This document shows, piece by piece, positions 1 through 64,000 of a stretch of DNA of 64,000 bases. Where the stretch lies: contig JAGAYR010000003.1 in the NCBI GenBank assembly GCA_017940415.1, forward strand, positions 1 through 64,000, given 5' to 3'. The position numbers were made by a program, and so were the translations under genes. The number at the start of each line of letters is the position of its first letter. The first letter of the stretch is position 1. This stretch comes from Lachnospiraceae bacterium (GTDB taxonomy: Bacteria > Bacillota > Clostridia > Lachnospirales > Lachnospiraceae). The notes under the pieces are model-generated. The model saw nothing but the letters and a program-made list of their open reading frames with translations, was not told where the DNA came from and did no database searches.

Positions 1-104
1 AAATTTCTATGCCGGTTTCGAGTTCCGGCTTAAATAGGAATTTTCAGGGATGCATTAGTATTGAATTATCAAGGAACTTTTGCCTCGCTCTCAGAGCGAC
101 AGCT
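1..104 (-). other. Probable stable-RNA (rRNA operon) leader, runs off left edge
   Basis: On the minus strand this stretch follows a strong promoter. It contains a small GCTCT-AGAGC type hairpin near 84-98, then AAAAGTTCCTTGATAATTC around 63-81, which resembles the boxA-like antitermination element (GTTCTTTGAAAAC) that precedes clostridial rRNA genes, and a GCCGG/CCGGC hairpin at 11-29. No reading frame with a ribosome binding site was found. The likely reading is a 5' leader of a 16S rRNA operon beyond position 1. The rRNA itself is not in the window, so this is inference. Confidence 0.45.
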
Positions 105-109
105 TAATT

Positions 110-170
110 AAGATATCATAGGGCATTTTCAAAGTCAACAAATTTTTTAAAAATTTTTTCGACTTTTTTT
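110..170 (-). promoter_or_regulatory. Strong sigma-A promoter with UP-like A/T tract
   Basis: Minus-strand -35 TTGACT (133-138) and -10 TATCTT (110-115) are separated by 17 bp. The 30 bp upstream (140-170) are almost only A and T runs, as in UP elements of rRNA promoters. It reads leftwards into the probable rRNA leader. Confidence 0.6.
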
Positions 171-244
171 CATCCACAAAACCTTGAATTTATAGGCTTT
201 ATAGACCACTAAATCTTGTCCCGTATCTTAGTACCTTTCAGATA

Positions 245-280
245 GAAAAAAGAATCCTCTATATATCAGAGAATTCTTTT
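245..280 (-). terminator. Terminator of tRNA-Ser
   Basis: AAAGAATTCTCT pairs with AGAGGATTCTTT across a short ATATAT loop (one G-T wobble) and is followed on the minus strand by a T run at 245-250. It lies 24 bp past the tRNA 3' end. Confidence 0.75.
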
Positions 281-303
281 CCGTTTGATACATCTGAAAA
301 GAA

Positions 304-391
304 CGGAGAAGGAGGGATTTGAACCCTCGCGCCGGTTTCCCGACCTACACCCTTAGCAGGGGCGCCTCTTCGGCCTCTTGAGTACTTCTCC
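304..391 (-). tRNA. tRNA-Ser (anticodon GCU)
   Basis: An 88-nt class II tRNA. The acceptor arms GGAGAAG (385-391) and CTTCTCC (305-311) pair perfectly and the discriminator is G at 304. The anticodon loop reads CTGCTAA, giving GCU, which reads AGC/AGU serine codons. The long variable arm and the GGTTCAAATCC T-loop are present. No CCA is encoded, so the end must be added by the Cca enzyme, which is itself encoded at 46223-47563. A TTGACA/TAAAAT promoter lies just upstream and a hairpin terminator downstream, so it is probably a single-gene unit. Confidence 0.95.
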
Positions 392-469
392 TCAGGTCCG
401 AATGCCTCTACCAATAATAGTATTTATTACCGGTAAAACTATATGAACACGTCAAAAGACGCATTGATT

Positions 470-497
470 ATTTTAGCATACATACCTGCTTTGTCAA
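470..497 (-). promoter_or_regulatory. tRNA-Ser promoter
   Basis: Minus-strand -35 TTGACA (492-497) and -10 TAAAAT (470-475) with 16 bp between them. It sits between the end of hflC and the tRNA, about 80 bp upstream of the tRNA 5' end. Confidence 0.65.
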
Positions 498-522
498 CAC
501 AATTCCCAAAATAGTTTGTGTA

Positions 523-1539
523 TCAATATCTTCCATAGAAAATTCCGGCTATGGGAGAATCTTCGGAAAGGATGATGGTATTGTCTCCACCCTCCATGCT
601 GGCCTTAAGTGCATCCAGTGCTCTTACGAATGAATAGAAGTCTGCTTTGCTCTCATCCGAATATGCTTCGGAAAGTATTCTCATGTATTCAGCTTCACCT
701 TCTGCCCTGATTGCTTCTGCCTGTGCTTCCGCATTTGAAAGAGTGATGGCCACCTCTCTGTCAGTGGTGTTCATGATGATCTGAGCCTGAGCCTCTCCTT
801 CTGCAGTGTACTGTGCAGCAATGTTTTCTCTTTCGGAGATCATTCTGGTATATACTGCCTGCTTGTTATCATCAGGAAGATCAAGCTTCTTAACATCAAC
901 GGTAAGGATCTCGATGCCATACTGATCCTCGATATGATTGATATGATTCATGATCTCTTCGGTAAGGGAAGTGATCTCTACGACTGCAGTCTCTTCATCA
1001 ACAGTGATATCGTTCGAAGTGACATCATTGTCATCTTCAATCACGGTTACTGTCATCTTGCCGTCACGGCTTAAGATAACCGCATCCTGAGTCATGTTGG
1101 AAATGGTATTCTTGGTTGCGTTATATACGATGGTATCGATACGTCCTTCCGCATTTGCTACGGATCCGCTGAGAGTCTGTGCGAACTTAAGTGGATCGGT
1201 TACTCTCCAGAGTACATAGCTGTCGACTATCATGGTCTTCTTATCGGAAGTAATAACATCCGATGCGGGAAGGTCATACAGAAGAACTTCGTTGGGCACG
1301 ATGTCTACAGTCTCAATAAAAGGAATCTTAAATGAAATTCCTGCGGTCTGGATCACGCGCTCTACTTTTCCGAATCTTCTTACAAGCTTGAACTGGTTCT
1401 CATATGTAACGATCATGCAGGATCTTACAACGATAAGTGCAAAGATGATCGCAACAACAAGTGCCCAGCTCTTTGCGGAACTTTTTGTTTTAGAGGATTT
1501 TGGATTCCCCTTCGAATCAAAGCTTTCAAACTGTGCCAT
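523..1539 (-). CDS. hflC: HflC, SPFH/band 7 membrane protein
   Basis: 338 residues. HflC pairs with HflK in a large membrane complex that, in E. coli, surrounds and modulates the FtsH protease. Visible here are a short basic N-terminus, one membrane anchor (about residues 25-43), the SPFH domain beginning at the YENQFKLVRRFG segment, and the long Ala/Glu-rich helix (AEGEAQAQI to AEAIRAEGEAEY) typical of the family. An acidic insertion near residues 175-205 is the only unusual part. The ORF can be extended to 1590, but ATG 1539 has GGAGAGGG 8 bp upstream and follows the hflK stop by 4 bp, so that start is chosen. Last gene of the run that begins at 6038. FtsH is encoded elsewhere in the window (40076-41893). 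Confidence 0.92.
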   Translation of the reverse strand: MAQFESFDSKGNPKSSKTKSSAKSWALVVAIIFALIVVRSCMIVTYENQFKLVRRFGKVERVIQTAGISFKIPFIETVDIVPNEVLLYDLPASDVITSDKKTMIVDSYVLWRVTDPLKFAQTLSGSVANAEGRIDTIVYNATKNTISNMTQDAVILSRDGKMTVTVIEDDNDVTSNDITVDEETAVVEITSLTEEIMNHINHIEDQYGIEILTVDVKKLDLPDDNKQAVYTRMISERENIAAQYTAEGEAQAQIIMNTTDREVAITLSNAEAQAEAIRAEGEAEYMRILSEAYSDESKADFYSFVRALDALKASMEGGDNTIILSEDSPIAGIFYGRY

Positions 1540-1543
1540 TATA

Positions 1544-2506
1544 TTATCCCTCTCCATTTTCAAATACTGTGTCTGTATCGCCGTAAGCAAAGTCGAAGAA
1601 ACTTTCCAAAGGAAGCAACGTGGTCATTTCTCCGTCGGAACTCTGGATGATGACTTTAAGTCCGGGAAGAACTGCCTCCATAGCCTCATAGAACATTCTC
1701 TTCTTGGTTACTTCGGGATAATTGATGTATTCCTCGTAGAGAGCATTGAATCTGGCAACCTGTCCGTTTGCTTCGTTTATTCTCTCCTGCTTTTCAGCTT
1801 CTGCTTCCTGGATTATTCTGTCCGCTTCAGCCTCTGCAGCGGGGATCATTTCGTTTCTGTACTTATTGGCGTTATTAACGGATGTTTCTTTACCCTGCTT
1901 AGCGGTTTCTACTTCCTTGAATGCCATGCTTACTTCCTCCGTGGGAGGCTCGGCATCCTGAATGGTGATGTTAACAAGCTGGATCCCGATATCGTATGCC
2001 TCAAGCTTATCGATGATCATCTGCTTGATGTTGGACTGGATCTCATTCTTGCCTGTGGTAAGAACGCTGTCTACGGTGTAGGAACCGATGGTCGTTCTGA
2101 TACAGTTCTGTGCAATGTTCTTGAGTATCTCTACGGGCTCTTCGGAAGCATACAGTGCTTTGACGGGATCCGTTACTCTGTACTCCGCATAGAAATCTAC
2201 ATGCAGGAAGTTGTAGTCGGATGTGATCATCATGGCTTCCTCACCGGAGCCTGTTGAGTTATAACCGATGCTGAATCCGTTAATGGTTGTTGATACTTTT
2301 TCAACGGTCTGGATGAAAGGTATCTTAAAATGAAGTCCCGGCGTGGTTACTGCCTGGGGTGAACCGAAGGTACAGACAACTGCCTGCTCTTCCTCACGGA
2401 TCGAATAGAACGAACCGCTGACCAGCATCAGGGCCACAATCGCTATGACCACGATCACTGCGATCTTTTTTGTCTTCTCGACATTGACTTGTTTTTTCAC
2501 TTTCAA
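1544..2506 (-). CDS. hflK: HflK, SPFH/band 7 membrane protein
   Basis: 320 residues. Partner of HflC in the membrane SPFH complex. A single N-terminal transmembrane helix lies at about residues 13-33, followed by the SPFH domain (EEEQAVVCTFGSPQAVTTPG, then GLHFKIPFIQTVEKV) and a charged coiled coil with AAEAEADRIIQEAEAEKQER. The order hflK-hflC with 4 bp between the genes is the usual arrangement. The upstream neighbour is the fumarase beta subunit, 18 bp away. Some bacteria put other SPFH proteins in similar places, so the name rests on the pair and on the domain order. Confidence 0.92.
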   Translation of the reverse strand: MKVKKQVNVEKTKKIAVIVVIAIVALMLVSGSFYSIREEEQAVVCTFGSPQAVTTPGLHFKIPFIQTVEKVSTTINGFSIGYNSTGSGEEAMMITSDYNFLHVDFYAEYRVTDPVKALYASEEPVEILKNIAQNCIRTTIGSYTVDSVLTTGKNEIQSNIKQMIIDKLEAYDIGIQLVNITIQDAEPPTEEVSMAFKEVETAKQGKETSVNNANKYRNEMIPAAEAEADRIIQEAEAEKQERINEANGQVARFNALYEEYINYPEVTKKRMFYEAMEAVLPGLKVIIQSSDGEMTTLLPLESFFDFAYGDTDTVFENGEG

Positions 2507-2524
2507 TTATTTCTCCTCATTTAA

Positions 2525-3076
2525 CTATTCGACTCTGTACTGCTTCTGTGATTCTTCGTACAGGTCGAGTCCTTCATGATCTATTACAACGATCACGGGA
2601 AAATCCTTAATCTCCAGTTTACGGATGGCTTCGGTACCCAGATCGTCATAAGCAATGGTTTCGGAAGAGATGATACATTTACTCAGGAGCGCACCCGCGC
2701 CGCCTACGGCGGCAAAATAAACCGCTCCGTTTCTTATGATCGCATCTTTTACTTCACGTGTTCTTTTTCCTTTTCCTATCATTCCGATAAGACCAAGGTC
2801 CAGCAGTTCCGGTGCATACTTATCCATACGGCTGGCGGTGGTGGGACCTGCAGATCCGATGGGTCTGCCCTCTCTTGCGGGGGAAGGTCCCATATAGTAT
2901 ATGGTCTGTCCTTTGATATCAAAGGGAAGCTCTTCACCCTTTCTGAGTGCCTCATACATTCTCTTATGTGCCGCATCTCTTGCGGTATAAATAGTTCCGG
3001 TCAGATATACATAGTCCCCGCATTTCAGGGAAAGTGCGTCCTCTTTTGAAAGAGGCATGTTAATTTTTCTGTCCAT
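2525..3076 (-). CDS. fumB: Fumarate hydratase class I, beta subunit
   Basis: 183 residues, equivalent to the C-terminal half of single-chain class I fumarases. With the alpha subunit it interconverts fumarate and malate using a [4Fe-4S] cluster held by the alpha subunit. The family motif YYMGPSPAREGRPIGSAGPT and the segment ASRMDKYAPELL are present, followed by GMIGKGKR. It lies 9 bp downstream of the alpha subunit gene. L-tartrate dehydratase beta has the same fold and cannot be excluded by sequence alone. The symbol follows common clostridial usage and does not imply E. coli FumB. Confidence 0.9.
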   Translation of the reverse strand: MDRKINMPLSKEDALSLKCGDYVYLTGTIYTARDAAHKRMYEALRKGEELPFDIKGQTIYYMGPSPAREGRPIGSAGPTTASRMDKYAPELLDLGLIGMIGKGKRTREVKDAIIRNGAVYFAAVGGAGALLSKCIISSETIAYDDLGTEAIRKLEIKDFPVIVVIDHEGLDLYEESQKQYRVE

Positions 3077-3085
3077 AATGCCTCC

Positions 3086-3928
3086 TTAAAGTTCTCTTAC
3101 GCTGTGACGGTTTACATGACAGCAGATGTTAACGGCTACGGGAAGTCCGGCTATGTGTGTGGGATAGGTAAGGACATTTACCGCAAGAGCAGTCATGCGT
3201 CCGCCCAGTCCGCCGGGACCGATGCCGGATTTATTGATACGATCCAAAAGCTCGATCTCCAGATCTTTCACATAGGGAATGTCCGAGTGGGAACCCGCTT
3301 CTCTCAAAAGGGCTTTCTTGGAAAGTAAAGCGGCTTTTTCGAAAGTTCCTCCGATGCCGACACCTACAACCATGGGAGGGCAGGCATTGGGTCCGGCATC
3401 TCCTACGGCGGTAAGGACCGCGTTCTTAACACCCTCGATACCCTCTGCAGGTTTGAGCATGAATATTCTGCTCATGTTCTCGCTTCCGAATCCTTTGGGT
3501 GCAAGCGTAAGCTTAAATCCGTCTCCGGGAACAATGTCATAATGAATGACTGCGGGAGTATTGTCCTTGGTGTTGATTCTTTCGATGGGGTCGTTTACGA
3601 CCGATTTTCTCAGATACCCTTCGGTATAGCCTTTTCTGACACCTTCATTGATGGCGTCGCTGAGGGATGAACCCGTGATGTGAACATCCTGGCCCACCTC
3701 AACAAAAACGACCGCCATTCCTGTATCCTGACAAATGGGGATCGTTTCTTCATCGGCTATTTTCAGGTTCTCACGCAGCTGCGAAAGAACCTGTTTTCCC
3801 AAGGGTGATTCTTCCTGATCTCCGGCTTTTATCAAAGCCGCCTCCATATCGGGGGTAAGGTAGTGATTGGCCTCTATGCACATCTCGGCAAGGGCACTTA
3901 CGATGGATTCTGAACTGATCTCTCTCAT
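3086..3928 (-). CDS. fumA: Fumarate hydratase class I, alpha subunit
   Basis: 280 residues, the iron-sulfur half of a two-subunit class I fumarase. Motifs of the family are IPICQDTGMAVVFVEVGQDV, with the first cluster cysteine, PKGFGSENMSRIFML, GPNACPPMVVGVGIGGTFEK with the second, and a C-terminal GGRMTALAVNV followed by NICCHVNRH. The start ATG overlaps the HIT gene stop by one base (TAATG), indicating translational coupling. It belongs to the run 6038-523. Tartrate dehydratase alpha is the alternative function. The complete cluster and the beta partner next door make fumarase the likelier reading. The oxygen-labile cluster fits an anaerobe. Confidence 0.92.
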   Translation of the reverse strand: MREISSESIVSALAEMCIEANHYLTPDMEAALIKAGDQEESPLGKQVLSQLRENLKIADEETIPICQDTGMAVVFVEVGQDVHITGSSLSDAINEGVRKGYTEGYLRKSVVNDPIERINTKDNTPAVIHYDIVPGDGFKLTLAPKGFGSENMSRIFMLKPAEGIEGVKNAVLTAVGDAGPNACPPMVVGVGIGGTFEKAALLSKKALLREAGSHSDIPYVKDLEIELLDRINKSGIGPGGLGGRMTALAVNVLTYPTHIAGLPVAVNICCHVNRHSVREL

Positions 3929-4338
3929 TATTTGGTAAGCTCTTCCTTTATCTTAACGAGTTCCTCGGAAGAAGGTGATGTGGGCTCCCACTGAATCTTC
4001 TGACCGTCATTGTTATATCTGGGGATCAGATGAAGGTGGAAATGACGGACAGTCTGACCCGCTGCTTCTCCGTTATTCTGCACGACATTAAGTCCGTCCG
4101 CTCCGAAAGTCTCCATGATGTGCTTTCCGAGTTTCTTGGCAAGCTTAAAAGCCTCGGCAGCGGTTTCATCGGGGAGTTCGAAAAGGTCATCCGCATGTTC
4201 TTTGGGAAGAATAAGTGCATGGCCTTTGGTCGCGGGACCGTTATCAAGGATAACGTTGAACTTATCGTCTTCATATATTGAATTGGTCGGAAATACTCCG
4301 TTTGCCAATTTGCAGAAAATGCAATCATCTTTAGTCAT
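3928..4338 (-). CDS. HIT family hydrolase
   Basis: 136 residues. Histidine-triad proteins hydrolyse nucleoside phosphoramidates or dinucleotides. The N-terminal CIFCKLANG carries the CxxC often seen in bacterial Hint proteins, and the catalytic triad is at the C-terminal end (HFHLHLIPRY, about residues 105-114). GHALILPKEH is the other conserved block. The ORF opens with a TTG at 4359, but ATG 4338 has GGAGG 7 bp upstream and is preferred. The gene sits between the flavodoxin-SCP2 fusion and fumarase alpha in a tightly packed run, and nothing in it points to a specific substrate. Confidence 0.9.
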   Translation of the reverse strand: MTKDDCIFCKLANGVFPTNSIYEDDKFNVILDNGPATKGHALILPKEHADDLFELPDETAAEAFKLAKKLGKHIMETFGADGLNVVQNNGEAAGQTVRHFHLHLIPRYNNDGQKIQWEPTSPSSEELVKIKEELTK

Positions 4339-4355
4339 CTTAAAACCTCCGTTTA

Positions 4356-5354
4356 TCAATGCGAAAAATCAAGGATCTTATCAAGACCGCCAAGGAGTGA
4401 GAAATTTCCCTGCATTCCGGTCATCGCTCCGGACATGAAAGCCCTCTGGAAGGTCATTCTTCCGGATACTATATCTTCCATAACATCGCGTTTCATGGTC
4501 ATCTTCACATCGGCGGAAGATGCCTTGTCATATTTTACGTCCAGCTTTGCACCATGGACTTCTATGATCAGATCGTTCTTTTTTTCCGCGATATCCACCA
4601 CAAAGACTCCAGAAACATCAGCGGAAGGCTTAAATGCTTTCCTGATATCGCCAATATATTCTTCTTCACTTCCTGCATCCTCGCTCATGAGCATGCCCTT
4701 GAAATGAACGGCAAGTTCCTGAATGTCTTCCTTCTGGGTCTTAACATAATTCTCATCGGAAACGTACTCGGACAGCTGCTCCGCCTCGGGAACGGACAGA
4801 TGAAGCGGATTGGGTGTTCCGACTCTTTCCGTAAGTGCGCTCTTGCTTGAAGGGAAAGTCTTCTCCCTCTGGTTAACGCCGCGGTAAAGCCTTTCGGCCT
4901 GTGCTTCGATAAGAGCTATGTAATCCTGATTTACTTCAAGATCCAGGGGATTATCGATATATCCGGAAAGACCGGTGAGAACCTTTCCTCCGAGAGTTTC
5001 CCATGCATTGGAAAGATCTGCGATAACCTGTCTTTCACCATAGGTCTTGGCAATGACAATGGGCATCATGTAGATCTCAGAGATTCTTGATTTATCCCCG
5101 AACTGCCATACGGAATCAAGGAACTCCAGCATATATCCGCCCATTCCGAACCACTCGACGGTGGATGCAAGAACTATTCCGTCAGCATCCTTGATGGTCT
5201 GGGAAAGAGTGGGGATCGTATTCTTAAATTCATAGAGATTGTAAAGTACAACATTAACGCGGAGTTCTTCGAGAACCTTCTGCATTCTCTCTATAACAGG
5301 GCGGGTCGGATCATCGATCACGCCTCTTCCGCCGTAATATATATGTATGACCAT
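4356..5354 (-). CDS. Flavodoxin-like protein fused to an SCP2 domain
   Basis: 332 residues with two recognisable parts. Residues 1-165 form a flavodoxin or NAD(P)H-dependent FMN-reductase-like alpha/beta fold: MVIHIYYGGRG at the start, ADGIVLASTVEWFGMGGYM at the flavin-binding region. A linker of about 55 residues follows, then a C-terminal SCP2 (sterol carrier protein 2-like) domain, with VDIAEKKNDLIIEVHG and ADVKMTMKRDVMEDIVSG, which in other proteins binds lipids. The combination suggests a redox protein acting on, or docking with, a hydrophobic ligand; that is inference. It lies 24 bp after the unknown gene at 5379 and 17 bp before the HIT gene. Confidence 0.75.
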   Translation of the reverse strand: MVIHIYYGGRGVIDDPTRPVIERMQKVLEELRVNVVLYNLYEFKNTIPTLSQTIKDADGIVLASTVEWFGMGGYMLEFLDSVWQFGDKSRISEIYMMPIVIAKTYGERQVIADLSNAWETLGGKVLTGLSGYIDNPLDLEVNQDYIALIEAQAERLYRGVNQREKTFPSSKSALTERVGTPNPLHLSVPEAEQLSEYVSDENYVKTQKEDIQELAVHFKGMLMSEDAGSEEEYIGDIRKAFKPSADVSGVFVVDIAEKKNDLIIEVHGAKLDVKYDKASSADVKMTMKRDVMEDIVSGRMTFQRAFMSGAMTGMQGNFSLLGGLDKILDFSH

Positions 5355-5378
5355 ACGGACTCCTTTCAGACCCTTCGA

Positions 5379-6038
5379 TTATACATCCTTAACCGCAAAA
5401 TAAAAAACCCCGGGAAGATAACCCGTACCTTCAAGTGCTTCAAGGATTCTGATCATTTGCTCATCTATCAGGTGATATACCCCCGTGATGGAATTTTCCC
5501 AGGGCATCACCTCAAGATAATCCCTGTCGTCACCGGTCACGGAAGACAATACTCTTCTCCAATCCGAACCGTTTCTGGTCTTGAGTCTTCCGAAATCGAG
5601 ACTGACGAAATCAGGGCCTCCCGACGAATTATTGGCCAAAAATTTAACTATAAATCTGGTTTCGTTACGATTGACGGGAGTAAATATATCGTGTCCGTCC
5701 TTATATACTTCTTTTCTGAAAGAATAGTCACGGGAAGGCTCTTTCTCTCCGGGAACTTTGACAAATGACTGCTTTCCATAGGCATCAGTCTGTTTGACAT
5801 AAGTTGATCTGGAAGCCCCTGCACCGGAACCCGGAGCTTTGAGCAGAATAATCTCCTCAGACTTATAATAATCCCACAGAACTCTGCCTATTTTATCCAA
5901 AGGAAAAGGGAAATCCAGAGAAGCCTGGATCTCTCGAACGGAATAGCCAAGAGAGGCAAGATGCTTGATACCATCCTTGCCGGCAAAAGAATCCTTCATA
6001 TCGGAAAGTGCTTTTTCGAAATACTTTTCTTCAGACAT
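5379..6038 (-). CDS. Hypothetical protein, first gene of the hfl/fum run
   Basis: 219 residues from ATG 6038; not recognised. The protein is soluble, with no signal peptide or membrane segment. The N-terminal 60 residues are helical (YFEKALSDMKDSF; GYSVREIQASLDFPFPLDKIG, which has the look of a helix-turn-helix), and the C-terminal half is beta-rich with RNETRFIVKFLANN and DFVSLDFGRLKTRNG. The open frame extends upstream to 6140, but that extension reads through a terminator hairpin (6104-6131) and a good promoter (6073-6101), so the shorter form is chosen. GGGA lies 7 bp before the ATG. It is probably co-transcribed with the flavodoxin-SCP2 gene 24 bp downstream. Confidence 0.6.
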   Translation of the reverse strand: MSEEKYFEKALSDMKDSFAGKDGIKHLASLGYSVREIQASLDFPFPLDKIGRVLWDYYKSEEIILLKAPGSGAGASRSTYVKQTDAYGKQSFVKVPGEKEPSRDYSFRKEVYKDGHDIFTPVNRNETRFIVKFLANNSSGGPDFVSLDFGRLKTRNGSDWRRVLSSVTGDDRDYLEVMPWENSITGVYHLIDEQMIRILEALEGTGYLPGVFYFAVKDV

Positions 6039-6072
6039 TTTCAATCCCAAAAAGCATGAATCAGTTTCCAAT

Positions 6073-6101
6073 AATATATCATATCCTGCCTTTTCGGACA
6101 A
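6073..6101 (-). promoter_or_regulatory. Promoter of the 6038-523 gene run
   Basis: Minus-strand -35 TTGTCC (6096-6101) and -10 TATATT (6073-6078) with 17 bp between them, placed directly after the terminator of the Tad operon and about 35 bp before ATG 6038. This supports the short start of the hypothetical gene. Confidence 0.6.
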
Positions 6102-6103
6102 AA

Positions 6104-6131
6104 GAACACCCCGAATCGTTTCGGGGTGTTC
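6104..6131 (-). terminator. Terminator of the Tad operon
   Basis: A perfect 11-bp stem, GAACACCCCGA against TCGGGGTGTTC, with a 6-nt loop, followed on the minus strand by TTTTGTCC. It lies about 155 bp past the FHA gene stop; nothing else codes in between (6132-6287). Confidence 0.8.
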
Positions 6132-6287
6132 CCATTTCATCTACCATACCTGTCTCCTCCGGCAAGGTCCTTTCTCTTTTGGTTTATTCCAAGTCAGAGA
6201 AAGACCCGAAGGACTCTCTTAACTATTTCAAAAATCCTTCCTGATAAGAATTATAGCATAAGGGATGTTTTGTATTCCATTTCAATA

Positions 6288-7565
6288 TCAGGAAAAGATT
6301 ATTTTTCTCGCCGCCAGTTTTATCTCATCCCCTTTTGAAAGTTTCTTCTGTTCGTATGGTTTCAAACGAAGTCCGTTCTTGAAGGTTCCGTTGGTTGAGT
6401 TGAGATCTTCGATGTAAAACCCATCATCCTTTTTGAATATTCTGGCATGCATTCTGCTGATTCCCTCGTCGTCGATAAACAGATCGACTTCATCTTCCTT
6501 TTTCCCGATAACACAGGTTTCTCCGCTGATCACATGCATTATCTGTCCGGTTTCCGTCATAAGTCTGTGCGAAACATCTTCGGGGGGCAATTCCACAAAA
6601 ACCGTTCCTTCAGTATCCAAATCAGATTCCTGATCCGAGTACAAAGGTTCTTCGGCAACTGCTGCTTCGGATTCCGATTCGTATCCGAAATCGTACTCTT
6701 CCCTTATCTTCTTATCACGGGACATCATTTTGGAAAGTATCTCTTTTATACCTCCGGTTCTTTTAACACCGCCTCCATGTCCAAGTCCGGATGTTCCGGA
6801 TAATCCCGGTTTAAGCTTTAGAGGTTTTTCGTCGGGAGCTTTAAACGCATTGCCTATCTTTTCTGCCTGCGTATAGACAACATCCATATCTTTTCCCTCT
6901 ATGGTTTTTCCGCCTTCGGTCTCCGATTTTACATCTGAAACAACTGAATCATTTTCATACCCGGAATGGATTTCTCCTTCAAAAGGCGTTCCCGATGCCA
7001 CCTTTACATCGGAGACCGGCTCAAGGCCGGCTATATCAGAATATACCTTGTCACTGAGATAAGCCTCACCACCTGCCTTATATTGTTCTGCAACAGAGTA
7101 GACACACTTAACAAGTTCCTCATCGGAATAGTCCACATGACTCACCATAAAATCCATCAACTCCGACATTCCGTTGTCTTCATTTAAATAGGGAACATAC
7201 AGATATCCGAATTTACCGGTTTTGAGATCCTGAAAAATATTGGACGGATTCCAGATCAGATTTTCCGGATCAAGCAGAAATCTCACAGCCTCATTCCGAA
7301 TTCTTTTCATCGACGAGAAAAAAGATATGATCCAGTTTCTGTTCAAAGGTTTTTTGGAATACAAAGTCGTAAGGTTTTGTCTGGACGTGATGTCATAATA
7401 CATATAGGCATCCGAATCTATATACCTTATCTCAAAAGGAAGTAATCCCGATATTCCTCCTCTTTTCATAATGCAATACTGATATTTACGCTCATCGGGA
7501 AGTGACAGCTCCCTTATTCTCACATAATTATTCTTAAGTCCTCTGACATACTCGCTAACGATCAT
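6288..7565 (-). CDS. DUF6382 and FHA domain protein, last gene of Tad operon
   Basis: 425 residues. The N-terminal 190 residues (MIVSEYVRGLKNNYVRI onward, with DITSRQNLTTLYSKK and WNPSNIFQDLKTGKFG) match the DUF6382 family as I know it from Lachnospiraceae. An acidic, low-complexity linker follows to about residue 325. The last 85 residues are an FHA domain, with the conserved GISRMHARI and LNSTNGTFKNG motifs that bind phosphothreonine. ATG 7565 overlaps the TadE-like stop by four bases (ATGA). FHA domains read Ser/Thr kinase signals, so this may couple pilus assembly to phosphorylation; no kinase gene is visible in the window. Confidence 0.82.
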   Translation of the reverse strand: MIVSEYVRGLKNNYVRIRELSLPDERKYQYCIMKRGGISGLLPFEIRYIDSDAYMYYDITSRQNLTTLYSKKPLNRNWIISFFSSMKRIRNEAVRFLLDPENLIWNPSNIFQDLKTGKFGYLYVPYLNEDNGMSELMDFMVSHVDYSDEELVKCVYSVAEQYKAGGEAYLSDKVYSDIAGLEPVSDVKVASGTPFEGEIHSGYENDSVVSDVKSETEGGKTIEGKDMDVVYTQAEKIGNAFKAPDEKPLKLKPGLSGTSGLGHGGGVKRTGGIKEILSKMMSRDKKIREEYDFGYESESEAAVAEEPLYSDQESDLDTEGTVFVELPPEDVSHRLMTETGQIMHVISGETCVIGKKEDEVDLFIDDEGISRMHARIFKKDDGFYIEDLNSTNGTFKNGLRLKPYEQKKLSKGDEIKLAARKIIFS

Positions 7566-8017
7566 TTGCTTTCCTCTCTGTTTCCTGTTTCCGATATTTT
7601 TCTGTATGTTCTGATAACAAATACCTCCGATACTGCTCTCCTGCTTCTGGTAACGGAAGATGACAGGTTTTGACCAAGGCTTCCGAAATACAAAGCTCCC
7701 GGCATGGTTCTGCACTGTCCGGATACCGTACACTCAACGCTGTCTGAAGTGCAGGAAACACTGATATCCCCGAAAACCCATGATATATAGTGTTCCTTGT
7801 ATCTGCCCTGCATTTGAGACAGTGCATATTCCGCTTTCTCCGATGCATTTTTGTCCTGCTGTTCAAGGGTTCGTATTACAACAGCTGCGGTATCCATTTC
7901 CTGAAGCACACAATCATATCGAAAAAACCATAATCTGATCACCAGTAATATGATCATGAATACGACCGGCATTATCATTGCCGCTTCAACCGATAAATAA
8001 CCGTCTGTGCGCTTCAT
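7562..8017 (-). CDS. TadE-like pseudopilin
   Basis: 151 residues. A short basic start is followed by GYLSVEAAMIMPVVFMIILL, the TadE signature with a glutamate 6 residues before the hydrophobic helix (about residues 12-32), then an extracytoplasmic domain of about 110 residues with two cysteines. TadE-like proteins are minor pseudopilins processed by the prepilin peptidase. Both ends overlap neighbours by ATGA, the upstream one being a prepilin peptidase-like gene, so translation is coupled. The product is the second TadE-like protein of the operon, the other being 8481-9488. Confidence 0.82.
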   Translation of the reverse strand: MKRTDGYLSVEAAMIMPVVFMIILLVIRLWFFRYDCVLQEMDTAAVVIRTLEQQDKNASEKAEYALSQMQGRYKEHYISWVFGDISVSCTSDSVECTVSGQCRTMPGALYFGSLGQNLSSSVTRSRRAVSEVFVIRTYRKISETGNREESK

Positions 8018-8502
8018 GTTACAAACAAGCCCCCTTCATACAATTTAAGAAACACATATGCCCCTGTTACAAACGGAATGTAAGGCATACGGGTTTTTCC
8101 GTTAACTTTGTGAAAGCACATAAGAATACCGGAAACAGCGGCAAGTCCCACACACGAGATACAGATAAGGATCATTGAAAACGAGCAGCTTTCCGTAGCT
8201 CCGATTATCATCAGTACAATGCCATCGCCTTTTCCCACCTTATCTGAATAAAGCGATAGTCCCAGCAAAAGTCCCCCGGGGAATGCCCCCAATAGAGCCG
8301 TCATCACCCTTCTGACCGGTTCCGATGGAGGCATGGGTATAAAAATCCCCGCCAAGATCCATGTACAAACAGCCGTAAGGCCTATTCTTAACATAAAGAC
8401 GGGGATTTTATTCGATCGGATATCGTCGTATGACAAGATCAAAAGATATATGAACAACAAAATACTAAATACCAATCCCTTCAACCTCCGCACCTGGAAC
8501 AA
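8014..8502 (-). CDS. A24 prepilin peptidase-like protein (second TadV)
   Basis: 162 residues of mostly hydrophobic sequence with about five membrane helices. The two aspartates of A24 aspartic proteases can be seen: SYDDIRSNKIP near residue 24 and KVGKGDGIVL near residue 93, corresponding to the family's D-x5-IP and GxGD motifs. These enzymes cleave the leader peptides of Flp pilins and pseudopilins at the membrane. A second member of the same family starts the operon (15502-16005), so one may serve the Flp pilin and the other the TadE-like proteins; that division is inference. It overlaps the upstream gene by 22 bases and the downstream gene by four. Confidence 0.75.
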   Translation of the reverse strand: MFQVRRLKGLVFSILLFIYLLILSYDDIRSNKIPVFMLRIGLTAVCTWILAGIFIPMPPSEPVRRVMTALLGAFPGGLLLGLSLYSDKVGKGDGIVLMIIGATESCSFSMILICISCVGLAAVSGILMCFHKVNGKTRMPYIPFVTGAYVFLKLYEGGLFVT

Positions 8503-9488
8503 GGTCTGTGTGAATCTTCAACCTCGGATAAAGGAACTGCCGAGTAACTTCTGGTAAGTGTGTAACACTCTGACGAATAATGATATCTGTCCCCTTCAGA
8601 GGTTATAAACACCACATCCGGTCGTTCACCCGATGCACATATTTCGCAGGGTGTATATTTTCCTCCGCCATTATTCCTGCATTCATCCACGCTGTCATAC
8701 TCAACACCTCTCACTGATAACCTCAAATGAGTACAAGCAGTCGTGGTGTGATATACCTCACTGTCTTCGGTAATATAGACAATCTGTTCCTGATTAAGCT
8801 CCCTGCCCGTTCCCTCGATCTCATAACCGTTCCATAAATGTCCGTAATATCTTCCGGTCATATAGAAATTCCCGACACCGACAGATTCAAGCGGTGTTTT
8901 AACCGAATACGACAGCCTGATATCTACAATGTCGCTTTCTTCGCTGATGGAACTGCCGTAAAAACTCAGGCTCGCCGATCCGTTCCTAAGAGGACTTGAT
9001 GAAATATAATCCTCACCCAGTTCACTTTCGATACGGTATTTGACATAAGTTGCGGAAAGTATTCCTCCCTGAACGTAATTTGTCAGCTCCTCCCACCCGG
9101 AATCTTCGGAAGCATCAGCCTCCGAACCTTCGCTTACACTTCCGGCGGAAACATGTCCTGCAGGCCCCAAATCCTTAATCGGATCGGCCAAAAGACTTCC
9201 GTACAGGCATACTTCATTTCCCGCAGAGTGAAGAGCATATTCCAGATTTCCGTGCAGAGCGATCATCTGAAGCGATGAGGAGAGATTTATGAAGAAGAAC
9301 AGAAAACACGGCAGAACGACCGCAGCTTCAACGGTCATGCTTCCGCAAAGCAGAGATGTCTTCTCTATGCGGAACAATTGAGTAAGTAGTTGCCCCGGAG
9401 AAGGTTTGGTAAAAGAAGTGTACTTATTGTAGTTGTGTCTTTTTGTTGTTCCGCATAAAAAAGACATCTCTGCCCTGTTCCTCTTCAT
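8481..9488 (-). CDS. TadE-like pseudopilin with two C-terminal Cys-His modules
   Basis: 335 residues from ATG 9488. The processing signature CGSMTVEAAVVLPCFLFFF (about residues 48-66) marks a TadE-like pseudopilin. After a 170-residue extracytoplasmic region, the C-terminus holds two similar modules: residues about 241-285 with VYHTTTACTHL, DECRNNGGGKYTPCEIC, and residues about 300-335 with RYHYSSECYTL and HRPCSRCGG. The pattern His-x5-Cys followed by P-C-x2-C is that of the Ada-type and thermonuclease-associated metal-binding domains. The start is uncertain: ATG 9488 lacks a clear ribosome binding site and the first 45 residues span a 28-bp inverted repeat (9350-9473). It follows the DUF5702 gene by 5 bp. 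Confidence 0.75.
   Translation of the reverse strand: MKRNRAEMSFLCGTTKRHNYNKYTSFTKPSPGQLLTQLFRIEKTSLLCGSMTVEAAVVLPCFLFFFINLSSSLQMIALHGNLEYALHSAGNEVCLYGSLLADPIKDLGPAGHVSAGSVSEGSEADASEDSGWEELTNYVQGGILSATYVKYRIESELGEDYISSSPLRNGSASLSFYGSSISEESDIVDIRLSYSVKTPLESVGVGNFYMTGRYYGHLWNGYEIEGTGRELNQEQIVYITEDSEVYHTTTACTHLRLSVRGVEYDSVDECRNNGGGKYTPCEICASGERPDVVFITSEGDRYHYSSECYTLTRSYSAVPLSEVEDSHRPCSRCGG
9350..9473. repeat. 28-bp inverted repeat with 68-nt spacer in the TadE-like gene
   Basis: The left arm 9350-9377 and the right arm 9446-9473 are reverse complements at 26 of 28 positions. Shared parts are GCAGAGATGTCTT and ATGCGGAACAA; the two mismatches lie in the 4-nt between them. Both arms are in the 5' coding part of the TadE-like gene. 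An extra TTCCGCA at 9341-9347 could also pair with the left arm's own TGCGGAA. As RNA this would give a long hairpin just after the start codon. Confidence 0.85.
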
Positions 9489-9493
9489 AAGTG

Positions 9494-11044
9494 TTAATAC
9501 TTAAGCATTCTTTGGATCGTAATACGGCTTCCGTAACTGCTCTTTATCGCCGCAGAACATTCGATCATCTCGATACATGAATCCATTCTGAAATTTCCGT
9601 TCCCGGGACTGAGCCTGATGTCCGATTCAATGATATCCATTGCTCTTAAAGTGAGCTCCTCAGTATCCGTCATAAGCAAAAATATCCGAAGATAATCTTC
9701 ATATGAAAGACCGGAATCCGAGTCTCCACCCGAACCAGGGGACTTGCCTGCAAGTGCACTGTCCAGATCGGAATGCCAGGAGGAAGAATCCTTCATAAAC
9801 GGAATCTTTCCACCGGCCAAAAGTGTAGCCGTATCATATCTTGCCTCTACAAGTGCCCATGCAAGCAGGATTGCGTGAGTCAGAACCGGAGTCATCCACT
9901 CTATCATGCAGGCCGTGCATATTGCAGCCGCGATGGCTCCTGCCTCTGCCTTTTTTACCGAATCGGTTTCCAGATAGATCATATTCATTCCGGCTCTTAT
10001 GCTCATTATTCCGGTTGCCACCGAATTCAGGTTTTCTACATCGGTATCCTTTCCGGCTATCAGGTATTCAATCTGATACCAAAGAACATCCCCCGAATCC
10101 GAATTACGATAATTGCCCATATATTTCATGAGATATTCATCAAACAAAGCTTTATTCAAAATCTCATCCGCAAATCCGGTATCCTGCTCAGTGGGATAAA
10201 GATTACCTGTGTTAACATTTCCCGCGCTCATTCTTCCCGATATGATCCCATTTTGATCAAGCTGTCTTCTTGACAGATTCTCCGGATCATCCACCAGCAA
10301 TCCGAGTATTCCGGTGAAGGCGGTATCCGAAACACCGGATACCGGCGATCTGTATTCTTCCGGAAGTTCCGTTAATTCCGGTTTGGCAGGTTCTTCCGTT
10401 CCGGCCTCCGCGCTTTCAAGACAGGCTTTTTCATACTCCGCCTCCTGTGAAGCTCTTTCCGCTTCACGTCTTTCTCTCTCGGCATTAGCAGCTCCGGATA
10501 CCTCACCTGCTTCCGAATTCATCTGACTATATACATCCATTGAATCCGCTGCCGTAAGATCGGCAGATGAAGTCCAGCCGATAACCTGTTCTACCGCCTC
10601 TATCCCGAGATCATCCCTTATCACCTCTATGGCGCATTCCCTGAAGATCCTCCCCTTATCATCCGTAAGATACACAGCTCCGGTTACCATGGCTTCCTCC
10701 GGATATGCTCCGATAAAATCTCTGTAAGACAACAGGGGAAAGGCCGTTTCCCATGTATAATTTTTCTCCATGTATTCTTTGAAGCGGTCCGACGTCCTGC
10801 CCATTCCGGAAACCGTACTTCCGTATGAGGAATCAACGGCAAAAATGTTATATTGCCTCATCAGCTCACGGTTGTATTCGGCCAGAACACTTCTCATTGC
10901 CGAATCCGTTATAACTTCCGCCTCCATTCTCATGGCGCTTCTTCTGGCTCCTTCGATCATTGTCAGACACAAACTTAAGATCACGGATAAAACCAGAGTC
11001 ATGTATACGGTCAAATAACCGCCGGCGTTTTTTTGAATCATCAT
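9494..11044 (-). CDS. DUF5702 (TadG-like) Tad-operon protein
   Basis: 516 residues. The N-terminus NAGGYLTVYMTLVLSVILSLCL is a pilin-like membrane segment (about residues 5-30), followed by the family block MIEGARRSAMRMEAEVITDSA and a large extracytoplasmic domain with an Ala/Glu-rich coiled coil at about 185-240. A second hydrophobic stretch lies near residues 365-395. I recognise the N-terminal pattern as DUF5702, which occurs in clostridial Tad operons in the position of TadG. The start overlaps the flp stop by ATGA. Function within the pilus is unknown; minor pilin or anchoring protein is a guess based on TadG. Confidence 0.72.
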   Translation of the reverse strand: MMIQKNAGGYLTVYMTLVLSVILSLCLTMIEGARRSAMRMEAEVITDSAMRSVLAEYNRELMRQYNIFAVDSSYGSTVSGMGRTSDRFKEYMEKNYTWETAFPLLSYRDFIGAYPEEAMVTGAVYLTDDKGRIFRECAIEVIRDDLGIEAVEQVIGWTSSADLTAADSMDVYSQMNSEAGEVSGAANAERERREAERASQEAEYEKACLESAEAGTEEPAKPELTELPEEYRSPVSGVSDTAFTGILGLLVDDPENLSRRQLDQNGIISGRMSAGNVNTGNLYPTEQDTGFADEILNKALFDEYLMKYMGNYRNSDSGDVLWYQIEYLIAGKDTDVENLNSVATGIMSIRAGMNMIYLETDSVKKAEAGAIAAAICTACMIEWMTPVLTHAILLAWALVEARYDTATLLAGGKIPFMKDSSSWHSDLDSALAGKSPGSGGDSDSGLSYEDYLRIFLLMTDTEELTLRAMDIIESDIRLSPGNGNFRMDSCIEMIECSAAIKSSYGSRITIQRMLKY

Positions 11045-11217
11045 ATTGAATCCGTCTGCGTTGTAATCTTGTCGAACAATTTCTCTACAATCTGGGTAAT
11101 CCTGCTTTTAAAAATGATTACCAGTCCTACCAGTACTACGATGATCAATATGATCTCAACCGTTCCCATTCCATCGTCTTCCCGAAGAAAATCTTTGAAA
11201 GTCTTTAATCTCATCAT
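11041..11217 (-). CDS. flp: Flp-type type IVb pilin
   Basis: 58 residues, the probable major pilin. The leader is short and charged with REDDGMGTVEIILIIVVLVG: a G-M-G-TVE processing region with glutamate 5 residues after the cleavage glycine, then a hydrophobic helix to about residue 35 and a small C-terminal part of 23 residues. Start ATG 11217 has GGAGG 7 bp upstream; a second ATG follows immediately. The stop overlaps the next start (ATGA). Size and position between tadC and the TadG-like gene match Flp1-type pilins of Gram-positive Tad systems. Confidence 0.85.
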   Translation of the reverse strand: MMRLKTFKDFLREDDGMGTVEIILIIVVLVGLVIIFKSRITQIVEKLFDKITTQTDSI

Positions 11218-11232
11218 TACAATTCCTCCTGT

Positions 11233-12564
11233 TTATATATTCATTCCCGTCATAGCAGGGATCATTATCATCACCATTACCACGGCAAGCATCATCATCA
11301 TTGGAGCCAGCATTTTTGTCTGGGCTTCTTCTCCGGCTTTTCTGGCCTCAAGTACTCTCTCTCGCATTGCATTGTCCGCTTCACTTCTGAGCCGTATTAC
11401 AAAACCCGGATTACCTCTTTTCAGATTTTGGGACAACAATCCCGCCAGCTTTATATACTCGCCCAGTCCGGTCCTGTTCCCGAATCTCTCATACGCTTCG
11501 GCTTCTCCCATTCCCTGTCCCATCTCACGACAGGCATATTTCATTTCCTCATAGATACACTCATGTACAGTATCCACTCTTGAATCTTCGGCTATTTTGG
11601 TAAACGCTCCTTTTACCGTCATTCCCGCACCAACATATAAAGCCAGCTGCCTAAGGATCTTCGGATAACTTTTTCGCATGTTTTCTTTTTTCTTGTCTGC
11701 CTTCGATGCCAGATCTTTTCCTGAAGCAAAATAAATCACAACAGCCACTGCTCCAAACACTCCAAAAAGAAGTATGCTGTTATCTTCAACTTTGTTTTCC
11801 CAGGTAATCTTCTCTCCGTAAAACTCATCAGGAAGAATCCATTCTTTTTCTTCTCTGTCCGATTTTTCGCTCTCAAGAAGATAATTCAGAAGTTCTCTTT
11901 CAAATTTTTCCGAAGGATCCGATTCGGGAATCACCAAATGAACCTGTATGGGAAAGGATCCTTCATATTCACCGTAGGAATAACTTGCAGTCAAAGTTAC
12001 ATCCCCTTCTCCCGGGGAAAGATCAACCTTTCCGCTGTAAGAAGCAATTCTGTACGGATCCGAAGATCTCCACGTGAATTTGAACGGATAACCTTCATAT
12101 TTTTCTTTAAGGACCAGATCCGAACTTACATGCATAAGATCCGGATTTTCTCCGCCGATTATTTTGTCCGCATTTTCTAAAAAATTCGCGATATATTCTT
12201 CCGTCTCCGCCTCGGATAAGGTCCTTGTAAATATATTCAGATTCACTTCAACAGTTTCAGAACCGGCATGTCCTATCAATGAAACCATCTGCCTGTTTCC
12301 GTTCCATTCTTCCCGTTCAAAAACTCCGTCCCCCACATCTTTTTCACTTATGGCTGACAGTTTAAGGAATACGGACAGTATTATCCCGACAAGCAATATA
12401 AGAAAACTGATACCTATCCTTCCTGTCTCAAACTTTCTGTATTCTTCTTTGATATCTCCGGAAGGCCGAAGATATACCAAAGACCTGACAATTCCTTCGT
12501 CCGGTTTTATTCCCGGAATTTTACGACTCTTCTCAAATATGAATTCCGATACTTTTTCTAACAT
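11233..12564 (-). CDS. tadC: TadC-like membrane protein with Ig-like insertion
   Basis: 443 residues. The C-terminal 145 residues are a type II secretion F domain: KSYPKILRQLALYVGAGMTVKGAF, then two to three hydrophobic segments ending in MLAPMMMMLAVVMVMIMIPA. This is the inner-membrane platform protein TadC. The N-terminal half is atypical: one membrane helix at residues 50-70, an extracytoplasmic region to about 260 that includes a beta-rich segment (FKFTWRSSDPYRI, SGKVDLSPGEGDVTLTASYS) resembling an atrophied bacterial Ig domain, and a second helix at 263-281. ATG 12564 overlaps the tadB stop (TGATG) and replaces the longer open frame to 12612. Confidence 0.8.
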   Translation of the reverse strand: MLEKVSEFIFEKSRKIPGIKPDEGIVRSLVYLRPSGDIKEEYRKFETGRIGISFLILLVGIILSVFLKLSAISEKDVGDGVFEREEWNGNRQMVSLIGHAGSETVEVNLNIFTRTLSEAETEEYIANFLENADKIIGGENPDLMHVSSDLVLKEKYEGYPFKFTWRSSDPYRIASYSGKVDLSPGEGDVTLTASYSYGEYEGSFPIQVHLVIPESDPSEKFERELLNYLLESEKSDREEKEWILPDEFYGEKITWENKVEDNSILLFGVFGAVAVVIYFASGKDLASKADKKKENMRKSYPKILRQLALYVGAGMTVKGAFTKIAEDSRVDTVHECIYEEMKYACREMGQGMGEAEAYERFGNRTGLGEYIKLAGLLSQNLKRGNPGFVIRLRSEADNAMRERVLEARKAGEEAQTKMLAPMMMMLAVVMVMIMIPAMTGMNI

Positions 12565-13319
12565 CAGCCGGATTCCTCCAGTCGGGATAGAATTCTGTTC
12601 CCAAGAAAACAAGCAATCAGATACACAGCCAGTAATCCCGTCATCAAAGCAATGCCCGTGAGATTCACATATAAAGAATCAAAATATCCCGGACTGCTGA
12701 TCCCCACATAGGTAAGAATTCCGAAAGGCATAATCTTCATAATGTTCTGTTCCATTTTTTTGCCTGATATCGCGGCAGCAATCTCATCCCTTGTTTCTAT
12801 TCGGAGCGATATGGTTTCAGTGGCGGTGGATATAACCTCGCTCATGTTTCCACCGAATCTTTTTGCAATCAGGAAAACCTTGGAAAAATCTTCAATAGCC
12901 TCGCTTCCGCTTCTTACGGCCAAGTCACTTAGCATCTCTTCAAGGGTTATATTTATGACCAAGCCCCTCCGGATGATTTCCAATTCTTCGTGAATAAAAG
13001 ATTCTTTCCCAAACTGCCTGTCCATGTCTTTACCGCTTTGAATAAATGCATTTTCAACCGAGTATCCTGCCTTCAATGCAGTATCCACTCCACGGATAGC
13101 TTCCCCAAACTGAGACTCAAGCATTTTGATATCCCGCGCAGCCAGTTCCTTTTTCTGCTGCCTGTAATACAGATATCCGACAACCGATAAAGGAATCACG
13201 GCCATAAAACTTCTGTAAAAAAAATACGAAAGAATCAGTACGCGAAAAGCAGCACCGGCAATAACTCTGATCCTGTTCCCCGAATTCCATTTAACAAAGT
13301 GATAATCCCGCGCGCTCAA
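12564..13319 (-). CDS. tadB: TadB-like membrane platform protein
   Basis: About 251 residues if translation begins at TTG 13319. The open frame continues to 13697, but that part is antiframe to tadA and is not protein-like. The recognisable T2SSF domain starts at QFGEAIRGVDTALKAGYSVE and contains RFGGNMSEVISTATETI and the terminal membrane helices. TadB proteins are usually about 300 residues, so this one lacks most of the N-terminal part. With TadC it forms the membrane platform on which the TadA motor acts. No ATG lies in a useful place; TTG 13319 overlaps tadA by 29 bp and has only a weak GAGAAAAG ahead of it, so the start is uncertain. Confidence 0.78.
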   Translation of the reverse strand: MSARDYHFVKWNSGNRIRVIAGAAFRVLILSYFFYRSFMAVIPLSVVGYLYYRQQKKELAARDIKMLESQFGEAIRGVDTALKAGYSVENAFIQSGKDMDRQFGKESFIHEELEIIRRGLVINITLEEMLSDLAVRSGSEAIEDFSKVFLIAKRFGGNMSEVISTATETISLRIETRDEIAAAISGKKMEQNIMKIMPFGILTYVGISSPGYFDSLYVNLTGIALMTGLLAVYLIACFLGNRILSRLEESG

Positions 13320-14508
13320 GCTTTTCTCTTTGTGAGAGATCGCCGGTTTTTTTGAGGGAACCGATGACCCTTCCGTTAACAAAGCCCTCTTCCCTGAAAC
13401 TGTAGAGCCCACGGATAACAATTTCTCCGTTTTCATATCCGCAAACCTCCGATATATCCAAAACCTTTCTGGATTTGTCCCTGAGTCGTCCCAGATGAAC
13501 AATGATGTCCAACCCTGAAGCAATCTGCTGTCTGATAGCGGCAAGAGGAAGTTCCGCAGCCATAAGAACCATATTTTCAAGTCTCGAAAGCATATCTTTT
13601 GATGAATTGGCATGTCCCGTGGACATGGATCCGTCATGCCCTGTGTTGAGACACTGAAGCATATCCAGAGCCTCGCCTCCTCTAACCTCGCCGACAACTA
13701 TCCTGTCCGGACGCATTCTCAGTGAAGAACGTATAAGATCTCTTATACTTATTTCATCCACTCCGGGACCTCCGTTTCTGGTCTCAAGTCTCACCAGATT
13801 TTCAATGCCCTGAAGCTGAAGCTCCGCACTGTCTTCGATGGTGATCACCCTTTCGTCCAAAGGTATAAATCCCGACAGAACATTTAAAAATGTAGTCTTT
13901 CCGCTTCCCGTTCCTCCGCTTATAAAAATGTTGTATCCCGCGACAACAAGCAATTTCAAAAAATCCGCCGCTTCTTTGGTGATGGATCCGTAGGACAACA
14001 AGCCATCCATGGTCACAGGTTTTTCGGGGAACCGCCTGATGGTAACAGTGGGTCCCGACAACGCAACGGGAGGAAGCACGATATTTACCCTGGAGCCATC
14101 TTCCAGCCTTGCGTCAACTATTGGTGAAGCTTCATTTACGGTTCTGTTACATCCCGCCACAATCTGCTGGATAACATCCATAAGTTTCTCTTCAGAGTCA
14201 AAGCCGTTTTCCAGTCTTCCGAGTGCCCCGGCTTTTTCCACGAAAACATTCGAATAACCGTTAATCATAATCTCTGTAACATCTTTGTTTTCTATGAAGC
14301 TCTGTAGTATATCCAAACGTCGGAGAGAATCGAATACCTCCTTCCCCAGTCGTCTTTTTTCGCTGATGGGAAGTGTTCTGAGTTTATCCGACTCCATGAT
14401 GCAATCATCGATAAACTCTGTTACTTCTTCATCCGTGTATTCCCTTCCAAACCCAAGTCTCTCCCTGACCCATTCTTTTAATTCCTCTTTTTCCGATGTC
14501 AGATTCAT
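13291..14508 (-). CDS. tadA: TadA/CpaF secretion ATPase
   Basis: 405 residues. Hexameric motor that powers pilin polymerisation. Walker A is GGTGSGKTT, the Asp box is VITIEDSAELQL, Walker B is RIVVGEVRGGEA, and the His box is MSTGHANS, all in the proper order in the C-terminal half. The N-terminal part holds the CpaF-type INGYSNVFVEKAG block. ATG 14508 overlaps the tadZ stop by one base and has GGAGG 7 bp upstream, better than the TTG at 14511. It is the best conserved gene of the Tad operon and identifies the system. Confidence 0.95.
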   Translation of the reverse strand: MNLTSEKEELKEWVRERLGFGREYTDEEVTEFIDDCIMESDKLRTLPISEKRRLGKEVFDSLRRLDILQSFIENKDVTEIMINGYSNVFVEKAGALGRLENGFDSEEKLMDVIQQIVAGCNRTVNEASPIVDARLEDGSRVNIVLPPVALSGPTVTIRRFPEKPVTMDGLLSYGSITKEAADFLKLLVVAGYNIFISGGTGSGKTTFLNVLSGFIPLDERVITIEDSAELQLQGIENLVRLETRNGGPGVDEISIRDLIRSSLRMRPDRIVVGEVRGGEALDMLQCLNTGHDGSMSTGHANSSKDMLSRLENMVLMAAELPLAAIRQQIASGLDIIVHLGRLRDKSRKVLDISEVCGYENGEIVIRGLYSFREEGFVNGRVIGSLKKTGDLSQREKLERAGLSLC

Positions 14509-15500
14509 CAAAGCACCTCCATCTGTTTTCTGATGAAATCCACCAATTCTCCGCTAAGATCGTCTCCCGAAAAAGAAGGAACCCTGCTGACGGACGGAAT
14601 ACTGCATTTGATGCTTTTCTCCCTCACGTCCGAATAGTCGTACATTCTCAGGATATTTTCGTAACTTTCTATTTTGGTTTTGGCCACCCTGTCGTTTCTG
14701 GTAAGTGTGTAGATGACATCGCACATTCTGAGTATTCCAAAGATTCCTCTGATGCATTCCGAAAGATCCAGGATTACATATGAATATCCTTCAAGCGAAC
14801 ATATCCTCATCAAAAAAGTTTTCCACTCCTCTTCGGGTATTTCTGAAATGTCCGTACCGGGTACCGCACAGGGTATATAGTCCAAACCGGAAATGGTTCT
14901 TACCATGGACTTAAATCTGAATGAAAAAACCGAAGGCGGACTTTTTATGAAATACATCAGATCGGAAAGATTTCCGTTTTTCTCCGGCGGAATTAGTTCC
15001 TCACATCCTTCGCAAAATTCAAAACTCAGATAAAGCACTTTTCCTCTTCCTGCCAAAAGTCTTCCCATCAATACTGAAAAGGTCGTTTGATAACATCTTC
15101 TTACAGGTGAAAACACACCTATAAGTCGTGCTTTTTCTCCGGATGGATTTATCTGAACGGCCGGTTCAATATCCGCATCCTGCATATATATCTCAAGGAT
15201 TTTTCGAAGAGTCTCTTCTGCAGGCTGATACTTTTCAATCAGCGGCTCTATCCTGGTTCCCGCGCCGTCATCAAGCACGATCACTTTCGACGCGCCAATC
15301 CTTTGAAGACTCTCTCTGTATGTGGAACTGCTGGTCACAATTACCGGTTCTCTCATGCCGCAGCTTTTCATGAGATCCTCTTCGGAAGTACATACAGCTA
15401 TCTTCCAGGGAAGAGAACTGCATCCGAGCAAATACTCTCCCATAAGGAATGCATATTCCTCGTCTTCGTCAAAAAGAATCAAAACATTGTCAGATTTCAT
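14508..15500 (-). CDS. tadZ: TadZ/CpaE-like protein with degenerate P-loop
   Basis: 330 residues. The position just before tadA and the layout, an N-terminal receiver-like domain (NVLILFDEDEEYAFLMG) and a C-terminal MinD/ParA-like fold, indicate TadZ, which localises the pilus machine. The P-loop position reads GVFSPVRRCYQTTF instead of a KGGxGKTT motif, so the catalytic lysines are missing. The matching switch strands are GKVLYLSFEF and YSYVILDLSE. ATG 15500 lies past the tadV stop with GGAGG 11 bp upstream. Atypical P-loops are known in TadZ/CpaE proteins, so the protein may bind nucleotide weakly or not at all. Confidence 0.78.
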   Translation of the reverse strand: MKSDNVLILFDEDEEYAFLMGEYLLGCSSLPWKIAVCTSEEDLMKSCGMREPVIVTSSSTYRESLQRIGASKVIVLDDGAGTRIEPLIEKYQPAEETLRKILEIYMQDADIEPAVQINPSGEKARLIGVFSPVRRCYQTTFSVLMGRLLAGRGKVLYLSFEFCEGCEELIPPEKNGNLSDLMYFIKSPPSVFSFRFKSMVRTISGLDYIPCAVPGTDISEIPEEEWKTFLMRICSLEGYSYVILDLSECIRGIFGILRMCDVIYTLTRNDRVAKTKIESYENILRMYDYSDVREKSIKCSIPSVSRVPSFSGDDLSGELVDFIRKQMEVL

Positions 15501-15501
15501 T

Positions 15502-16005
15502 TCAGTACCATCCTCCGACTCCGATAATCGCACTCAGAAACATCGGACCGGCCAGGGCAACTCCCGACTTGACGGCAGCCTCTCTGCTGCAGTGGTACCT
15601 TTCCGGTTTACCGGTCATTAGGATTTTTCCGATATACATTTCAAGTCTCCGCATTCTCCTGCTCAACTCTTTCTTGAGAACAAGCTGTGTTACTCCATAC
15701 AAAGATGCGATAAACATAGCTATAAAAATGAATATCAATGTTCTTTTTCCGTTCATGAAACCACTGCATACTGCCAGCAGTTTTACATCACCTGCGCCGA
15801 AAGCACCTATCACAAAGAAAGGATAAAATGCCGCTCCCGTTACAGCCATTCTTAGAAATGCCGAAGGCAGGGCTCCGGGTCCCGATGTCAAAGACACATA
15901 GACCAGCGATGCAATAAACATGATCATAGTCAAAGCATTTGGTATTTTATGAAAGAGATGATCGAAGATGCCGGCGACCGCCAAAAACACAGTCATTATC
16001 AGCAT
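15502..16005 (-). CDS. tadV: TadV/CpaA prepilin peptidase (A24 family)
   Basis: 167 residues from ATG 16005 (GGAGA 6 bp upstream); the longer open frame to 16083 runs through leader hairpins. The membrane aspartic protease cuts the leader from Flp and TadE-type precursors. The active-site regions are FDHLFHKIPNALT near residue 17 and GAFGAGDVKLLA near residue 70, with Asp in each. Membrane helices surround them. A basic tail of about 50 residues follows the last core helix. First gene of the operon, with promoter at 16158-16186. Confidence 0.85.
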   Translation of the reverse strand: MLIMTVFLAVAGIFDHLFHKIPNALTMIMFIASLVYVSLTSGPGALPSAFLRMAVTGAAFYPFFVIGAFGAGDVKLLAVCSGFMNGKRTLIFIFIAMFIASLYGVTQLVLKKELSRRMRRLEMYIGKILMTGKPERYHCSREAAVKSGVALAGPMFLSAIIGVGGWY

Positions 16006-16065
16006 GATCTTTCTCCGTCTGAAATTTGTCCGGATAACCCGAACGTTAATAAAAAGTGAATTGCC

Positions 16066-16143
16066 GGGAAGATCTTCCCACATACGAATGCGTTAATAAC
16101 GCCCTTCGTTCACATCCGAAGACAGATAGTCTTTCGAAGGATG
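16066..16143 (-). promoter_or_regulatory. Structured leader of the Tad operon
   Basis: Three hairpins in about 145 nt of leader between the promoter and ATG 16005: CATCC...GGATG at 16113-16143 with an inner GAC/GTC stem, ACGAA-GCGTTA...TAACGC-TTCGT at 16084-16109, and the perfect palindrome GGGAAGATCTTCCC at 16066-16079. None has a T tract, so they are not simple terminators. No known riboswitch consensus, such as the c-di-GMP classes, was recognised. Confidence 0.5.
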
Positions 16144-16157
16144 TTTTTGTAAATGCG

Positions 16158-16186
16158 ATTATATCTTCGCTTTTTTCCAACTTCAA
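16158..16186 (-). promoter_or_regulatory. Promoter of the Tad operon
   Basis: Minus-strand -35 TTGAAG (16181-16186) and a consensus -10 TATAAT (16158-16163) separated by 17 bp. It predicts a start near 16151 and a leader of about 145 nt before tadV. Confidence 0.75.
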
Positions 16187-16233
16187 TAGTTTTTTGTCAT
16201 TTTTTCAAAATTCGTTAAATACCAACAACAATC

Positions 16234-16253
16234 TTGTGACACGCTTGTCACAA
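16234..16253. promoter_or_regulatory. 20-bp palindrome upstream of Tad promoter
   Basis: TTGTGACA-CGCT-TGTCACAA is a perfect 8+8 palindrome about 50 bp upstream of the Tad -35 box and just after the terminator of the preceding gene. It resembles a dimeric regulator site. The TGTGA and TCACA half-sites are like those of CRP-family proteins, but the spacing (8 bp) is not the usual 6. Confidence 0.45.
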
Positions 16254-16255
16254 AC

Positions 16256-16287
16256 AAAAAGAACCCTTCATTCAAAGGGTTCTTTTT
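16256..16287. terminator. Terminator of gene 16347-17216
   Basis: AAAAAGAACCCTT (16256-16268) pairs with AAGGGTTCTTTTT (16275-16287). T runs on both strands make it bidirectional in form; on the minus strand it ends the membrane-protein gene. Its stem is almost the same as that at 17253-17280. Confidence 0.8.
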
Positions 16288-16346
16288 CATATGTGCAATG
16301 TGTCTATTATGTTTCCGGCTCTGCTCCGTTCAATTACATACCTGCA

Positions 16347-17216
16347 CTAACTTTTTTCACATCTGGGCTTGAAGAAATAAATGAAATATGCGATCAGACA
16401 AGCGAAAAACCATATTCCGAAAAGGATATATATAGACTCGTGACGGTCATTATATGTTTTGAACGTATCAATTATCATATGCGTCCATACAACCAGCATC
16501 ATCGTGATTCCGGTGCGTAAACCGATAAGATATTTTCGAAATATCAGGATATACGCTTTAGACACGCAAAAGGCTATAGCCAGAGGTATCCCGATATAAT
16601 AAAACAAAAACAGAACTACTCCCGGTTGTTCTGAGTTTACCGATTCTAAGAAATCATTAACGGATGGAGCAAATATGCCCTTTACTTTCCAGGCAATGAA
16701 GTACAATACACAAAATACTGCCAATTGTGCCAATGCTACATCTGTTGACGGCTTGATCAGAGATCCTTCTTTTGAATAATCCTTTGCCGCTATCTTAAAA
16801 AGTCTGATTACGGTAGATAAGATATAATTTTTATTAAATTCATTCGACTGAATTTCGATCAATTCGATAATAATATCAACATAATCGACAAACAGTTCCT
16901 CCTGCCATTCTGAAACATTATATGGAAGTCGTACTCCTTTTTTGCAAAACCTGGCATATGATTTACCGATCAGATCAGTGCACTCCTTAAGCTCTGCTTC
17001 GGGGACATTCCCGGCTAATTTTCTCTGAAACACCGGCGTAAGGCTAAGTGCAAAATCACCTTCCATTTCATGACTGGACAGAAAAAAAGATACAAGGGCC
17101 GTATATACTGCAGCAACCTCGTTTTTTGACTTAACAAGATCGATCGTCTCTGCGGTAAGTTCCGCCTCCCGAAAAACATTGCTGATGATTGTAGACAATA
17201 CAGATTTTCTGAACAT
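16347..17216 (-). CDS. Hypothetical membrane protein
   Basis: 289 residues, not recognised. The N-terminal 160 residues are soluble and mainly helical. The C-terminal 125 residues contain four hydrophobic segments: ALAQLAVFCVLYFIAW, GVVLFLFYYIGIPLAIAF, ITMMLVVWTHMIID and IYILFGIWFFACLIAYFIYF, ending in a short basic tail. It stands alone between the Tad operon and the flagellar cluster, bounded on each side by a nearly identical terminator hairpin. The start at 17216 has only a weak ribosome binding site (GGAGGCG 3 bp upstream). Nothing links it to pili or flagella except position. Confidence 0.7.
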   Translation of the reverse strand: MFRKSVLSTIISNVFREAELTAETIDLVKSKNEVAAVYTALVSFFLSSHEMEGDFALSLTPVFQRKLAGNVPEAELKECTDLIGKSYARFCKKGVRLPYNVSEWQEELFVDYVDIIIELIEIQSNEFNKNYILSTVIRLFKIAAKDYSKEGSLIKPSTDVALAQLAVFCVLYFIAWKVKGIFAPSVNDFLESVNSEQPGVVLFLFYYIGIPLAIAFCVSKAYILIFRKYLIGLRTGITMMLVVWTHMIIDTFKTYNDRHESIYILFGIWFFACLIAYFIYFFKPRCEKS

Positions 17217-17252
17217 TTAACGCCTCCAAACTCTATATATAAATATATAAAA

Positions 17253-17280
17253 AAAGAACCCTTTAATCAAAGGGTTCTTT
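17253..17280 (-). terminator. Terminator of the flagellin operon
   Basis: A perfect 12-bp stem, AAAGAACCCTTT with AAAGGGTTCTTT and a 4-nt loop, followed on the minus strand by TTTTT. Lies 19 bp after the fliS stop. Confidence 0.85.
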
Positions 17281-17299
17281 GGGTATTTGAAATATGTTT

Positions 17300-17773
17300 T
17301 TATACCAGCATTCCGCGGTTTATGTTGTTAACGAGATTCTCGTTAATGTCATTTTTACCATAGGTGAGTCCTGCAAATACTGACTCGGAATTTCCCATAA
17401 CAGGTCCCGAAGTATTGAGCCCCACAAGTCCGGAATAGGATTCTCTTAAGGGTCTGATGATGTTACGGATCTCATCAAGAGGCTCTACGCTTCTTCTTAC
17501 GCCTGCTGCCGCAAGCTTTCTCATGCAATATCTGTAGAGCGAAAGAAGAGCTCCCGCAGGTTCATATTCCATATGCAGTGAGCACATAAGCTCATTCACA
17601 CAATTTCTCATTCTTGAGACTGATGCATAGAAGTCATGATCTCTGTTTTCTTTGAGAGCTTCTTCCGCATCATCGGAATAAGCGAGGACCATATCATAGA
17701 GGATCACGATAAGTTCCGTTGAATTAGCCATGCTGATACGTCTGGTGAATTCCTGCTTAAGGGTATCCTTCAT
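17300..17773 (-). CDS. fliS: FliS flagellin export chaperone
   Basis: 157 residues, somewhat longer than usual FliS (about 130). The N-terminal MKDTLKQEFTRRISMANSTE and LIVILYDMVLAYSDDAEEAL are the family's first helices; RMRNCVNELMCSLHMEYEPAG follows. FliS binds the C-terminus of newly made flagellin and keeps it unfolded until export. The C-terminal 35 residues, with NDINENLVNNINRG, are an extension not expected in the core fold. It is 12 bp downstream of the flagellin gene and ends the operon. Confidence 0.87.
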   Translation of the reverse strand: MKDTLKQEFTRRISMANSTELIVILYDMVLAYSDDAEEALKENRDHDFYASVSRMRNCVNELMCSLHMEYEPAGALLSLYRYCMRKLAAAGVRRSVEPLDEIRNIIRPLRESYSGLVGLNTSGPVMGNSESVFAGLTYGKNDINENLVNNINRGMLV

Positions 17774-17785
17774 CTGTTATCCTCC

Positions 17786-18874
17786 TTACTGAAGAAGCTG
17801 CAATACGGTTGAGGGTCTGTCATTGGCCTGGGCAAGTACGCTGGTTCCCGCCTGGGTCATTACAGTGTAGGTTGAATACTTGGTCATTTCTTCAGCCATA
17901 TCCACATCCATTATTCTGGAATATGCGCTGGTCATGTTTTCTTCGGTGATATCGAGTCTTGCATCGGTATTCTCAAGTCTGTTCTGATAAGCGCCGAGCT
18001 GGCCTCTTATGGTATTTACGAAGGTCATAGCGTTCTTGATTCTCTCAATACCATCTCTTGCGCCCTTTTCGGTGGAAAGATCAAGTCCGTCAAGTCCCAT
18101 GTTGCTTAAGTTAACGGCAGGGATCTGCATTTCGAGAACCTGGCCCTCGTTTGATCCTACCTGAAGTCTCATTGCTCCGATTCCGGTACATGTAACTTCA
18201 AGATCGGAGATACTTCCGGGAACTTTTGCCTGATCCTCGGGAACCGTCAGCTTTATCTCATATCCGTCTGCGTTAGTCAGGGTGATAACATTGTCGAGCA
18301 TGGATCCCTTATAACCTGTGGGAGCTGTTACTGTCTTATTTCCGTCAGTATCAACTGTCCAACCGATACTTGAGAAATTATATTTCGCTGCAGGGATCTC
18401 CTTGGAATAGGTGAGAACCTTTACATCCACATTATTGGTATAGCCCTTAAGATCGTAGAATCCGTCCAAAAGGGGCTGGGAGTTGAACTCGGTACTCTCG
18501 GATACTCTGTTGATCTCATCCTTTAACTGCTGGATCTCTTTCTGAATGATCTCTCTGTCGTCATCAGTCATGGTTCCGTTGGATGCCTGAACAGCAAGCT
18601 CGTTCATTCTCTGAAGCATAGCTGCAACTTCCGAAAGAGCACCGTCAGCGGTCTCGATTACGGAAATTCCGTCCATGGTATTTTCATCGGCGGTTTTGGT
18701 GCCGACTATCTGTGCATTCATTCTTTTGGCCATGGCAAGCCCTGCGGGGTTGTCCTTGGCACCGTTGATCTTAAAACCTGAGGATAATCTCTGAAGTGAA
18801 GCAGAGAGAAGATCGTCGTTGTTCTTAAGGGAGTTATTGGCGATCATAGCCGATACGTTATAGTTAATTCTCAT
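17786..18874 (-). CDS. fliC: Flagellin
   Basis: 362 residues. The N-terminal D0/D1 region (MRINYNVSAMIANNSLKNND, LSSGFKINGAKDNPAGLAMA) and the C-terminal D1/D0 region (LDITEENMTSAYSRIMDVDMA, ending QANDRPSTVLQLLQ) are those of canonical flagellin. The middle variable domain is about 110 residues, so the filament is of moderate size. ATG 18874 has GGAGAG just upstream and lies 11 bp inside the preceding gene, implying translational coupling to the DUF6240 protein. FliS follows. No flagellar motor or hook genes are in the window. Confidence 0.95.
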   Translation of the reverse strand: MRINYNVSAMIANNSLKNNDDLLSASLQRLSSGFKINGAKDNPAGLAMAKRMNAQIVGTKTADENTMDGISVIETADGALSEVAAMLQRMNELAVQASNGTMTDDDREIIQKEIQQLKDEINRVSESTEFNSQPLLDGFYDLKGYTNNVDVKVLTYSKEIPAAKYNFSSIGWTVDTDGNKTVTAPTGYKGSMLDNVITLTNADGYEIKLTVPEDQAKVPGSISDLEVTCTGIGAMRLQVGSNEGQVLEMQIPAVNLSNMGLDGLDLSTEKGARDGIERIKNAMTFVNTIRGQLGAYQNRLENTDARLDITEENMTSAYSRIMDVDMAEEMTKYSTYTVMTQAGTSVLAQANDRPSTVLQLLQ

Positions 18875-21713
18875 TATAGCTCTCCTTGACTGCCTTCAGG
18901 AAATCTCTGGAAATCCCGAAAAGCTCTTTACGACCGGCTCCTTCCCGTCTGTAGACACCGGCATCCGTGCCGGCATGTTGATTTGCTTTGACTACCGCGA
19001 TTCCCGCGGATGTATCAAAACCCTGACCTTTTAAGTCTGCAATAAATATATCGGAAACCGGAGTCATTTTCTTAATATCATCATCGGAATTTACCGAGAT
19101 ATAACCTCCGACCGATTTGTCCGAAACTTCGATATGAGCCCTGCACTGAGCTCCTTCCGGGGTTTTAAAGGAGATATCGGCACTTGATGAGCCGTCGCCG
19201 GATCCCTTGAAAGATACTCTGACCTTGGATACCTCACCGCCGATCTCAACGGGGATAAAGTATTCTTCGATTCCCTCATCAGCCATCTTTACGGCAACGG
19301 ATATCTGCTTGTTAACCTGCTGCATTGCCTTGATATCTATTACCTCACCCGCGTCAAAGGTCAATTCGCCGGCAAGCTTACTTGCGGAATCCATCAGTTC
19401 TTTGTATGCATCGGTATCATCATCCGCTGCGGAAAGCATATCCCATGCCTTTTCTTCGAGCCTGTTTAATCCCGCATCTTCCTTAAGCTGCTTTTTCTTA
19501 ACCTCCGAAAGTGCTTTGTAGAAGTCATCGTCACCGGATATAAGGCTGACGGAAGCATTGATATTCTCGGGGGTCTCGGGGAGATTTGCCTCACGGAGGA
19601 GTTCAAAGCTTTCCCTTCCCGCATATGCGGATTTCCTTATCTCTTCTGCTTCTTTTTCGTAATATTCCGCGGAGTTTTCCGCAAAAGAAGCCATGATCTG
19701 GTCTGTTATGCTCTTTCCGACAGTCCTTATCTCGGTAAGACCGGTATTTTCATCGATCTTAACGTCCATTCCTTTAAAACGGGAACTTCTTACAGCGGTA
19801 AGAAGGCTTGAAAAATCAAGAGTGCTTCCGGTTTCGAGAACTGCGCCTACCGCAGATCCGTCTTTGGATTCGATCTTATTGAGCATTCTGTAGATACCGA
19901 TATAGGATTCTCTCTCGGCACTTGTAATCTCTTTGTTTTTATCCAGAGCATACAAAAACTGTGCATAGTTTTCGGATGCATTCTCGTATCCGCCGGTTTT
20001 AACGACTCGTTCATCGAGGAATTCGTTTATCTCATCAAAGGTCTTTTCCAGGGGATTGATGCCGTTTCTGATCATATCGAGAACAGCTGCGGGCTTCATC
20101 TTATCGATCACTCCGGTAACAACTTTGTCCGCTTCTGCAACCTTATCGATATTTTCAATGCTGATCTCCATACGGTTATACGCAAGGATTCTTACGTGTC
20201 TTCTGTTCTCGTCATTAAGATCAAGGCCCATTTCGGATATCAGGCTGTCCACATTCGAAAAGGCCTTGGACAATCTGTCACCAAGGTCGGGACGAACCTG
20301 AGTCATAAGGGCTTCATAGCTCTCCCCGGCTCTGTGAATTCTTTCTTTTTCGCCGAGGGCGATCTCTTCGAATTCACCGAATGCAACCTCTGCGGGTACG
20401 CGGGTCGTAAACATTCCGAGGGATGAAGCGGGAGCATCCGCAAGTTCCTTAACAGCCTCATTAACAGAATTCATGAGTCTGTATGCCTTAACCGCATCTT
20501 CGGGTGAACCGATGCTCATTTCGGGAGCGTTATCTCCGTGTGCGGTAACACCTGCTGTTTCGGGGAAATACTTTATGGCAACAGCCTGCTCGGCTACTTT
20601 AAGTTCGTTTAAAAGCTCCTCTATGGGAGCGGTATCTATTGCAAAGCCGCTTCTGATAAGCTCGATATTTACTTCGGCTGTCATGGAGAGTCTGATCTCC
20701 TGAATCTTTCTCTGATAGGTAATATCCTCGGGCCTGTTCATCTCATCGGAAAAATACTTATCAAGAACCGATGCGGCAACTTCATATATTCCGGGCTTTC
20801 CGGAAAGATCCGCATCTTCAGCCTTATAGCCTTCCGCAATGGCACGGGCAGCTGCCTTTGCTGCTTTTTCGACAGTGATGGGGAATTCTACCTCATCTAT
20901 GGTCTTGGATCTGAGGATATTTTCGGGAGTGACGGGGAGTGAGCGGTCGAAAAGCCACTTTGCTCTCTCAAAACCTTCCTCCGTATCATCAAGAACTTTG
21001 GCTGCTTCCTGCATGCTCTCTTTGATATTCTTCATTTCGGGAGAATCGAGGTCCTCGGAAACAGACGGGGCTTTTACTGCCTGAGGAGCCGCATTTTTGG
21101 CTACGTAAAAATCCCTGACAGTAGGCATCAGTTCATTTTCTATCATATATACGGTTTCACTCTCGGCGGGTCTTTCCAAATCAGACGCCAAAGATACCGC
21201 ATTCTTCACATCTTTTATGTTTTCATCCGTAAGGGGAAGATCTTCGGACATAAGTGCCTTTTTGATAACACTGTCCAGTCCTGCGTTTCCGACGCTTTCA
21301 AGAACGCTTCCGTCAAGATCGTCGTTATATCCGCGGATAACCGTTCCGCCCTTAGCTGTCTCAGCCTTAACCTTATCAAGAATGGTTACGGATTCATCGG
21401 AATTCATGTTCTTAAGATCGAATCCGTCCTCATTTGCCTTTCTTAAGTCATCGCCCGACATGGTGTGAGCCATAACCACGCGGTAATCACTGAGAACTCC
21501 GGCCTCGGATGCGGCTGCGTCCTTTTTCAACCCGGCAAGAAGAGTATGCTTTCCTCCCTCACCCTGAGGGATCTGCGCGGTACCGATATCTACAAGTGCA
21601 GACATGTTTTCAGGGGAAAAAGAAGTCTCTGCAGATTTCTGTTTCCCTGAAGGTACGTTATTTATATATTTGATCGCTGAGGAATTGTCCTGTCCTTCGA
21701 ATGTGATCTTCAA
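18864..21713 (-). CDS. DUF6240 protein, upstream of flagellin
   Basis: 949 residues from TTG 21713, which has AGGAG 8 bp upstream; the open frame to 21785 has no such signal. I recognise the family as DUF6240, found next to flagellar genes in Lachnospiraceae; its function is unknown to me. The protein has no signal peptide or membrane helix. It is largely alpha-helical with many acidic stretches and repeated segments of the type NLPETPENINASVSLISG and LPLTDENIKDVKNAV, which recur about every 80-100 residues. The C-terminal 150 residues are beta-rich, with EYFIPVEIGGEVSKVRVSF. The repeated form suggests a long scaffold, and the overlap with flagellin suggests a role in flagellar assembly or length control (inference). 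Confidence 0.72.
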   Translation of the reverse strand: MKITFEGQDNSSAIKYINNVPSGKQKSAETSFSPENMSALVDIGTAQIPQGEGGKHTLLAGLKKDAAASEAGVLSDYRVVMAHTMSGDDLRKANEDGFDLKNMNSDESVTILDKVKAETAKGGTVIRGYNDDLDGSVLESVGNAGLDSVIKKALMSEDLPLTDENIKDVKNAVSLASDLERPAESETVYMIENELMPTVRDFYVAKNAAPQAVKAPSVSEDLDSPEMKNIKESMQEAAKVLDDTEEGFERAKWLFDRSLPVTPENILRSKTIDEVEFPITVEKAAKAAARAIAEGYKAEDADLSGKPGIYEVAASVLDKYFSDEMNRPEDITYQRKIQEIRLSMTAEVNIELIRSGFAIDTAPIEELLNELKVAEQAVAIKYFPETAGVTAHGDNAPEMSIGSPEDAVKAYRLMNSVNEAVKELADAPASSLGMFTTRVPAEVAFGEFEEIALGEKERIHRAGESYEALMTQVRPDLGDRLSKAFSNVDSLISEMGLDLNDENRRHVRILAYNRMEISIENIDKVAEADKVVTGVIDKMKPAAVLDMIRNGINPLEKTFDEINEFLDERVVKTGGYENASENYAQFLYALDKNKEITSAERESYIGIYRMLNKIESKDGSAVGAVLETGSTLDFSSLLTAVRSSRFKGMDVKIDENTGLTEIRTVGKSITDQIMASFAENSAEYYEKEAEEIRKSAYAGRESFELLREANLPETPENINASVSLISGDDDFYKALSEVKKKQLKEDAGLNRLEEKAWDMLSAADDDTDAYKELMDSASKLAGELTFDAGEVIDIKAMQQVNKQISVAVKMADEGIEEYFIPVEIGGEVSKVRVSFKGSGDGSSSADISFKTPEGAQCRAHIEVSDKSVGGYISVNSDDDIKKMTPVSDIFIADLKGQGFDTSAGIAVVKANQHAGTDAGVYRREGAGRKELFGISRDFLKAVKESYNEN

Positions 21714-21762
21714 ATCAAATCTCCTTATGTATATAAGGGGATCCGTCCCAAACAAACCAAAA

Positions 21763-21786
21763 GGTGAGCGCATCCTTGCACTCACC
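21763..21786 (-). terminator. Hairpin between glgB and flagellar operon
   Basis: GGTGAG and CTCACC with a paired GC core and a loop of about 7 nt are followed on the minus strand by TTTTGGTTTG. It may end glgB transcription. The SigD-like promoter next to it would place this hairpin at the very 5' end of the flagellar transcript, so both uses are possible. Confidence 0.5.
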
Positions 21787-21790
21787 TATA

Positions 21791-21817
21791 ATTTCGGTTA
21801 ATTTTCTCTTTTTCTTA
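21791..21817 (-). promoter_or_regulatory. SigD (sigma-28) type promoter of flagellar operon
   Basis: Minus-strand TAAG (21814-21817), 15 bp, then ACCGAAAT (21791-21798) matches the sigma-D consensus TAAA-N15-GCCGATAT at 9 of 12 positions. It lies 78 bp upstream of TTG 21713 and would drive the DUF6240 protein, flagellin and FliS. Confidence 0.55.
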
Positions 21818-21864
21818 ACCCCGCCGAAAACCGGGAATAATATGCAGGGTTTCCGAAACACATA

Positions 21865-23850
21865 TCAGAAAGTATAAACAAGTGCACTGTAAGGGTGTAC
21901 ATCCAGCTTTATTGTGTTTTCCTGCAGAACAAGGTGCTGTTTTTCGGAAAGAATCTTTTCGGGAGCGGAAGTTCCGAATCCTCCGAATCTGTCCTCATCC
22001 GAATTGAGAACCAGTTTATATTCTCCTGCTTTGGGAACGGGAACGAGATAGTTTTCCCATTTCATGGGAGACATATTCAGGATAAAGAGAAGATTTTTCT
22101 TGCCGGAATCATCTCTTCTGACGAAAGTAAAGATGTTTCTGTCGGAATCATCCGCATTCATCCATTCAAATCCCGCCCAGCTGTCATCGATTTTATACAG
22201 GCAGGGGTATTTGTGATACATCTTAAGCAGTTCGGCAACATATGCCTTCATGCCGGCATTGTTTTTCTCGCCCAGAAGGAACCAGTCAAGCTCCCTTGCT
22301 TCGCTCCACTCTCTTTCCTGACCGAAATCCTGGCCCATGAAAAGGAGTTTTTTGCCGGAATGTCCGAACATATATGTATATCCGACCCTGAGGTTGGCAT
22401 ACTTGTCGATCTTATAACCGGGCATCTTCTCCACCATGGAACACTTGAGGTGAACTACCTCGTCGTGTGAAAGTGGAAGGATGTAATGCTCACTTTCATT
22501 ATATGTCATGGCAAATGTCATATTGTGGTGAGCACCGCCGCGCATTACGGGATCCAGCTTCATATATTCGCAGAAATCATGCATCCAGCCCATGTTCCAC
22601 TTGAACGTAAATCCAAGACTGTTTGTTCCGATGGGTCCGGTTACATTGGGCCATGCGGTGGACTCTTCCGCGATGGTGATAAATCCGGGATAAGTTCCTC
22701 TTACCACGGAATTCAGGTGCTGGAAAAATACAATGGCATCCAGATTCTTATTATCACCGTACTTATTGGGAAGCCACTGTCCGTCTTTTTTGCCGTAATC
22801 CAGATAGAGCATTGAGGCTACGGCATCAACACGGATACCGTCTATATGGAATTCCCTCAGCCAAAAGAGAACATTTGCGATAAGGAAATTTTTAACTTCG
22901 GGTTTTGCCAGATTAAAGATCTTGGTTCCCCAGTCGGGATGTTCTCCCCTTCTGGGATCGGGATCTTCGTAGATACACTGTCCGTCAAATCTGCCAAGGC
23001 CGTGGGCATCAGTTGCAAAGTGTGCGGGAACCCAGTCAAGGATGACTCCCACTCCGGCTTTATGAAGTTCATTGATCAGATACATGAAATCTTCGGGAGT
23101 TCCGTAGCGGGAAGTAGGTGCATAATATCCCGTTACCTGATATCCCCATGAACCGTCAAAAGGATGCTCGGCAATACCCATGAGTTCAACATGGGTGTAA
23201 TTCATTTCTTTCAGATATTCGATGATCCTTGCGGCGAATTCGCGGTAGTTGTAGAAACCATCCTCTGTTCCGTTGGGATGTTTCATAAAAGAACCGATAT
23301 GGCATTCGTATACTGCCATGGGCTCTTTGTAAGGATCTTTTTTATCTCTTGCTTTCTCCCACTTCTCATCACTCCACTTGAAATGTGAAAGATCTGTGGT
23401 GATGGATGCGGTACCGGGTCTGAACTCTGCCTGATTTGCATAAGGGTCCGCTTTGTAGTGCTTGGATCCGTCCTCGGCATAGATCAGGAATTTGTACATC
23501 TGTCCGGATGTGATGCCTTCGATAAAGACTTCCCAGATTCCGACGGGGCCGAGCTTTTTCATCTCTCCCTCGTCCTCTCTCCATCCGTTCCAGGAACCTA
23601 TTACATGAACGGAAACGGCATTTGGTGCCCAAACTGCAAAATAGTAACCCTTTTTTCCGTCCTTTACCGAAGGATGAGCTCCCAGTTTTTTGTATATATC
23701 GTAATGGGTCCCCTGCCCAAAAAGATACATATCATCCTTAGAAATAAAAACTTCTGCCGAGGCAAGCTCGGCAGGAGTTTTTTTAGCAGACGTTTTGCCC
23801 GCAGTTGCAGGCTTCACGGTTTTCTTATTGGTTTCTTTAGCAGATGCCAT
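21865..23850 (-). CDS. glgB: 1,4-alpha-glucan branching enzyme
   Basis: 661 residues. It makes alpha-1,6 branches in glycogen. After a Lys/Ala-rich N-terminal tail of about 35 residues, a CBM48 domain carries VHVIGSWNGWRE. The GH13 catalytic barrel follows with VGVILDWVPAHF, FHIDGIRVDAVASM (nucleophile Asp), FITIAEESTAWPNV (acid Glu) and PLSHDEVVHLKCSM (third acidic residue). The all-beta C-terminal domain closes the protein. Branching enzymes are usually 620-730 residues. No other glycogen gene is near; the neighbour upstream is the TPR/pseudo-AAA protein 22 bp away, suggesting an operon. Confidence 0.95.
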   Translation of the reverse strand: MASAKETNKKTVKPATAGKTSAKKTPAELASAEVFISKDDMYLFGQGTHYDIYKKLGAHPSVKDGKKGYYFAVWAPNAVSVHVIGSWNGWREDEGEMKKLGPVGIWEVFIEGITSGQMYKFLIYAEDGSKHYKADPYANQAEFRPGTASITTDLSHFKWSDEKWEKARDKKDPYKEPMAVYECHIGSFMKHPNGTEDGFYNYREFAARIIEYLKEMNYTHVELMGIAEHPFDGSWGYQVTGYYAPTSRYGTPEDFMYLINELHKAGVGVILDWVPAHFATDAHGLGRFDGQCIYEDPDPRRGEHPDWGTKIFNLAKPEVKNFLIANVLFWLREFHIDGIRVDAVASMLYLDYGKKDGQWLPNKYGDNKNLDAIVFFQHLNSVVRGTYPGFITIAEESTAWPNVTGPIGTNSLGFTFKWNMGWMHDFCEYMKLDPVMRGGAHHNMTFAMTYNESEHYILPLSHDEVVHLKCSMVEKMPGYKIDKYANLRVGYTYMFGHSGKKLLFMGQDFGQEREWSEARELDWFLLGEKNNAGMKAYVAELLKMYHKYPCLYKIDDSWAGFEWMNADDSDRNIFTFVRRDDSGKKNLLFILNMSPMKWENYLVPVPKAGEYKLVLNSDEDRFGGFGTSAPEKILSEKQHLVLQENTIKLDVHPYSALVYTF

Positions 23851-23872
23851 TCGGGTACCCCCTTAAATATTT

Positions 23873-26458
23873 CTAAGCAAAATCCTTTTCGCCGAGAATT
23901 ATCATATCTTCTATATCATACCGCTTTCCAAGCAGTATATCAAAGAAATGTGTGGCGGTTTTTTTCTCAACATGCTTTATGGCATCATCAACGATCTTCT
24001 TAACTTCCATAACGGTAACTGCATGATCGTTGGACTGTCTCAAAGAAATCTGGGTATGGAGCGCAAGCTCTCCCATCTCGTTGATAACATATTCACGCTC
24101 GCGCGCATACTTCTTGGCAAATGCAACCAGCTTCTTTTCGCTGAGTGCTTTTGCTTCCATATATGCGGGGAACATTTCGCAGAGAGTGGGATACATATCC
24201 ATAAACTTCTCTACGCTTCTCTTTCTGTCGGCCAGAATGACGATCATGCCCTGATTTTCTCTAAGAAGAGCATTCTCGAGTTTCTCTGCGGTCTCCTGAT
24301 TTATCGAAGTGATATCACTGATGATAAGTCCGCCGCCGTCAAGAAGTTTCATGGTGGCATCCATGCTCTTTCCGTTTAACTTCTCACCCTTGATACGGGC
24401 TACTTTTCCGGAAAGATTGTGATCGCTGTTTCTGACTTCCTTTAATATCCTGATGGCAAGGTTCTCGACATCGATTCCGTCATCACCCGCGATAATGGCA
24501 TTTCCGGTATAGGATGCCATGCTGAGTGAATCAAGAAGTACTGCGAGCTGGCGTTTTGCCGCCCTGCTCTGGATATAAGGTCCGAAGAGTTCTTTTTCCT
24601 CTTTGGTAAGGTCTCTTACGCTTTCATCCTCTCCGACGAGGCGGATCCTCTCCTGATTGTCACGAATGCGCTGTTTTGCAGCTTCGTCATCCGCTTCTTT
24701 CTCGGTAAGTTCCGCAATGGTGGTAACGGGGATGAGTCCGGTCTCAAGTCTTGCTTCGTCGGGAAGATCATCGAATTCGTTAACTCTTCCTTCGTAAATA
24801 GCCTGGCTTACTTCTTCCTCTTCATCGGATTCTCTCTCGAGTACCTCAAGAAGGGAATTTAAGATCTCTGTCTCGAAATGATCGAAAAGTTCTCCGGTCT
24901 GTTCCTTTACCTGCTCGTGGAATTCATCCTGAAGACTCTTTTCAAGTTCTGCCTGTCTGTTTTCCCACTCTTCAAGAACCTGTGCGATATTCATCTGACC
25001 GGTGATCTGTCTGGTGATCTCCTTATCATCGGGAAGTACCAGTTTGATCTGTCCGTCCTCACCCTGTGAAAGAGCGGAGGCAATGGACTCGGGAGGCTGA
25101 GCTGCTGCGGCTTCGCGGAAACGTATCATTCCTGTCTCAGACAACTGCTCGTAGCGGGACATATCCTTGGGATAGTATGTATTGATGCCCTCGTTCTCGG
25201 TTACGAGACGATCATCATTTTCCGAAACGGGCTCTTTTTCTTCCTGAGCCGCAAAAGCGGGATAATCTTCTATATTGGGAATGACTCTTGTATAGTCATC
25301 CTCCATCTCATCTTCCGTAGGAGCTGCGGATACGGCACCGGTCTCCGCAAAAACGGTCTCGGGTGCTTCGTCGGCAGGAATTTCGGATGTATCGTAGTCG
25401 TACTCTTTTTCGCTGGGCTCAGCGAATTCGGGATTATCAAGGCTTCCGGTATCGGGATCGATCATGGGAGCCATAAGGGTTCTGGTAACATCACTCTGCG
25501 AGGGCTCACCCACTACTTCCCTTACTGCGGAGGCAAGTGCCTTCTGAAGGTCGATAGTGTTGTACATTCCGACATCTACGGTCTTTACGCGTATCTCGGG
25601 CTCGGCAGGAATATCGATGGGTTTGAAGATTCTGGTCTCATCGGAGAGATTGACCTTCTCGAGTGCCATCTGGATCTGCGCGGGGTCATAAACAACCGTA
25701 TCTGTGGATACGGCATTGTTGATCTGAGAAAGTTCCTCGGTTGTGATCTCCCTCGTGGCACCTTCTTCTGCCTTGGGGATCTCACGGGTATCCGCGGTCA
25801 TCTCGTCCTTAGTGGGAACTTCTTCGGTCTGTTTAGCGGCTTTTTCTTCCTTCCAGTTATCGAAGATCTTCTGCTGCTCGGGATCGAGTTCTCTGTATTT
25901 TTTCTTAAGGAGCATTGCGGCATAGACGTATTTGCCGTCGCCGAATGCTGCGATAAGTTCATCGCATTCTCTTACGCAGTCGCTTTCCCTTCCGTCAAGG
26001 TAGTACTGATACGCAAGGGTATAGGCCCACTTTTCGGAATATTCCAGCTTCTTGAGGGTTTCCAGAGTCTCGATCTTCTGGGCCATCTCAACGTGAAGCA
26101 TCTGGTCGCGCATATATTTAAGCTTATAGACTCTGGAATCGTTTTCTCTTGCGATCCTCTCGAATTCGTTATAAGCGTAAACAGCCTGAACTATGTATTC
26201 TTTCTTGATGTAAAGCTTGCAGAGATAGTAGCAGATATTCCTGTTTTCGGGACTCTTTCTGTATGCAAGTCTGAGAAGGTCGATAGCGTCATCGTATCTC
26301 ATGACCTTTCTGTAGAGGTCACCTATACGTACAAGAGTCTCAACGGGTTTTTTCTCCCAATCGATGGTATCCGCTATTGCGGCAGCATCGAAATAGTTCT
26401 TTTCATCTATAAGATTGTTTATTTCCTGTAATTTTACTTTATATTCGTACTTATCCAC
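23873..26458 (-). CDS. TPR protein with C-terminal CbbX-like pseudo-AAA domain
   Basis: 861 residues from GTG 26458; the extension to 26647 crosses a promoter and is discarded. Residues 1-230 are tetratricopeptide-like helices (RIGDLYRKVMRYDDAIDLL). Residues 230-620 are acidic, low-complexity and probably disordered or coiled. The last 235 residues look like the AAA module of CbbX/SpoVK proteins: GMIVILADRKRSVEKFMDMY and LCEMFP match its sensor region. The P-loop position reads NAIIAGDDGIDVENLA with no GKT and the Walker B place reads GGLIISDITSI without DE, so it should not hydrolyse ATP. It precedes glgB by 22 bp. Probably a scaffold; the role is not known. Confidence 0.7.
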   Translation of the reverse strand: MDKYEYKVKLQEINNLIDEKNYFDAAAIADTIDWEKKPVETLVRIGDLYRKVMRYDDAIDLLRLAYRKSPENRNICYYLCKLYIKKEYIVQAVYAYNEFERIARENDSRVYKLKYMRDQMLHVEMAQKIETLETLKKLEYSEKWAYTLAYQYYLDGRESDCVRECDELIAAFGDGKYVYAAMLLKKKYRELDPEQQKIFDNWKEEKAAKQTEEVPTKDEMTADTREIPKAEEGATREITTEELSQINNAVSTDTVVYDPAQIQMALEKVNLSDETRIFKPIDIPAEPEIRVKTVDVGMYNTIDLQKALASAVREVVGEPSQSDVTRTLMAPMIDPDTGSLDNPEFAEPSEKEYDYDTSEIPADEAPETVFAETGAVSAAPTEDEMEDDYTRVIPNIEDYPAFAAQEEKEPVSENDDRLVTENEGINTYYPKDMSRYEQLSETGMIRFREAAAAQPPESIASALSQGEDGQIKLVLPDDKEITRQITGQMNIAQVLEEWENRQAELEKSLQDEFHEQVKEQTGELFDHFETEILNSLLEVLERESDEEEEVSQAIYEGRVNEFDDLPDEARLETGLIPVTTIAELTEKEADDEAAKQRIRDNQERIRLVGEDESVRDLTKEEKELFGPYIQSRAAKRQLAVLLDSLSMASYTGNAIIAGDDGIDVENLAIRILKEVRNSDHNLSGKVARIKGEKLNGKSMDATMKLLDGGGLIISDITSINQETAEKLENALLRENQGMIVILADRKRSVEKFMDMYPTLCEMFPAYMEAKALSEKKLVAFAKKYAREREYVINEMGELALHTQISLRQSNDHAVTVMEVKKIVDDAIKHVEKKTATHFFDILLGKRYDIEDMIILGEKDFA

Positions 26459-26516
26459 GGTTCCACCCCTATAAAGACAGAAATAAACCACAATATCTAT
26501 TAATCCAATCTTCGAA

Positions 26517-26546
26517 ATTGTACCATAACTAGTGTGATTATGTCTA
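26517..26546 (-). promoter_or_regulatory. Probable promoter of TPR/pseudo-AAA-glgB unit
   Basis: Minus-strand -35 TAGACA (26541-26546) and -10 TACAAT (26517-26522) with an 18-bp spacer, about 60 bp before GTG 26458. A moderate match to consensus. Confidence 0.45.
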
Positions 26547-26620
26547 TAACTCCGGGCATATTTTGTGTTTTTTCCACAATCCCGACACCAAATGTGGATA
26601 TGTATGAACATTATAAAATA

Positions 26621-26653
26621 AAAAAATACCGCCAAAGCCGGAGCCATGGCGGT
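26621..26653 (-). terminator. Terminator of rsmA
   Basis: ACCGCCA (26628-26634) pairs with TGGCGGT (26647-26653) around a GC-rich loop and is followed on the minus strand by ATTTTTTTATTTT. Lies about 30 bp past the rsmA stop. Confidence 0.75.
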
Positions 26654-26681
26654 TTTCTATGAGTTATGCACATAACGGTCA

Positions 26682-27536
26682 TTATACAAGAAGGTCTGAC
26701 AGGGCTGCAAACTGCTCCAGAGTCAGTGCTTCACCTCTTATCAAAGGATCGAGTCCCAGCTTTTCGAGAGCGCCTGATGTCTTTTCCCTGGATATTCTTG
26801 TATCCGGATTATTCTGAAGCGCATTCTGCAGGGTTTTTCTCCTCTGCATAAAGGATGCTTTGATGATCCTGAACATAAATGCGGGATCGGAGACTTTAAC
26901 GGGAGGTTCCTCGTAAAGATCCAGTTTAATGACGGAACTTCCGACGCCCGGCATGGGATAAAAGCACTCGGGGGGAACATCTATCATTATCTCGGGCTTT
27001 GAGTAGTACTGAACCGCTAGGGATAGTGCTCCGTAATCCTTAGATCCGGGTCCGGTCTGCATGCGCTCGGCAACCTCGGTCTGGACCATTACTGTAATGC
27101 TCCTATAATGTATCCCGCTTTCAAGAAGGGATGTGACGATGGGAGTAGTGATGTAATAGGGGAGATTCGCAACGATCTTAACGTCCTCACCGGGATATGT
27201 ATCCGCGATCTCCTTCATATCGGTCTTGAGGACATCCGCGCAGATAACCCTGGTATTGTCGAATCCTTCAAGAACTTCGTCCAAAACAGGGATCATCTGG
27301 CTATCTATCTCGATAGCGGTGACATGGGAGGCTTTTTCCGCAAGTCTCTTGGTCAGTGCACCCAGTCCGGGACCTATTTCCACAATATGATCCCTGTCAC
27401 ATACGCCCGCTGCCTCGACTATCTCATCGAGAACTCCGTCATCCGTAAGGAAATTCTGTCCGTATTTTTTTTGAGCTTTGATATCATGCTTTCGCACGAT
27501 ACTCATGGTGGTGCTTTTCTGATTGGAATTGGACAT
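26682..27536 (-). CDS. rsmA: 16S rRNA dimethyladenosine transferase RsmA (KsgA)
   Basis: 284 residues. It dimethylates two adjacent adenosines near the 3' end of 16S rRNA. SAM-binding motif I is HIVEIGPGLGALTKRL and the catalytic NLPYYITTPIV motif is in place (about residues 125-135). KKYGQNFLTD at the N-terminus and FMQRRKTLQNAL near the C-terminus are also family blocks. The start could be the internal ATG of MSIVRKH. It lies 3 bp after the aminotransferase, an unusual partner, so the Lrp-aminotransferase-rsmA order suggests one transcript. Confidence 0.95.
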   Translation of the reverse strand: MSNSNQKSTTMSIVRKHDIKAQKKYGQNFLTDDGVLDEIVEAAGVCDRDHIVEIGPGLGALTKRLAEKASHVTAIEIDSQMIPVLDEVLEGFDNTRVICADVLKTDMKEIADTYPGEDVKIVANLPYYITTPIVTSLLESGIHYRSITVMVQTEVAERMQTGPGSKDYGALSLAVQYYSKPEIMIDVPPECFYPMPGVGSSVIKLDLYEEPPVKVSDPAFMFRIIKASFMQRRKTLQNALQNNPDTRISREKTSGALEKLGLDPLIRGEALTLEQFAALSDLLV

Positions 27537-27539
27537 ATT

Positions 27540-28715
27540 TTATGCGTTCTTCTCGGCGCGCAGCTTTTCTACAAAATGCGCAAATCTCTTCATTGCCTCT
27601 TCAAGTCTCTCGAGTGAATATGCATAGGATATTCTCAGGTAGCCTTCTCCGCTGTCGCCAAATGCGGTTCCGGGAACGGCTGCAACCTTCTCCTCCTGAA
27701 GGAATCTGGTGGCGAACTCATCACTGGTCATGCCGAATTCCTTGATGCAGGGGAATACGTAAAATGCTCCGAAGGGCTCAAAGCATTCGATATTCATCTC
27801 TCTGAAAGCATTGAGAAGAAATCTTCTTCTCATGTTGTAGCTTTCTCTCATCCTTGCGATATCGGGATCACCGTTTTTGACTGCTTCAACCGCAGCATAC
27901 TGGCTGGTGGTGGGAGCGCACATGATGGCAAACTGATGGATCTTGGTCATCTGTGCAATGATATTCTTGGGGCCGCATGCGTAGCCAAGTCTCCATCCGG
28001 TCATGGCATAAGCCTTGGAGAAACCATTGATGAGAATGGTTCTCTCCTGCATTCCGGGAATGGTTGCGATGGATACATGCTTTCCCTTATATGTAAGCTC
28101 TCCGTAGATTTCATCGGATAATACGTAAAGGTCATGCTTAAGGATAACCTCCCTGATAGCCTCGAGATCACTCTTTTCCATGATGGCACCGGTAGGATTG
28201 TTGGGGAAGGGAAGCACCAGAATCTTGGTCTTATCGGTAACTGCCTCTTCGATCTCCCGGGCGGTAAGTCTGAACTCGTTTTCGGGCTTAAGATTTATGA
28301 TAACGGGCTTTGCACCTGCAAGAACTGCGCAGGGCTCGTATGATACGTAACTGGGCTGGGGAATGAGGACCTCATCTCCGGGATCGCACATTGCTCTGAG
28401 CGCAACATCGATACCCTCGGAACCTCCAACGGTAACCAGTATCTCACTGATGGGATCGTAATTTATATCCTGAGTACGCTTAAGATATGCTGCGATCTCA
28501 ACTCTGAGCTCTTTAAGACCGGCATTTGAGGTATAGAAGGTTCTGCCTTTTTCAAGAGCATAAATGCCCTCATCCCTTATATGCCAGGGGGTATCGAAGT
28601 CGGGTTCGCCTACGCCGAGTGAAATGGCGTCTTTCATCTCGCTTACGATATCAAAAAATTTTCTTATGCCCGAAGGCTTTATCTCAACGACTTTTTTTGC
28701 AAGAGGTTCTCTCAT
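27540..28715 (-). CDS. PLP-dependent class I/II aminotransferase
   Basis: 391 residues, fold type I. The pyridoxal lysine is in NGFSKAYAMTGWRLGY (about residue 236) and the conserved PNNPTGA and DEIYGELTY blocks are present, with a terminal LRISYAYS. The sequence belongs to the I-alpha group that includes aspartate, alanine and aromatic aminotransferases; the true substrate cannot be told. Its start overlaps the Lrp-family gene stop by four bases (ATGA), which suggests that the regulator controls it in response to an amino acid. Confidence 0.9.
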   Translation of the reverse strand: MREPLAKKVVEIKPSGIRKFFDIVSEMKDAISLGVGEPDFDTPWHIRDEGIYALEKGRTFYTSNAGLKELRVEIAAYLKRTQDINYDPISEILVTVGGSEGIDVALRAMCDPGDEVLIPQPSYVSYEPCAVLAGAKPVIINLKPENEFRLTAREIEEAVTDKTKILVLPFPNNPTGAIMEKSDLEAIREVILKHDLYVLSDEIYGELTYKGKHVSIATIPGMQERTILINGFSKAYAMTGWRLGYACGPKNIIAQMTKIHQFAIMCAPTTSQYAAVEAVKNGDPDIARMRESYNMRRRFLLNAFREMNIECFEPFGAFYVFPCIKEFGMTSDEFATRFLQEEKVAAVPGTAFGDSGEGYLRISYAYSLERLEEAMKRFAHFVEKLRAEKNA

Positions 28716-29200
28716 GGTGTAACAATCTCCCTCGTATCTTCTTTTTTCTTACCAAGTATGGTTCCGTGATCTTTATATTTCTTGAGTATAAAGTGAGTCG
28801 CGGTTCCGGTTACGGTCTCAAGTGCGGAAAGCTTTTCGGTTACGAATCCTGATACTTCCTTAAGGGTCTTTCCTTCAAGGATGACCATCAGATCATATCC
28901 GCCGGCCATAAGGTATACACTCTCAACCTCGGGATAGTTATAGATACGCTCCGCGATGTTGTCAAAGCCCTGTCCTCTCTGGGGAGTTACCTTTACTTCG
29001 ATAAGTGCGGTAACCTTTTCGGTGGAAACATTGTCCCAGTTAACCATGGTGTGGTAACCGCAAATGGTTCCTTCATCTTCAAGAGTCTTGAGTTCATTTA
29101 TCGCCGCTTCTTCGGAAACCCCTAAAAGTACCGCCAGTTCTTTGGTGTTCATGCGGCTGTTTTTTTCCATGATGCGAAGCAGTTCTTCTCTGAATTCCAT
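28712..29200 (-). CDS. Lrp/AsnC family transcriptional regulator
   Basis: 162 residues. The N-terminal helix-turn-helix (SRMNTKELAVLLGVSEEAAI) is followed by the ligand-binding RAM domain (VTALIEVKVTPQRGQGFDNI, AGGYDLMVILEGKTL). Lrp-type proteins sense amino acids and form octamers. It is translationally coupled to the aminotransferase gene, so local control of that gene is likely. A poorly conserved 20-residue tail ends it. Start ATG 29200 has AGGAGG 6 bp upstream. Confidence 0.92.
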   Translation of the reverse strand: MEFREELLRIMEKNSRMNTKELAVLLGVSEEAAINELKTLEDEGTICGYHTMVNWDNVSTEKVTALIEVKVTPQRGQGFDNIAERIYNYPEVESVYLMAGGYDLMVILEGKTLKEVSGFVTEKLSALETVTGTATHFILKKYKDHGTILGKKKEDTREIVTP

Positions 29201-29233
29201 TTTGTCCTCCTGATCCCATAAGGGTATGAAAAA

Positions 29234-29707
29234 TTAATCTGTACCGGGTCTGTTCATGCAGGATACATCCTCACCGTTAATGAGGAGTTTGTCCCGTCCC
29301 GGTATTATCTCACCTATCCGGACATGTCCTTCCGGATAAGGATAAGTGCTTATCTGTACTTCGAGATCCGCAGACTCAAGCTCATATATGTTAAGCCCGA
29401 GAGCTTCACAGATCTCTACCGCTTCCTGGTGAAGGGGAATATCACGGACATTCACCGTAAAGCCGTGCTTTTTTTCTCCTATATCCCAGAGAAGTTTATG
29501 TATGCTCTCTGTTTTCACTGACGAAGCATACCCGGAAAGGGTCTTCTCTGCCCATTTTGTAAGCCTGTTCCAAACATCCTCACGGATTCCTTCGGGACAG
29601 CCGCATGAGCTCAAACAGCTTTCCGCCGCTCCGTATGATCCGGCAAATCCGGATACCGTAATATCAAAAGAGGCGCAAGCAGATGCTGCGCCATTTACAT
29701 TATTCAT
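29234..29707 (-). CDS. Shrunken PurM/HypE-like (AIR synthase-related) protein
   Basis: 157 residues. The N-terminal 55 residues show no relation I know. From about residue 70 the sequence runs like the C-terminal half of AIR-synthase-related/HypE-like proteins: IHKLLWDIGEKKHGFTVNV, RDIPLHQEAVEICEALGLN and YELES, then GEIIPGRDKLLINGEDVS. The N-terminal ATP-binding domain and the glycine-rich loop are absent and the middle is shortened. Start ATG 29707 has GGAGGG 8 bp upstream, so it is translated. It may be a relic or a domain with a new job. It ends 33 bp before the Lrp gene. Confidence 0.6.
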   Translation of the reverse strand: MNNVNGAASACASFDITVSGFAGSYGAAESCLSSCGCPEGIREDVWNRLTKWAEKTLSGYASSVKTESIHKLLWDIGEKKHGFTVNVRDIPLHQEAVEICEALGLNIYELESADLEVQISTYPYPEGHVRIGEIIPGRDKLLINGEDVSCMNRPGTD

Positions 29708-29740
29708 TCCGTATACCCTCCGGCGCCCTCACTGATTGAA

Positions 29741-29848
29741 TCAGCCAAAGGCAGATGCTATAATCGGAACTATCATTGCAATGGCCAAAAGTATGACTAT
29801 GGCCGCCGCGAGGATTCTTTTATTTTTACGACTGTGAAAATTCATCAT
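29741..29848 (-). CDS. Small single-helix membrane protein
   Basis: 35 residues: a basic N-terminus (HSRKNKR) followed by one hydrophobic helix (ILAAAIVILLAMAMIVPIIA) and a short tail. The frame is intact with two tandem ATGs but no strong ribosome binding site is visible. It lies 33 bp before the PurM-like gene and diverges from the gene at 29892 with 43 bp between them. The composition is that of real small membrane proteins. Expression is not certain. Confidence 0.45.
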   Translation of the reverse strand: MMNFHSRKNKRILAAAIVILLAIAMIVPIIASAFG

Positions 29849-29891
29849 ATCGGATTACCCTTTATAAACGTATATCGGGGACTATTATAGT

Positions 29892-30494
29892 ATGAAGTAT
29901 CCTGTTTTTGCAAGTTTCATAATCTTCATCCTTATCGTCAGACACAATATCAGACGAAGCAGAAGGATTGAAGAAGGGAGCGAGAAAGCTTTTTGGGAAA
30001 GAGAGCGTAAAGCCAATGAAGTCCGCAGAAAGCCTCTCGATGATCTCGTATACGTAAAGCCCGATATGTCTTCTTTTCCCACAGATGTGATGGCAGATGA
30101 TCCCGAGATTACGGAATGCCGTGAGCTTATCGTTGAACTGGCAAATGAAAAGATCGTTAATCTGACCGGTTACACCAACACGGATCTTAAGCTCAAATAC
30201 GGCGTCGCCAATTTAAGGCTCCTTACCGAATACGATGACAGGTATACCCTTCTGGTCCAGACCATCCAGAAATGGGCGGACAGGTTATGGGAAAACGGAT
30301 ATACCAAGGAAGCAATCCCTCTTCTGGAAGAGCAGGTAAGGATACATGCCGATATCACTCCCGCATACAGAAAGCTTGCGGTCTATTACCGGGACAACAA
30401 TGAACCGGAAAAGATTGAAGGTCTGAAAAAAACTGCGGAAACACTTAATTCATCCAGCAAGAACGTCATCCTAAGATCGCTGAACGAAATCTGA
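29892..30494 (+). CDS. Membrane-anchored protein with TPR-like helices
   Basis: 200 residues, one of the few plus-strand genes. A single N-terminal hydrophobic segment (VFASFIIFILIVRH, residues 5-18) anchors it. A highly charged linker follows, and the C-terminal 90 residues hold helix-pair repeats typical of tetratricopeptide proteins (YTKEAIPLLEEQVRIHADIT and AYRKLAVYYRDNNEPEKIEG). No enzyme domain is seen. Its stop at 30494 directly abuts the galK stop at 30495, so the two converging genes share no intergenic DNA and any terminator must lie inside them. Confidence 0.7.
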   Translation: MKYPVFASFIIFILIVRHNIRRSRRIEEGSEKAFWERERKANEVRRKPLDDLVYVKPDMSSFPTDVMADDPEITECRELIVELANEKIVNLTGYTNTDLKLKYGVANLRLLTEYDDRYTLLVQTIQKWADRLWENGYTKEAIPLLEEQVRIHADITPAYRKLAVYYRDNNEPEKIEGLKKTAETLNSSSKNVILRSLNEI

Positions 30495-31679
30495 TCAGAT
30501 CTCAGCAGGGCCGTCTCCGATATCAACAACATAGAAATCTGCGGCATAGCCTATCTTATTCAGATATTCTTCACCGACTGTCTTAATGAACTCATCCACG
30601 GATGATTCTTTAACGATGTTTACGGTACATCCGCCGAAGCCCGCACCGGTCATTCTGGCTCCGATGACTCCGGGAACCTTTCTTGCGGAATCCACAAGTG
30701 TATCAAGCTCTATACCGGTTACCTCATAATCATCCCTGAGTGATTCGTGGGATGCGTTCATGAGCTGTCCGAATACTTTGATGTCTCCGCGCTTAAGTGC
30801 CTCTACCGCGGAAACGGTTCTTCTGTTTTCATAAACGGCATGTCTTGCTCTTCTGATCCTTACTTCATCCTTGATCAGAGATTCAAACTTGCCGAAGGTT
30901 GCCTCATCGAGATCTCCGAGGGTTTTAACATCAAGGAATTCCCTTATCTCGGAAAGGGCCTTCTCACACTCCGCACGTCTTTCATTGTACTTGGAATCGC
31001 CAAGTCCCCTCTTTTTGTTGGAACAGACGATAACAAGCTTGGAATCGTGAAGGTCAACGGGAGCATATTCATACTGAAGGGTTGCGGTATCGAGGAAGAT
31101 GGCATTATCCTTCTTGCCCATAGCAATGGCAAACTGATCCATGATTCCGCAGTTTACACCGTTGTATTTATTTTCAGAATACTGTCCGATGAGAGCGATA
31201 TCCTGATTGGAGATACCGTCAAATCCGTACATTTCCCTCAGGAAATATCCGGTAAGGACTTCAACGGATGCAGAGGATGAAAGTCCCGATCCGTTAGGAA
31301 TATTTCCGTAGAGGACAAGGTCAAATCCCTTATCGACTTTATATCCCTTTTCTCCGAAAGCCCAGATCATTCCCTTCGGATATGCAATCCAGTCCTTATC
31401 TTCAAGGGGCTTAAGCTCATCCAGTGATGAGGTAATGACGCCCTTATCTTCAAAGTTCATGGAATAAAAACGAAGCTGTCTGTCATCTCTCATGCGGACA
31501 GCTCCGTATGTTCCTATCGTAAGAGCACAGGGAAATACATGTCCGCCGTTATAATCGGTATGTTCACCTATAAGATTGACTCTTCCGGGTGCAAAGAAAA
31601 CCCTTACCCCGTCTTTCGAACCATACTTCTCGGCAAATACGTCCAGTATTCTTTTTTTTACTTCCTGTGCGCTTTCCAT
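30495..31679 (-). CDS. galK: Galactokinase
   Basis: 394 residues. It phosphorylates galactose at C1 as the first step of the Leloir pathway. The galactose motif GRVNLIGEHTDYNGGHVFP is near residue 35, the GHMP ATP-binding motif is PNGSGLSSSASVEVL (about residue 130), the catalytic base lies in NCGIMDQFAIAMGK, and the third motif is GARMTGAGFGGCTVNIV. It is the last gene of the metY-ybjQ-galK group, 16 bp after the YbjQ gene. GalT and GalE are not in the window. Confidence 0.95.
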   Translation of the reverse strand: MESAQEVKKRILDVFAEKYGSKDGVRVFFAPGRVNLIGEHTDYNGGHVFPCALTIGTYGAVRMRDDRQLRFYSMNFEDKGVITSSLDELKPLEDKDWIAYPKGMIWAFGEKGYKVDKGFDLVLYGNIPNGSGLSSSASVEVLTGYFLREMYGFDGISNQDIALIGQYSENKYNGVNCGIMDQFAIAMGKKDNAIFLDTATLQYEYAPVDLHDSKLVIVCSNKKRGLGDSKYNERRAECEKALSEIREFLDVKTLGDLDEATFGKFESLIKDEVRIRRARHAVYENRRTVSAVEALKRGDIKVFGQLMNASHESLRDDYEVTGIELDTLVDSARKVPGVIGARMTGAGFGGCTVNIVKESSVDEFIKTVGEEYLNKIGYAADFYVVDIGDGPAEI

Positions 31680-31695
31680 ATTTATACCCCGTATA

Positions 31696-32016
31696 TTACT
31701 GAATAACTACAGCTGTTCCGCTTGCTGTTACCATAAGCATTCCGTTATCGGTTCCGAGTACCTCATAATCGATATCGACGCCGACTACGGCATTTGCCCC
31801 CATCTGAGCAGCTCTCTGCTGCATCTCCGCAACAGCCTGCTGCCTTGCTTGTATAAGCTCATCTTCATAAGTTGCGGAACGTCCTCCGAAGAAATTGGAA
31901 AGTCCTGCAACCATATCCTTGATCACATTTACACCGGCTATAACTTCGCCGAATACTATGCCTTTATATTCAACGATCTTGCATCCTTCTACGCTGGGAG
32001 TTGTGGTTACTATCAT
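31696..32016 (-). CDS. YbjQ family (UPF0145) protein
   Basis: 106 residues. It matches the YbjQ/UPF0145 family over its full length: [19 protein letters not shown] at the start, [19 protein letters not shown] in the middle, and [16 protein letters not shown] before the end. The family forms small pentameric assemblies of unknown function. The gene sits between metY (21 bp) and galK (16 bp) and is likely co-transcribed with them. Nothing in the surroundings tells what it does here. Confidence 0.9.
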
Positions 32017-32037
32017 AATGGTTCTCCTTTCGAACGA

Positions 32038-33306
32038 TCAGGCAAGTGCCTGCTTGAGATCTTCGATAATGTCGTCTGCGTTTTCAAGACCTACGCTGAG
32101 TCTGATAAGATCGGGACCTACGCCTGCTGCAATAAGTTCTTCATCGGTAAGCTGTCTGTGGGTTGAAGAAGCAGGGTGAAGTACGCAGGTATGAGCATCC
32201 GCAACATGTGTCGCGATCATTGCGACCTTAAGCTTTCTCATGAAGTCCTCTGCTGCTTTTCTGCCGCCCTTTACACCGAAGGAAATAACCCCGCAGGTGC
32301 CGTTCGGCATATATTTCTGAGCAAGTTCGTAATACTTGTCACCCTTAAGTCCGGGATAAGTGATCCATGCAACCTTGTCGTTACCCTGAAGGAATTCGGC
32401 TACTTTCTGTGCGTTCTCACAATGTCTGGGCATTCTGACTGCCAGTGACTCAAGACCCAGATTGAGATAGAAAGCATTCTGGGGAGCCTGGATGGAACCG
32501 AGGTCTCTCATAAGCTGAGCGGTACACTTGGTGATGAATGCGCCTTCTTTGCCGAACTTCTCGGCATAGGTAATTCCGTGATAGCTCTCATCGGGAGTGC
32601 AGAGTCCGGGGAACTTGTCGGCATGAGCCATCCAGTCAAACTTTCCGGAATCTACGATACATCCGCCTACAGCCACATCATGTCCGTCCATATATTTGGT
32701 GGTGGAGTGAGTTACGATATCTGCTCCCCACTCGAAGGGTCTGCAGTTTATGGGAGTTGCGAAGGTATTGTCCACGATAAGGGGAACACCATGCTTATGC
32801 GCTATCTTGGAAAACTTCTCAAAATCAAATACTGTAAGAGCGGGATTTGCGATGGTTTCTCCGAAAACCAGCTTGGTGTTGGGCTTAAATGCAGCCTCCA
32901 GCTCTTCCTCGGTACAATCGGGAGAAATAAAGGTAAAATCAATACCCATCTTTCTCATGGTCACGTTAAAGAGATTGAAGGTACCGCCATATATTGAAGA
33001 GGAGGAAATAACGTGATCTCCGCAAGTTGCAAGATTGAAAACAGCAAACATATTGGCTGCCTGTCCCGAGCTTGTAAGCATTGCAGCGGTTCCGCCCTCG
33101 AGTGCCGCAATCTTGCCGGCAACATAATCATTGGTAGGGTTCTGAAGTCTGGTATAGAAATAACCGCTGGCTTCCAGATCGAAAAGCTTACCCATATCTT
33201 CGCTGGTGTCATACTTAAAAGTAGTGCTCTGAACAATGGGTATCATACGGGATTCGCCGTTTTTAGGTTCATATCCTGCCTGAATACATTTAGTTTCCTG
33301 TCTCAT
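32038..33306 (-). CDS. metY: O-acetylhomoserine sulfhydrylase
   Basis: 422 residues from ATG 33306 (GGAGG 5 bp upstream). PLP-dependent trans-sulfuration enzyme that makes homocysteine from O-acetylhomoserine and sulfide. The lysine that holds PLP is in HSTTKYMDGHDVAVGG and the phosphate-binding TSSGQAANMF is near residue 80; length and the long C-terminal part (HPASSTHRQLTDEEL) match MetY rather than the shorter MetB or MetC. It leads the metY-ybjQ-galK group and diverges from the ABC transporter at 33474, with 167 bp of regulatory DNA between. No S-box riboswitch was recognised there. Confidence 0.92.
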   Translation of the reverse strand: MRQETKCIQAGYEPKNGESRMIPIVQSTTFKYDTSEDMGKLFDLEASGYFYTRLQNPTNDYVAGKIAALEGGTAAMLTSSGQAANMFAVFNLATCGDHVISSSSIYGGTFNLFNVTMRKMGIDFTFISPDCTEEELEAAFKPNTKLVFGETIANPALTVFDFEKFSKIAHKHGVPLIVDNTFATPINCRPFEWGADIVTHSTTKYMDGHDVAVGGCIVDSGKFDWMAHADKFPGLCTPDESYHGITYAEKFGKEGAFITKCTAQLMRDLGSIQAPQNAFYLNLGLESLAVRMPRHCENAQKVAEFLQGNDKVAWITYPGLKGDKYYELAQKYMPNGTCGVISFGVKGGRKAAEDFMRKLKVAMIATHVADAHTCVLHPASSTHRQLTDEELIAAGVGPDLIRLSVGLENADDIIEDLKQALA

Positions 33307-33380
33307 CTTTCCTCCTTGTAGAACCTGAATAAAATCTTTTCTTATTTTAGACCACGGGATACACCGTCGCAAGGAAATAT

Positions 33381-33409
33381 TTGACGAACGGCGCTCCTGA
33401 CTGTAATAT
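33381..33409 (+). promoter_or_regulatory. Promoter of the ABC transporter operon
   Basis: -35 TTGACG (33381-33386) and -10 TAATAT (33404-33409) with exactly 17 bp between, about 65 bp before the substrate-binding protein ATG. Confidence 0.75.
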
Positions 33410-33473
33410 GTTACATTAGCGTACTAAAGTGCGCAACTGTATGAGGAGTGCCTGTTTAGGCAGAAAGGATATT

Positions 33474-34469
33474 ATGAAAAAGAATCTTTTCAAAAAGGCA
33501 GTTGCCCTTGCTTCTGCCGCACTTATGACCTTGTCTCTTGCAGGATGCGGAAACACCGCTTCTTCAACAAACGAGATCAAGGTTGCTGTTATCAAACAGC
33601 TCGACCATGCATCTCTTGATGAGATTGCAAATGCCATCACCGCGGAACTCGATGTCCTTGCAGAGACCAACGGAGTAACCATTACTTATACCGTATACTC
33701 AGGACAGAACGATCAGAGTACTCTCAAGCAGATCTCCGATCAGGCAGTTGCGGACGGATGTGATGTGATCATACCCATCGCAACTATGGCGGCCCAGGTT
33801 GCTGCAACCAGCACCTCTGCTTTCAAGACACCCGTTGTTTATGCTGCTATCTCCGATCCCGAAGGTGCGGGACTTACAGGAATCGAAAATGTTACCGGAA
33901 CCAGTGACATGCTCGATACCGCAACCATCATCGACATGATCTTCGCTGCGGATAACGACGCTTCCAAGATCGGACTTCTTTATTCTCTTTCCGAAGCGAA
34001 CTCAGCCCTTCCCATCGAAGAGGCTAAAGCTCTTATCGAGGAAAAGGGAGCTTCTTATGTAGAGTACACCGCTTCCACCAATGATGAGGTAGTCGCTGCG
34101 GTTTCTTCTCTTATCGCAGAGGGTGTAGATGCCATCTTCACTCCTACCGACAACGTTATCATGGCAGCAGAGCTTGCTATCTATGAGGAGCTTGCAAATG
34201 CGGGAATCCCTCACTACACCGGAGCAGACTCTTTCGTAAGAAACGGCGGATTCACCACCTGCGGCGTTAACTACACCGCTCTCGGAACCAAGACCGCCGA
34301 TCTTGCTTATCAGGCTGTTACCCAGGGAATGAACGATATGAATGATTACTACACCATGGAAGGCGGAATCGTAACCGTTAACACCGAGACCGCTAAAGCT
34401 CTGGGAATTGATTATTCCGTATTTTCTTCTTTCGGAGAAATAGTAGAAGTTACCACTTCAGAAGACTGA
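33474..34469 (+). CDS. ABC transporter substrate-binding lipoprotein (TrpX family)
   Basis: 331 residues from ATG 33474, preceded by AAAGGAT. A lipoprotein signal (ALMTLSLAGCGN, Cys at about residue 24) is followed by the periplasmic-binding fold of PF04392 type (NEIKVAVIKQLDHASLDEIA; DVIIPIATMAAQVA; PTDNVIMAAELAIYEELANA). Members close to TrpX bind tryptophan or tyrosine, but other ligands are possible. The permease and ATPase follow on the same strand after a hairpin that may lower their expression relative to this protein. No T-box or Trp-responsive RNA was seen upstream. Confidence 0.9.
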   Translation: MKKNLFKKAVALASAALMTLSLAGCGNTASSTNEIKVAVIKQLDHASLDEIANAITAELDVLAETNGVTITYTVYSGQNDQSTLKQISDQAVADGCDVIIPIATMAAQVAATSTSAFKTPVVYAAISDPEGAGLTGIENVTGTSDMLDTATIIDMIFAADNDASKIGLLYSLSEANSALPIEEAKALIEEKGASYVEYTASTNDEVVAAVSSLIAEGVDAIFTPTDNVIMAAELAIYEELANAGIPHYTGADSFVRNGGFTTCGVNYTALGTKTADLAYQAVTQGMNDMNDYYTMEGGIVTVNTETAKALGIDYSVFSSFGEIVEVTTSED

Positions 34470-34485
34470 TATGGTATATAATAGT

Positions 34486-34515
34486 ATCCGGCTTCCCGCT
34501 TAAGGGAAGCCGGAT
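34486..34515 (+). terminator. Intra-operon terminator after the binding-protein gene
   Basis: A perfect 12-bp stem, ATCCGGCTTCCC and GGGAAGCCGGAT with a 6-nt loop, followed by ATTTTTATTT. It lies between the substrate-binding protein and the permease genes, so most transcripts probably stop here. Confidence 0.85.
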
Positions 34516-34539
34516 ATTTTTATTTCAGGAGGTTTGGTT

Positions 34540-35472
34540 TTGGCCTATATCATCAAAACAGCGCTGGAACTCGGTCTGTTGTATGCTCCCATACCGCTTG
34601 CCCTGTTCCTGAGTTTCAGAATACTCAACATAGCAGATATGACCACAGACGGTTGCTTTGTTTTAGGCGCAGCCGTTTCCGTAACCTGGGCAGCAGCCGC
34701 TCATCCTTTCCTGGGAATTCCGGCAGCCATGGCAGCAGGCGCTCTGGCCGGTTTTGTGACCGCTATGCTCCAGACCAGATTCGGAGTTCCTTCAATCCTT
34801 GCAGGTATCATAACCAATTTCGGACTCTATACCGTAAACCTCATGGTCATGGGATGGAGTTCCAATGTTAATCTGCTCAAGACGGACACCATGTTCACTA
34901 TTTTCGGCAGAGAGGCTTCTTTTGCGGGAACTTATTCGGACATGCTTCTGGTTGCCTGCATAACTGTTCTTGCAGCCGCAGGACTCGTCTGGTTCTTATC
35001 CACAAGACTCGGTCTATCCATCCGTGCCACCGGCGATAATCCCGATATGGTAAGAGCATCCTCCGTTAATCCCAGATTTACAACTACTGTCGGACTGTGT
35101 GTGGCAAACTCACTCACCGCTCTCTCGGGAGCAATGGTGGGCCAGTACCAGAACACCGTTGATATCAACAGCGGTACGGGAATCGTGGTTATCGCTCTCG
35201 CATGCCTCATCATCGGTGAGACCATCCTCGGTAAAAAGAGTGTGTTCAAGGGTGTCATTGCCGCTATTCTCGGATCCATAGTTTACAGAGTAATATATGC
35301 AATCGTCCTTAAAACAAGGATCGTACCCATACAGGGACTGAAGCTTATGACAGCTCTGGTTGTGGCAATCGCGATAGCTTTTCCCTCCATCAGGGAGTAT
35401 ATGCGTTTTGCCCGTAAGAAACATACCGCTTCCAAAGGCTATGCGGTAATGGAGGATAAAGACCATGCTTGA
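34540..35472 (+). CDS. ABC transporter permease (TrpY family)
   Basis: 310 residues from TTG 34540, which has GGAGG 7 bp upstream; the earlier TTG at 34534 is too close to it. The protein is made of about eight membrane helices. The block LNIADMTTDGCFVLGAAVSV is typical of the branched-chain-like permeases that serve PF04392 binding proteins, and the EAA-like loop is ATGDNPDMVRASSVNP. The last residues overlap the ATPase gene by 8 bp. Substrate follows that of the binding protein and is not known. Confidence 0.9.
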   Translation: MAYIIKTALELGLLYAPIPLALFLSFRILNIADMTTDGCFVLGAAVSVTWAAAAHPFLGIPAAMAAGALAGFVTAMLQTRFGVPSILAGIITNFGLYTVNLMVMGWSSNVNLLKTDTMFTIFGREASFAGTYSDMLLVACITVLAAAGLVWFLSTRLGLSIRATGDNPDMVRASSVNPRFTTTVGLCVANSLTALSGAMVGQYQNTVDINSGTGIVVIALACLIIGETILGKKSVFKGVIAAILGSIVYRVIYAIVLKTRIVPIQGLKLMTALVVAIAIAFPSIREYMRFARKKHTASKGYAVMEDKDHA

Positions 35473-36265
35473 GATCAGAAATATCAGCAAAACTTTCGCC
35501 CCCGGTACCGTAAATGAAAAAAAGGCCCTGAGCGGTCTGTCACTTAATGTGGAGGACGGCGATTTCATCACCATAATCGGTTCAAACGGCGCAGGAAAAT
35601 CCACACTCTTCAACGCCATAGCAGGTTCGTTTTTCGTGGATGAAGGGTTTATTTTCCTCGGAGGCCAGGACATAACCTATCTTGAGGAGCACAAAAGAAG
35701 CCGTGTCATCGGACGTATGTTTCAGGATCCTCTCAAAGGCACCGCTCCTTCCATGACCATCGAGGAAAATCTGGCACTTGCATACCTGAGGTCTTCCGAA
35801 GGAACTTCCCCCTTCAGCAGGATATCCGCAAGAGACAAGGATAATTTCAGGGAACAGTTATCTAAACTGGGCATGAGACTTGAAGACCGAATGAAGGATC
35901 CCGTGGGACTGTTATCCGGCGGACAGAGGCAGGCACTTACGCTTCTCATGGCCACCATTGTCACTCCCAAGGTACTTCTCCTTGATGAGCACACGGCAGC
36001 TCTCGACCCGGGAACAGCAGAGAAAGTCATTGAACTTACCAAGAGCATCGTTGACGGTGGACACATTACCTGTCTCATGATCACCCACAACATGAAACAA
36101 GCACTAAACATCGGTAACAGAACGCTCCTGATGAATGACGGTCATATAGTACTGGATGTAAGCGGTGAAGAAAGATCCGAATTAACACCCGGTGATCTTA
36201 TAGAAAAATTCCGCAATAAAGTCGGAGAAGACCTGGATAACGACAGGATCCTTCTCTCTACCTGA
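35465..36265 (+). CDS. ABC transporter ATP-binding protein (TrpZ family)
   Basis: 266 residues. Walker A is IGSNGAGKSTLFN, the signature is LLSGGQRQALTLLMA and Walker B is VLLLDEHTAALDP, followed by the H-loop ITHNMKQAL. The subfamily carries E or H at the catalytic position; here DEHTAALDP has the Glu. It overlaps the permease gene by 8 bp and completes a three-gene importer. A terminator (36281-36310) follows at once. Confidence 0.92.
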   Translation: MLEIRNISKTFAPGTVNEKKALSGLSLNVEDGDFITIIGSNGAGKSTLFNAIAGSFFVDEGFIFLGGQDITYLEEHKRSRVIGRMFQDPLKGTAPSMTIEENLALAYLRSSEGTSPFSRISARDKDNFREQLSKLGMRLEDRMKDPVGLLSGGQRQALTLLMATIVTPKVLLLDEHTAALDPGTAEKVIELTKSIVDGGHITCLMITHNMKQALNIGNRTLLMNDGHIVLDVSGEERSELTPGDLIEKFRNKVGEDLDNDRILLST

Positions 36266-36280
36266 TAAAAGATACACGCA

Positions 36281-36310
36281 AAAAGAGGACCCGCAATCGG
36301 GTCCTCTTTT
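36281..36310. terminator. Bidirectional terminator between converging genes
   Basis: A perfect 12-bp stem AAAAGAGGACCC and GGGTCCTCTTTT with a 6-nt loop and A/T tails on both sides. It can end both the ABC operon (plus) and the DUF3048 gene (minus). Confidence 0.88.
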
Positions 36311-36323
36311 AAAATTCAGATTA

Positions 36324-37556
36324 TCAATAGATCGTAAAGGTTTTGTATTTATCCCATACAAGGCATATCCAGGTCTTTCCTTTGTTGAGGATCACTTCGT
36401 CGCCGGTCTCGGCATCGTAGTATCTGGTCTGCGCATATACGGAAGAATTGTAGTTCAGGTTTTCATCAAAGGGAAGATCTCTTTTCCATACAAGAGGAAT
36501 GCACTTTCCGTTGGTAAAAAGAACTCCTTCTCCGACTCCGGCTACGTTGAAATTCATATAGCCGAGATCATCATTTTCAAACCTATCTCCAGATACGAAT
36601 TTGATGATGACATTTGTTACCGCAACCTGCTCTCCGTTGTATTCATCGATATGGGGAGCACCGTTCTGATATCTGTAATACAGCTTGTCATCTTCGTTAT
36701 ATTCGAAATAAGGATTAAGTTCGCTGTATCCGTTAGGTGCTGACTGGTTTGAATTACCGCCGGGATAGATCACATTCGAATCAGGGTAATCCTCATACTC
36801 TGCCAGGTGTGCATCGGTGGCAAATACAAGGGGGAAGGTGTAATCGGGGGTAGGATACTTGGTATCATATCCCAGTCTTGAAACAGCCGAATTATAACCT
36901 TCTATGGTCATAAGACCGGTATATTCAAGGGAATATCCCAATTCCTGACGATCCTTATCTCTTGAGAACGCTTCGTCAGCGGTAACATTGACACCGGAAA
37001 CTGAAGCACTGACATTATCTACCAGATCGCTGTTCAGAAGAGGGCCGACATAAGCTGCCGCAAGTCCCCAGTTACAATAGATTGCATCATAGCTGAGTGC
37101 TTCAAGCAGGAAATAATGTCTGCTGCTTCTGATGGGTTCTATATATTCAAGATCTCCGTAGTTCTGGAATATACCCATAAGTCTGGTACAGCTGCATTTC
37201 TCCATGGGAGCTTCGTATACGACTTCCGCATATGAAATACCGTACTGAGGAAGAGCATTGCGGTTGTTGGGTATCATAACCGCCATGGGTCTTCTGTAGG
37301 CAACCTCTGTATCTACCCATTCACCGGTCAGATAGCTCTCTATCTTGCCGTCTTTTTCATATCTCTCGCCTATGGCCATAAGGCCGGGATCGTATTGATT
37401 GGAAGAACTGGGGCTGGGTGAAGGATCCGTAGTTGTAACCGGCGTTGAAGAGGGATCCTCATGAGGCTGATAATCCGCGGGACTGCATCCTGCGATCAAT
37501 ACAGCGAGCGCCGCAGCCATACATATGCTTTTTTTGGCTATTTTCTTAAGATGCAT
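36324..37556 (-). CDS. DUF3048 lipoprotein (YerB-like)
   Basis: 410 residues. The N-terminus is a lipoprotein signal (AAALAVLIAGCSPADY, Cys at about 24) and a Ser/Thr/Pro-rich linker to about residue 55. The DUF3048 domain follows, with RRPMAVMIPNNRNALPQYG, SYAEVVYEAPMEKCSCTR and EPIRSSRHYFLLEAL. YerB-like proteins are exported and of uncertain function. The upstream tRNA-Leu ends 42 bp before the start codon with no strong terminator between, so the tRNA promoter may read into this gene. No good ribosome binding site is apparent before ATG 37556 (TAAGATT...). Confidence 0.87.
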   Translation of the reverse strand: MHLKKIAKKSICMAAALAVLIAGCSPADYQPHEDPSSTPVTTTDPSPSPSSSNQYDPGLMAIGERYEKDGKIESYLTGEWVDTEVAYRRPMAVMIPNNRNALPQYGISYAEVVYEAPMEKCSCTRLMGIFQNYGDLEYIEPIRSSRHYFLLEALSYDAIYCNWGLAAAYVGPLLNSDLVDNVSASVSGVNVTADEAFSRDKDRQELGYSLEYTGLMTIEGYNSAVSRLGYDTKYPTPDYTFPLVFATDAHLAEYEDYPDSNVIYPGGNSNQSAPNGYSELNPYFEYNEDDKLYYRYQNGAPHIDEYNGEQVAVTNVIIKFVSGDRFENDDLGYMNFNVAGVGEGVLFTNGKCIPLVWKRDLPFDENLNYNSSVYAQTRYYDAETGDEVILNKGKTWICLVWDKYKTFTIY

Positions 37557-37598
37557 AATCTTATTTATATCAAAAAAATAATTTTTTACATGTTAAAA

Positions 37599-37682
37599 TG
37601 CGGGTAGCCGGACTCGAACCGGCACGGAGTCGCCCCCGAGGGATTTTAAGTCCCTTGCGTCTACCTATTTCGCCATACCCGC
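37599..37682 (-). tRNA. tRNA-Leu (anticodon UAA)
   Basis: An 84-nt class II tRNA. The acceptor arms GCGGGTA and TACCCGC pair perfectly. The anticodon loop is ACTTAAAAT with UAA at its centre, and a long variable arm (CGGGGGCGACTCCG) and the GGTTCGAGTCC T-arm are present. The discriminator is A and no CCA is encoded. A promoter overlaps the 3' end of the GH13 gene just upstream. It lies between that gene and the DUF3048 lipoprotein. Confidence 0.95.
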
Positions 37683-37703
37683 ATGCTTAATCTGCAAGTG
37701 AGA

Positions 37704-37732
37704 ATTTTATCATACAGATTTATAAAAAGCAA
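37704..37732 (-). promoter_or_regulatory. tRNA-Leu promoter
   Basis: Minus-strand -35 TTGCTT (37727-37732) and -10 TAAAAT (37704-37709) with 17 bp between, partly within the last codons of the GH13 gene and about 20 bp ahead of the tRNA 5' end. Confidence 0.6.
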
Positions 37733-39821
37733 GAATAGTGGCTGATTCGGCAGGTACTGTAATATCCAATATTCCGCATTTTAAGCTGTACTGCTCTCCG
37801 CCCATATTATAACCTTTTTTGTCCGTGGAAAAAACAGTCTTCATAATTCCGGATCTGGTGGTTCCGATCTCCCATACGGTCAGATCCTTATGAACCGGCG
37901 TATCATTATTGTTTATGATAACCAGAATCTGTTCATTTCGGTCAAATCTTCCGTAAGCGATAAAATTATAATCGCTGTCCACCATCTTAATGGAACCGGT
38001 CCTGAAAACAGGATGTCTGTGTCTTAAAGAGATCAAATCCCTGTGAAAAGAGATCATTTCCTTATCTTCGCGTCCCCAGGGATAAGTACGTCTGTTGTCG
38101 GGATCGGTAAATCCGCAGACTCCGGCTTCATCTCCGTAGTAGATCGTAGGTGCTCCCATCCAGGTCATCTGTATTACAACAGCTTCCCTGAAAACCGCTT
38201 TATCGATATTCTTTTCCGCAGCTTCGTGGCCCAGCGTTCCGGTTCTTCCCACCATGTGATTAGTCCTGGTAAGGAATCTGGAGTGGTCGTGATTGGATAG
38301 TTCATTCATGGCAGACTGCATGCTGGGAGTGGAGAAAGTCGCTCCGTGGTGAGTCATTGCTCCCCAGAATCCGTCCGCATTTCCAAGGAGATCTTCCCTG
38401 AAATCATCGGAATGCTTCTCCATTCCGGTGAGAAACCAGGTTACGGGCTCCATGAACGCATCATAGTTCATGACCGAATCCCATTCATCACCCTGAAGCC
38501 ATGCTTTTTTATCACCGTAATGCTCTGCGAGAATAAGGGCATTGGGATTTGCTTCTTTAACAGCTTTACGGAATCTCTTCCAGAATTTGTGATTATACTC
38601 CTGGGAATGTCCCAGGTCTGCCGCAACGTCCAATCTCCATCCGTCCGCGCAGAAAGGTTCGGAAACCCACTTTGCGGCGATCTTCAGAACATATTCCACA
38701 AGTTCCTCAGAGCCTTCGTAATTGAGCTTTGGAAGGGTATCATATCCCCACCATCCGTCATATGAACCGTTGTAAGGCCATCCGTTCTCGTTGTTAAAAG
38801 AGAAATAGCTGTGGTACGGACTTGAGGAACTTACATAAGCCCCCTTGTCATAACCGTATTCATTCTCGTATATCCTTTCCCTGTCCATCCATTTATTGAA
38901 TGATCCGCAATGGTTGAACACACCGTCCAGGATAACCTTCATGCCTCGTTTATGGGCTTCTTTGACAACTTCGATAAAAAGTTCGTCACTTGCCGTGAGA
39001 TTGGCCATTCCCGCAACTCTTCTGGTATACCTGGTGGCCAGTCTGTTTTCCGTCGCTCCCTCGGGGAGTACGTCTCCTCCGTCATCCACGATCTTTCCGA
39101 AATGAGGATCTATATGATCGTAGTCCTGAATATCATATTTGTGATTCGATGGGGATACAAAAAGAGGATTGAAATATATTACCTCAATTCCGAGACTCTT
39201 GAGGTAATCCATTTTATCAAGAACGCCCTGAAGGTCTCCTCCGTAGAAATTTCTCACATCCATCTGTGAGGGAGGAGCATACCAGTCCTCGACCTTATGT
39301 ACGGGCTGTCCGATATAGAGATATTCGTTATCAAGAACATCATTGGTCTTGTCGCCGTTACAGAAACGATCGACATAGATCTGATACATTACCGCACCCT
39401 TACTCCAATCGGGAGTAGAGAATCCGGGAAAAACAACAAAATCGTAATACTCGTTGGGATCGGTAACCGCACCCCTGGAGTCAAAATATACTTTCAGAGC
39501 ACCGGATATTATCTCGAAATGATAAGCAAGCTTCTTATCTGAGATCTCCATTCTGGTCTCGTAATAATCGAAATGTCTTTCAGTCTCGGTTTTGGTCATG
39601 ACGAGCCTTTTGCCGCCACTGACAAGCAGAACTACATCCACGTTATTCTTAGCCGTTCTGAACCTGACGGTGATCTCTTCACCGGGCTCCGGTTCTTCGG
39701 GATTCAGATAATTGGATGTGGTATCGGAATAGAGAGCCCTTACGTTAAATACGGCTCTCATTGAAAGAATATAGTCCTGATTGTTCAGAACTCTCTTCCG
39801 ATGTATCAAATCTGCAGACAT
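37710..39821 (-). CDS. GH13 alpha-glycosidase (neopullulanase/maltogenic amylase type)
   Basis: 703 residues, with no signal peptide, so cytoplasmic. The N-terminal 130 residues are a beta-rich CBM34-like domain, which is usual for GH13 subfamily 20 enzymes acting on maltodextrins and cyclodextrins. The catalytic barrel carries GMKVILDGVFNHCG, CADGWRLDVAADLG (nucleophile Asp), ALILAEHYGDKK (acid/base Glu) and NELSNHDHSRFLT (third acid), followed by MGAPTIYYGDEAG. The protein is somewhat longer than standard neopullulanase (about 590) because of an insertion after VDDGGDVLPEGATENRL. It stands alone with its own promoter and complements GlgB in alpha-glucan handling. Confidence 0.92.
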   Translation of the reverse strand: MSADLIHRKRVLNNQDYILSMRAVFNVRALYSDTTSNYLNPEEPEPGEEITVRFRTAKNNVDVVLLVSGGKRLVMTKTETERHFDYYETRMEISDKKLAYHFEIISGALKVYFDSRGAVTDPNEYYDFVVFPGFSTPDWSKGAVMYQIYVDRFCNGDKTNDVLDNEYLYIGQPVHKVEDWYAPPSQMDVRNFYGGDLQGVLDKMDYLKSLGIEVIYFNPLFVSPSNHKYDIQDYDHIDPHFGKIVDDGGDVLPEGATENRLATRYTRRVAGMANLTASDELFIEVVKEAHKRGMKVILDGVFNHCGSFNKWMDRERIYENEYGYDKGAYVSSSSPYHSYFSFNNENGWPYNGSYDGWWGYDTLPKLNYEGSEELVEYVLKIAAKWVSEPFCADGWRLDVAADLGHSQEYNHKFWKRFRKAVKEANPNALILAEHYGDKKAWLQGDEWDSVMNYDAFMEPVTWFLTGMEKHSDDFREDLLGNADGFWGAMTHHGATFSTPSMQSAMNELSNHDHSRFLTRTNHMVGRTGTLGHEAAEKNIDKAVFREAVVIQMTWMGAPTIYYGDEAGVCGFTDPDNRRTYPWGREDKEMISFHRDLISLRHRHPVFRTGSIKMVDSDYNFIAYGRFDRNEQILVIINNNDTPVHKDLTVWEIGTTRSGIMKTVFSTDKKGYNMGGEQYSLKCGILDITVPAESATILAFYKSV

Positions 39822-39855
39822 GAATTCCTCCGCTACGTCTATAAAACCACAAAAT

Positions 39856-39884
39856 ATTGTAGCTCATTTCCCCGACCTACACAA
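39856..39884 (-). promoter_or_regulatory. Promoter of the GH13 gene
   Basis: Minus-strand -35 TTGTGT (39879-39884) and -10 TACAAT (39856-39861) with 17 bp between, about 35 bp before ATG 39821 and right after the ftsH terminator. Confidence 0.6.
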
Positions 39885-39900
39885 GTTAAACGAAAAAGAA

Positions 39901-39927
39901 AAAAGACAGCCGGGGAAGCTGTCTTTT
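39901..39927 (-). terminator. Terminator of ftsH operon
   Basis: AAAAGACAGC and GCTGTCTTTT form a 10-bp stem with a 7-nt loop. On the minus strand a T-rich tract (TTTTCTTTTTCG) follows. Lies about 150 bp past the ftsH stop; nothing else codes in 39928-40075. Confidence 0.85.
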
Positions 39928-40075
39928 CTCCAGAGAATCTATCTCTTTGGGGTATTTCCAAAACAAAATGTATTGGGGGTACATGTATATAGTAGCACCC
40001 GACCGTATTTTGCAAAATGGCACAGATTCACAAACTTCACGAAGCCTTTGCCATCTTTTTGTGCAAATCTCACAA

Positions 40076-41893
40076 TCAATTTGTTCCGAAAAGTGCCTCG
40101 AACTCTTCTCTGCCGATTTTTTCTTTTTCCAGAAGGAGCTCTGCACACTTATGAAGTACGTCTTCGTGCTCAAGAATAAGATCCTTGGCTTTCTTGTAAC
40201 AGTCATCGATAATGCTTCTGACTTCTTTATCGATCTGGCTTGCTACGTCCTCACTGTGGGACTTGGCATGGGCAAGGTCACGTCCGATAAAGACTTCATC
40301 GTCTTCGTCATCGTAGCATACGACACCGATATTATCGCTCATTCCGTATCTGGTAACCATGCTCTTGGCTTCCTTGGTAGCTTTCTTGATATCGGAGGAA
40401 GCGCCGGTTGTGATATCTCCGAATATGATCTCTTCTGCGATCCTGCCGCCGAGAGTCACCATGATATCCTGAAGCATCCTGCCTTTGGAAAGGAACATCT
40501 CATCCCTGTCGGGGAGAGGCATTGTATAACCTGCGGCACCTACGCCCGTGGGAATGATGGATACTGAATAAACAGGTCCCACATCGGGAAGAACATGGAA
40601 CAGGATCGCATGTCCCGCCTCGTGATAAGCAGTGATCTTCTTTTCCTTCTCGGAAATGATACGGCTCTTTTTCTCGGTTCCCATTCCGACCTTTACAAAT
40701 GCTGTCTTGATCTGGTCGGCGGTAATGAAGGGACTTCCGCTTCTTGCTGCGCCGATGGCAGCTTCGTTCATAAGGTTCTCAAGATCCGCTCCGGTAAACC
40801 CTGCGGTTGTACGTGCAATGTTCTCGAGATTAACATCTTCGGCAAGCTTTTTATTTCTTGCGTGGACTTTAAGGATCTCTTCTCTTCCGGCAACATCGGG
40901 TCTCTGAACCGTTACCTTACGGTCAAATCTTCCGGGTCTTAAGATTGCGGGATCCAGGATATCAACTCTGTTGGTTGCCGCCATGACGATAATTCCGGAG
41001 TTTTCTTTAAATCCGTCCATCTCAACAAGGAGCTGGTTTAAAGTCTGCTCTCTCTCGTCATGTCCGCCGCCGAGACCGGTTCCTCTTCTTCTTGCAACCG
41101 CATCTATCTCATCGATAAAAATAATACAGGGCATGCGCTTCTTGGCTTCTTCAAACAGATCTCTTACTCTGGAAGCACCGACACCTACGAACATTTCTAC
41201 GAAGTCGGATCCGGAAATTGATAAGAAAGGAACTTTAGCTTCTCCGGCTACGGCCTTGGCAAGTAATGTTTTACCTGTTCCGGGAGCACCCTCCAGGAGA
41301 ACACCCTTGGGAATTCTTGCTCCGAGACTTGAATATTTTCCGGGATCTTTGAGGAAATCTACAATCTCCGCAAGTTCTTCTTTTTCTTCTTTAAGACCTG
41401 CAACATCCGCAAAAGTTATCTTTCCGTCACCGTTGATGATGTTGATCCTTATCTTGCCGAAATTCAGCATCCGGCTTCCCTGACTCTGTCCCTGGGCGGA
41501 TCCGAAGAGCGCCGACATCAGGAATACCGCTACAAAGGCAAGCAGTATGATGGGGATAAGTATGTTTACTATCCAGTTAGAGACCGCTTTATCTTTGATA
41601 ACGGGATCTATGCCCCCTTCTCTGAGAGCAGTGTCGGCTTCATTTACATCCGTTACATATACTCTCTGAATGGCTCCGTTTTTTAACTTGACCGCGACGT
41701 AACCGGTCTTTCCCGACGTGTCGGGAGTTATCTCGCACGCCTGAATCTTGCCCTCTGCCAGGTCACTCTGAAGCTGTCCGTATGAATATGAAGTGGAATT
41801 TCCCTTAAGGGTCTGTAATATCCACACCAGTATCAGTATGAAAAAGATCAGCCACAGATACGATCTGAACGGGTTTCTAGCACTTTTTTCCAA
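40076..41893 (-). CDS. ftsH: ATP-dependent zinc metalloprotease FtsH
   Basis: 605 residues. Membrane AAA+ protease that degrades misplaced or damaged membrane proteins and regulators. Two membrane helices (about residues 12-27 and 110-130) frame a small external domain. The AAA module has [13 protein letters not shown] (Walker A), [11 protein letters not shown] (Walker B) and the second region of homology [20 protein letters not shown]. The zinc site is [10 protein letters not shown] with the third ligand region in the C-terminal protease domain. It follows hpt by 19 bp. The HflKC partners are encoded at 523-2506. Confidence 0.97.
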
Positions 41894-41912
41894 AATAATT
41901 CCTCCAGACGGA

Positions 41913-42437
41913 TCAATCGAACTTTACAACACCAATATAAGGCAGGTTTCTGTATCTCTGATCGTAATCAAGACCGTAACCTACCACGAACTCATCGGGA
42001 ATCTGAAATCCCGTATAAGCTACCTCAACTTCGGTAACACGTCTCGACGGTTTGTCGAGAAGGGTACAGAGTTTAAGAGATCTGGGACCTCTTTCGGAAA
42101 GCATCTTAAGAAGATAGCTGAGGGTTCTTCCGCTGTCTACGATATCTTCAACAACAATGACATCCTTATCTTTAAGGGGCTCGTCAAGATCCTTTACTAT
42201 CTTGATAAGTCCGCTGGATTCCGTTCCGGAACCGTAGCTTGATGCACTCATGAAATCAAGTGATGTATCAAGCTTGATACGTTTTGCCAGCTCGCACATA
42301 AAGAAAGCTCCGCCCTTAAGAACGCAGACCAGATGAACCTGTTTTCCTGCGTAATCTTTGGTTATCTGATCCCCGATCTCCTGGATCCTCTTATCTACTT
42401 CTTCTTCGCTAAGCATTACTTCAACATGTTCAGCCAT
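41913..42437 (-). CDS. hpt: Hypoxanthine phosphoribosyltransferase
   Basis: 174 residues. Purine salvage enzyme converting hypoxanthine or guanine and PRPP to IMP or GMP. The PRPP-binding motif is [19 protein letters not shown] and the flexible-loop region has [16 protein letters not shown]. The conserved [20 protein letters not shown] segment (here with FQIPDEF) is near the end. It lies 1 bp after the tilS stop and 19 bp before ftsH, the classic tilS-hpt-ftsH order. Confidence 0.96.
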
Positions 42438-42438
42438 A

Positions 42439-43866
42439 TTATGCCTCCACCTCGACTTTTAATATATTGACGGTATCATCGGTCAACTTGGCACTGTCGC
42501 CCATCCTGTATCCAATGACCCATAAAACTTCGCTTCCCACAGCCAAAACCCTTATTCTGTCCTTATCGGGATAAGGCAGCTTAAGATCCGTCAGATAATC
42601 GCTCACGGATTTTTTGCACGGATTCCCTTCCCTGTCTCTTATAACAAGGTAGTCTCCGTTTTTTCTGACTCTTATCTCATAAACCGGGGAGCTTTCGATA
42701 CCGAATTTTGATGATATGAGGGATATTTTATCACAATCAAAATATTTAGTGTACCTGTTAAGGGGATTTGAAGGGTCAAACATGGCTTCCTTCTCTTCCC
42801 TGCCAAGATCCGATGCCTTCATCAAGGTACAAAGAACCACCGGCTCTTTTCCGGCATCTTCGCCTTCCGTTCGCCTTAACGAGATCCTGTCATGTGAGAA
42901 ATCCGCCCGGATTCCGTAGGGAAGATCCAAATGTTTTCCGGCTTCTGCCTTTGCCACGTCCATTACTGCCGCCGCATGTACTTCCCCGATATCCTTTTTA
43001 CCCGGGGTCATGGAAGTCAGAACCTTAAGAATAAGCATGGATGCTATCACTTCCGGAAGATCGTTGAATGCACCTTTATCCAGCACAATGTGATCTTCTT
43101 CAAAGCTCAGGATCACAGTTTTACAGGATTCGTCCACCACGCTGTCCAGATAAACGGTAATATCACGAAGTTTTTTTGCAGCAGCCGCAATATGGGCTGG
43201 CGCCTGAGAACAAACCTCTTCCGCCTCCGGTAATATCAGGTTTCTGATACGGTTTCTTGCATAGGAAGTGTCGGAATTTGTACGGTCAGTTCTGTAATCC
43301 CGGCCGATCTTTTCCAGATACTCCTCTATATCTGCCCTCGTGGCATTCAAAAGGGGTCTGACGATCCGGTCTCTTTTACCTGCGATTCCGGAAAGCCCTC
43401 TTATACCGCTTCCGCGGAAAAGATTGAATAAAAAGGTTTCTGCGCTGTCTTCTATATGATGGGCAACGGCGATACGTACGCTTCCTTCGGGCAGACCTTC
43501 TTCCAGTTCCCAAGCGGCCGCTTCATTTTCAAAGCTTTCGTATCTGAGTTTTCTGCCGGCTTCTTCTTCCGAAAGGCCGGTTTCTTTTGCTATGGCAGGT
43601 ACGTCTTCTTTTATCTCTTTATAAAAGATCCCTTCTTTTTCACAGATCTTTCTGACAAATAAGGAATCTTCATCCGCCTCGGTTCCGCGGATCATGTGAT
43701 TTATATGTATAACCCGGATATGACTCACGGGCAGTATTTTTTTCATCAAAAATAAAAGGCAGATAGAATCTGCCCCGCCGGATACTCCTATGACAAGGCG
43801 GACAGGTCCGCCTGCCATTAATTCATCCATATATTCTTTACAGACGATTTCGGCTTTGGTCAACAC
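42439..43866 (-). CDS. tilS: tRNA(Ile)-lysidine synthetase TilS
   Basis: 475 residues. It modifies the wobble C of the CAU anticodon of tRNA-Ile2 to lysidine, changing its codon reading from AUG to AUA. The PP-loop is VIGVSGGADSICLLFL near residue 24, followed by RVIHINHMIRG and the IAVAHHIEDSAETFLFNL segment of the N-type ATPase domain. The C-terminal domain is present (YLTDLKLPYPDKDRIRVLAVG). Its start overlaps the divIC-like gene by one base. Confidence 0.95.
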   Translation of the reverse strand: MLTKAEIVCKEYMDELMAGGPVRLVIGVSGGADSICLLFLMKKILPVSHIRVIHINHMIRGTEADEDSLFVRKICEKEGIFYKEIKEDVPAIAKETGLSEEEAGRKLRYESFENEAAAWELEEGLPEGSVRIAVAHHIEDSAETFLFNLFRGSGIRGLSGIAGKRDRIVRPLLNATRADIEEYLEKIGRDYRTDRTNSDTSYARNRIRNLILPEAEEVCSQAPAHIAAAAKKLRDITVYLDSVVDESCKTVILSFEEDHIVLDKGAFNDLPEVIASMLILKVLTSMTPGKKDIGEVHAAAVMDVAKAEAGKHLDLPYGIRADFSHDRISLRRTEGEDAGKEPVVLCTLMKASDLGREEKEAMFDPSNPLNRYTKYFDCDKISLISSKFGIESSPVYEIRVRKNGDYLVIRDREGNPCKKSVSDYLTDLKLPYPDKDRIRVLAVGSEVLWVIGYRMGDSAKLTDDTVNILKVEVEA

Positions 43867-44207
43867 TAATTATCCTCAAGTCGGAATACTATTTCACCCT
43901 CATTGACAAGTCCGAGCTTCTCGTGAGCCTGTTCCTCGGCATAAGCCTTGGTCTGAACATACTTCTCAAGTTCGTTCAGCTCCTCCGCTCTTTCCAGTTC
44001 GGATGCGATCTGCTCATCAAGCGCCTGATCCTGTTCCTCATATACACTGAGTCTGGATTTGACATCCTTGATCTGGATCATGACAACAACAGTGATCATC
44101 AGGATGATGATCGCTGCGGTAATATATCCGTAGGCGCCGGATCTTCTGCGGCGCTTCTCCATTGCGGTCTGTTTTTTCTTCCTAGCTCTGTTTAAGGCAG
44201 TTGCCAT
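43866..44207 (-). CDS. FtsB/DivIC family septum formation initiator
   Basis: 113 residues. A basic N-terminal segment of about 27 residues is followed by one membrane helix (YGYITAAIIILMITVVVMIQ) and a coiled coil with YEEQDQALDEQIASELERAE, then a short conserved tail ending EGEIVFRLEDN. This is the single-pass division protein DivIC/FtsB family. It lies between rqcP and tilS with one-base overlaps, the usual place in Firmicutes. DivIC and FtsL proteins look alike, so the exact name is left open. Confidence 0.88.
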   Translation of the reverse strand: MATALNRARKKKQTAMEKRRRRSGAYGYITAAIIILMITVVVMIQIKDVKSRLSVYEEQDQALDEQIASELERAEELNELEKYVQTKAYAEEQAHEKLGLVNEGEIVFRLEDN

Positions 44208-44446
44208 TATATCTCCTCATACATCGCGTCGGCCTCTTCTTTCCTGACCGTTTCGCGAACGTCTGTAACTTTTACCTTAAGTTCACGGTTACCGAATGAT
44301 ACGCATATAACGTCTCCGACTTTGACATCGGAAGATGCCTTGGCAGGTCTGTCATTGATCGTAACCCTTCCGGCATCACAGGCGGAATTGGCCACGGTTC
44401 TTCTTTTGATCAGCCTGGAAACCTTCAGATATTTATCGAGTCTCAT
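44207..44446 (-). CDS. rqcP: RqcP-type S4 domain RNA-binding protein
   Basis: 79 residues from ATG 44446, which has AGAGG upstream; the open frame to 44488 is discarded. The S4 fold is complete: MRLDKYLKVSRLIKRRTVAN, then CDAGRVTINDRPAKASSDVK and VGDVICVSFGNRELKVKV. RqcP (YabO in Bacillus) helps ribosome-associated quality control by assisting RqcH in adding alanine tails. It is located before divIC and tilS, as in Bacillus. Confidence 0.9.
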   Translation of the reverse strand: MRLDKYLKVSRLIKRRTVANSACDAGRVTINDRPAKASSDVKVGDVICVSFGNRELKVKVTDVRETVRKEEADAMYEEI

Positions 44447-44468
44447 GTCATTCCTCTGATACAAAAGT

Positions 44469-44496
44469 GCACCCGCCTGACAAGTCAAACGGGTGC
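44469..44496 (-). terminator. Terminator of hup
   Basis: GCACCCG and CGGGTGC form a 7-bp stem, with a loop of 14 nt; ACTTTTG follows on the minus strand. It lies 22 bp past the HU stop and may only partly stop transcription into rqcP. Confidence 0.6.
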
Positions 44497-44517
44497 GCTG
44501 TTATACATCTAAAACAA

Positions 44518-44790
44518 TTAGTTAAGAGCGTCCTTAAGAGCCTTGCCAGCTTTGAACTTAGGAGCCTTTGAAGCTTTGATCTTCATAGCCTTACCGGTCT
44601 GAGGATTTCTTCCCTCTCTTGCTGCTCTCTTAACAACTTCGAAAGTTCCGAATCCAACAAGCTGAACCTTCTCGCCCTTCTTGAGTGCCTTGGTAATTAC
44701 GTCGGTGAATGCCTTAACAGCCTTCTCAGCGTCCTTCTTTGTAAGATCAGCGGAATCTGCAACAGCTGCAACCAATTCGGTCTTGTTCAT
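44518..44790 (-). CDS. hup: HU family DNA-binding protein
   Basis: 90 residues, the standard HU length. It compacts and bends the chromosome as a dimer. The sequence shows [20 protein letters not shown] at the start, [20 protein letters not shown] as the DNA-binding arm and the Lys-rich end [12 protein letters not shown]. Own strong promoter upstream (44855-44883). It precedes rqcP, as in many Firmicutes. Confidence 0.97.
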
Positions 44791-44854
44791 GATGTAACTC
44801 CTCCTGTTATTTTTGAAAGTTGAACGATTTTAATCAAAAAACCGCTAAATAAAT

Positions 44855-44883
44855 TATATAAACAGAAAATACCCGTTTGTCAA
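44855..44883 (-). promoter_or_regulatory. Promoter of hup
   Basis: Minus-strand -35 TTGACA (44878-44883) and -10 TATATA (44855-44860) with 17 bp between; TATAAT two bases further on (44853-44858) gives 19 bp. About 65 bp before the HU start. Confidence 0.7.
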
Positions 44884-44898
44884 GAAAAACAGGGGGTT

Positions 44899-46233
44899 TT
44901 AGGTGGTCCGCTCAAGGTCCGTAAAGGAAAAAGTCATGTCCGATGCTCCGCTGTCGACGGTTATTGTATAGCTCTTTGTATTGTATCCGGACATACTCAG
45001 CGTAACCACATGAGAACCTTCTGTCTTGGGGAAATAGCAGGGAACCACGCCCACATAATTACCGTCCACATAACACTCGGCACCTACCGGTGCATTGATG
45101 TAGACTCTGTTATTTGCGGTGGTGGTGGTCTGAGCGGTCTGGGCATCCGTGCCGGAAGTCTCCGACGAGCCGTTTCCGCTTACATCCTCGGGTTCTTTCT
45201 CCATGGTGATGCTGATACCGGCATTTGCTTCGCCCACACTTAAATATCTGGTCAGGGTCTGGTAACCGTCACAGGTGCACATAAGCTGATGTAATCCGTA
45301 TGTAAGTGAGATTGCGGATGAAGTATCTGCTTTTTCACCGTCAATATAAAGGGTTGCCTCCGCGGGAGTGATGGAAAACAGAACAAGACCTTCCTTGGGA
45401 GTTTCGGGAACCACATCGGAAAGATCCATTACCGTCTCAAGTCCCCTTTTGATGGTAACGCTTCTGTCCACGTTCATTCCGCTTCCGGAAACAACGATAT
45501 TATATGTACCTTCCGGTACAGTAAGAAGCATGTCTTCCGTGATCTTCTGAATGTTCTTGGTCCCGATCTCTATCCATCCGCCGACAAAATACTCATGCCC
45601 GGACAGTCTCAGATAGCCGTGTCCCTTATCCACATTGACACTGAGAACCGTGGTACCTATCCCCCTGAAAGTAAGGATGTCCGCACTGTTTAATTCTCTG
45701 TGGTCCAGTTCTTCTTTGCCGGAATAACAGAACAAGTCATCAGAAAGCTTATATATATCACTTCCGAGGGTAACCTCGTTTTTTATGTCATTAAAAATAT
45801 ACTGATCCGTGGACTCCTTGATCCATGCCGAAGAAGATAATGACGCCATGGTGAGATGTCTCTTTTCCTTGACGAATCTCAGATCCACAATATCTCCGAC
45901 GGAAAGCTGCGTAAGTGAGATAAGCTGTCCGTAACGGTCGTAAAAGCCTGTCGTTCCGTCATAGCCCAGAGTATATCTCTTCCCGAGATCCGGATTAAGA
46001 AATGTCAGGGTAGCCCCTTCAGTATCCTTATTTACCAGAACGGCCGTGTCCGACGAATCATAATCATATGTACCGTACAGTACAAATCCCGTATCGGCGG
46101 AAGGAGTCAGCGAAGTCTGAACCGGCGCAGGTCCGGACGAACCACAGCCGCAGACGCTTACGAGTAGCCCCGCACCTGCCAGGATAGCGGAAATCCCTGT
46201 CTTAAGTTTTCCGAGAAAAGAATTATATTTCAT
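44899..46233 (-). CDS. PEGA-domain lipoprotein
   Basis: 444 residues. Lipoprotein signal with GLLVSVCGCGSS (Cys near residue 28-30). Residues 45-230 form two beta-rich units (VLYGTYDYDSSDTAVLVNKD; GSDIYKLSDDLFCYSGKEEL). Two PEGA domains follow, one near residues 285-345 (GLVLFSITPAEATLYIDGEK; YGLHQLMCTCDGYQTLTRY) and one near 375-440 (GAECYVDGNYVGVVPCYFPK; GSHVVTLSMSGYNTKSYTI), separated by a Thr/Ser/Glu-rich linker. PEGA domains are surface-layer-like sugar or peptide contact modules. The start overlaps cca by 11 bp, so it is coupled to it. Confidence 0.85.
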   Translation of the reverse strand: MKYNSFLGKLKTGISAILAGAGLLVSVCGCGSSGPAPVQTSLTPSADTGFVLYGTYDYDSSDTAVLVNKDTEGATLTFLNPDLGKRYTLGYDGTTGFYDRYGQLISLTQLSVGDIVDLRFVKEKRHLTMASLSSSAWIKESTDQYIFNDIKNEVTLGSDIYKLSDDLFCYSGKEELDHRELNSADILTFRGIGTTVLSVNVDKGHGYLRLSGHEYFVGGWIEIGTKNIQKITEDMLLTVPEGTYNIVVSGSGMNVDRSVTIKRGLETVMDLSDVVPETPKEGLVLFSITPAEATLYIDGEKADTSSAISLTYGLHQLMCTCDGYQTLTRYLSVGEANAGISITMEKEPEDVSGNGSSETSGTDAQTAQTTTTANNRVYINAPVGAECYVDGNYVGVVPCYFPKTEGSHVVTLSMSGYNTKSYTITVDSGASDMTFSFTDLERTT

Positions 46234-47563
46234 CTTTCATCCCATCTGCCATTTTCAAAAGGACAGCCTTTTCATTGAGAGAAGGATCTTCAATAACCTT
46301 ATCAAGAAGAGCGTTCAAAGTCTTTCCGAGCGCGGGACCGGGACTAAATCCGAGTTCCACCAGATCTTTTCCGTTTACCGCAAGACTTTTCAGGTTGCAG
46401 CACTGATTTTCCCTGAGAATGATCTCGTATTCTTTGGAATATTCAGCCAGAGTTTCGAGCTTTTCTTCCCTCATATAAGTGCTTTGTGCAAGGATATCGG
46501 CTCTTTCAACTTCCAGTAAAAGAGGGAAGTCCTCTTCCATCAGCCTTATGCCCTTTCTTACGGCTCTCGGGCTACAGGGCACTCCCTTTCCCAGGTCATG
46601 ATACTTTATAAGCCTGCATACACGCCTTATGGTATCATTATCCAGCTTCCATCTGCGAAGGATCTCTTCAGCCATTTCGGCTCCCAGTGTCGCATGTCCG
46701 TGAAAATGCGTGATACCGTCATCATCGATCGTAAGAGTATCGGGCTTGGCAATATCATGAAGGAGCATGGTCAGTCTGATAATACGGTCATTCGATGAGA
46801 TCCTTACAGACTCAACGATATGATCACCCACATTATACATATGATGAGGGTGATTCTGCTCCGTTTCCATGGCCTTATCGAATTCCGGGAAAAAGACAGC
46901 GGTCAGCCCGGTTTCATATGCGATCTTTATCATCTCCGGATGATCGGACGTAAGGAGTTTTATCAGCTCCGTTGTAATCCTCTCAGCGGATACCACAGAA
47001 AGCGTGGAGGCTCTGTTTTTGATGGAGTCGTATACGTCCTTATCCAGTGTGTATCCGAGTTTTGCCGCAAATCTTACGGCTCTGAGCATCCTGAGGGCAT
47101 CCTCCGAAAACCTCTCCTCGGCATTACCCACACATCTTATGATTCCGTCTTTCAGATCCTGCATTCCGCCGAACAGATCGATCAGCCCGGCCCTGTCATT
47201 ATATGCCATGGCGTTGATCGTAAAATCTCTTCTTTTCAGATCCTCTTCAAGACTCGGTACAAAGGTCACCTTATCCGGATGTCTTCCGTCACTGTATGTC
47301 CCATCCGTGCGATAGGTCGTTACTTCGTAACCTTCATTGCCCCTCATTACCGTTATGGTCCCATGCTGAAGACCGGTATCCACGGTTCTTCTGAAAAGTG
47401 CCTTAACCTCCAGGGGAAGTGCGTTTGTGGTAATGTCCCAGTCGTCGGGTTCCTTACCGAGAACGCTGTCTCTGACACAACCTCCTACGACGTAGGCGTC
47501 AAAACCGGCATCGAAAAGAGTTTGCAATATATAATTTACTTCTTTTGGAATATTTATGTTCAT
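46223..47563 (-). CDS. cca: CCA tRNA nucleotidyltransferase
   Basis: 446 residues from ATG 47563. It adds or repairs the CCA end of tRNAs; both tRNA genes in this window lack CCA, so it is needed. The nucleotidyltransferase motif is YVVGGCVRDSVLGKEPDDWD with RRDFTINAMAY as the second block; an HD domain near residues 240-290 has LLHDIAKPDTLT and FHGHATLGAEM. The terminator T run of the upstream gene ends only 8 bp before the ATG, so no leader or ribosome binding site is visible. Confidence 0.93.
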   Translation of the reverse strand: MNINIPKEVNYILQTLFDAGFDAYVVGGCVRDSVLGKEPDDWDITTNALPLEVKALFRRTVDTGLQHGTITVMRGNEGYEVTTYRTDGTYSDGRHPDKVTFVPSLEEDLKRRDFTINAMAYNDRAGLIDLFGGMQDLKDGIIRCVGNAEERFSEDALRMLRAVRFAAKLGYTLDKDVYDSIKNRASTLSVVSAERITTELIKLLTSDHPEMIKIAYETGLTAVFFPEFDKAMETEQNHPHHMYNVGDHIVESVRISSNDRIIRLTMLLHDIAKPDTLTIDDDGITHFHGHATLGAEMAEEILRRWKLDNDTIRRVCRLIKYHDLGKGVPCSPRAVRKGIRLMEEDFPLLLEVERADILAQSTYMREEKLETLAEYSKEYEIILRENQCCNLKSLAVNGKDLVELGFSPGPALGKTLNALLDKVIEDPSLNEKAVLLKMADGMKDEI

Positions 47564-47570
47564 CAATCGT

Positions 47571-47617
47571 AAAAAATGCGACCGAAAGAAGAGTCTCTAT
47601 CTCTGTCTTCCGGTCGC
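47571..47617 (-). terminator. Terminator of the parvulin-like gene
   Basis: GCGACCG and CGGTCGC close a long hairpin (inner TCTT/AAGA also pairs), followed by ATTTTTTACG on the minus strand. It lies just after the stop of the gene at 47641 and immediately before the cca start. Confidence 0.8.
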
Positions 47618-47640
47618 AGAAAGTTCATCCGTCGGATAAA

Positions 47641-49182
47641 TTATTCACCTTCACCTTCGGGAGTATAAAGTTCTTGCATATCCTGAAGAAGCTGTGCAGC
47701 TGCTTCAACGGAAATGTACTCAAGGTTTCCTTTAGGATCATCTACCGTGAGTGACTCGGTGATACCTGCAAGATAATTATCCATCTCCTCCGACATCAAG
47801 ATATTCTTAATAGTATAATACCACGAAGGCTTTCCTTCGCCCACATAATAAGCTACATAGGTGATCGAAGCATTTGCATCGTAATAAGAAGTGGTATCTC
47901 CGGCAGCGCGGGATGAATCGTTAGCCCATACACCGAGATCTCCGGGAAGAGCTCCTGCGGTAATGCCTTCGTAAAGTCCGCCTTCGGTAGCCTGATCCTG
48001 AGCATACTGATCATAAAGAGCTATAAATGCATCTTCGGTGCTTCCTGCTGCAGCATACTCGGAAAGAATCTGTGCTCCGTTATCTTCATAAGTAGAGATA
48101 ATTCTGAGTGAAAGTGTAGGATCCTCATCCTTATATCTGGAAACAAATCCGACTACATAGTAGCTGTTTGTAACATCTGCTTCTACAACGGTGGTATCTC
48201 CTTCTTTTCTGGAAGGATCTACGATCCAGTTACGGATCAGATAATTTACTGCGGAAGCTTTCTCGCCTTCATGGTCCTCACCATTTTCAAAAATGGTAGA
48301 CTCTGCTTCATTCGCAAGTTTCTCTGCTTCTGCCATGGCTGCTTCAATCTCCTTCTCGGAAGGAGTATAGGTTCCGTCTTCAGCAACTGCAGCGCCTTCA
48401 TCTGCAAGATCGGTGGGTGCTTCGGGAAGCTCTGCATCAATCCTTACCATTTTATAATCGAAGACATCATAATCATCCGCATCTTCGGTATAACGTGCAT
48501 CAATCTGCTCATCTGTGGGCTCGAAACCGTTCTGCTTGTAATCACTGAATTCAGCCACAAGAAGGGTTTCTTTTACAAGCTTTTCGATTCGCTTTTCGGT
48601 AGCAAACTCACCGAGGGACTGCTTGTAATAAGCATTAAGGCTCATTTCCGCTTCCTTGGCAGCATCTCTCATGGTCTGGGCATAATCCTCATACTGCCCG
48701 GTGATATCTGCGGTATAACCTTCTTTTTCAAGCTCAGCCTTAAGAGCCATGGTCTGCTTGATACGGTCTACGGCTTCCTTCTCGAAATACTGTCTGAAGG
48801 TAAGAGTCTCATCATACATCTGGTTCTCAAGATCATTTATATCCATTCCGTAATAGGAAAGAACCGAGCTGTAGTTATTGATATATGCGTTTTTGACCAT
48901 ATGGTAGTTATAGTCAAACTCAACGCGTCCTATGTTTCTGCCACCGATGGTGCAGACAGTTTCGTTCATCGCAAGGTACTTTCTGATAGGGAAAGAAGCG
49001 ATAAGTGCAATGATCGCAATGAGGATCACGATTCCCGCGCACTTCCAAACAGCCTGTTCGCGCTTTTCACGCTTCTTGGCCTCCCTGCGCTTTTCCATTT
49101 TCATATCATAGTGCGTCTTTACGGTTTTTTCCGTATTCTCGGTGCTCTCCGTCTTAACGGCACTTTCGGTTTTCTCGGACAT
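47641..49182 (-). CDS. Membrane-anchored parvulin-like foldase
   Basis: 513 residues. A charged cytoplasmic tail of about 48 residues with coiled-coil character is followed by one membrane helix (AGIVILIAIIALIASFPIRKY) and an exported domain. Its first part resembles SurA/PrsA N-terminal helices (MKNAYINNYSSVLS, EKEGYTADITGQYEDYAQTM). Two later blocks, WIVDPSRKEGDTTVVEADVT and EGGLYEGITAGALPGDLGVW with RAAGDTTSYYD, look like divergent PpiC (parvulin) modules but the canonical motifs are weak. Peptidyl-prolyl isomerase or holdase function is inference. Start has GGAG upstream at 8 bp. Confidence 0.65.
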   Translation of the reverse strand: MSEKTESAVKTESTENTEKTVKTHYDMKMEKRREAKKREKREQAVWKCAGIVILIAIIALIASFPIRKYLAMNETVCTIGGRNIGRVEFDYNYHMVKNAYINNYSSVLSYYGMDINDLENQMYDETLTFRQYFEKEAVDRIKQTMALKAELEKEGYTADITGQYEDYAQTMRDAAKEAEMSLNAYYKQSLGEFATEKRIEKLVKETLLVAEFSDYKQNGFEPTDEQIDARYTEDADDYDVFDYKMVRIDAELPEAPTDLADEGAAVAEDGTYTPSEKEIEAAMAEAEKLANEAESTIFENGEDHEGEKASAVNYLIRNWIVDPSRKEGDTTVVEADVTNSYYVVGFVSRYKDEDPTLSLRIISTYEDNGAQILSEYAAAGSTEDAFIALYDQYAQDQATEGGLYEGITAGALPGDLGVWANDSSRAAGDTTSYYDANASITYVAYYVGEGKPSWYYTIKNILMSEEMDNYLAGITESLTVDDPKGNLEYISVEAAAQLLQDMQELYTPEGEGE

Positions 49183-49249
49183 AAAAATCTCCTTTCATAC
49201 CGGGCGATCTGGTCTATCCGCCCCGCGCATTGCATTATTCTATCCCATT

Positions 49250-50065
49250 TTATAGCTTTTGGGAAGATTTTTCACAAATATGACACATATACATCTCGGC
49301 TATATCAAGGTCTGTAAGACTGTACAGCATACGCGCTCCGGCGGCGTCTTCGACCTCATTTACTATCCATTTCCCGTGATCTCTTATCAGATCGACACCG
49401 ATGTAATCGGAAAGCAGATAATCGGACAGTTTAAGAGCCATCCTGACTGCTTCTTCGGGAGGCTCAATAAGACTTGCTTCCCCGCCGAGGCTGAAATTAC
49501 TCCGGAAATCATTTTTTGAAGTGCGCAGAACGGAAGCTACGATCTTGCCTCCAAGCACATAAATGCGCATATCCTGTCCGGGAGTATCGCACATCTTCTG
49601 GATTATCCATTCCGAAGAGTTGAGCCCCCTTATGATCTCCCTTACTTCTTCATATTTTCTGGCTTTGAAAACCCTGTTTCCTCCGTGGCCTCTGCGGTGT
49701 TTTACAATATATGGCGCAGAAAACGGGATCTCGTCTTCGGGAGTGTCCCCGGGAACCGTTTCCATAACGGGTAATCCCAGCTCCTGAAACAGGTAATACT
49801 CTTCAAGCTTGTCATTACCGATACGCACGGTCTCCGAATTGTTAAAACTCTTGATACCGAGCCCTTCGAAATATCTGGATAATTCTTCGTCCCTCGACCT
49901 GTTTATTACAAAGGCCGCTTCAGTTTCATCAAAAGCCTGCCAGGGAGTTACAAGATCAAGACGGATACCCCTTTCGGAAGCTTTCTCCGTAAGCCGGTCT
50001 ATGAACCATCTGTTTTTTTCAATATCCGCTTCAAAATATACTAGAAGCGCTCTGTTATCTTTCAT
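49250..50065 (-). CDS. RimK-type ATP-grasp ligase (second of a pair)
   Basis: 271 residues. The ATP-grasp fold is visible: NDKLEEYYLFQELGLPV, PYIVKHRRGHGGNRVFKA (nucleotide-binding loop), EWIIQKMCDTPGQDMRIYVL and the metal site KWIVNEVEDAAGARMLY, which has Glu and Asp where related enzymes have Glu and Asn. RimK-type enzymes join an amino acid, often glutamate, to a carboxylate. Its start overlaps the paralogue upstream by 11 bp, and about 30 percent of residues look shared in a visual comparison. Substrate is unknown. It ends near the start of the next gene with no terminator seen. Confidence 0.85.
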   Translation of the reverse strand: MKDNRALLVYFEADIEKNRWFIDRLTEKASERGIRLDLVTPWQAFDETEAAFVINRSRDEELSRYFEGLGIKSFNNSETVRIGNDKLEEYYLFQELGLPVMETVPGDTPEDEIPFSAPYIVKHRRGHGGNRVFKARKYEEVREIIRGLNSSEWIIQKMCDTPGQDMRIYVLGGKIVASVLRTSKNDFRSNFSLGGEASLIEPPEEAVRMALKLSDYLLSDYIGVDLIRDHGKWIVNEVEDAAGARMLYSLTDLDIAEMYMCHICEKSSQKL

Positions 50066-50927
50066 CCATGTACTCTTTTATATAACTTATTATGTGTTCG
50101 GCCATGTTTATGCCGGTGCATTCGAGAGTAGTTTTAAAATGAGGATTTGAATTGACCTCACAGATAATGGGGCCCTCTTTTCCGAACAACACATCCACTC
50201 CGGCAAAATCCAGTCCCAGTGCCTTGCATGCGGCGATCGCCAATTCTTCCTGTTCTTTGGTGGCGGTGAAACTCTTCATACTTCCACCGTTTGTGATATT
50301 AGAACGGAAATCATTGTCATTATATCTGTACATCGAAGCCACTACCCTGTCTCCGACCACATTTATCCTGACATCCCTTCCTGCGGATTCTTCAATATAT
50401 TCCTGCATTATAAAAGGATGTTCCTTAAATGAAGCGATAAGTCTTTCCGCCTCATACGAATTTTTGACCAAATGAACCTGCTGTCCGAATGAACCGCGGT
50501 TTTCCTTGATGATCATGGGATAACCCAGTTCATTTTCCGCCATTCTCAGGAAAGTCATGTCGGTACACCCGAAGGCAGGGTATGCCTTGGGAGACAAAAA
50601 GGTTTTCGGAGTCCTGATCCCGCCCTCAACAAGAGCGATGGCTGTCTGTCCCTTATCATCGCAAGCCTCGATACTGGCAGATGAATTAAAAAGCCTGAGT
50701 CCCATCTTCTCAAGGCGCGAAGCAAGGAGAATATCCTTGTCCCAGAATATTCCGAAATCTGGAAGTTCATATTCCGAAAACCTGCTCTGAACGCTGCAAT
50801 GAATATCGGAAGATGTCTTCAGCTCCAGCTCCACTCCCACCTTTTTACCGGCTTCAAGGAGCAATTTGTAAATCTCGCTGAACTTATCCCATTTAACAAA
50901 TGAATTTACTATTAACCAGCCTTTCAA
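50055..50927 (-). CDS. RimK-type ATP-grasp ligase (first of a pair)
   Basis: 290 residues. It shows CDDKGQTAIALVEGGIRTPKT, then the ATP-grasp core MIIKENRGSFGQQVHLV, MQEYIEESAGRDVRINVVGD and the metal-binding IICEVNSNPHFKTTLECTG. It is complete, and closer to classical RimK than its neighbour because the final Glu-x-Asn-x-Asn is kept. It and the next gene overlap by 11 bp, so two similar ligases are made together. Possible roles are peptide tailing, cofactor glutamylation or amino-acid ligation. No small peptide gene was found next to them. Confidence 0.87.
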   Translation of the reverse strand: MKGWLIVNSFVKWDKFSEIYKLLLEAGKKVGVELELKTSSDIHCSVQSRFSEYELPDFGIFWDKDILLASRLEKMGLRLFNSSASIEACDDKGQTAIALVEGGIRTPKTFLSPKAYPAFGCTDMTFLRMAENELGYPMIIKENRGSFGQQVHLVKNSYEAERLIASFKEHPFIMQEYIEESAGRDVRINVVGDRVVASMYRYNDNDFRSNITNGGSMKSFTATKEQEELAIAACKALGLDFAGVDVLFGKEGPIICEVNSNPHFKTTLECTGINMAEHIISYIKEYMDER

Positions 50928-51009
50928 TGCCTTATCCCTTCCTGCGAAAGATACAGCCGCATGAACAGCATTTTATCATAAGCCAAAAATATTGTCCTTA
51001 TTATTATCT

Positions 51010-51216
51010 TCAGCGAATGATCTCGTCTATGGTGAAAACCTCTTCGATAGGGACATCGAACACCTTAGCAACCTTCCAGGCCAGTACCAGACTGGGGTTG
51101 TATCGTCCATTCTCGAGATTTCCTATGGTTTCACGGCGTACACCCACCTTAAAAGCAAGCTCTTCCTGGTTGATACCAAGCTTTGCACGAAATTCTTTGA
51201 TCCTGTTTTTGATCAT
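51010..51216 (-). CDS. Small XRE-family transcriptional regulator
   Basis: 68 residues, an all-HTH Cro/CI type protein: IKEFRAKLGINQEELAFKVG, VRRETIGNLENGRYNPSLVL and AWKVAKVFDVPIEEVFTID. Such small proteins usually repress nearby genes or a toxin-antitoxin-like unit. It lies between leuA and the ATP-grasp pair, 82 bp before the latter, so it may control them. Start ATG 51216 has AAAGGAGAT 5 bp upstream. The 243 bp upstream (51217-51459) hold the leuA terminator and A/T-rich DNA likely to be its promoter region. Confidence 0.88.
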   Translation of the reverse strand: MIKNRIKEFRAKLGINQEELAFKVGVRRETIGNLENGRYNPSLVLAWKVAKVFDVPIEEVFTIDEIIR

Positions 51217-51404
51217 AGCATCTCCTTTCGAATAAAAAGAGGTAAATAAATAACTTTTTGTTATATATTTGGTTCATTTTGTTTAGCATTACGCTTATAC
51301 CGTTATATGTATTGCACTTATTGTTATAAATATACCTCTTTTTGCAAATTTGTCAACCCGCCTCTTTTCCCCGGTGCCAAAAAGAATCCTCCCCCGACAA
51401 TAAA

Positions 51405-51436
51405 ACGCCCCTCGGACTGCCCGGTCCGAAGGGCGT
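51405..51436 (-). terminator. Terminator of leuA
   Basis: ACGCCC and GGGCGT, then TCGGAC and GTCCGA with one-base bulges and a 6-nt loop, followed by TTTTATTG on the minus strand; 23 bp past the leuA stop. Confidence 0.85.
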
Positions 51437-51459
51437 ATAATACGCTGAAAACCGCTCTG

Positions 51460-53463
51460 TTACTGCTTTCTGAACTGTACAGGGGTTACTCCGTAAGTCT
51501 TCTTGAACATTCTGTTGAAATGTTCTACATTTTCATAACCGACCTCAAGGGCGATATTCTCGATGGTCTTGTTAGTGTCTTTAAGAAGAGTTTTTGCTCT
51601 CTTAAGCTTTTCTATGCGGAGGACGTCCTGGAAAGTCTCTCCGGTCTTTTCCTTAATGTATTTTGAAAGATAAGGTCTGGAAAGGTGGAACTCTTCTGCC
51701 ATTGAATCCAGGGATACATCCTGGTAATTTCTCTGGATGTAGGTAAGGATCTCTACAAGCCTCTCTTCACGGGCCCTGTTTATATGCTGGTCGGAAGCCA
51801 CCTTATTTACACAGCTTACAAGTGCGGCGTTGGAAGCCTTGATGATATCCTCATCGACTCCTACACCCCAATATATCTTGCCTTCTGATACTACGCTTAC
51901 ATATGAAGCCGCCTTGGAGGAACTGGTCTTGGAGATGGCGTGCTCCTCGTATCCGGTGAGTTCGTAATCAACCCCAAGATAGAGCTTGATCGCATTACTT
52001 ACGGAGTCGAGTCTTCCGTTTCCTACGGTAACAACCTTCTGCTCACCGCTCTTATCCTTAAAGCTTACGGTAGCTTCTATTCCGCCGTTTCCGAGCTGCT
52101 TATAGTGGATCTCGGTGGCATCGAAAACAGGTCTGGAGGTTACATACACATCCTCAAATACCGAGAACATCTCATCGGGTTTGAGCTCTTTATGCTTTCT
52201 GTCGGATACGCCCTTCATAAGGTAGCCGACTTCTTCCTTCATGGCTGCGGGAAGGCTGAAACCGAACTGCTGCTTAAGAACAAATGCAACTCCGCCCTTT
52301 CCGGAAGTGGAATTTATACGAATGACATCCGACTCGTACTCTCTTCCGATATCCGAAGGATCGATGGGAATATAGGGAATATCCCATCTTACCCCTGTCT
52401 TGCCCTCTGCACGGTAATTCATTCCCTTGCTGATGGCATCCTGGTGGGAACCTGAGAAAGCTGTAAATACAAGGTCTCCGCCGTAAGGGGTTCTCTCATG
52501 GACCTTCATATTTGTAAATCTCTCATAATCCTCGCGGATCTTCATGATATTGGAGAAATCAAGTCCGCTGTCCACGCCGTGTGTGACCATGTTCATGGCT
52601 ACGGTTACAAGGTCTACATTACCGGTTCTCTCACCGTTTCCGAAAAGAGTACCCTCAACACGGTCCGCACCTGCAAGAACACCAAGCTCAGCATCCGCAA
52701 CTCCGGTTCCTCTGTCATTGTGAGGATGAACGGACAGAACTACACCGTCACGATATTTCATGTTGTCGGACATATATTCGATCTGATCGGCAAAAACATG
52801 GGGCATAGCGACCTGTACGGTGGAGGGAAGGTTGATTATCGCCTTCTTCTCGGGAGTGGGCTGCCATACATCAAGTACCGCATTACATACTTCAAGAGCA
52901 AATTCGGGCTCGGTCTGAGAAAAGCTCTCGGGGCTGTACTCGAACATGAAGTTTCCGTCCGTCTCATCGGCGAGCTCTTTCAATAACTTAGCTCCGTCAA
53001 CGGCGATCTTAAGTATCTCGGGCTTTTCTTTCCTGAACACCTGCTCTCTTTGTTCTACGGAGGTGGAATTATACAGATGCACGATAGCCTTGGGACATCC
53101 CTTTACAGCATCGAAAGTCTTACGGATAATATGTTCCCTTGCCTGGGTAAGAACCTGAATGGTTACGTCATCGGGAATCATATTTCTGTCGATCAGGGCT
53201 CTGATGAATTCAAACTCGGTATCGGATGAAGCGGGAAACCCTACTTCGATCTCTTTAAATCCCACCTCAACGAGAACTTTGAAAAACTCCAATTTTGTCT
53301 CCAGACTCATGGGATCGATAAGAGCCTGATTTCCGTCACGAAGGTCAACACTGCACCAAATGGGAGGTGCGGTAATCCTGTCTTTTTTTACCCAATTATG
53401 GTTCAGTACGGGAGGCATATAATATGTAGGCCTGTACTTCTCACTGATATTGATCTTACTCAT
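51460..53463 (-). CDS. leuA: 2-isopropylmalate synthase fused to AraC-type DNA-binding domain
   Basis: 667 residues in one open frame; ordinary class II LeuA is about 550-560. Residues 1-440 are the enzyme, which condenses 2-oxoisovalerate with acetyl-CoA as the first step of leucine synthesis: WCSVDLRDGNQALIDPM holds the metal and catalytic residues, VLSVHPHNDRGTGVADAELG the His pair, and GFPASSDTEFEFIRAL and GNGERTGNVDLV are also typical. Residues about 440-555 are the LeuA regulatory domain, with NGRLDSVSNAIKLYLGVDY. From about 565 to the end is an AraC/XylS pair of helix-turn-helix units: VSLDSMAEEFHLSRPYLSKY and KTIENIALEVGYENVEHFNR, ending FKKTYGVTPVQFRKQ. The fusion suggests a leucine-responsive enzyme that also binds DNA; that is inference. 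Confidence 0.93.
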   Translation of the reverse strand: MSKINISEKYRPTYYMPPVLNHNWVKKDRITAPPIWCSVDLRDGNQALIDPMSLETKLEFFKVLVEVGFKEIEVGFPASSDTEFEFIRALIDRNMIPDDVTIQVLTQAREHIIRKTFDAVKGCPKAIVHLYNSTSVEQREQVFRKEKPEILKIAVDGAKLLKELADETDGNFMFEYSPESFSQTEPEFALEVCNAVLDVWQPTPEKKAIINLPSTVQVAMPHVFADQIEYMSDNMKYRDGVVLSVHPHNDRGTGVADAELGVLAGADRVEGTLFGNGERTGNVDLVTVAMNMVTHGVDSGLDFSNIMKIREDYERFTNMKVHERTPYGGDLVFTAFSGSHQDAISKGMNYRAEGKTGVRWDIPYIPIDPSDIGREYESDVIRINSTSGKGGVAFVLKQQFGFSLPAAMKEEVGYLMKGVSDRKHKELKPDEMFSVFEDVYVTSRPVFDATEIHYKQLGNGGIEATVSFKDKSGEQKVVTVGNGRLDSVSNAIKLYLGVDYELTGYEEHAISKTSSSKAASYVSVVSEGKIYWGVGVDEDIIKASNAALVSCVNKVASDQHINRAREERLVEILTYIQRNYQDVSLDSMAEEFHLSRPYLSKYIKEKTGETFQDVLRIEKLKRAKTLLKDTNKTIENIALEVGYENVEHFNRMFKKTYGVTPVQFRKQ

Positions 53464-53517
53464 ATTTACTCCTTCTTCAGATATTTATAGATATCTGCTT
53501 TGAACAATTATGAAATA

Positions 53518-53546
53518 AAGATACTACTACTCTCTTTGAAAAGCAA
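53518..53546 (-). promoter_or_regulatory. Promoter of leuA
   Basis: Minus-strand -35 TTGCTT (53541-53546) and -10 TATCTT (53518-53523) with 17 bp between; start predicted near 53511. The short leader contains a CAGATAT/ATATCTG hairpin just before the GAAGAAGGAG ribosome binding site. Confidence 0.6.
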
Positions 53547-53586
53547 GAGGGATTTTAATCTATTTTATTGATATTTTTTAATGCAG

Positions 53587-53624
53587 ATTTTAGCAAACCG
53601 CCGAGTCTAAGGCATTTTAGCAAA
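53587..53624. promoter_or_regulatory. Two direct repeats upstream of leuA promoter
   Basis: ATTTTAGCAAA occurs at 53587-53597 and 53614-53624, 27 bp from start to start, about 41-80 bp upstream of the leuA -35 box. AraC-family proteins bind direct repeats in such places. It is a candidate site for the DNA-binding domain of the LeuA-AraC fusion. Confidence 0.45.
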
Positions 53625-53627
53625 ATA

Positions 53628-53663
53628 ATAAGCCAATTTTCTCCGCTCGGAAAATTGACTTAT
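53628..53663. terminator. Terminator after smr gene
   Basis: ATAAGcCAATTTTC and GAAAATTGaCTTAT form a 14-bp stem with one mismatch, an 8-nt loop and T-rich flanks on both sides; 25 bp past the smr stop and just beyond the direct repeats. Confidence 0.75.
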
Positions 53664-53687
53664 TTTAATATTTTATATTGATTTATT

Positions 53688-53936
53688 CTAAAACAGTTCC
53701 TTTAAAATCAAAACAGTAATACCCTGATTATCTCCCGGAATAATACGTTTTACTTTCTTGTTATATCTGAAAGAGTCGTAGATCATATCCCTGAGATTTG
53801 TACCTCTGTTAAATCCATGGATAAGGCGTATCTGATATGTTCCGTCACCGGCACCCGAAAGAACTTTTTCTATTCTTTTTTCCGCTTCATCGCATCTCAT
53901 TCCATGCAGATCCACGGTGATGAACGGTTCGTCCAT
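53688..53936 (-). CDS. Small Smr-domain protein
   Basis: 82 residues from ATG 53936, preceded by AAAGGAG. It consists almost only of an Smr domain: ITVDLHGMRCDEAEKRIEKV and the family's LIHGFNRGTNLRDMI (LxGxG-like), ending VKRIIPGDNQGITVLIL. Smr domains are nicking or RNA-cleaving modules in MutS2 and also occur alone; this one is short, and lacks the usual N-terminal helical segment. Role unknown. It lies divergently from the DUF4867 gene. Confidence 0.82.
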   Translation of the reverse strand: MDEPFITVDLHGMRCDEAEKRIEKVLSGAGDGTYQIRLIHGFNRGTNLRDMIYDSFRYNKKVKRIIPGDNQGITVLILKELF

Positions 53937-54127
53937 ATATGCTCCTTTCCGTTTCGGAATATCCCGATACACGATCATTCTACCATACATAAGTTTCTCG
54001 ATATAACAAAAACTGCGCATGTTTTTAGCAAGAAAACGGTATCAGGTTTCCTGCAAATGATGTATTATATGAAAAGACACTAACCGGGTGTCCGGGGTAT
54101 TTTATTTATATAGTAGGAGGTTTTACT

Positions 54128-54763
54128 ATGGAGTTGATCTCAGTTCACAGCAAAGAATTCGAAAAGTATGGAAAGGTTTTAACCGGATATGATGTATCCG
54201 CATTGCTCGATGCGATGAATAAGATAGATCTTCCCGCAGAGGGAGTAGCTTACGAGCCCGGAATCGACAGCCTCGAGGCTTGTACCGATCTTTACAAGGA
54301 TTTCACTGACCGTGCTTACGGCGGAATGCCCATCCAGGTAGGTATGTGCTGGGGAAGAAACACCAAGCTCAATTGCCTTGAGTATCACAGAGGAAGCGAG
54401 CTCAACATCGGAACCACATCTTTCGTTCTTCTTCTTGCCAAGGCAGAGGATATTCACGACGGAAAGCTTGATACCAAGGATGTTGTAGCATTCAAGGCAG
54501 ATAAGGGTGACGTTGTTCTCGTTTACGAAGACAGCCTTCACTATGCACCCTGCCAGTGCGACGGAAATGACGGATTCCGCGTTGCCGTTGTTCTTCCCAA
54601 GGGAACCAACACCGACAAGCCCGCTCTTAAGGAAGGAAATGATGAGGACAAGCTCCTTTGGGCCCGCAACAAGTGGCTCATCGCTCATCCCGAGAGCAGC
54701 GAAGCATCTTCCGGCGCTTATGTAGGACTTACCGGCAAGAACATCGACATTGCAGTTGACTGA
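54128..54763 (+). CDS. DUF4867 family protein
   Basis: 211 residues. I recognise the pattern MELISVHSKEFEKYGKVLTG and KLNCLEYHRGSELNIGTTSF as DUF4867, a cupin-like family that occurs in Lachnospiraceae and some other Firmicutes and whose role is not established. The fold looks like a double-stranded beta barrel with YHRG and a later ADKGDVVLVYEDSLHYAPCQ that carries His and Cys, possible metal or sugar ligands. ATG 54128 has GGAGG 7 bp upstream. The terminator at 54779-54808 follows directly. The gene stands alone on the plus strand. Confidence 0.75.
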   Translation: MELISVHSKEFEKYGKVLTGYDVSALLDAMNKIDLPAEGVAYEPGIDSLEACTDLYKDFTDRAYGGMPIQVGMCWGRNTKLNCLEYHRGSELNIGTTSFVLLLAKAEDIHDGKLDTKDVVAFKADKGDVVLVYEDSLHYAPCQCDGNDGFRVAVVLPKGTNTDKPALKEGNDEDKLLWARNKWLIAHPESSEASSGAYVGLTGKNIDIAVD

Positions 54764-54778
54764 TATATGCAAAAATAT

Positions 54779-54808
54779 AAGGAGCAGATCTTAACGGATC
54801 TGCTCCTT
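54779..54808 (+). terminator. Terminator of DUF4867 gene
   Basis: AAGGAGCAGATC and GATCTGCTCCTT form a 12-bp stem with a 6-nt loop followed by TTTTATT. On the minus strand only a short A/T tract follows, so it mainly serves the plus strand. Confidence 0.88.
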
Positions 54809-54823
54809 TTTTATTCCGATCGT

Positions 54824-55567
54824 TTACTCAGCGGTCTCGGTTCCTGAAACAGGTTCCTTCTCAGCTGCTGTTTCTTCAGTCTGCTCTGCTTCCGCACCTA
54901 CAATCTTACCGCTGTCGAGAAGAATGGTTCTGCTTCCGTATGAAGCGCACTTCTCGGAGTGGGTTACCTGAAGGATGGTAAGTCCCTTTTCTTTGTTGAG
55001 TCTTGAGAAGAGATCCATGATCTCTGCGGTTGATTTGGAATCAAGGTTACCGGTGGGCTCGTCCGCAAGAATTATGGAAGGATTGCCGAGGATTGCTCTT
55101 GCGATGGCGACTCTCTGCTGCTGTCCTCCCGAAAGAGTTGCGGGCATTGCTTTTCTTTTCTCGGTAAGGCCTGTGATCTCAAGGATCTCGTCCAGTTCCT
55201 TCTTAAGCTCACTCTTTTTCTTACCGTTTACGGTCATGGGAAGGAGGATGTTATCCTCTACATTTAAGTTCATGACCAGATTATAGAACTGAAATACAAA
55301 TCCGATACTTGCAAGTCTGAGTTTGGAAAGTTTGTTGTCTTTAAGTGATCCGATGTCCTCTCCGCAAAGAGAGATCTTTCCTTCGAATTCTCTGTCAAGT
55401 CCGCCGATAAGATACAGAAGGGTTGATTTTCCGGATCCGGATGCGCCCATGAGGGAAACAAACTCTCCCTCGTTTACATATAAACTGCAATTATCGAGAA
55501 CTTTATTAAGATTGGTTCCTTTACCGAAAGTCTTGCTCACACCGGTTACTTCTATTGTTTTCTTCAT
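54824..55567 (-). CDS. ABC transporter ATP-binding protein (MacB/LolD type)
   Basis: 247 residues. Walker A is [13 protein letters not shown], the signature is [15 protein letters not shown], Walker B is [13 protein letters not shown] and the H-loop is LQVTHSEKC. The subtype, with [13 protein letters not shown] before the signature, is that which pairs with FtsX-type permeases and usually drives export or mechanical release rather than import. The C-terminal 25 residues are Glu/Thr-rich. It is 42 bp downstream of the FtsX permease and ends this operon. Confidence 0.92.
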
Positions 55568-55609
55568 TATCGTTTCTCCCTGAATATATTTACATGAAAG
55601 CGCTGTTAA

Positions 55610-58075
55610 TTACTCGTATTTGAGCTGTTCCGAAAGTTTCATCTTCTTCAGATTCTTGATAGGGAACAGGGTTGTCAGTGTGAACACCACTATCATGACT
55701 GCATAAAACAAAACTACCGTTAAGGGATTGAAATTAAAGTACATCAAAACGGATTCCGAATTTTCGACAGCTCTCTTTATGACTGTTATGAGCAGCAGAC
55801 CGATAATGGTTCCCGAAGTAACTGCAGTGACGGATGTAATGAGCATCTCTCTGATCAGGATTCCCGAAAGAGTACGCTTACTCATGGATGTAGATACCAT
55901 TACCGCACACTCCTTCTTTCTTCCCTCGAAACCGATAAGCTGATTGGTGACCATTCCGATGCAGGTCATGCCCAAGGCAACAGCGATGACGATAAAGAGA
56001 ACTCTTTCCGATGATGCGTTATCTTTCTCATTTTCCTCTATCATTTCCGCTTTGGTCTGAACCTTGGAAACAGAACCTACGGCATATTTATCGATAATGT
56101 CTCTTACACCTTCGGGATCATCGCTTTTGATAAGAATATATCCCGGCATGTCATGATATATACTCTTGTATTCCGCTTCGGAAACTACGAAATTATTTTT
56201 TACTGATTCATAGTCATCCATCTTAAAGAATGAAACGACTTCGTATTCTTTTTCGATGGGGAAAACACCTGAAGAATTGAATGTAAGCTTAATGGTATCT
56301 CCCACGGATACGCCGTTTCTTCCGGCCCAGACTTTCTCAACACATACGGTACCTTCTTCAAGTGATTCGGGCACTCCGTCAAGTGCATGATAGAATCTGA
56401 AACCGCCTTCGGGAAGACCGATGATCTGACAGGTTTTTTCCGTTTTATCATCGCCTATGGTAACGTAGTCCAATGAGTAATATACATACTCAAGATCATT
56501 AACGCCGTCCAGATATTGAATGAAAGAAAGCTGCTTCATCTTTCCGGAACATGTAACGATTGTATCGCAATCATAAACATCCGAATTAAACAATCCCGAC
56601 ATTGCCATTGCGATAACATAGATAAGAATGCACATGGCTGCGGATGTGGCACACAATACTCCGCTTCCTACCGTACTCTTTCTTGACATGGCCTCACCGG
56701 AAGCAAGATACATTTTTCCGTTTTCTCTCTTCTCGGAAATCTTTGTGATCAATCCTGTAACAAATTTAAGGATTCTCGGGAACAAAAGTGCAAGAGCGAT
56801 AACCGAAGTGATGAGACATATTCCCGCACCGAATAAAGATTTACCGAAAATGCATGAAAGAAGTGCTATGACACACATGATTATTCCGACTACGGTACCG
56901 CTTTTACTGAATTTGTATTCCGTATCTCTGTTATCAAAGATGATGTCTCTGATGGATGTATTAAGCGCTTTAAGAACTGCCTTGAGAGGTATGAGACACT
57001 CGATCAGAACAGCGGATAATATAACTGTCGCAATAAGTGCGATCGATACTTCGGGAATATCAAAATGTACTTCAAGACCCGCAGATGATACATCGAAAAG
57101 TGTTTCCATCATGGGACCTCTTAATAACAGATAGAGCCATACTCCGGGAATACTTCCCAAAAGTGCATACATGACATTTTCCATCAAAAGAACTACTGCC
57201 GTCTGTGCAGAACTCAGTCCCAGGCTTCGAAGAGTACCGATGAAAGACATTCTCTCACCGACGATCCTTTCACAGATGGAGAAGGTTATGAATACAACAA
57301 GCAGGAAAGTGACGGCAAAGAGAATAAACAAAATACCGTAAAGCTCATTCATCATAGCCTCGATCTCTTCGGTCATGGCATATCTCTGAACATCGTCCGA
57401 CTTGAATTCCTCTTTGAGAATGCTTTCCGCTTCATCGATCTTCGTATTATCGATGATGTCTATCATCATGGTTCCGGATACGGGTTTTCCGCATGTAAGA
57501 ATGTCTGCGGTCTCATCATTTACTACAGCGTTATAATCCTGGAAAAGGAGATTTTTAAGATCGGCCTTAACAATTTTGATGATCTTAAATTCATGAACAT
57601 CTCCTGCAAGATCGTGGATATTAGCCATATCTCCTTCACTGTATCCGCAGGCTTCCGCAACCTTATCGGTTATGATGATCTCGCCTGTCTTTAAATCCGC
57701 ATCATCAAGATAACCCATGGCAACAGCCACTTCAGGATCGACGCCGTATATATACATATCTTCCATCTTTACAAAAGCATACTCACCTTCAATGTCGGTA
57801 TAGATGGAATCGTTAACGCCCCTCAGTCTGAAGGCATTATACTCGGGAAGATTTTCCGGCAGCTTGGATACGTCACAAATTCTCATGTTTACACCAAGAT
57901 CTGCTTCTCCGGTCATGGAACTTAAAAGATCATTTATCAGATTTTTTTCTGTCTTTGCAAGATCAAAGCAGAACATTGCGGAAAGTGCGCAGAAAAAGAT
58001 CGAGAAAATTACAAGCAGCGATCTTAAGGGCTTTCCGAATGTATTCTTTATAACTGTTTTTAAAATAATTCTCAT
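55610..58075 (-). CDS. FtsX-family ABC transporter permease
   Basis: 821 residues with about ten membrane helices in the arrangement of the large FtsX/MacB-like permeases: one N-terminal helix, a large external domain, a block of helices (residues about 245-370), an internal helix set near 395-440, then a second FtsX block before the end with TSMSKRTLSGILIREMLITS. The external loop is around residues 60-240. Such permeases transmit force rather than move a substrate in bulk. The M13 peptidase lies 15 bp upstream, so its function is likely tied to that exported enzyme or to a shared peptide. Confidence 0.88.
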   Translation of the reverse strand: MRIILKTVIKNTFGKPLRSLLVIFSIFFCALSAMFCFDLAKTEKNLINDLLSSMTGEADLGVNMRICDVSKLPENLPEYNAFRLRGVNDSIYTDIEGEYAFVKMEDMYIYGVDPEVAVAMGYLDDADLKTGEIIITDKVAEACGYSEGDMANIHDLAGDVHEFKIIKIVKADLKNLLFQDYNAVVNDETADILTCGKPVSGTMMIDIIDNTKIDEAESILKEEFKSDDVQRYAMTEEIEAMMNELYGILFILFAVTFLLVVFITFSICERIVGERMSFIGTLRSLGLSSAQTAVVLLMENVMYALLGSIPGVWLYLLLRGPMMETLFDVSSAGLEVHFDIPEVSIALIATVILSAVLIECLIPLKAVLKALNTSIRDIIFDNRDTEYKFSKSGTVVGIIMCVIALLSCIFGKSLFGAGICLITSVIALALLFPRILKFVTGLITKISEKRENGKMYLASGEAMSRKSTVGSGVLCATSAAMCILIYVIAMAMSGLFNSDVYDCDTIVTCSGKMKQLSFIQYLDGVNDLEYVYYSLDYVTIGDDKTEKTCQIIGLPEGGFRFYHALDGVPESLEEGTVCVEKVWAGRNGVSVGDTIKLTFNSSGVFPIEKEYEVVSFFKMDDYESVKNNFVVSEAEYKSIYHDMPGYILIKSDDPEGVRDIIDKYAVGSVSKVQTKAEMIEENEKDNASSERVLFIVIAVALGMTCIGMVTNQLIGFEGRKKECAVMVSTSMSKRTLSGILIREMLITSVTAVTSGTIIGLLLITVIKRAVENSESVLMYFNFNPLTVVLFYAVMIVVFTLTTLFPIKNLKKMKLSEQLKYE

Positions 58076-58090
58076 TCTTTCATTCCTCCC

Positions 58091-60085
58091 TTAATGCCAT
58101 CTTGAGATTCTGTCCTCGGGAGCGATATACATACCGTCTCCTTCGGTAACGTCATATGTCTCATAGAAAACATCAAGAGTAGACAAAATCGCATTTACTC
58201 TGATGATCGCAGGACTGTGTTCATCGGAATCTATTTGATCGATGAGTGCGGAATCAACTCTCTTCTCAGACCATATCTTTGCAAAATTGGTAAAAAGAGC
58301 TTTCCTATCTTCATCAGTTGTTGCAAGCGATGAGATACATTCCATGGCTCCCAGATCCGCATAGTTTTCTCCGAGAGTCTGTTCGCCGTCAACATGGTAT
58401 ACTCCGAAAATAGTGAAATTATCTTCAAAATATCTTATTGCCGCTTCATTTCGTGATAACAGCTTTTCATAATCCTCAGCCGCGATCCATGAAGGGTCAT
58501 ACATTCCGTCAGCATTAAAAAGAATACAGTTACTGTCAAAAGCATGTCCCATCTCATGAGCGATTACCATTCCGAGTCCTCCGAGATTCGTATAGTAATC
58601 GGCATTTATATCAAAGAAAGGATCCAGCATGATCGCAACGGTTATGTTGATGTTGTTGTATGAGGGGTTATAGCATGCATTTAAAATCTGCATCTGCATC
58701 ATGACAGACTCTCTGTCAAATTCCTCATCAAGCTGATCGATCATTTCCCTGATGCCCTGTCTGGTGTAGCTTAAATAGAATTCATAATAGTCCTTACCGG
58801 TTATATTTTTATATACGGAATTGTCATGTCTTACTACATCGGCTCCCGTTACATAAACAATATTTTCAAGCTTTTCCAAAAGACCCGCTCTTGTTTCTTC
58901 ACTCAGCCAGTCCGCATCACCGATAAGATGTCTGTAACCCTCCTTTATGTCATCACACATAGCGATAAGGGCATCATCCATCTCCTGTGTATAATACTTT
59001 TCTACATATATGGGATCGGTTTCCCCGGAAAATACACCCGAGATCTCATCAAGTATCCTGTCTTCATCTGAGGAATAATCAATGGTGGTATATTTTTCCA
59101 ACGCATCATACCCGTATACGATAAATCTGCGATATTTATTGATGAGATTTACCATATCCCAGGCTTTGAGAGCATCAAGTCTTTCTTCGGTAAGAATTTC
59201 ACCGAGATAGCGGAGCTGCTCAGGATCGTATATACCGAACTTATCCAGATGTTTTTTGTCTACTCCCATCTTGGTAAGATAATCTTCTATATCTATACCG
59301 GGGAGAAGTTCTTTTATCTGGTCCGAAGAATAAACATTGAAGTAAGTAAAAGGCATTGCGGCTTTCGCAATTTCCATATCGGTCTTGTTAAACAGATCCA
59401 GTGCGATATATCCGAAAGCGGTTCCCGCATTATCGGAATACTCCACATCATGTCCCATGGCCTGCATTGCGGCGCTGCCGTAGTTTTTAAGAGAATTGAG
59501 GCTTGCATAAGAATCTTCCAATTCTTCAAAAACCACATCTACCACGCCCGTATACTGACAAAAAGTAAGGATCTTCTCTCCCGAAGCCAGGTAATTATCA
59601 TCGACGGCTATATTAAATACATTACCTACTCCGTACTCTCTCTGAAGTTTTGCATCCACCTCGAGAAATTCTTCAACGGTTCCAACTTCATCGATCTCAT
59701 GAAGAAGCGCATCCAGTTCTGCAGGAACGGGAGTGTTCTCAAAATCGTAAGCAGAATATTTATCATATGCGGCCTTAATGATGGCTTCCTCCGAACCGGG
59801 TTCATATCCGCTTCCTGCAGCCACTTCGCGTATGATATCTTTGATCCGGTCTTCCGTAAGTTCGCTGTCAAAGCTTCCTCCGGCTGCCATTGCTCCATAT
59901 TCAAATTCCGCATCAGCCAGAGTTTCCTCGTTGATAAAACGATAGAAATCATCCTGTGCCCTAGCAGGAGGAAGATCTATAACTTCACTTTCCTGCTCTT
60001 CGGGAATTTCCATATTTACTCCGCATCCCGACAGCATACCTATTGCCATACTGATGCAAAGCATTATCCCGATCTTTTTTCTCAT
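58091..60085 (-). CDS. M13 family metallopeptidase lipoprotein
   Basis: 664 residues from ATG 60085, which has GGAGG 6 bp upstream. A lipoprotein signal has GMLSGCGVN (Cys near residue 21). It is related to neprilysin: the zinc-binding VIAHEMGHAFDSN, and further on ENYADLGAM with the third zinc ligand. The catalytic half is C-terminal, and the N-terminal part (DDFYRFINEETLADAEF onward) is the M13 lid domain. It is anchored on the outer face of the membrane and should cleave small peptides. It is followed by the ABC exporter and preceded by a four-helix membrane protein in one operon. Confidence 0.92.
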   Translation of the reverse strand: MRKKIGIMLCISMAIGMLSGCGVNMEIPEEQESEVIDLPPARAQDDFYRFINEETLADAEFEYGAMAAGGSFDSELTEDRIKDIIREVAAGSGYEPGSEEAIIKAAYDKYSAYDFENTPVPAELDALLHEIDEVGTVEEFLEVDAKLQREYGVGNVFNIAVDDNYLASGEKILTFCQYTGVVDVVFEELEDSYASLNSLKNYGSAAMQAMGHDVEYSDNAGTAFGYIALDLFNKTDMEIAKAAMPFTYFNVYSSDQIKELLPGIDIEDYLTKMGVDKKHLDKFGIYDPEQLRYLGEILTEERLDALKAWDMVNLINKYRRFIVYGYDALEKYTTIDYSSDEDRILDEISGVFSGETDPIYVEKYYTQEMDDALIAMCDDIKEGYRHLIGDADWLSEETRAGLLEKLENIVYVTGADVVRHDNSVYKNITGKDYYEFYLSYTRQGIREMIDQLDEEFDRESVMMQMQILNACYNPSYNNINITVAIMLDPFFDINADYYTNLGGLGMVIAHEMGHAFDSNCILFNADGMYDPSWIAAEDYEKLLSRNEAAIRYFEDNFTIFGVYHVDGEQTLGENYADLGAMECISSLATTDEDRKALFTNFAKIWSEKRVDSALIDQIDSDEHSPAIIRVNAILSTLDVFYETYDVTEGDGMYIAPEDRISRWH

Positions 60086-60087
60086 AA

Positions 60088-60594
60088 TCATCCTCCGTAA
60101 TATACATTGTCTTCGGTCATTTTTTCTTCCGAAGCAGTTATATCTCCTATAATTCCGAATCTTCCCATGGCTACTACGATCAAAACTCCCGCGGCCAGAT
60201 TAAAGGGAAGTGTGACAATGCTGATTGCCTGCGACACAGCGGAAAGTGCAACAAGACTTTCCTCTCCCTGACGGGCTGCAAGCACAGAGCCTGCCATGGT
60301 TAAAAAATAATTACCTATACTCGGGAGACAATACGCGATAAGCATTATGATCCCGATCACCCGGTTATGTTTTCCTTTACAGGAATTCATGATGAAATAA
60401 AAAGCGATATAAAGCGCGAGTGTGATCAAACTGCCGATTATCGTAATCGGAAAAACTCTGCCGTCATATTCAATGGTAGAAAAGATGTTTACTATCATCG
60501 GGGTATTCAGTGCACATAAAACACTTAAAAGTATTGATATGCCGTACACGATAATTCCGGCCATCATAGGAACGCGTACTCTCTTATCTAGCAT
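60088..60594 (-). CDS. Hypothetical four-helix membrane protein
   Basis: 168 residues, four hydrophobic segments: MAGIIVYGISILLSVLCALN, ITIIGSLITLALYIAFYFIM, VIGIIMLIAYCLPSIGNYFL and LPFNLAAGVLIVVAMGRFGI. The last tail is acidic. Not recognised. Its stop overlaps the GGAGG-ATGATT of the metallopeptidase gene, so it is the first gene of the 60594-54824 operon. The start has GGAGG 6 bp upstream. A gene that helps or protects against the products of the exporter/peptidase is conceivable, but there is no direct evidence. Confidence 0.7.
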   Translation of the reverse strand: MLDKRVRVPMMAGIIVYGISILLSVLCALNTPMIVNIFSTIEYDGRVFPITIIGSLITLALYIAFYFIMNSCKGKHNRVIGIIMLIAYCLPSIGNYFLTMAGSVLAARQGEESLVALSAVSQAISIVTLPFNLAAGVLIVVAMGRFGIIGDITASEEKMTEDNVYYGG

Positions 60595-60741
60595 AAATGC
60601 CTCCTTTTTTTAACATGGCTCTCTCCGGAGTTTCCAAAAGTCACAAACTTTTTTTATAATAACGTATATATGGGATTTTGCAATACGTTTATAGATACCT
60701 TTATTGTTTCTTTATGGTATCTTTACAATTTGCAAAAAAAT

Positions 60742-60769
60742 CCCCCCGAAGGATCATCCTTACGGGGGG
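60742..60769 (-). terminator. Terminator of the XRE membrane regulator gene
   Basis: CCCCCCG and CGGGGGG with the inner AAGGA/TCCTT stem, followed by ATTTTTTTGC on the minus strand; 10 bp past the gene's stop. The rest of 60595-60741 is A/T-rich and may carry the promoter of the next operon. Confidence 0.9.
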
Positions 60770-60778
60770 TGTAGTTAA

Positions 60779-61975
60779 TCATTTGAAATCGGGAAACATC
60801 ATATCGTTTAATGTGTCCTGATCAAGGGGTTCCGGTTTCTGAACATTTTCTTCCTGATATGGATTTCCGTTCTCCGCATTAAATCCGGCAAGCAGATATT
60901 TATCGGGAATATATTTGTGTACATCAAGATCAAGGAAATAATTGCAGAACCATATGGAGACATAAGTGATCTGTGTATTACCTGTGACACCTTCCGGTAT
61001 CATCGCATATGTAAATCCGTGGTACTCATCACTGTTCATGGACACGATGTCATAACCTTCGGGCTCTCCTGTTACAGTGTAGATTCCCAGATATTCCTCG
61101 CTTTCCAGAACAGACAGCCTTTCTATTTCCGAATCATATGCATCCGGATCATATTCTGCGGTCATATAGATCACATACTGGGGATCCCAGGGATTGTAGT
61201 AGGTATATTGAAACTCCGTTACGTTCATATCCGAAGTGATATGCTCCGGCCAAATATCAAACATCTCACCGTTTGTTGTTGCATATCCGTTTTTCCAAAT
61301 TTCTTCCTGCGTCTGTTCTATATGAATATATTTGTTGTAATCGGCAATGTCCGTATCCGTTTCCGGCTTGTGAAACACCGAATCGATGAACAGTATTCCG
61401 AAAAAAATAAACAGAAAAATGAAAGTTCTCAAAAAATATAATATGGAAAGTATCAGCAAAACTATCGCCGATATCTTTATCGCCTTCATCGCCTTTTTGC
61501 TTTTGGTTACTTTCTCCAGCCTTCCGGTAACATAAAGCGTAAGCACCGACATTAATATAAGTGTGGTGATCAGTGTGATCATGGTCAGAGTATTTTTCAG
61601 CCCCGGTTCATAACCTATGGTCATAAGAACTATGGCTGTAATGGATGCAATTTCTCCGACTATGGCCATAATCTGTACCGATCTGAGGGTTTTACTTTTT
61701 TCGTTGCCTGCATAAGCCGCCATTTTATCTGCGACTTCCCTTGTTTCTTCATTCATCATCTCGTTTTTCCTTTCTCCGTCAATGATCTCCCTAACATCAA
61801 CTTCGTAAAAGTCCGCTATTTCCACAAGAAGAGAAATATCCGGAAGGTTAGTTCCGTTTTCCCATCTGGATACAGATCTGGAACTGACATTGAATTCCTG
61901 AGCAAGCTGTTCCTGGGTCATCTTCTTCTCATTTCTAAGCGATCTCAAAAATTGTCCCGTTTTTTTCTGATCCAA
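60779..61975 (-). CDS. XRE-family regulator with transmembrane domain
   Basis: 398 residues from TTG 61975, preceded by AGGAGG 7 bp upstream; the open frame to 61993 is discarded. Residues 1-65 are a helix-turn-helix (MTQEQLAQEFNVSSRSVSRW) of the Cro/CI type. Four membrane helices lie at about residues 100-200, one of them with KTLRSVQIMAIVGEIASITA and VLLILSILYFLRTFIFLFIF. The rest, about 200 residues after the fourth helix, is acidic and probably outside the membrane. Proteins of this shape are membrane-bound sensors; the signal is not known. It stands alone before the phosphoketolase gene and after the exporter operon, perhaps controlling one of them. Confidence 0.82.
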   Translation of the reverse strand: MDQKKTGQFLRSLRNEKKMTQEQLAQEFNVSSRSVSRWENGTNLPDISLLVEIADFYEVDVREIIDGERKNEMMNEETREVADKMAAYAGNEKSKTLRSVQIMAIVGEIASITAIVLMTIGYEPGLKNTLTMITLITTLILMSVLTLYVTGRLEKVTKSKKAMKAIKISAIVLLILSILYFLRTFIFLFIFFGILFIDSVFHKPETDTDIADYNKYIHIEQTQEEIWKNGYATTNGEMFDIWPEHITSDMNVTEFQYTYYNPWDPQYVIYMTAEYDPDAYDSEIERLSVLESEEYLGIYTVTGEPEGYDIVSMNSDEYHGFTYAMIPEGVTGNTQITYVSIWFCNYFLDLDVHKYIPDKYLLAGFNAENGNPYQEENVQKPEPLDQDTLNDMMFPDFK

Positions 61976-62160
61976 CTTGTATCCTCCTTTCACGAATTAT
62001 TCTGGGAAATCTTTCCGGAAAAAACCACGACACAAAGCGAGAGATGCCGATTTTTTACGGGCAGACATGGTGTGTCAGGTCCTGAAAATGCAGTAATATC
62101 AAGGGTTTCGCGGCTCGGACCTTAAAACACACTATAGCATAAGAAAAACTTTTAGACAAA

Positions 62161-62193
62161 AAAATCCGGCCGGCTATTCGCCGACCGGATTTT
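62161..62193 (-). terminator. Terminator of phosphoketolase gene
   Basis: AAAATCCGG, CGGC, then GCCG, CCGGATTTT form a long hairpin with TTTTTTTGTC after it on the minus strand; 45 bp past the phosphoketolase stop. The adjoining DNA to 61976 (about 185 bp) likely holds the promoter of the XRE regulator. Confidence 0.9.
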
Positions 62194-62238
62194 ACTAAAG
62201 GAGTTTATGAACTGTTAAAACTGTTTTATCTGAATTAA

Positions 62239-64000
62239 TTATTTGTGCTCCCACTTCCATCCGGCTACTTCGGGAAGATCTTCGCCGTACTGGTGGATGT
62301 ACTGGGTGTGCTCAACAAGCTTGTCGCTCATCTTCTGGTAGAGGTAAGCACCTCTATTTCCGAGCTGAGGAAGATTCTTAAGTGCAAGCTGTACAAGGTG
62401 GAAACGATCCACATGGTTCTGAACACGTACATCGAAAGGAGTAGTGATGGTACCTTCTTCTTTGTATCCGCGTACATGCATGAGACGATTGTTGTGACGT
62501 CTGTAAGTAAGCTCATGTACAAGGGATGCATATCCGTGGAAAGCAAATACAACAGGCTTATCCTGGGTGAAGAGCATATCGTACTCGGCATCCTGAAGTC
62601 CGTGAGGATGCTCGTTTGCAGGCTGGAGCTTGAAGAGGTCAACTACGTTGATGAAACGGATCTTGATCTCGGGAATCTCGCTCTTAAGGATTGATACTGC
62701 TGCAAGAGCCTCAAGAGTAGGAGTCTCACCTGCGCATGCAAATACGATATCGGGATCCTGTCCCTGATCGTTGGAAGCCCACTCCCAGATTCCGATACCC
62801 TGAGTGCAGTGCTTAACTGCTTCGGGCATGGAGAGCCACTGAGGTCTGGGATGCTTGGATGCGACGATTACGTTTACATAGTTACGTGAACGGATGCAGT
62901 GATCGAAGCATGAAAGCAGGCAGTTAGCATCGGGGGGAAGATAGAGTCTTACGACGTCTGCCTTCTTATTAGCGATGTGATCCATAAATCCGGGATCCTG
63001 ATGAGTGAATCCGTTGTGGTCCTGCTGCCATACGGTTGATGCCATGATAAGGTTGAGAGATGCGATCTCCTCTCTCCAAGGAAGCTGGTTGCTTACCTTG
63101 AGCCACTTAGCATGCTGTGCAGCCATTGAGTCGATGATACGTGCGAATGCTTCGTAAGTTGCGAAGAATCCATGACGTCCGGTGAGGAGATATCCCTCGA
63201 GCCATCCTTCGCACATATGCTCGGAAAGCATGGAGTCCATTACTCTTCCGTCTGCTGCAAGGTGATCGTCGTCATCGTAACGCTCTGCGTTCCAATCACG
63301 GTTCTCTGCCTCGAATACGGCATTGAGTCTGTTGGAGTTGGTCTCATCGGGTCCGAAAATTCTGAAGTTCTTAGCTTCTTTGTTAAGCTTGAAGATATCT
63401 CTTACGAACTTGCCGAGCTCGATCATATCCTGACCGTCGCGCTCGCCGTGTCCCTGAGTATCAAATGCATAATCTCTGAAATCAGGAAGTCTGAGGTCTC
63501 TGAGAAGAAGTCCGCCGTTTCCGTGAGGGTTAGCACCGATTCTTGCATTTCCTACGGGAGCAAGAGATCTGATATCCTCGAATGCTCTTCCGTTCTCGTC
63601 GAAGAGCTCTTCGGGCTTGTATGAACGGAGCCAATCCTCAAGGATCTTAAGATGCTCTTCGGGCTTCTCCATGGAGATGGGTACCTGGTGAGCAAGGAAG
63701 TTTCCTTCAATCTTCTTGCCGTCAACTACCTTAGGACCGGTCCATCCCTTGGGAGTACGGAGTACGATCATAGGCCATACGGGACGAGTGGTGTCACCGG
63801 TGGTACGAGCGTGCTCCTGAATAGCCTTGATCTTCTCGATAACGGTATCAAGAGTCTCAGCCATGAGCTTGTGCATGGTCATAGGATCGTCGCCTTCTAC
63901 GAAGTAAGGCTCCCAGCCGTTGCCGTGGAAGAAATCAACGATTTCCTGATGGCTCATTCTTGCGAATACGGTGGGGTTAGCGATCTTGTATCCGTTGAGG
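62239..64000 (-). CDS. xfp: Phosphoketolase (partial, N-terminus beyond window)
   Basis: 586 residues are visible; the frame stays open to position 64000 and reads [19 protein letters not shown] there, so the first 200 or so residues lie outside. Full-length enzymes are about 790. With thiamine diphosphate it cleaves xylulose 5-phosphate or fructose 6-phosphate to acetyl phosphate. Conserved blocks are [62 protein letters not shown] and [16 protein letters not shown]. High conservation over this length makes the call secure. It gives acetyl phosphate and glyceraldehyde 3-phosphate, or erythrose 4-phosphate from fructose 6-phosphate. Confidence 0.96.

Follow-up and report, generated by a model that had tools for sequence, protein, structure and literature searches.

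A single open reading frame of 667 codons, without internal stops, was found to join a complete 2-isopropylmalate synthase (LeuA) to a complete C-terminal AraC-type double helix-turn-helix (HTH) in a 64-kb stretch of Lachnospiraceae DNA, here called the window, and this fusion is real. Fused leuA genes are preceded by a putative tandem AraC-type operator, which appears to be new, and we propose that the protein is probably a working 2-isopropylmalate synthase which at the same time controls transcription of its own gene, as an activator that leucine would damp. The predicted binding of the fusion to DNA is strongly supported by the sequence comparisons described below; activation rather than repression, and leucine as the signal, are what we infer from the promoter layout and the order of the domains.

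The fusion gene and its distribution in Lachnospiraceae

The features of the locus are collected in Table 1. All four Pfam domains of the fusion (HMGL-like, IPMS_D2, LeuA_dimer and HTH_18) exceeded their cut-offs, and the NCBIfam model NF002991 (2-isopropylmalate synthase) matched residues 8-554 with 785.7 bits (cut-off 455). The C-terminal double HTH was covered over the full length of both HTH_18 (1-80 of 80) and HTH_AraC (1-42 of 42), and it matched the chains of AraC, MarA, SoxS and Rob. The solved chain of M. tuberculosis LeuA (1SR9, 644 aa), which is of the same LeuA type, aligned with the fusion up to residue 523 and again over residues 517-556, where the match ended; it thus covered the LeuA part only, with the aligned active-site residues conserved. 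In an alignment of 40 LeuA sequences (32 fused and 8 unfused), the fusion residues R42, D43, E179, H246, H248, N282, H340 and Y364 were invariant, and we take them to match the catalytic and metal residues R80, D81, E218, H285, H287, N321, H379 and Y410 of the M. tuberculosis enzyme. In the leucine domain, G481, G483 and L485 were invariant and N482 and Y505 nearly so; these are presumably leucine-site residues of the regulatory domain. The open frame, the Pfam domains and the invariant active-site residues confirm the initial annotation in its description of a complete LeuA joined to a complete AraC-type double HTH, in which the motifs of the enzyme and the two HTHs are intact.

Table 1. Features of the fused leuA locus in the window, and high-scoring operator matches away from leuA in other HTH-bearing genomes
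Feature	Window position or genome	Strand	PWM score	Basis
leuA-araC fusion gene, 667 aa	51460..53463	-		Open frame; Pfam and NCBIfam; 89 of 397 family genomes
Catalytic HMGL-like domain, residues 35-311	52531..53361	-		Pfam; invariant active-site residues
IPMS_D2 post-catalytic domain, residues 330-397	52273..52476	-		Pfam
LeuA_dimer (leucine feedback) domain, residues 426-555	51799..52188	-		Pfam; 1SR9 alignment
Variable linker, residues ~556-575	51739..51798	-		Between Pfam domains; high dN in most pairs compared
AraC-type double HTH, residues 588-667	51463..51702	-		Full-length HTH_18; conserved recognition-helix region
Probable -10 hexamer TATCTT, 21 bp from operator, without TG extension	53518..53523	-		Read from sequence
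Proximal tandem operator (putative)	53545..53581	-	38.7	PWM scan; only exact core match in genome
Weaker distal operator-like site, 110 bp further upstream	53655..53691	-	18.3	PWM scan; two core mismatches
Site before leuCD	G207		37.6	NCBIfam names leuC, leuD
Site before ilvBN	G191		33.7	NCBIfam names ilvB, ilvN
Site before leuB-ilvD-ilvB	G341		29.7	NCBIfam names leuB, ilvD; ilvB by eye
Site 545 bp before trpBA	G282		29.5	Named by eye; counted as not branched-chain
Site before nitroreductase-like gene	G297		27.0	Named by eye; counted as not branched-chain
Site before leuCD	G216		25.0	NCBIfam names leuC; leuD by eye
Site before ilvN-ilvC	G042		21.1	NCBIfam names ilvN, ilvC

A search of the databases for further LeuA-AraC fusions, which the initial annotation had suggested, was productive. 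Full-length fusions with an open frame, counted from the matched rows, were present in 89 of 397 Lachnospiraceae genomes, among them single-contig genomes and the isolates P6A3, AC2028, Dorea sp. 5-2 and Sporofaciens musculi. Because the same fusion recurs full length and open in these genomes, a frameshift or sequencing error in the window, which the same annotation had named among the observations that would undo it, is excluded, and an assembly artefact was likewise rejected. The named records that carry the fusion belong mostly to Lachnospiraceae. In an order-wide draw, at least 50 of 392 genomes carried it, and among the matches listed all came from the family of the window, the matches being sorted by E-value, so that a very divergent fusion outside the family could be missed. 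No account of a LeuA-AraC fusion was found in the literature searched at the level of titles and abstract openings.

The fusion was the only PF08502 match found in the genome of the window, which is 84% complete, and the only one in 81 of the 89 fused genomes, as counted by eye; since most hosts thus have a single match, the enzyme part of the fusion is very likely needed. In a close relative (L014, 800-2665) the HTH reading is lost after residue ~579, probably through a draft-genome error.

The operator, the leuA promoter and the proposed mode of action

A 37-bp motif, TTAAAAtAaATCAAtaaAAatGATTAAAttTaTCACT, was common to the upstream regions of the fused leuA genes. Motif alignment showed that its two half-sites form a direct repeat with an offset of 22 bp, and an early guess of a palindromic operator that would match the two-fold LeuA dimer was therefore abandoned. 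Apart from the two sites of Table 1, no place in the rest of the window had a PWM score above 5. Between both operator-like sites there is also an exact 11-nt direct repeat, ATTTTAGCAAA, at 53587-53597 and 53614-53624 (27 bp start to start).

The position of the operator relative to the promoter was nearly constant. In a free scan, a -10-like hexamer was located 21-23 bp from the operator end in 63 of 69 loci, and in one further locus none was found. When a spacing of 21-23 bp was imposed, a TGn extension was present in 61 of 69 loci, compared to 11% at random positions; loci L021 and L138 (no site), L220 (site too near the end) and L147 (38 nt) were skipped in this test. Matches to the -35 element were weak, with a median of 3/6 versus 2/6 at random positions. 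With this spacing to the -10 element, the operator would lie at about -71 to -35. AraC/XylS regulators as a rule bind tandem half-sites that are about two helical turns apart and adjoin the -35 element, and the offset between araI1 and araI2 is 21 bp, compared to 22 bp at fused leuA. An arrangement of this type was found at the fused genes, both in the offset and in the distance to the -10 element. The leuA promoter of the window is a poorer example, given that its probable -10 hexamer has no extension; the free scan preferred a different hexamer there, 18 bp from the operator.

On these grounds we propose that the LeuA dimer would carry two AraC-type DNA-binding domains on linkers, and that each of them would bind one half of the tandem site, whose 22 bp correspond to about two helical turns. 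The occupied site would adjoin the -35 element of the leuA promoter as araI1-I2 does at the arabinose promoter. Since the leucine domain directly precedes the linker, leucine (or substrate occupancy) would probably alter the posture of the DNA-binding domains, in such a way that the leucine-free enzyme would drive leuA and the leucine-bound enzyme would not. Activation is the most likely action on leuA, because most of the promoters combine an extended -10 element with a weak -35 element. The initial annotation had suggested that the enzyme reports leucine and pathway state to the genes that it controls; the predicted action on genes is strongly supported by an operator that follows the HTH almost without exception in the family and, in some lineages, also stands before other leu/ilv operons (see below); the reporting, like the sign of the regulation, is an inference.

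The same operator could instead be bound by the fusion as a leucine-dependent repressor, with the leucine-bound enzyme shutting off leuA, aided in some lineages by another site close to the ribosome-binding site. A further, weaker operator-like site was indeed located 73-75 bp downstream of the main operator, near the gene start, in 16 of 70 loci (e.g. L134, L137 and L214); 15 of these 16 belong to one 25-locus clade, the chance rate is about 5% per 110 nt, and such a site would suit repression as well as activation. The -35 matches that are somewhat better than random would also fit a repressor, and repression of its own region is on record for the trigger enzyme PutA (PMC8249747). The main site, however, is located upstream of the -35 element and not over the -10 element or the start, its near-constant spacing is typical of activation, and the prevalence of extended -10 elements with weak -35 elements also argues against a repressor, which we therefore regard as possible but doubtful.

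Association of the operator with the HTH

Of the non-redundant LeuAs with an HTH (fused or split), 70 of 72 had the operator, compared to 1 of 43 LeuAs without an HTH, when loci with at least 220 nt of upstream sequence were counted (Fisher's test, 8.5e-28, which ignores relatedness). The well-supported branches of the tree yielded no more than 3 independent contrasts of HTH versus operator, and all branches together 8, numbers that do not allow a significant result; of 200 pairings on well-supported branches none was opposite, and a few had no difference in one pair. The upstream PWM scan found no operator in the fused loci L021 and L138, and the HTH-less locus L170 had a weak site, with a score of 13.0 against a null maximum of 11.6.

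In a two-fold cross-validation on 400 nt of upstream sequence, 54 of 59 fused loci without a T-box scored above the maximum of 590 resampled sequences. Loci with a T-box did so in 1 of 11 cases when fused and in 1 of 35 when unfused; of 10 unfused loci that lack a T-box, 2 did so, both of them split-HTH loci. The analysis was extended to 900 nt with a model trained only on fused loci without a T-box, using loci with at least 300 nt upstream. The motif was then detected in 56 of 58 fused loci without a T-box and, outside the training set, in all 13 loci (11/11 fused with a T-box and 2/2 split), whereas only 1 of 42 HTH-less loci had it. The operator of the fused loci with a T-box lies 399-815 bp upstream of leuA, and their apparent lack of an operator was an artefact of the 400-nt limit.

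A tree of the LeuA part was built from 117 non-redundant loci; it is a quick tree in which 51 of 114 inner branches are drawn open. All 71 fused loci fell into a single clade (support 80), which counts 82 members because 11 unfused loci are nested in it; this topology fits one gain of the fusion followed by several losses. In the split loci L049/L163 (G061) and L173 (G078), the HTH is located just 3' of the leuA stop in another frame, and the operator is kept; this may be a real split or a draft error. Orthologues with leuA and the AraC domain as separate genes, which the initial annotation had considered as evidence against a fusion, thus occur in these two genomes only. The other nine unfused loci of the clade had no recognisable HTH in the 601-800 nt searched downstream (for L094 the search was done on L161, from the same genome), and the operator was absent from all nine.

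It could be argued that the operator is owned by a separate AraC-family regulator and that the HTH of LeuA is a passenger or has another role, given that fused genomes contain other AraC proteins that are 36-45% identical to the HTH of the fusion (loci L068-L079). We consider this unlikely, because the operator follows the HTH in the counts given above, is missing from all nine HTH-less loci of the fused clade and is kept in both split-HTH loci.

Distances of the HTH and of the LeuA part agreed (Mantel r 0.774, with 0 of 300 shuffles as high, for 69 loci), and the recognition-helix region was nearly invariant across 69 fused loci. In 15 pairs, the HTH had a dN of 0.014-0.196 and a dS from 0.91 to saturated; in 9 of the 15 the LeuA part had the lower dN. 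Although the repeated loss of the HTH indicates that the enzyme does not need it, a non-functional tail that was kept by chance after gene fusion is very improbable in view of the low dN with high or saturated dS, the recognition-helix region and the matching operator.

Other operons, T-box leaders and comparison with known systems

In order to find further sites, the core pattern was sought with up to one mismatch in the 397 family genomes, and it was found in 103 of them. Exact core matches numbered 41, of which 40 were in HTH-bearing genomes, and 37 of these 40 were located before leuA, as judged by eye. The full model was applied to all 16 matches of 0-1 mismatch that HTH-bearing genomes have elsewhere than before leuA, and to all 33 that occur in HTH-less genomes. 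Seven of the 16 scored above 18.6 (Table 1) and the other nine at or below 11.4. Five of the seven precede leu/ilv operons, namely leuCD (in two genomes), leuB-ilvD-ilvB, ilvBN and ilvN-ilvC. Among the 33 matches in HTH-less genomes, two scored above 18.6 (23.0 and 20.1), neither of them before a leu/ilv gene, with the genes named by eye. Additionally, the best leuC, leuB and ilvB loci were scored, without covering every ilvB paralogue: 5 of 66 regions from 22 fused genomes exceeded the null maximum of 18.6, versus 0 of 24 from 8 unfused genomes. Only two of these five loci are new (leuB of G017 and ilvB of G232), because the other three supplied queries. In the fused genome G623, an operator match with a score of 26.0 was located 97 bp before an amino-acid permease-like gene (L266, 1753-3264), whose NCBIfam matches are below the cut-off; this genome is outside the 397-genome sample and was not counted.

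In the genome of the window, none of the scored loci (leuB, leuC and ilvB) had a clear site, and a wide regulon was rejected there. Since only its leuA promoter has a clear site, the fusion in that genome looks like an autoregulator rather than a protein that heads a regulon. The predicted conserved core is therefore control of leuA by its own product, and a putative site at other leu/ilv operons is confined to some lineages.

For Bacillales and Clostridia, T-box control of branched-chain synthesis has been reported (PMC2494555). A T-box core word, searched as a regular expression within 600 nt, was present in 11 of 72 loci with an HTH versus 35 of 43 without it, leaving 8 of 43 HTH-less loci without a T-box; the expression misses variants, and by eye a T-box-like core can also be observed in L030 and L046 (fused) and in L187 (HTH-less). 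The Rfam model detected a T-box before leuA in 6 of the 14 loci that are unfused or split (12 genomes), compared to 2 of 20 fused ones, and found none in the window. HTH-less LeuAs mostly have a T-box leader, and most fused ones lack it. Because independent pairs gave no clear trend, T-box replacement as an independent trend is unsupported, and displacement should be read as an association only.

Other leu/ilv operons would have acquired the same site in some lineages, and the leuA T-box leader is missing in most fused lineages. A wider one-protein loop can be drawn from these distributions. Occupancy of the committed enzyme by leucine and substrate would directly set how strongly leuA is transcribed, and the same would hold in some lineages for leuCD, leuB-ilvD-ilvB, ilvBN and ilvN-ilvC; in most of the fused lineages this loop would have displaced the tRNA-sensing T-box, an RNA sensor. 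We judge this wider proposal to be evenly balanced between right and wrong.

Ada joins an AraC-type HTH to DNA methyltransferase domains and acts on its own promoter; it differs from LeuA-AraC in that it repairs DNA by suicidal methyl transfer and is not a pathway enzyme. In E. coli, PutA, NadR, BirA, PepA and PyrH presumably have domains of types other than AraC. These five trigger enzymes combine metabolic activity and DNA binding in one polypeptide (PMC8249747), a combination that is predicted for the fusion, in which enzyme and HTH both appear intact and a matching operator lies upstream. None of the five is known to catalyse a committed step of amino-acid biosynthesis and to carry an AraC-type domain, whereas the predicted target of the fusion is a biosynthetic promoter; PutA binds only its own putA-putP control region (PMC8249747). 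At araBAD, according to PMC4760080, binding of araI2 recruits RNA polymerase, and AraC acts as a ligand-controlled dimer on two operators that adjoin the promoter, the proximal one being the recruiting one, and on distal operators; the layout proposed for the fusion may be likened to this. The ligand module of AraC is a small sugar pocket, whereas that of the fusion is a full enzyme.

The feedback inhibition of an enzyme is usually treated as a layer separate from the control of its gene; here one protein would combine the two, and LeuA-AraC could be a ready-made allosteric leucine sensor. The family contains natural experiments, namely nested lineages that have lost both the HTH and the operator, and lineages with the operator on further leu/ilv operons. 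The fusion also matters for leucine supply in Lachnospiraceae, a common family of the gut.

Eight neighbours of leuA in the window were scanned, with no leu/ilv gene among them. Two adjacent RimK-like ATP-grasp proteins are encoded just downstream of leuA, at 49250-50927 of the window.
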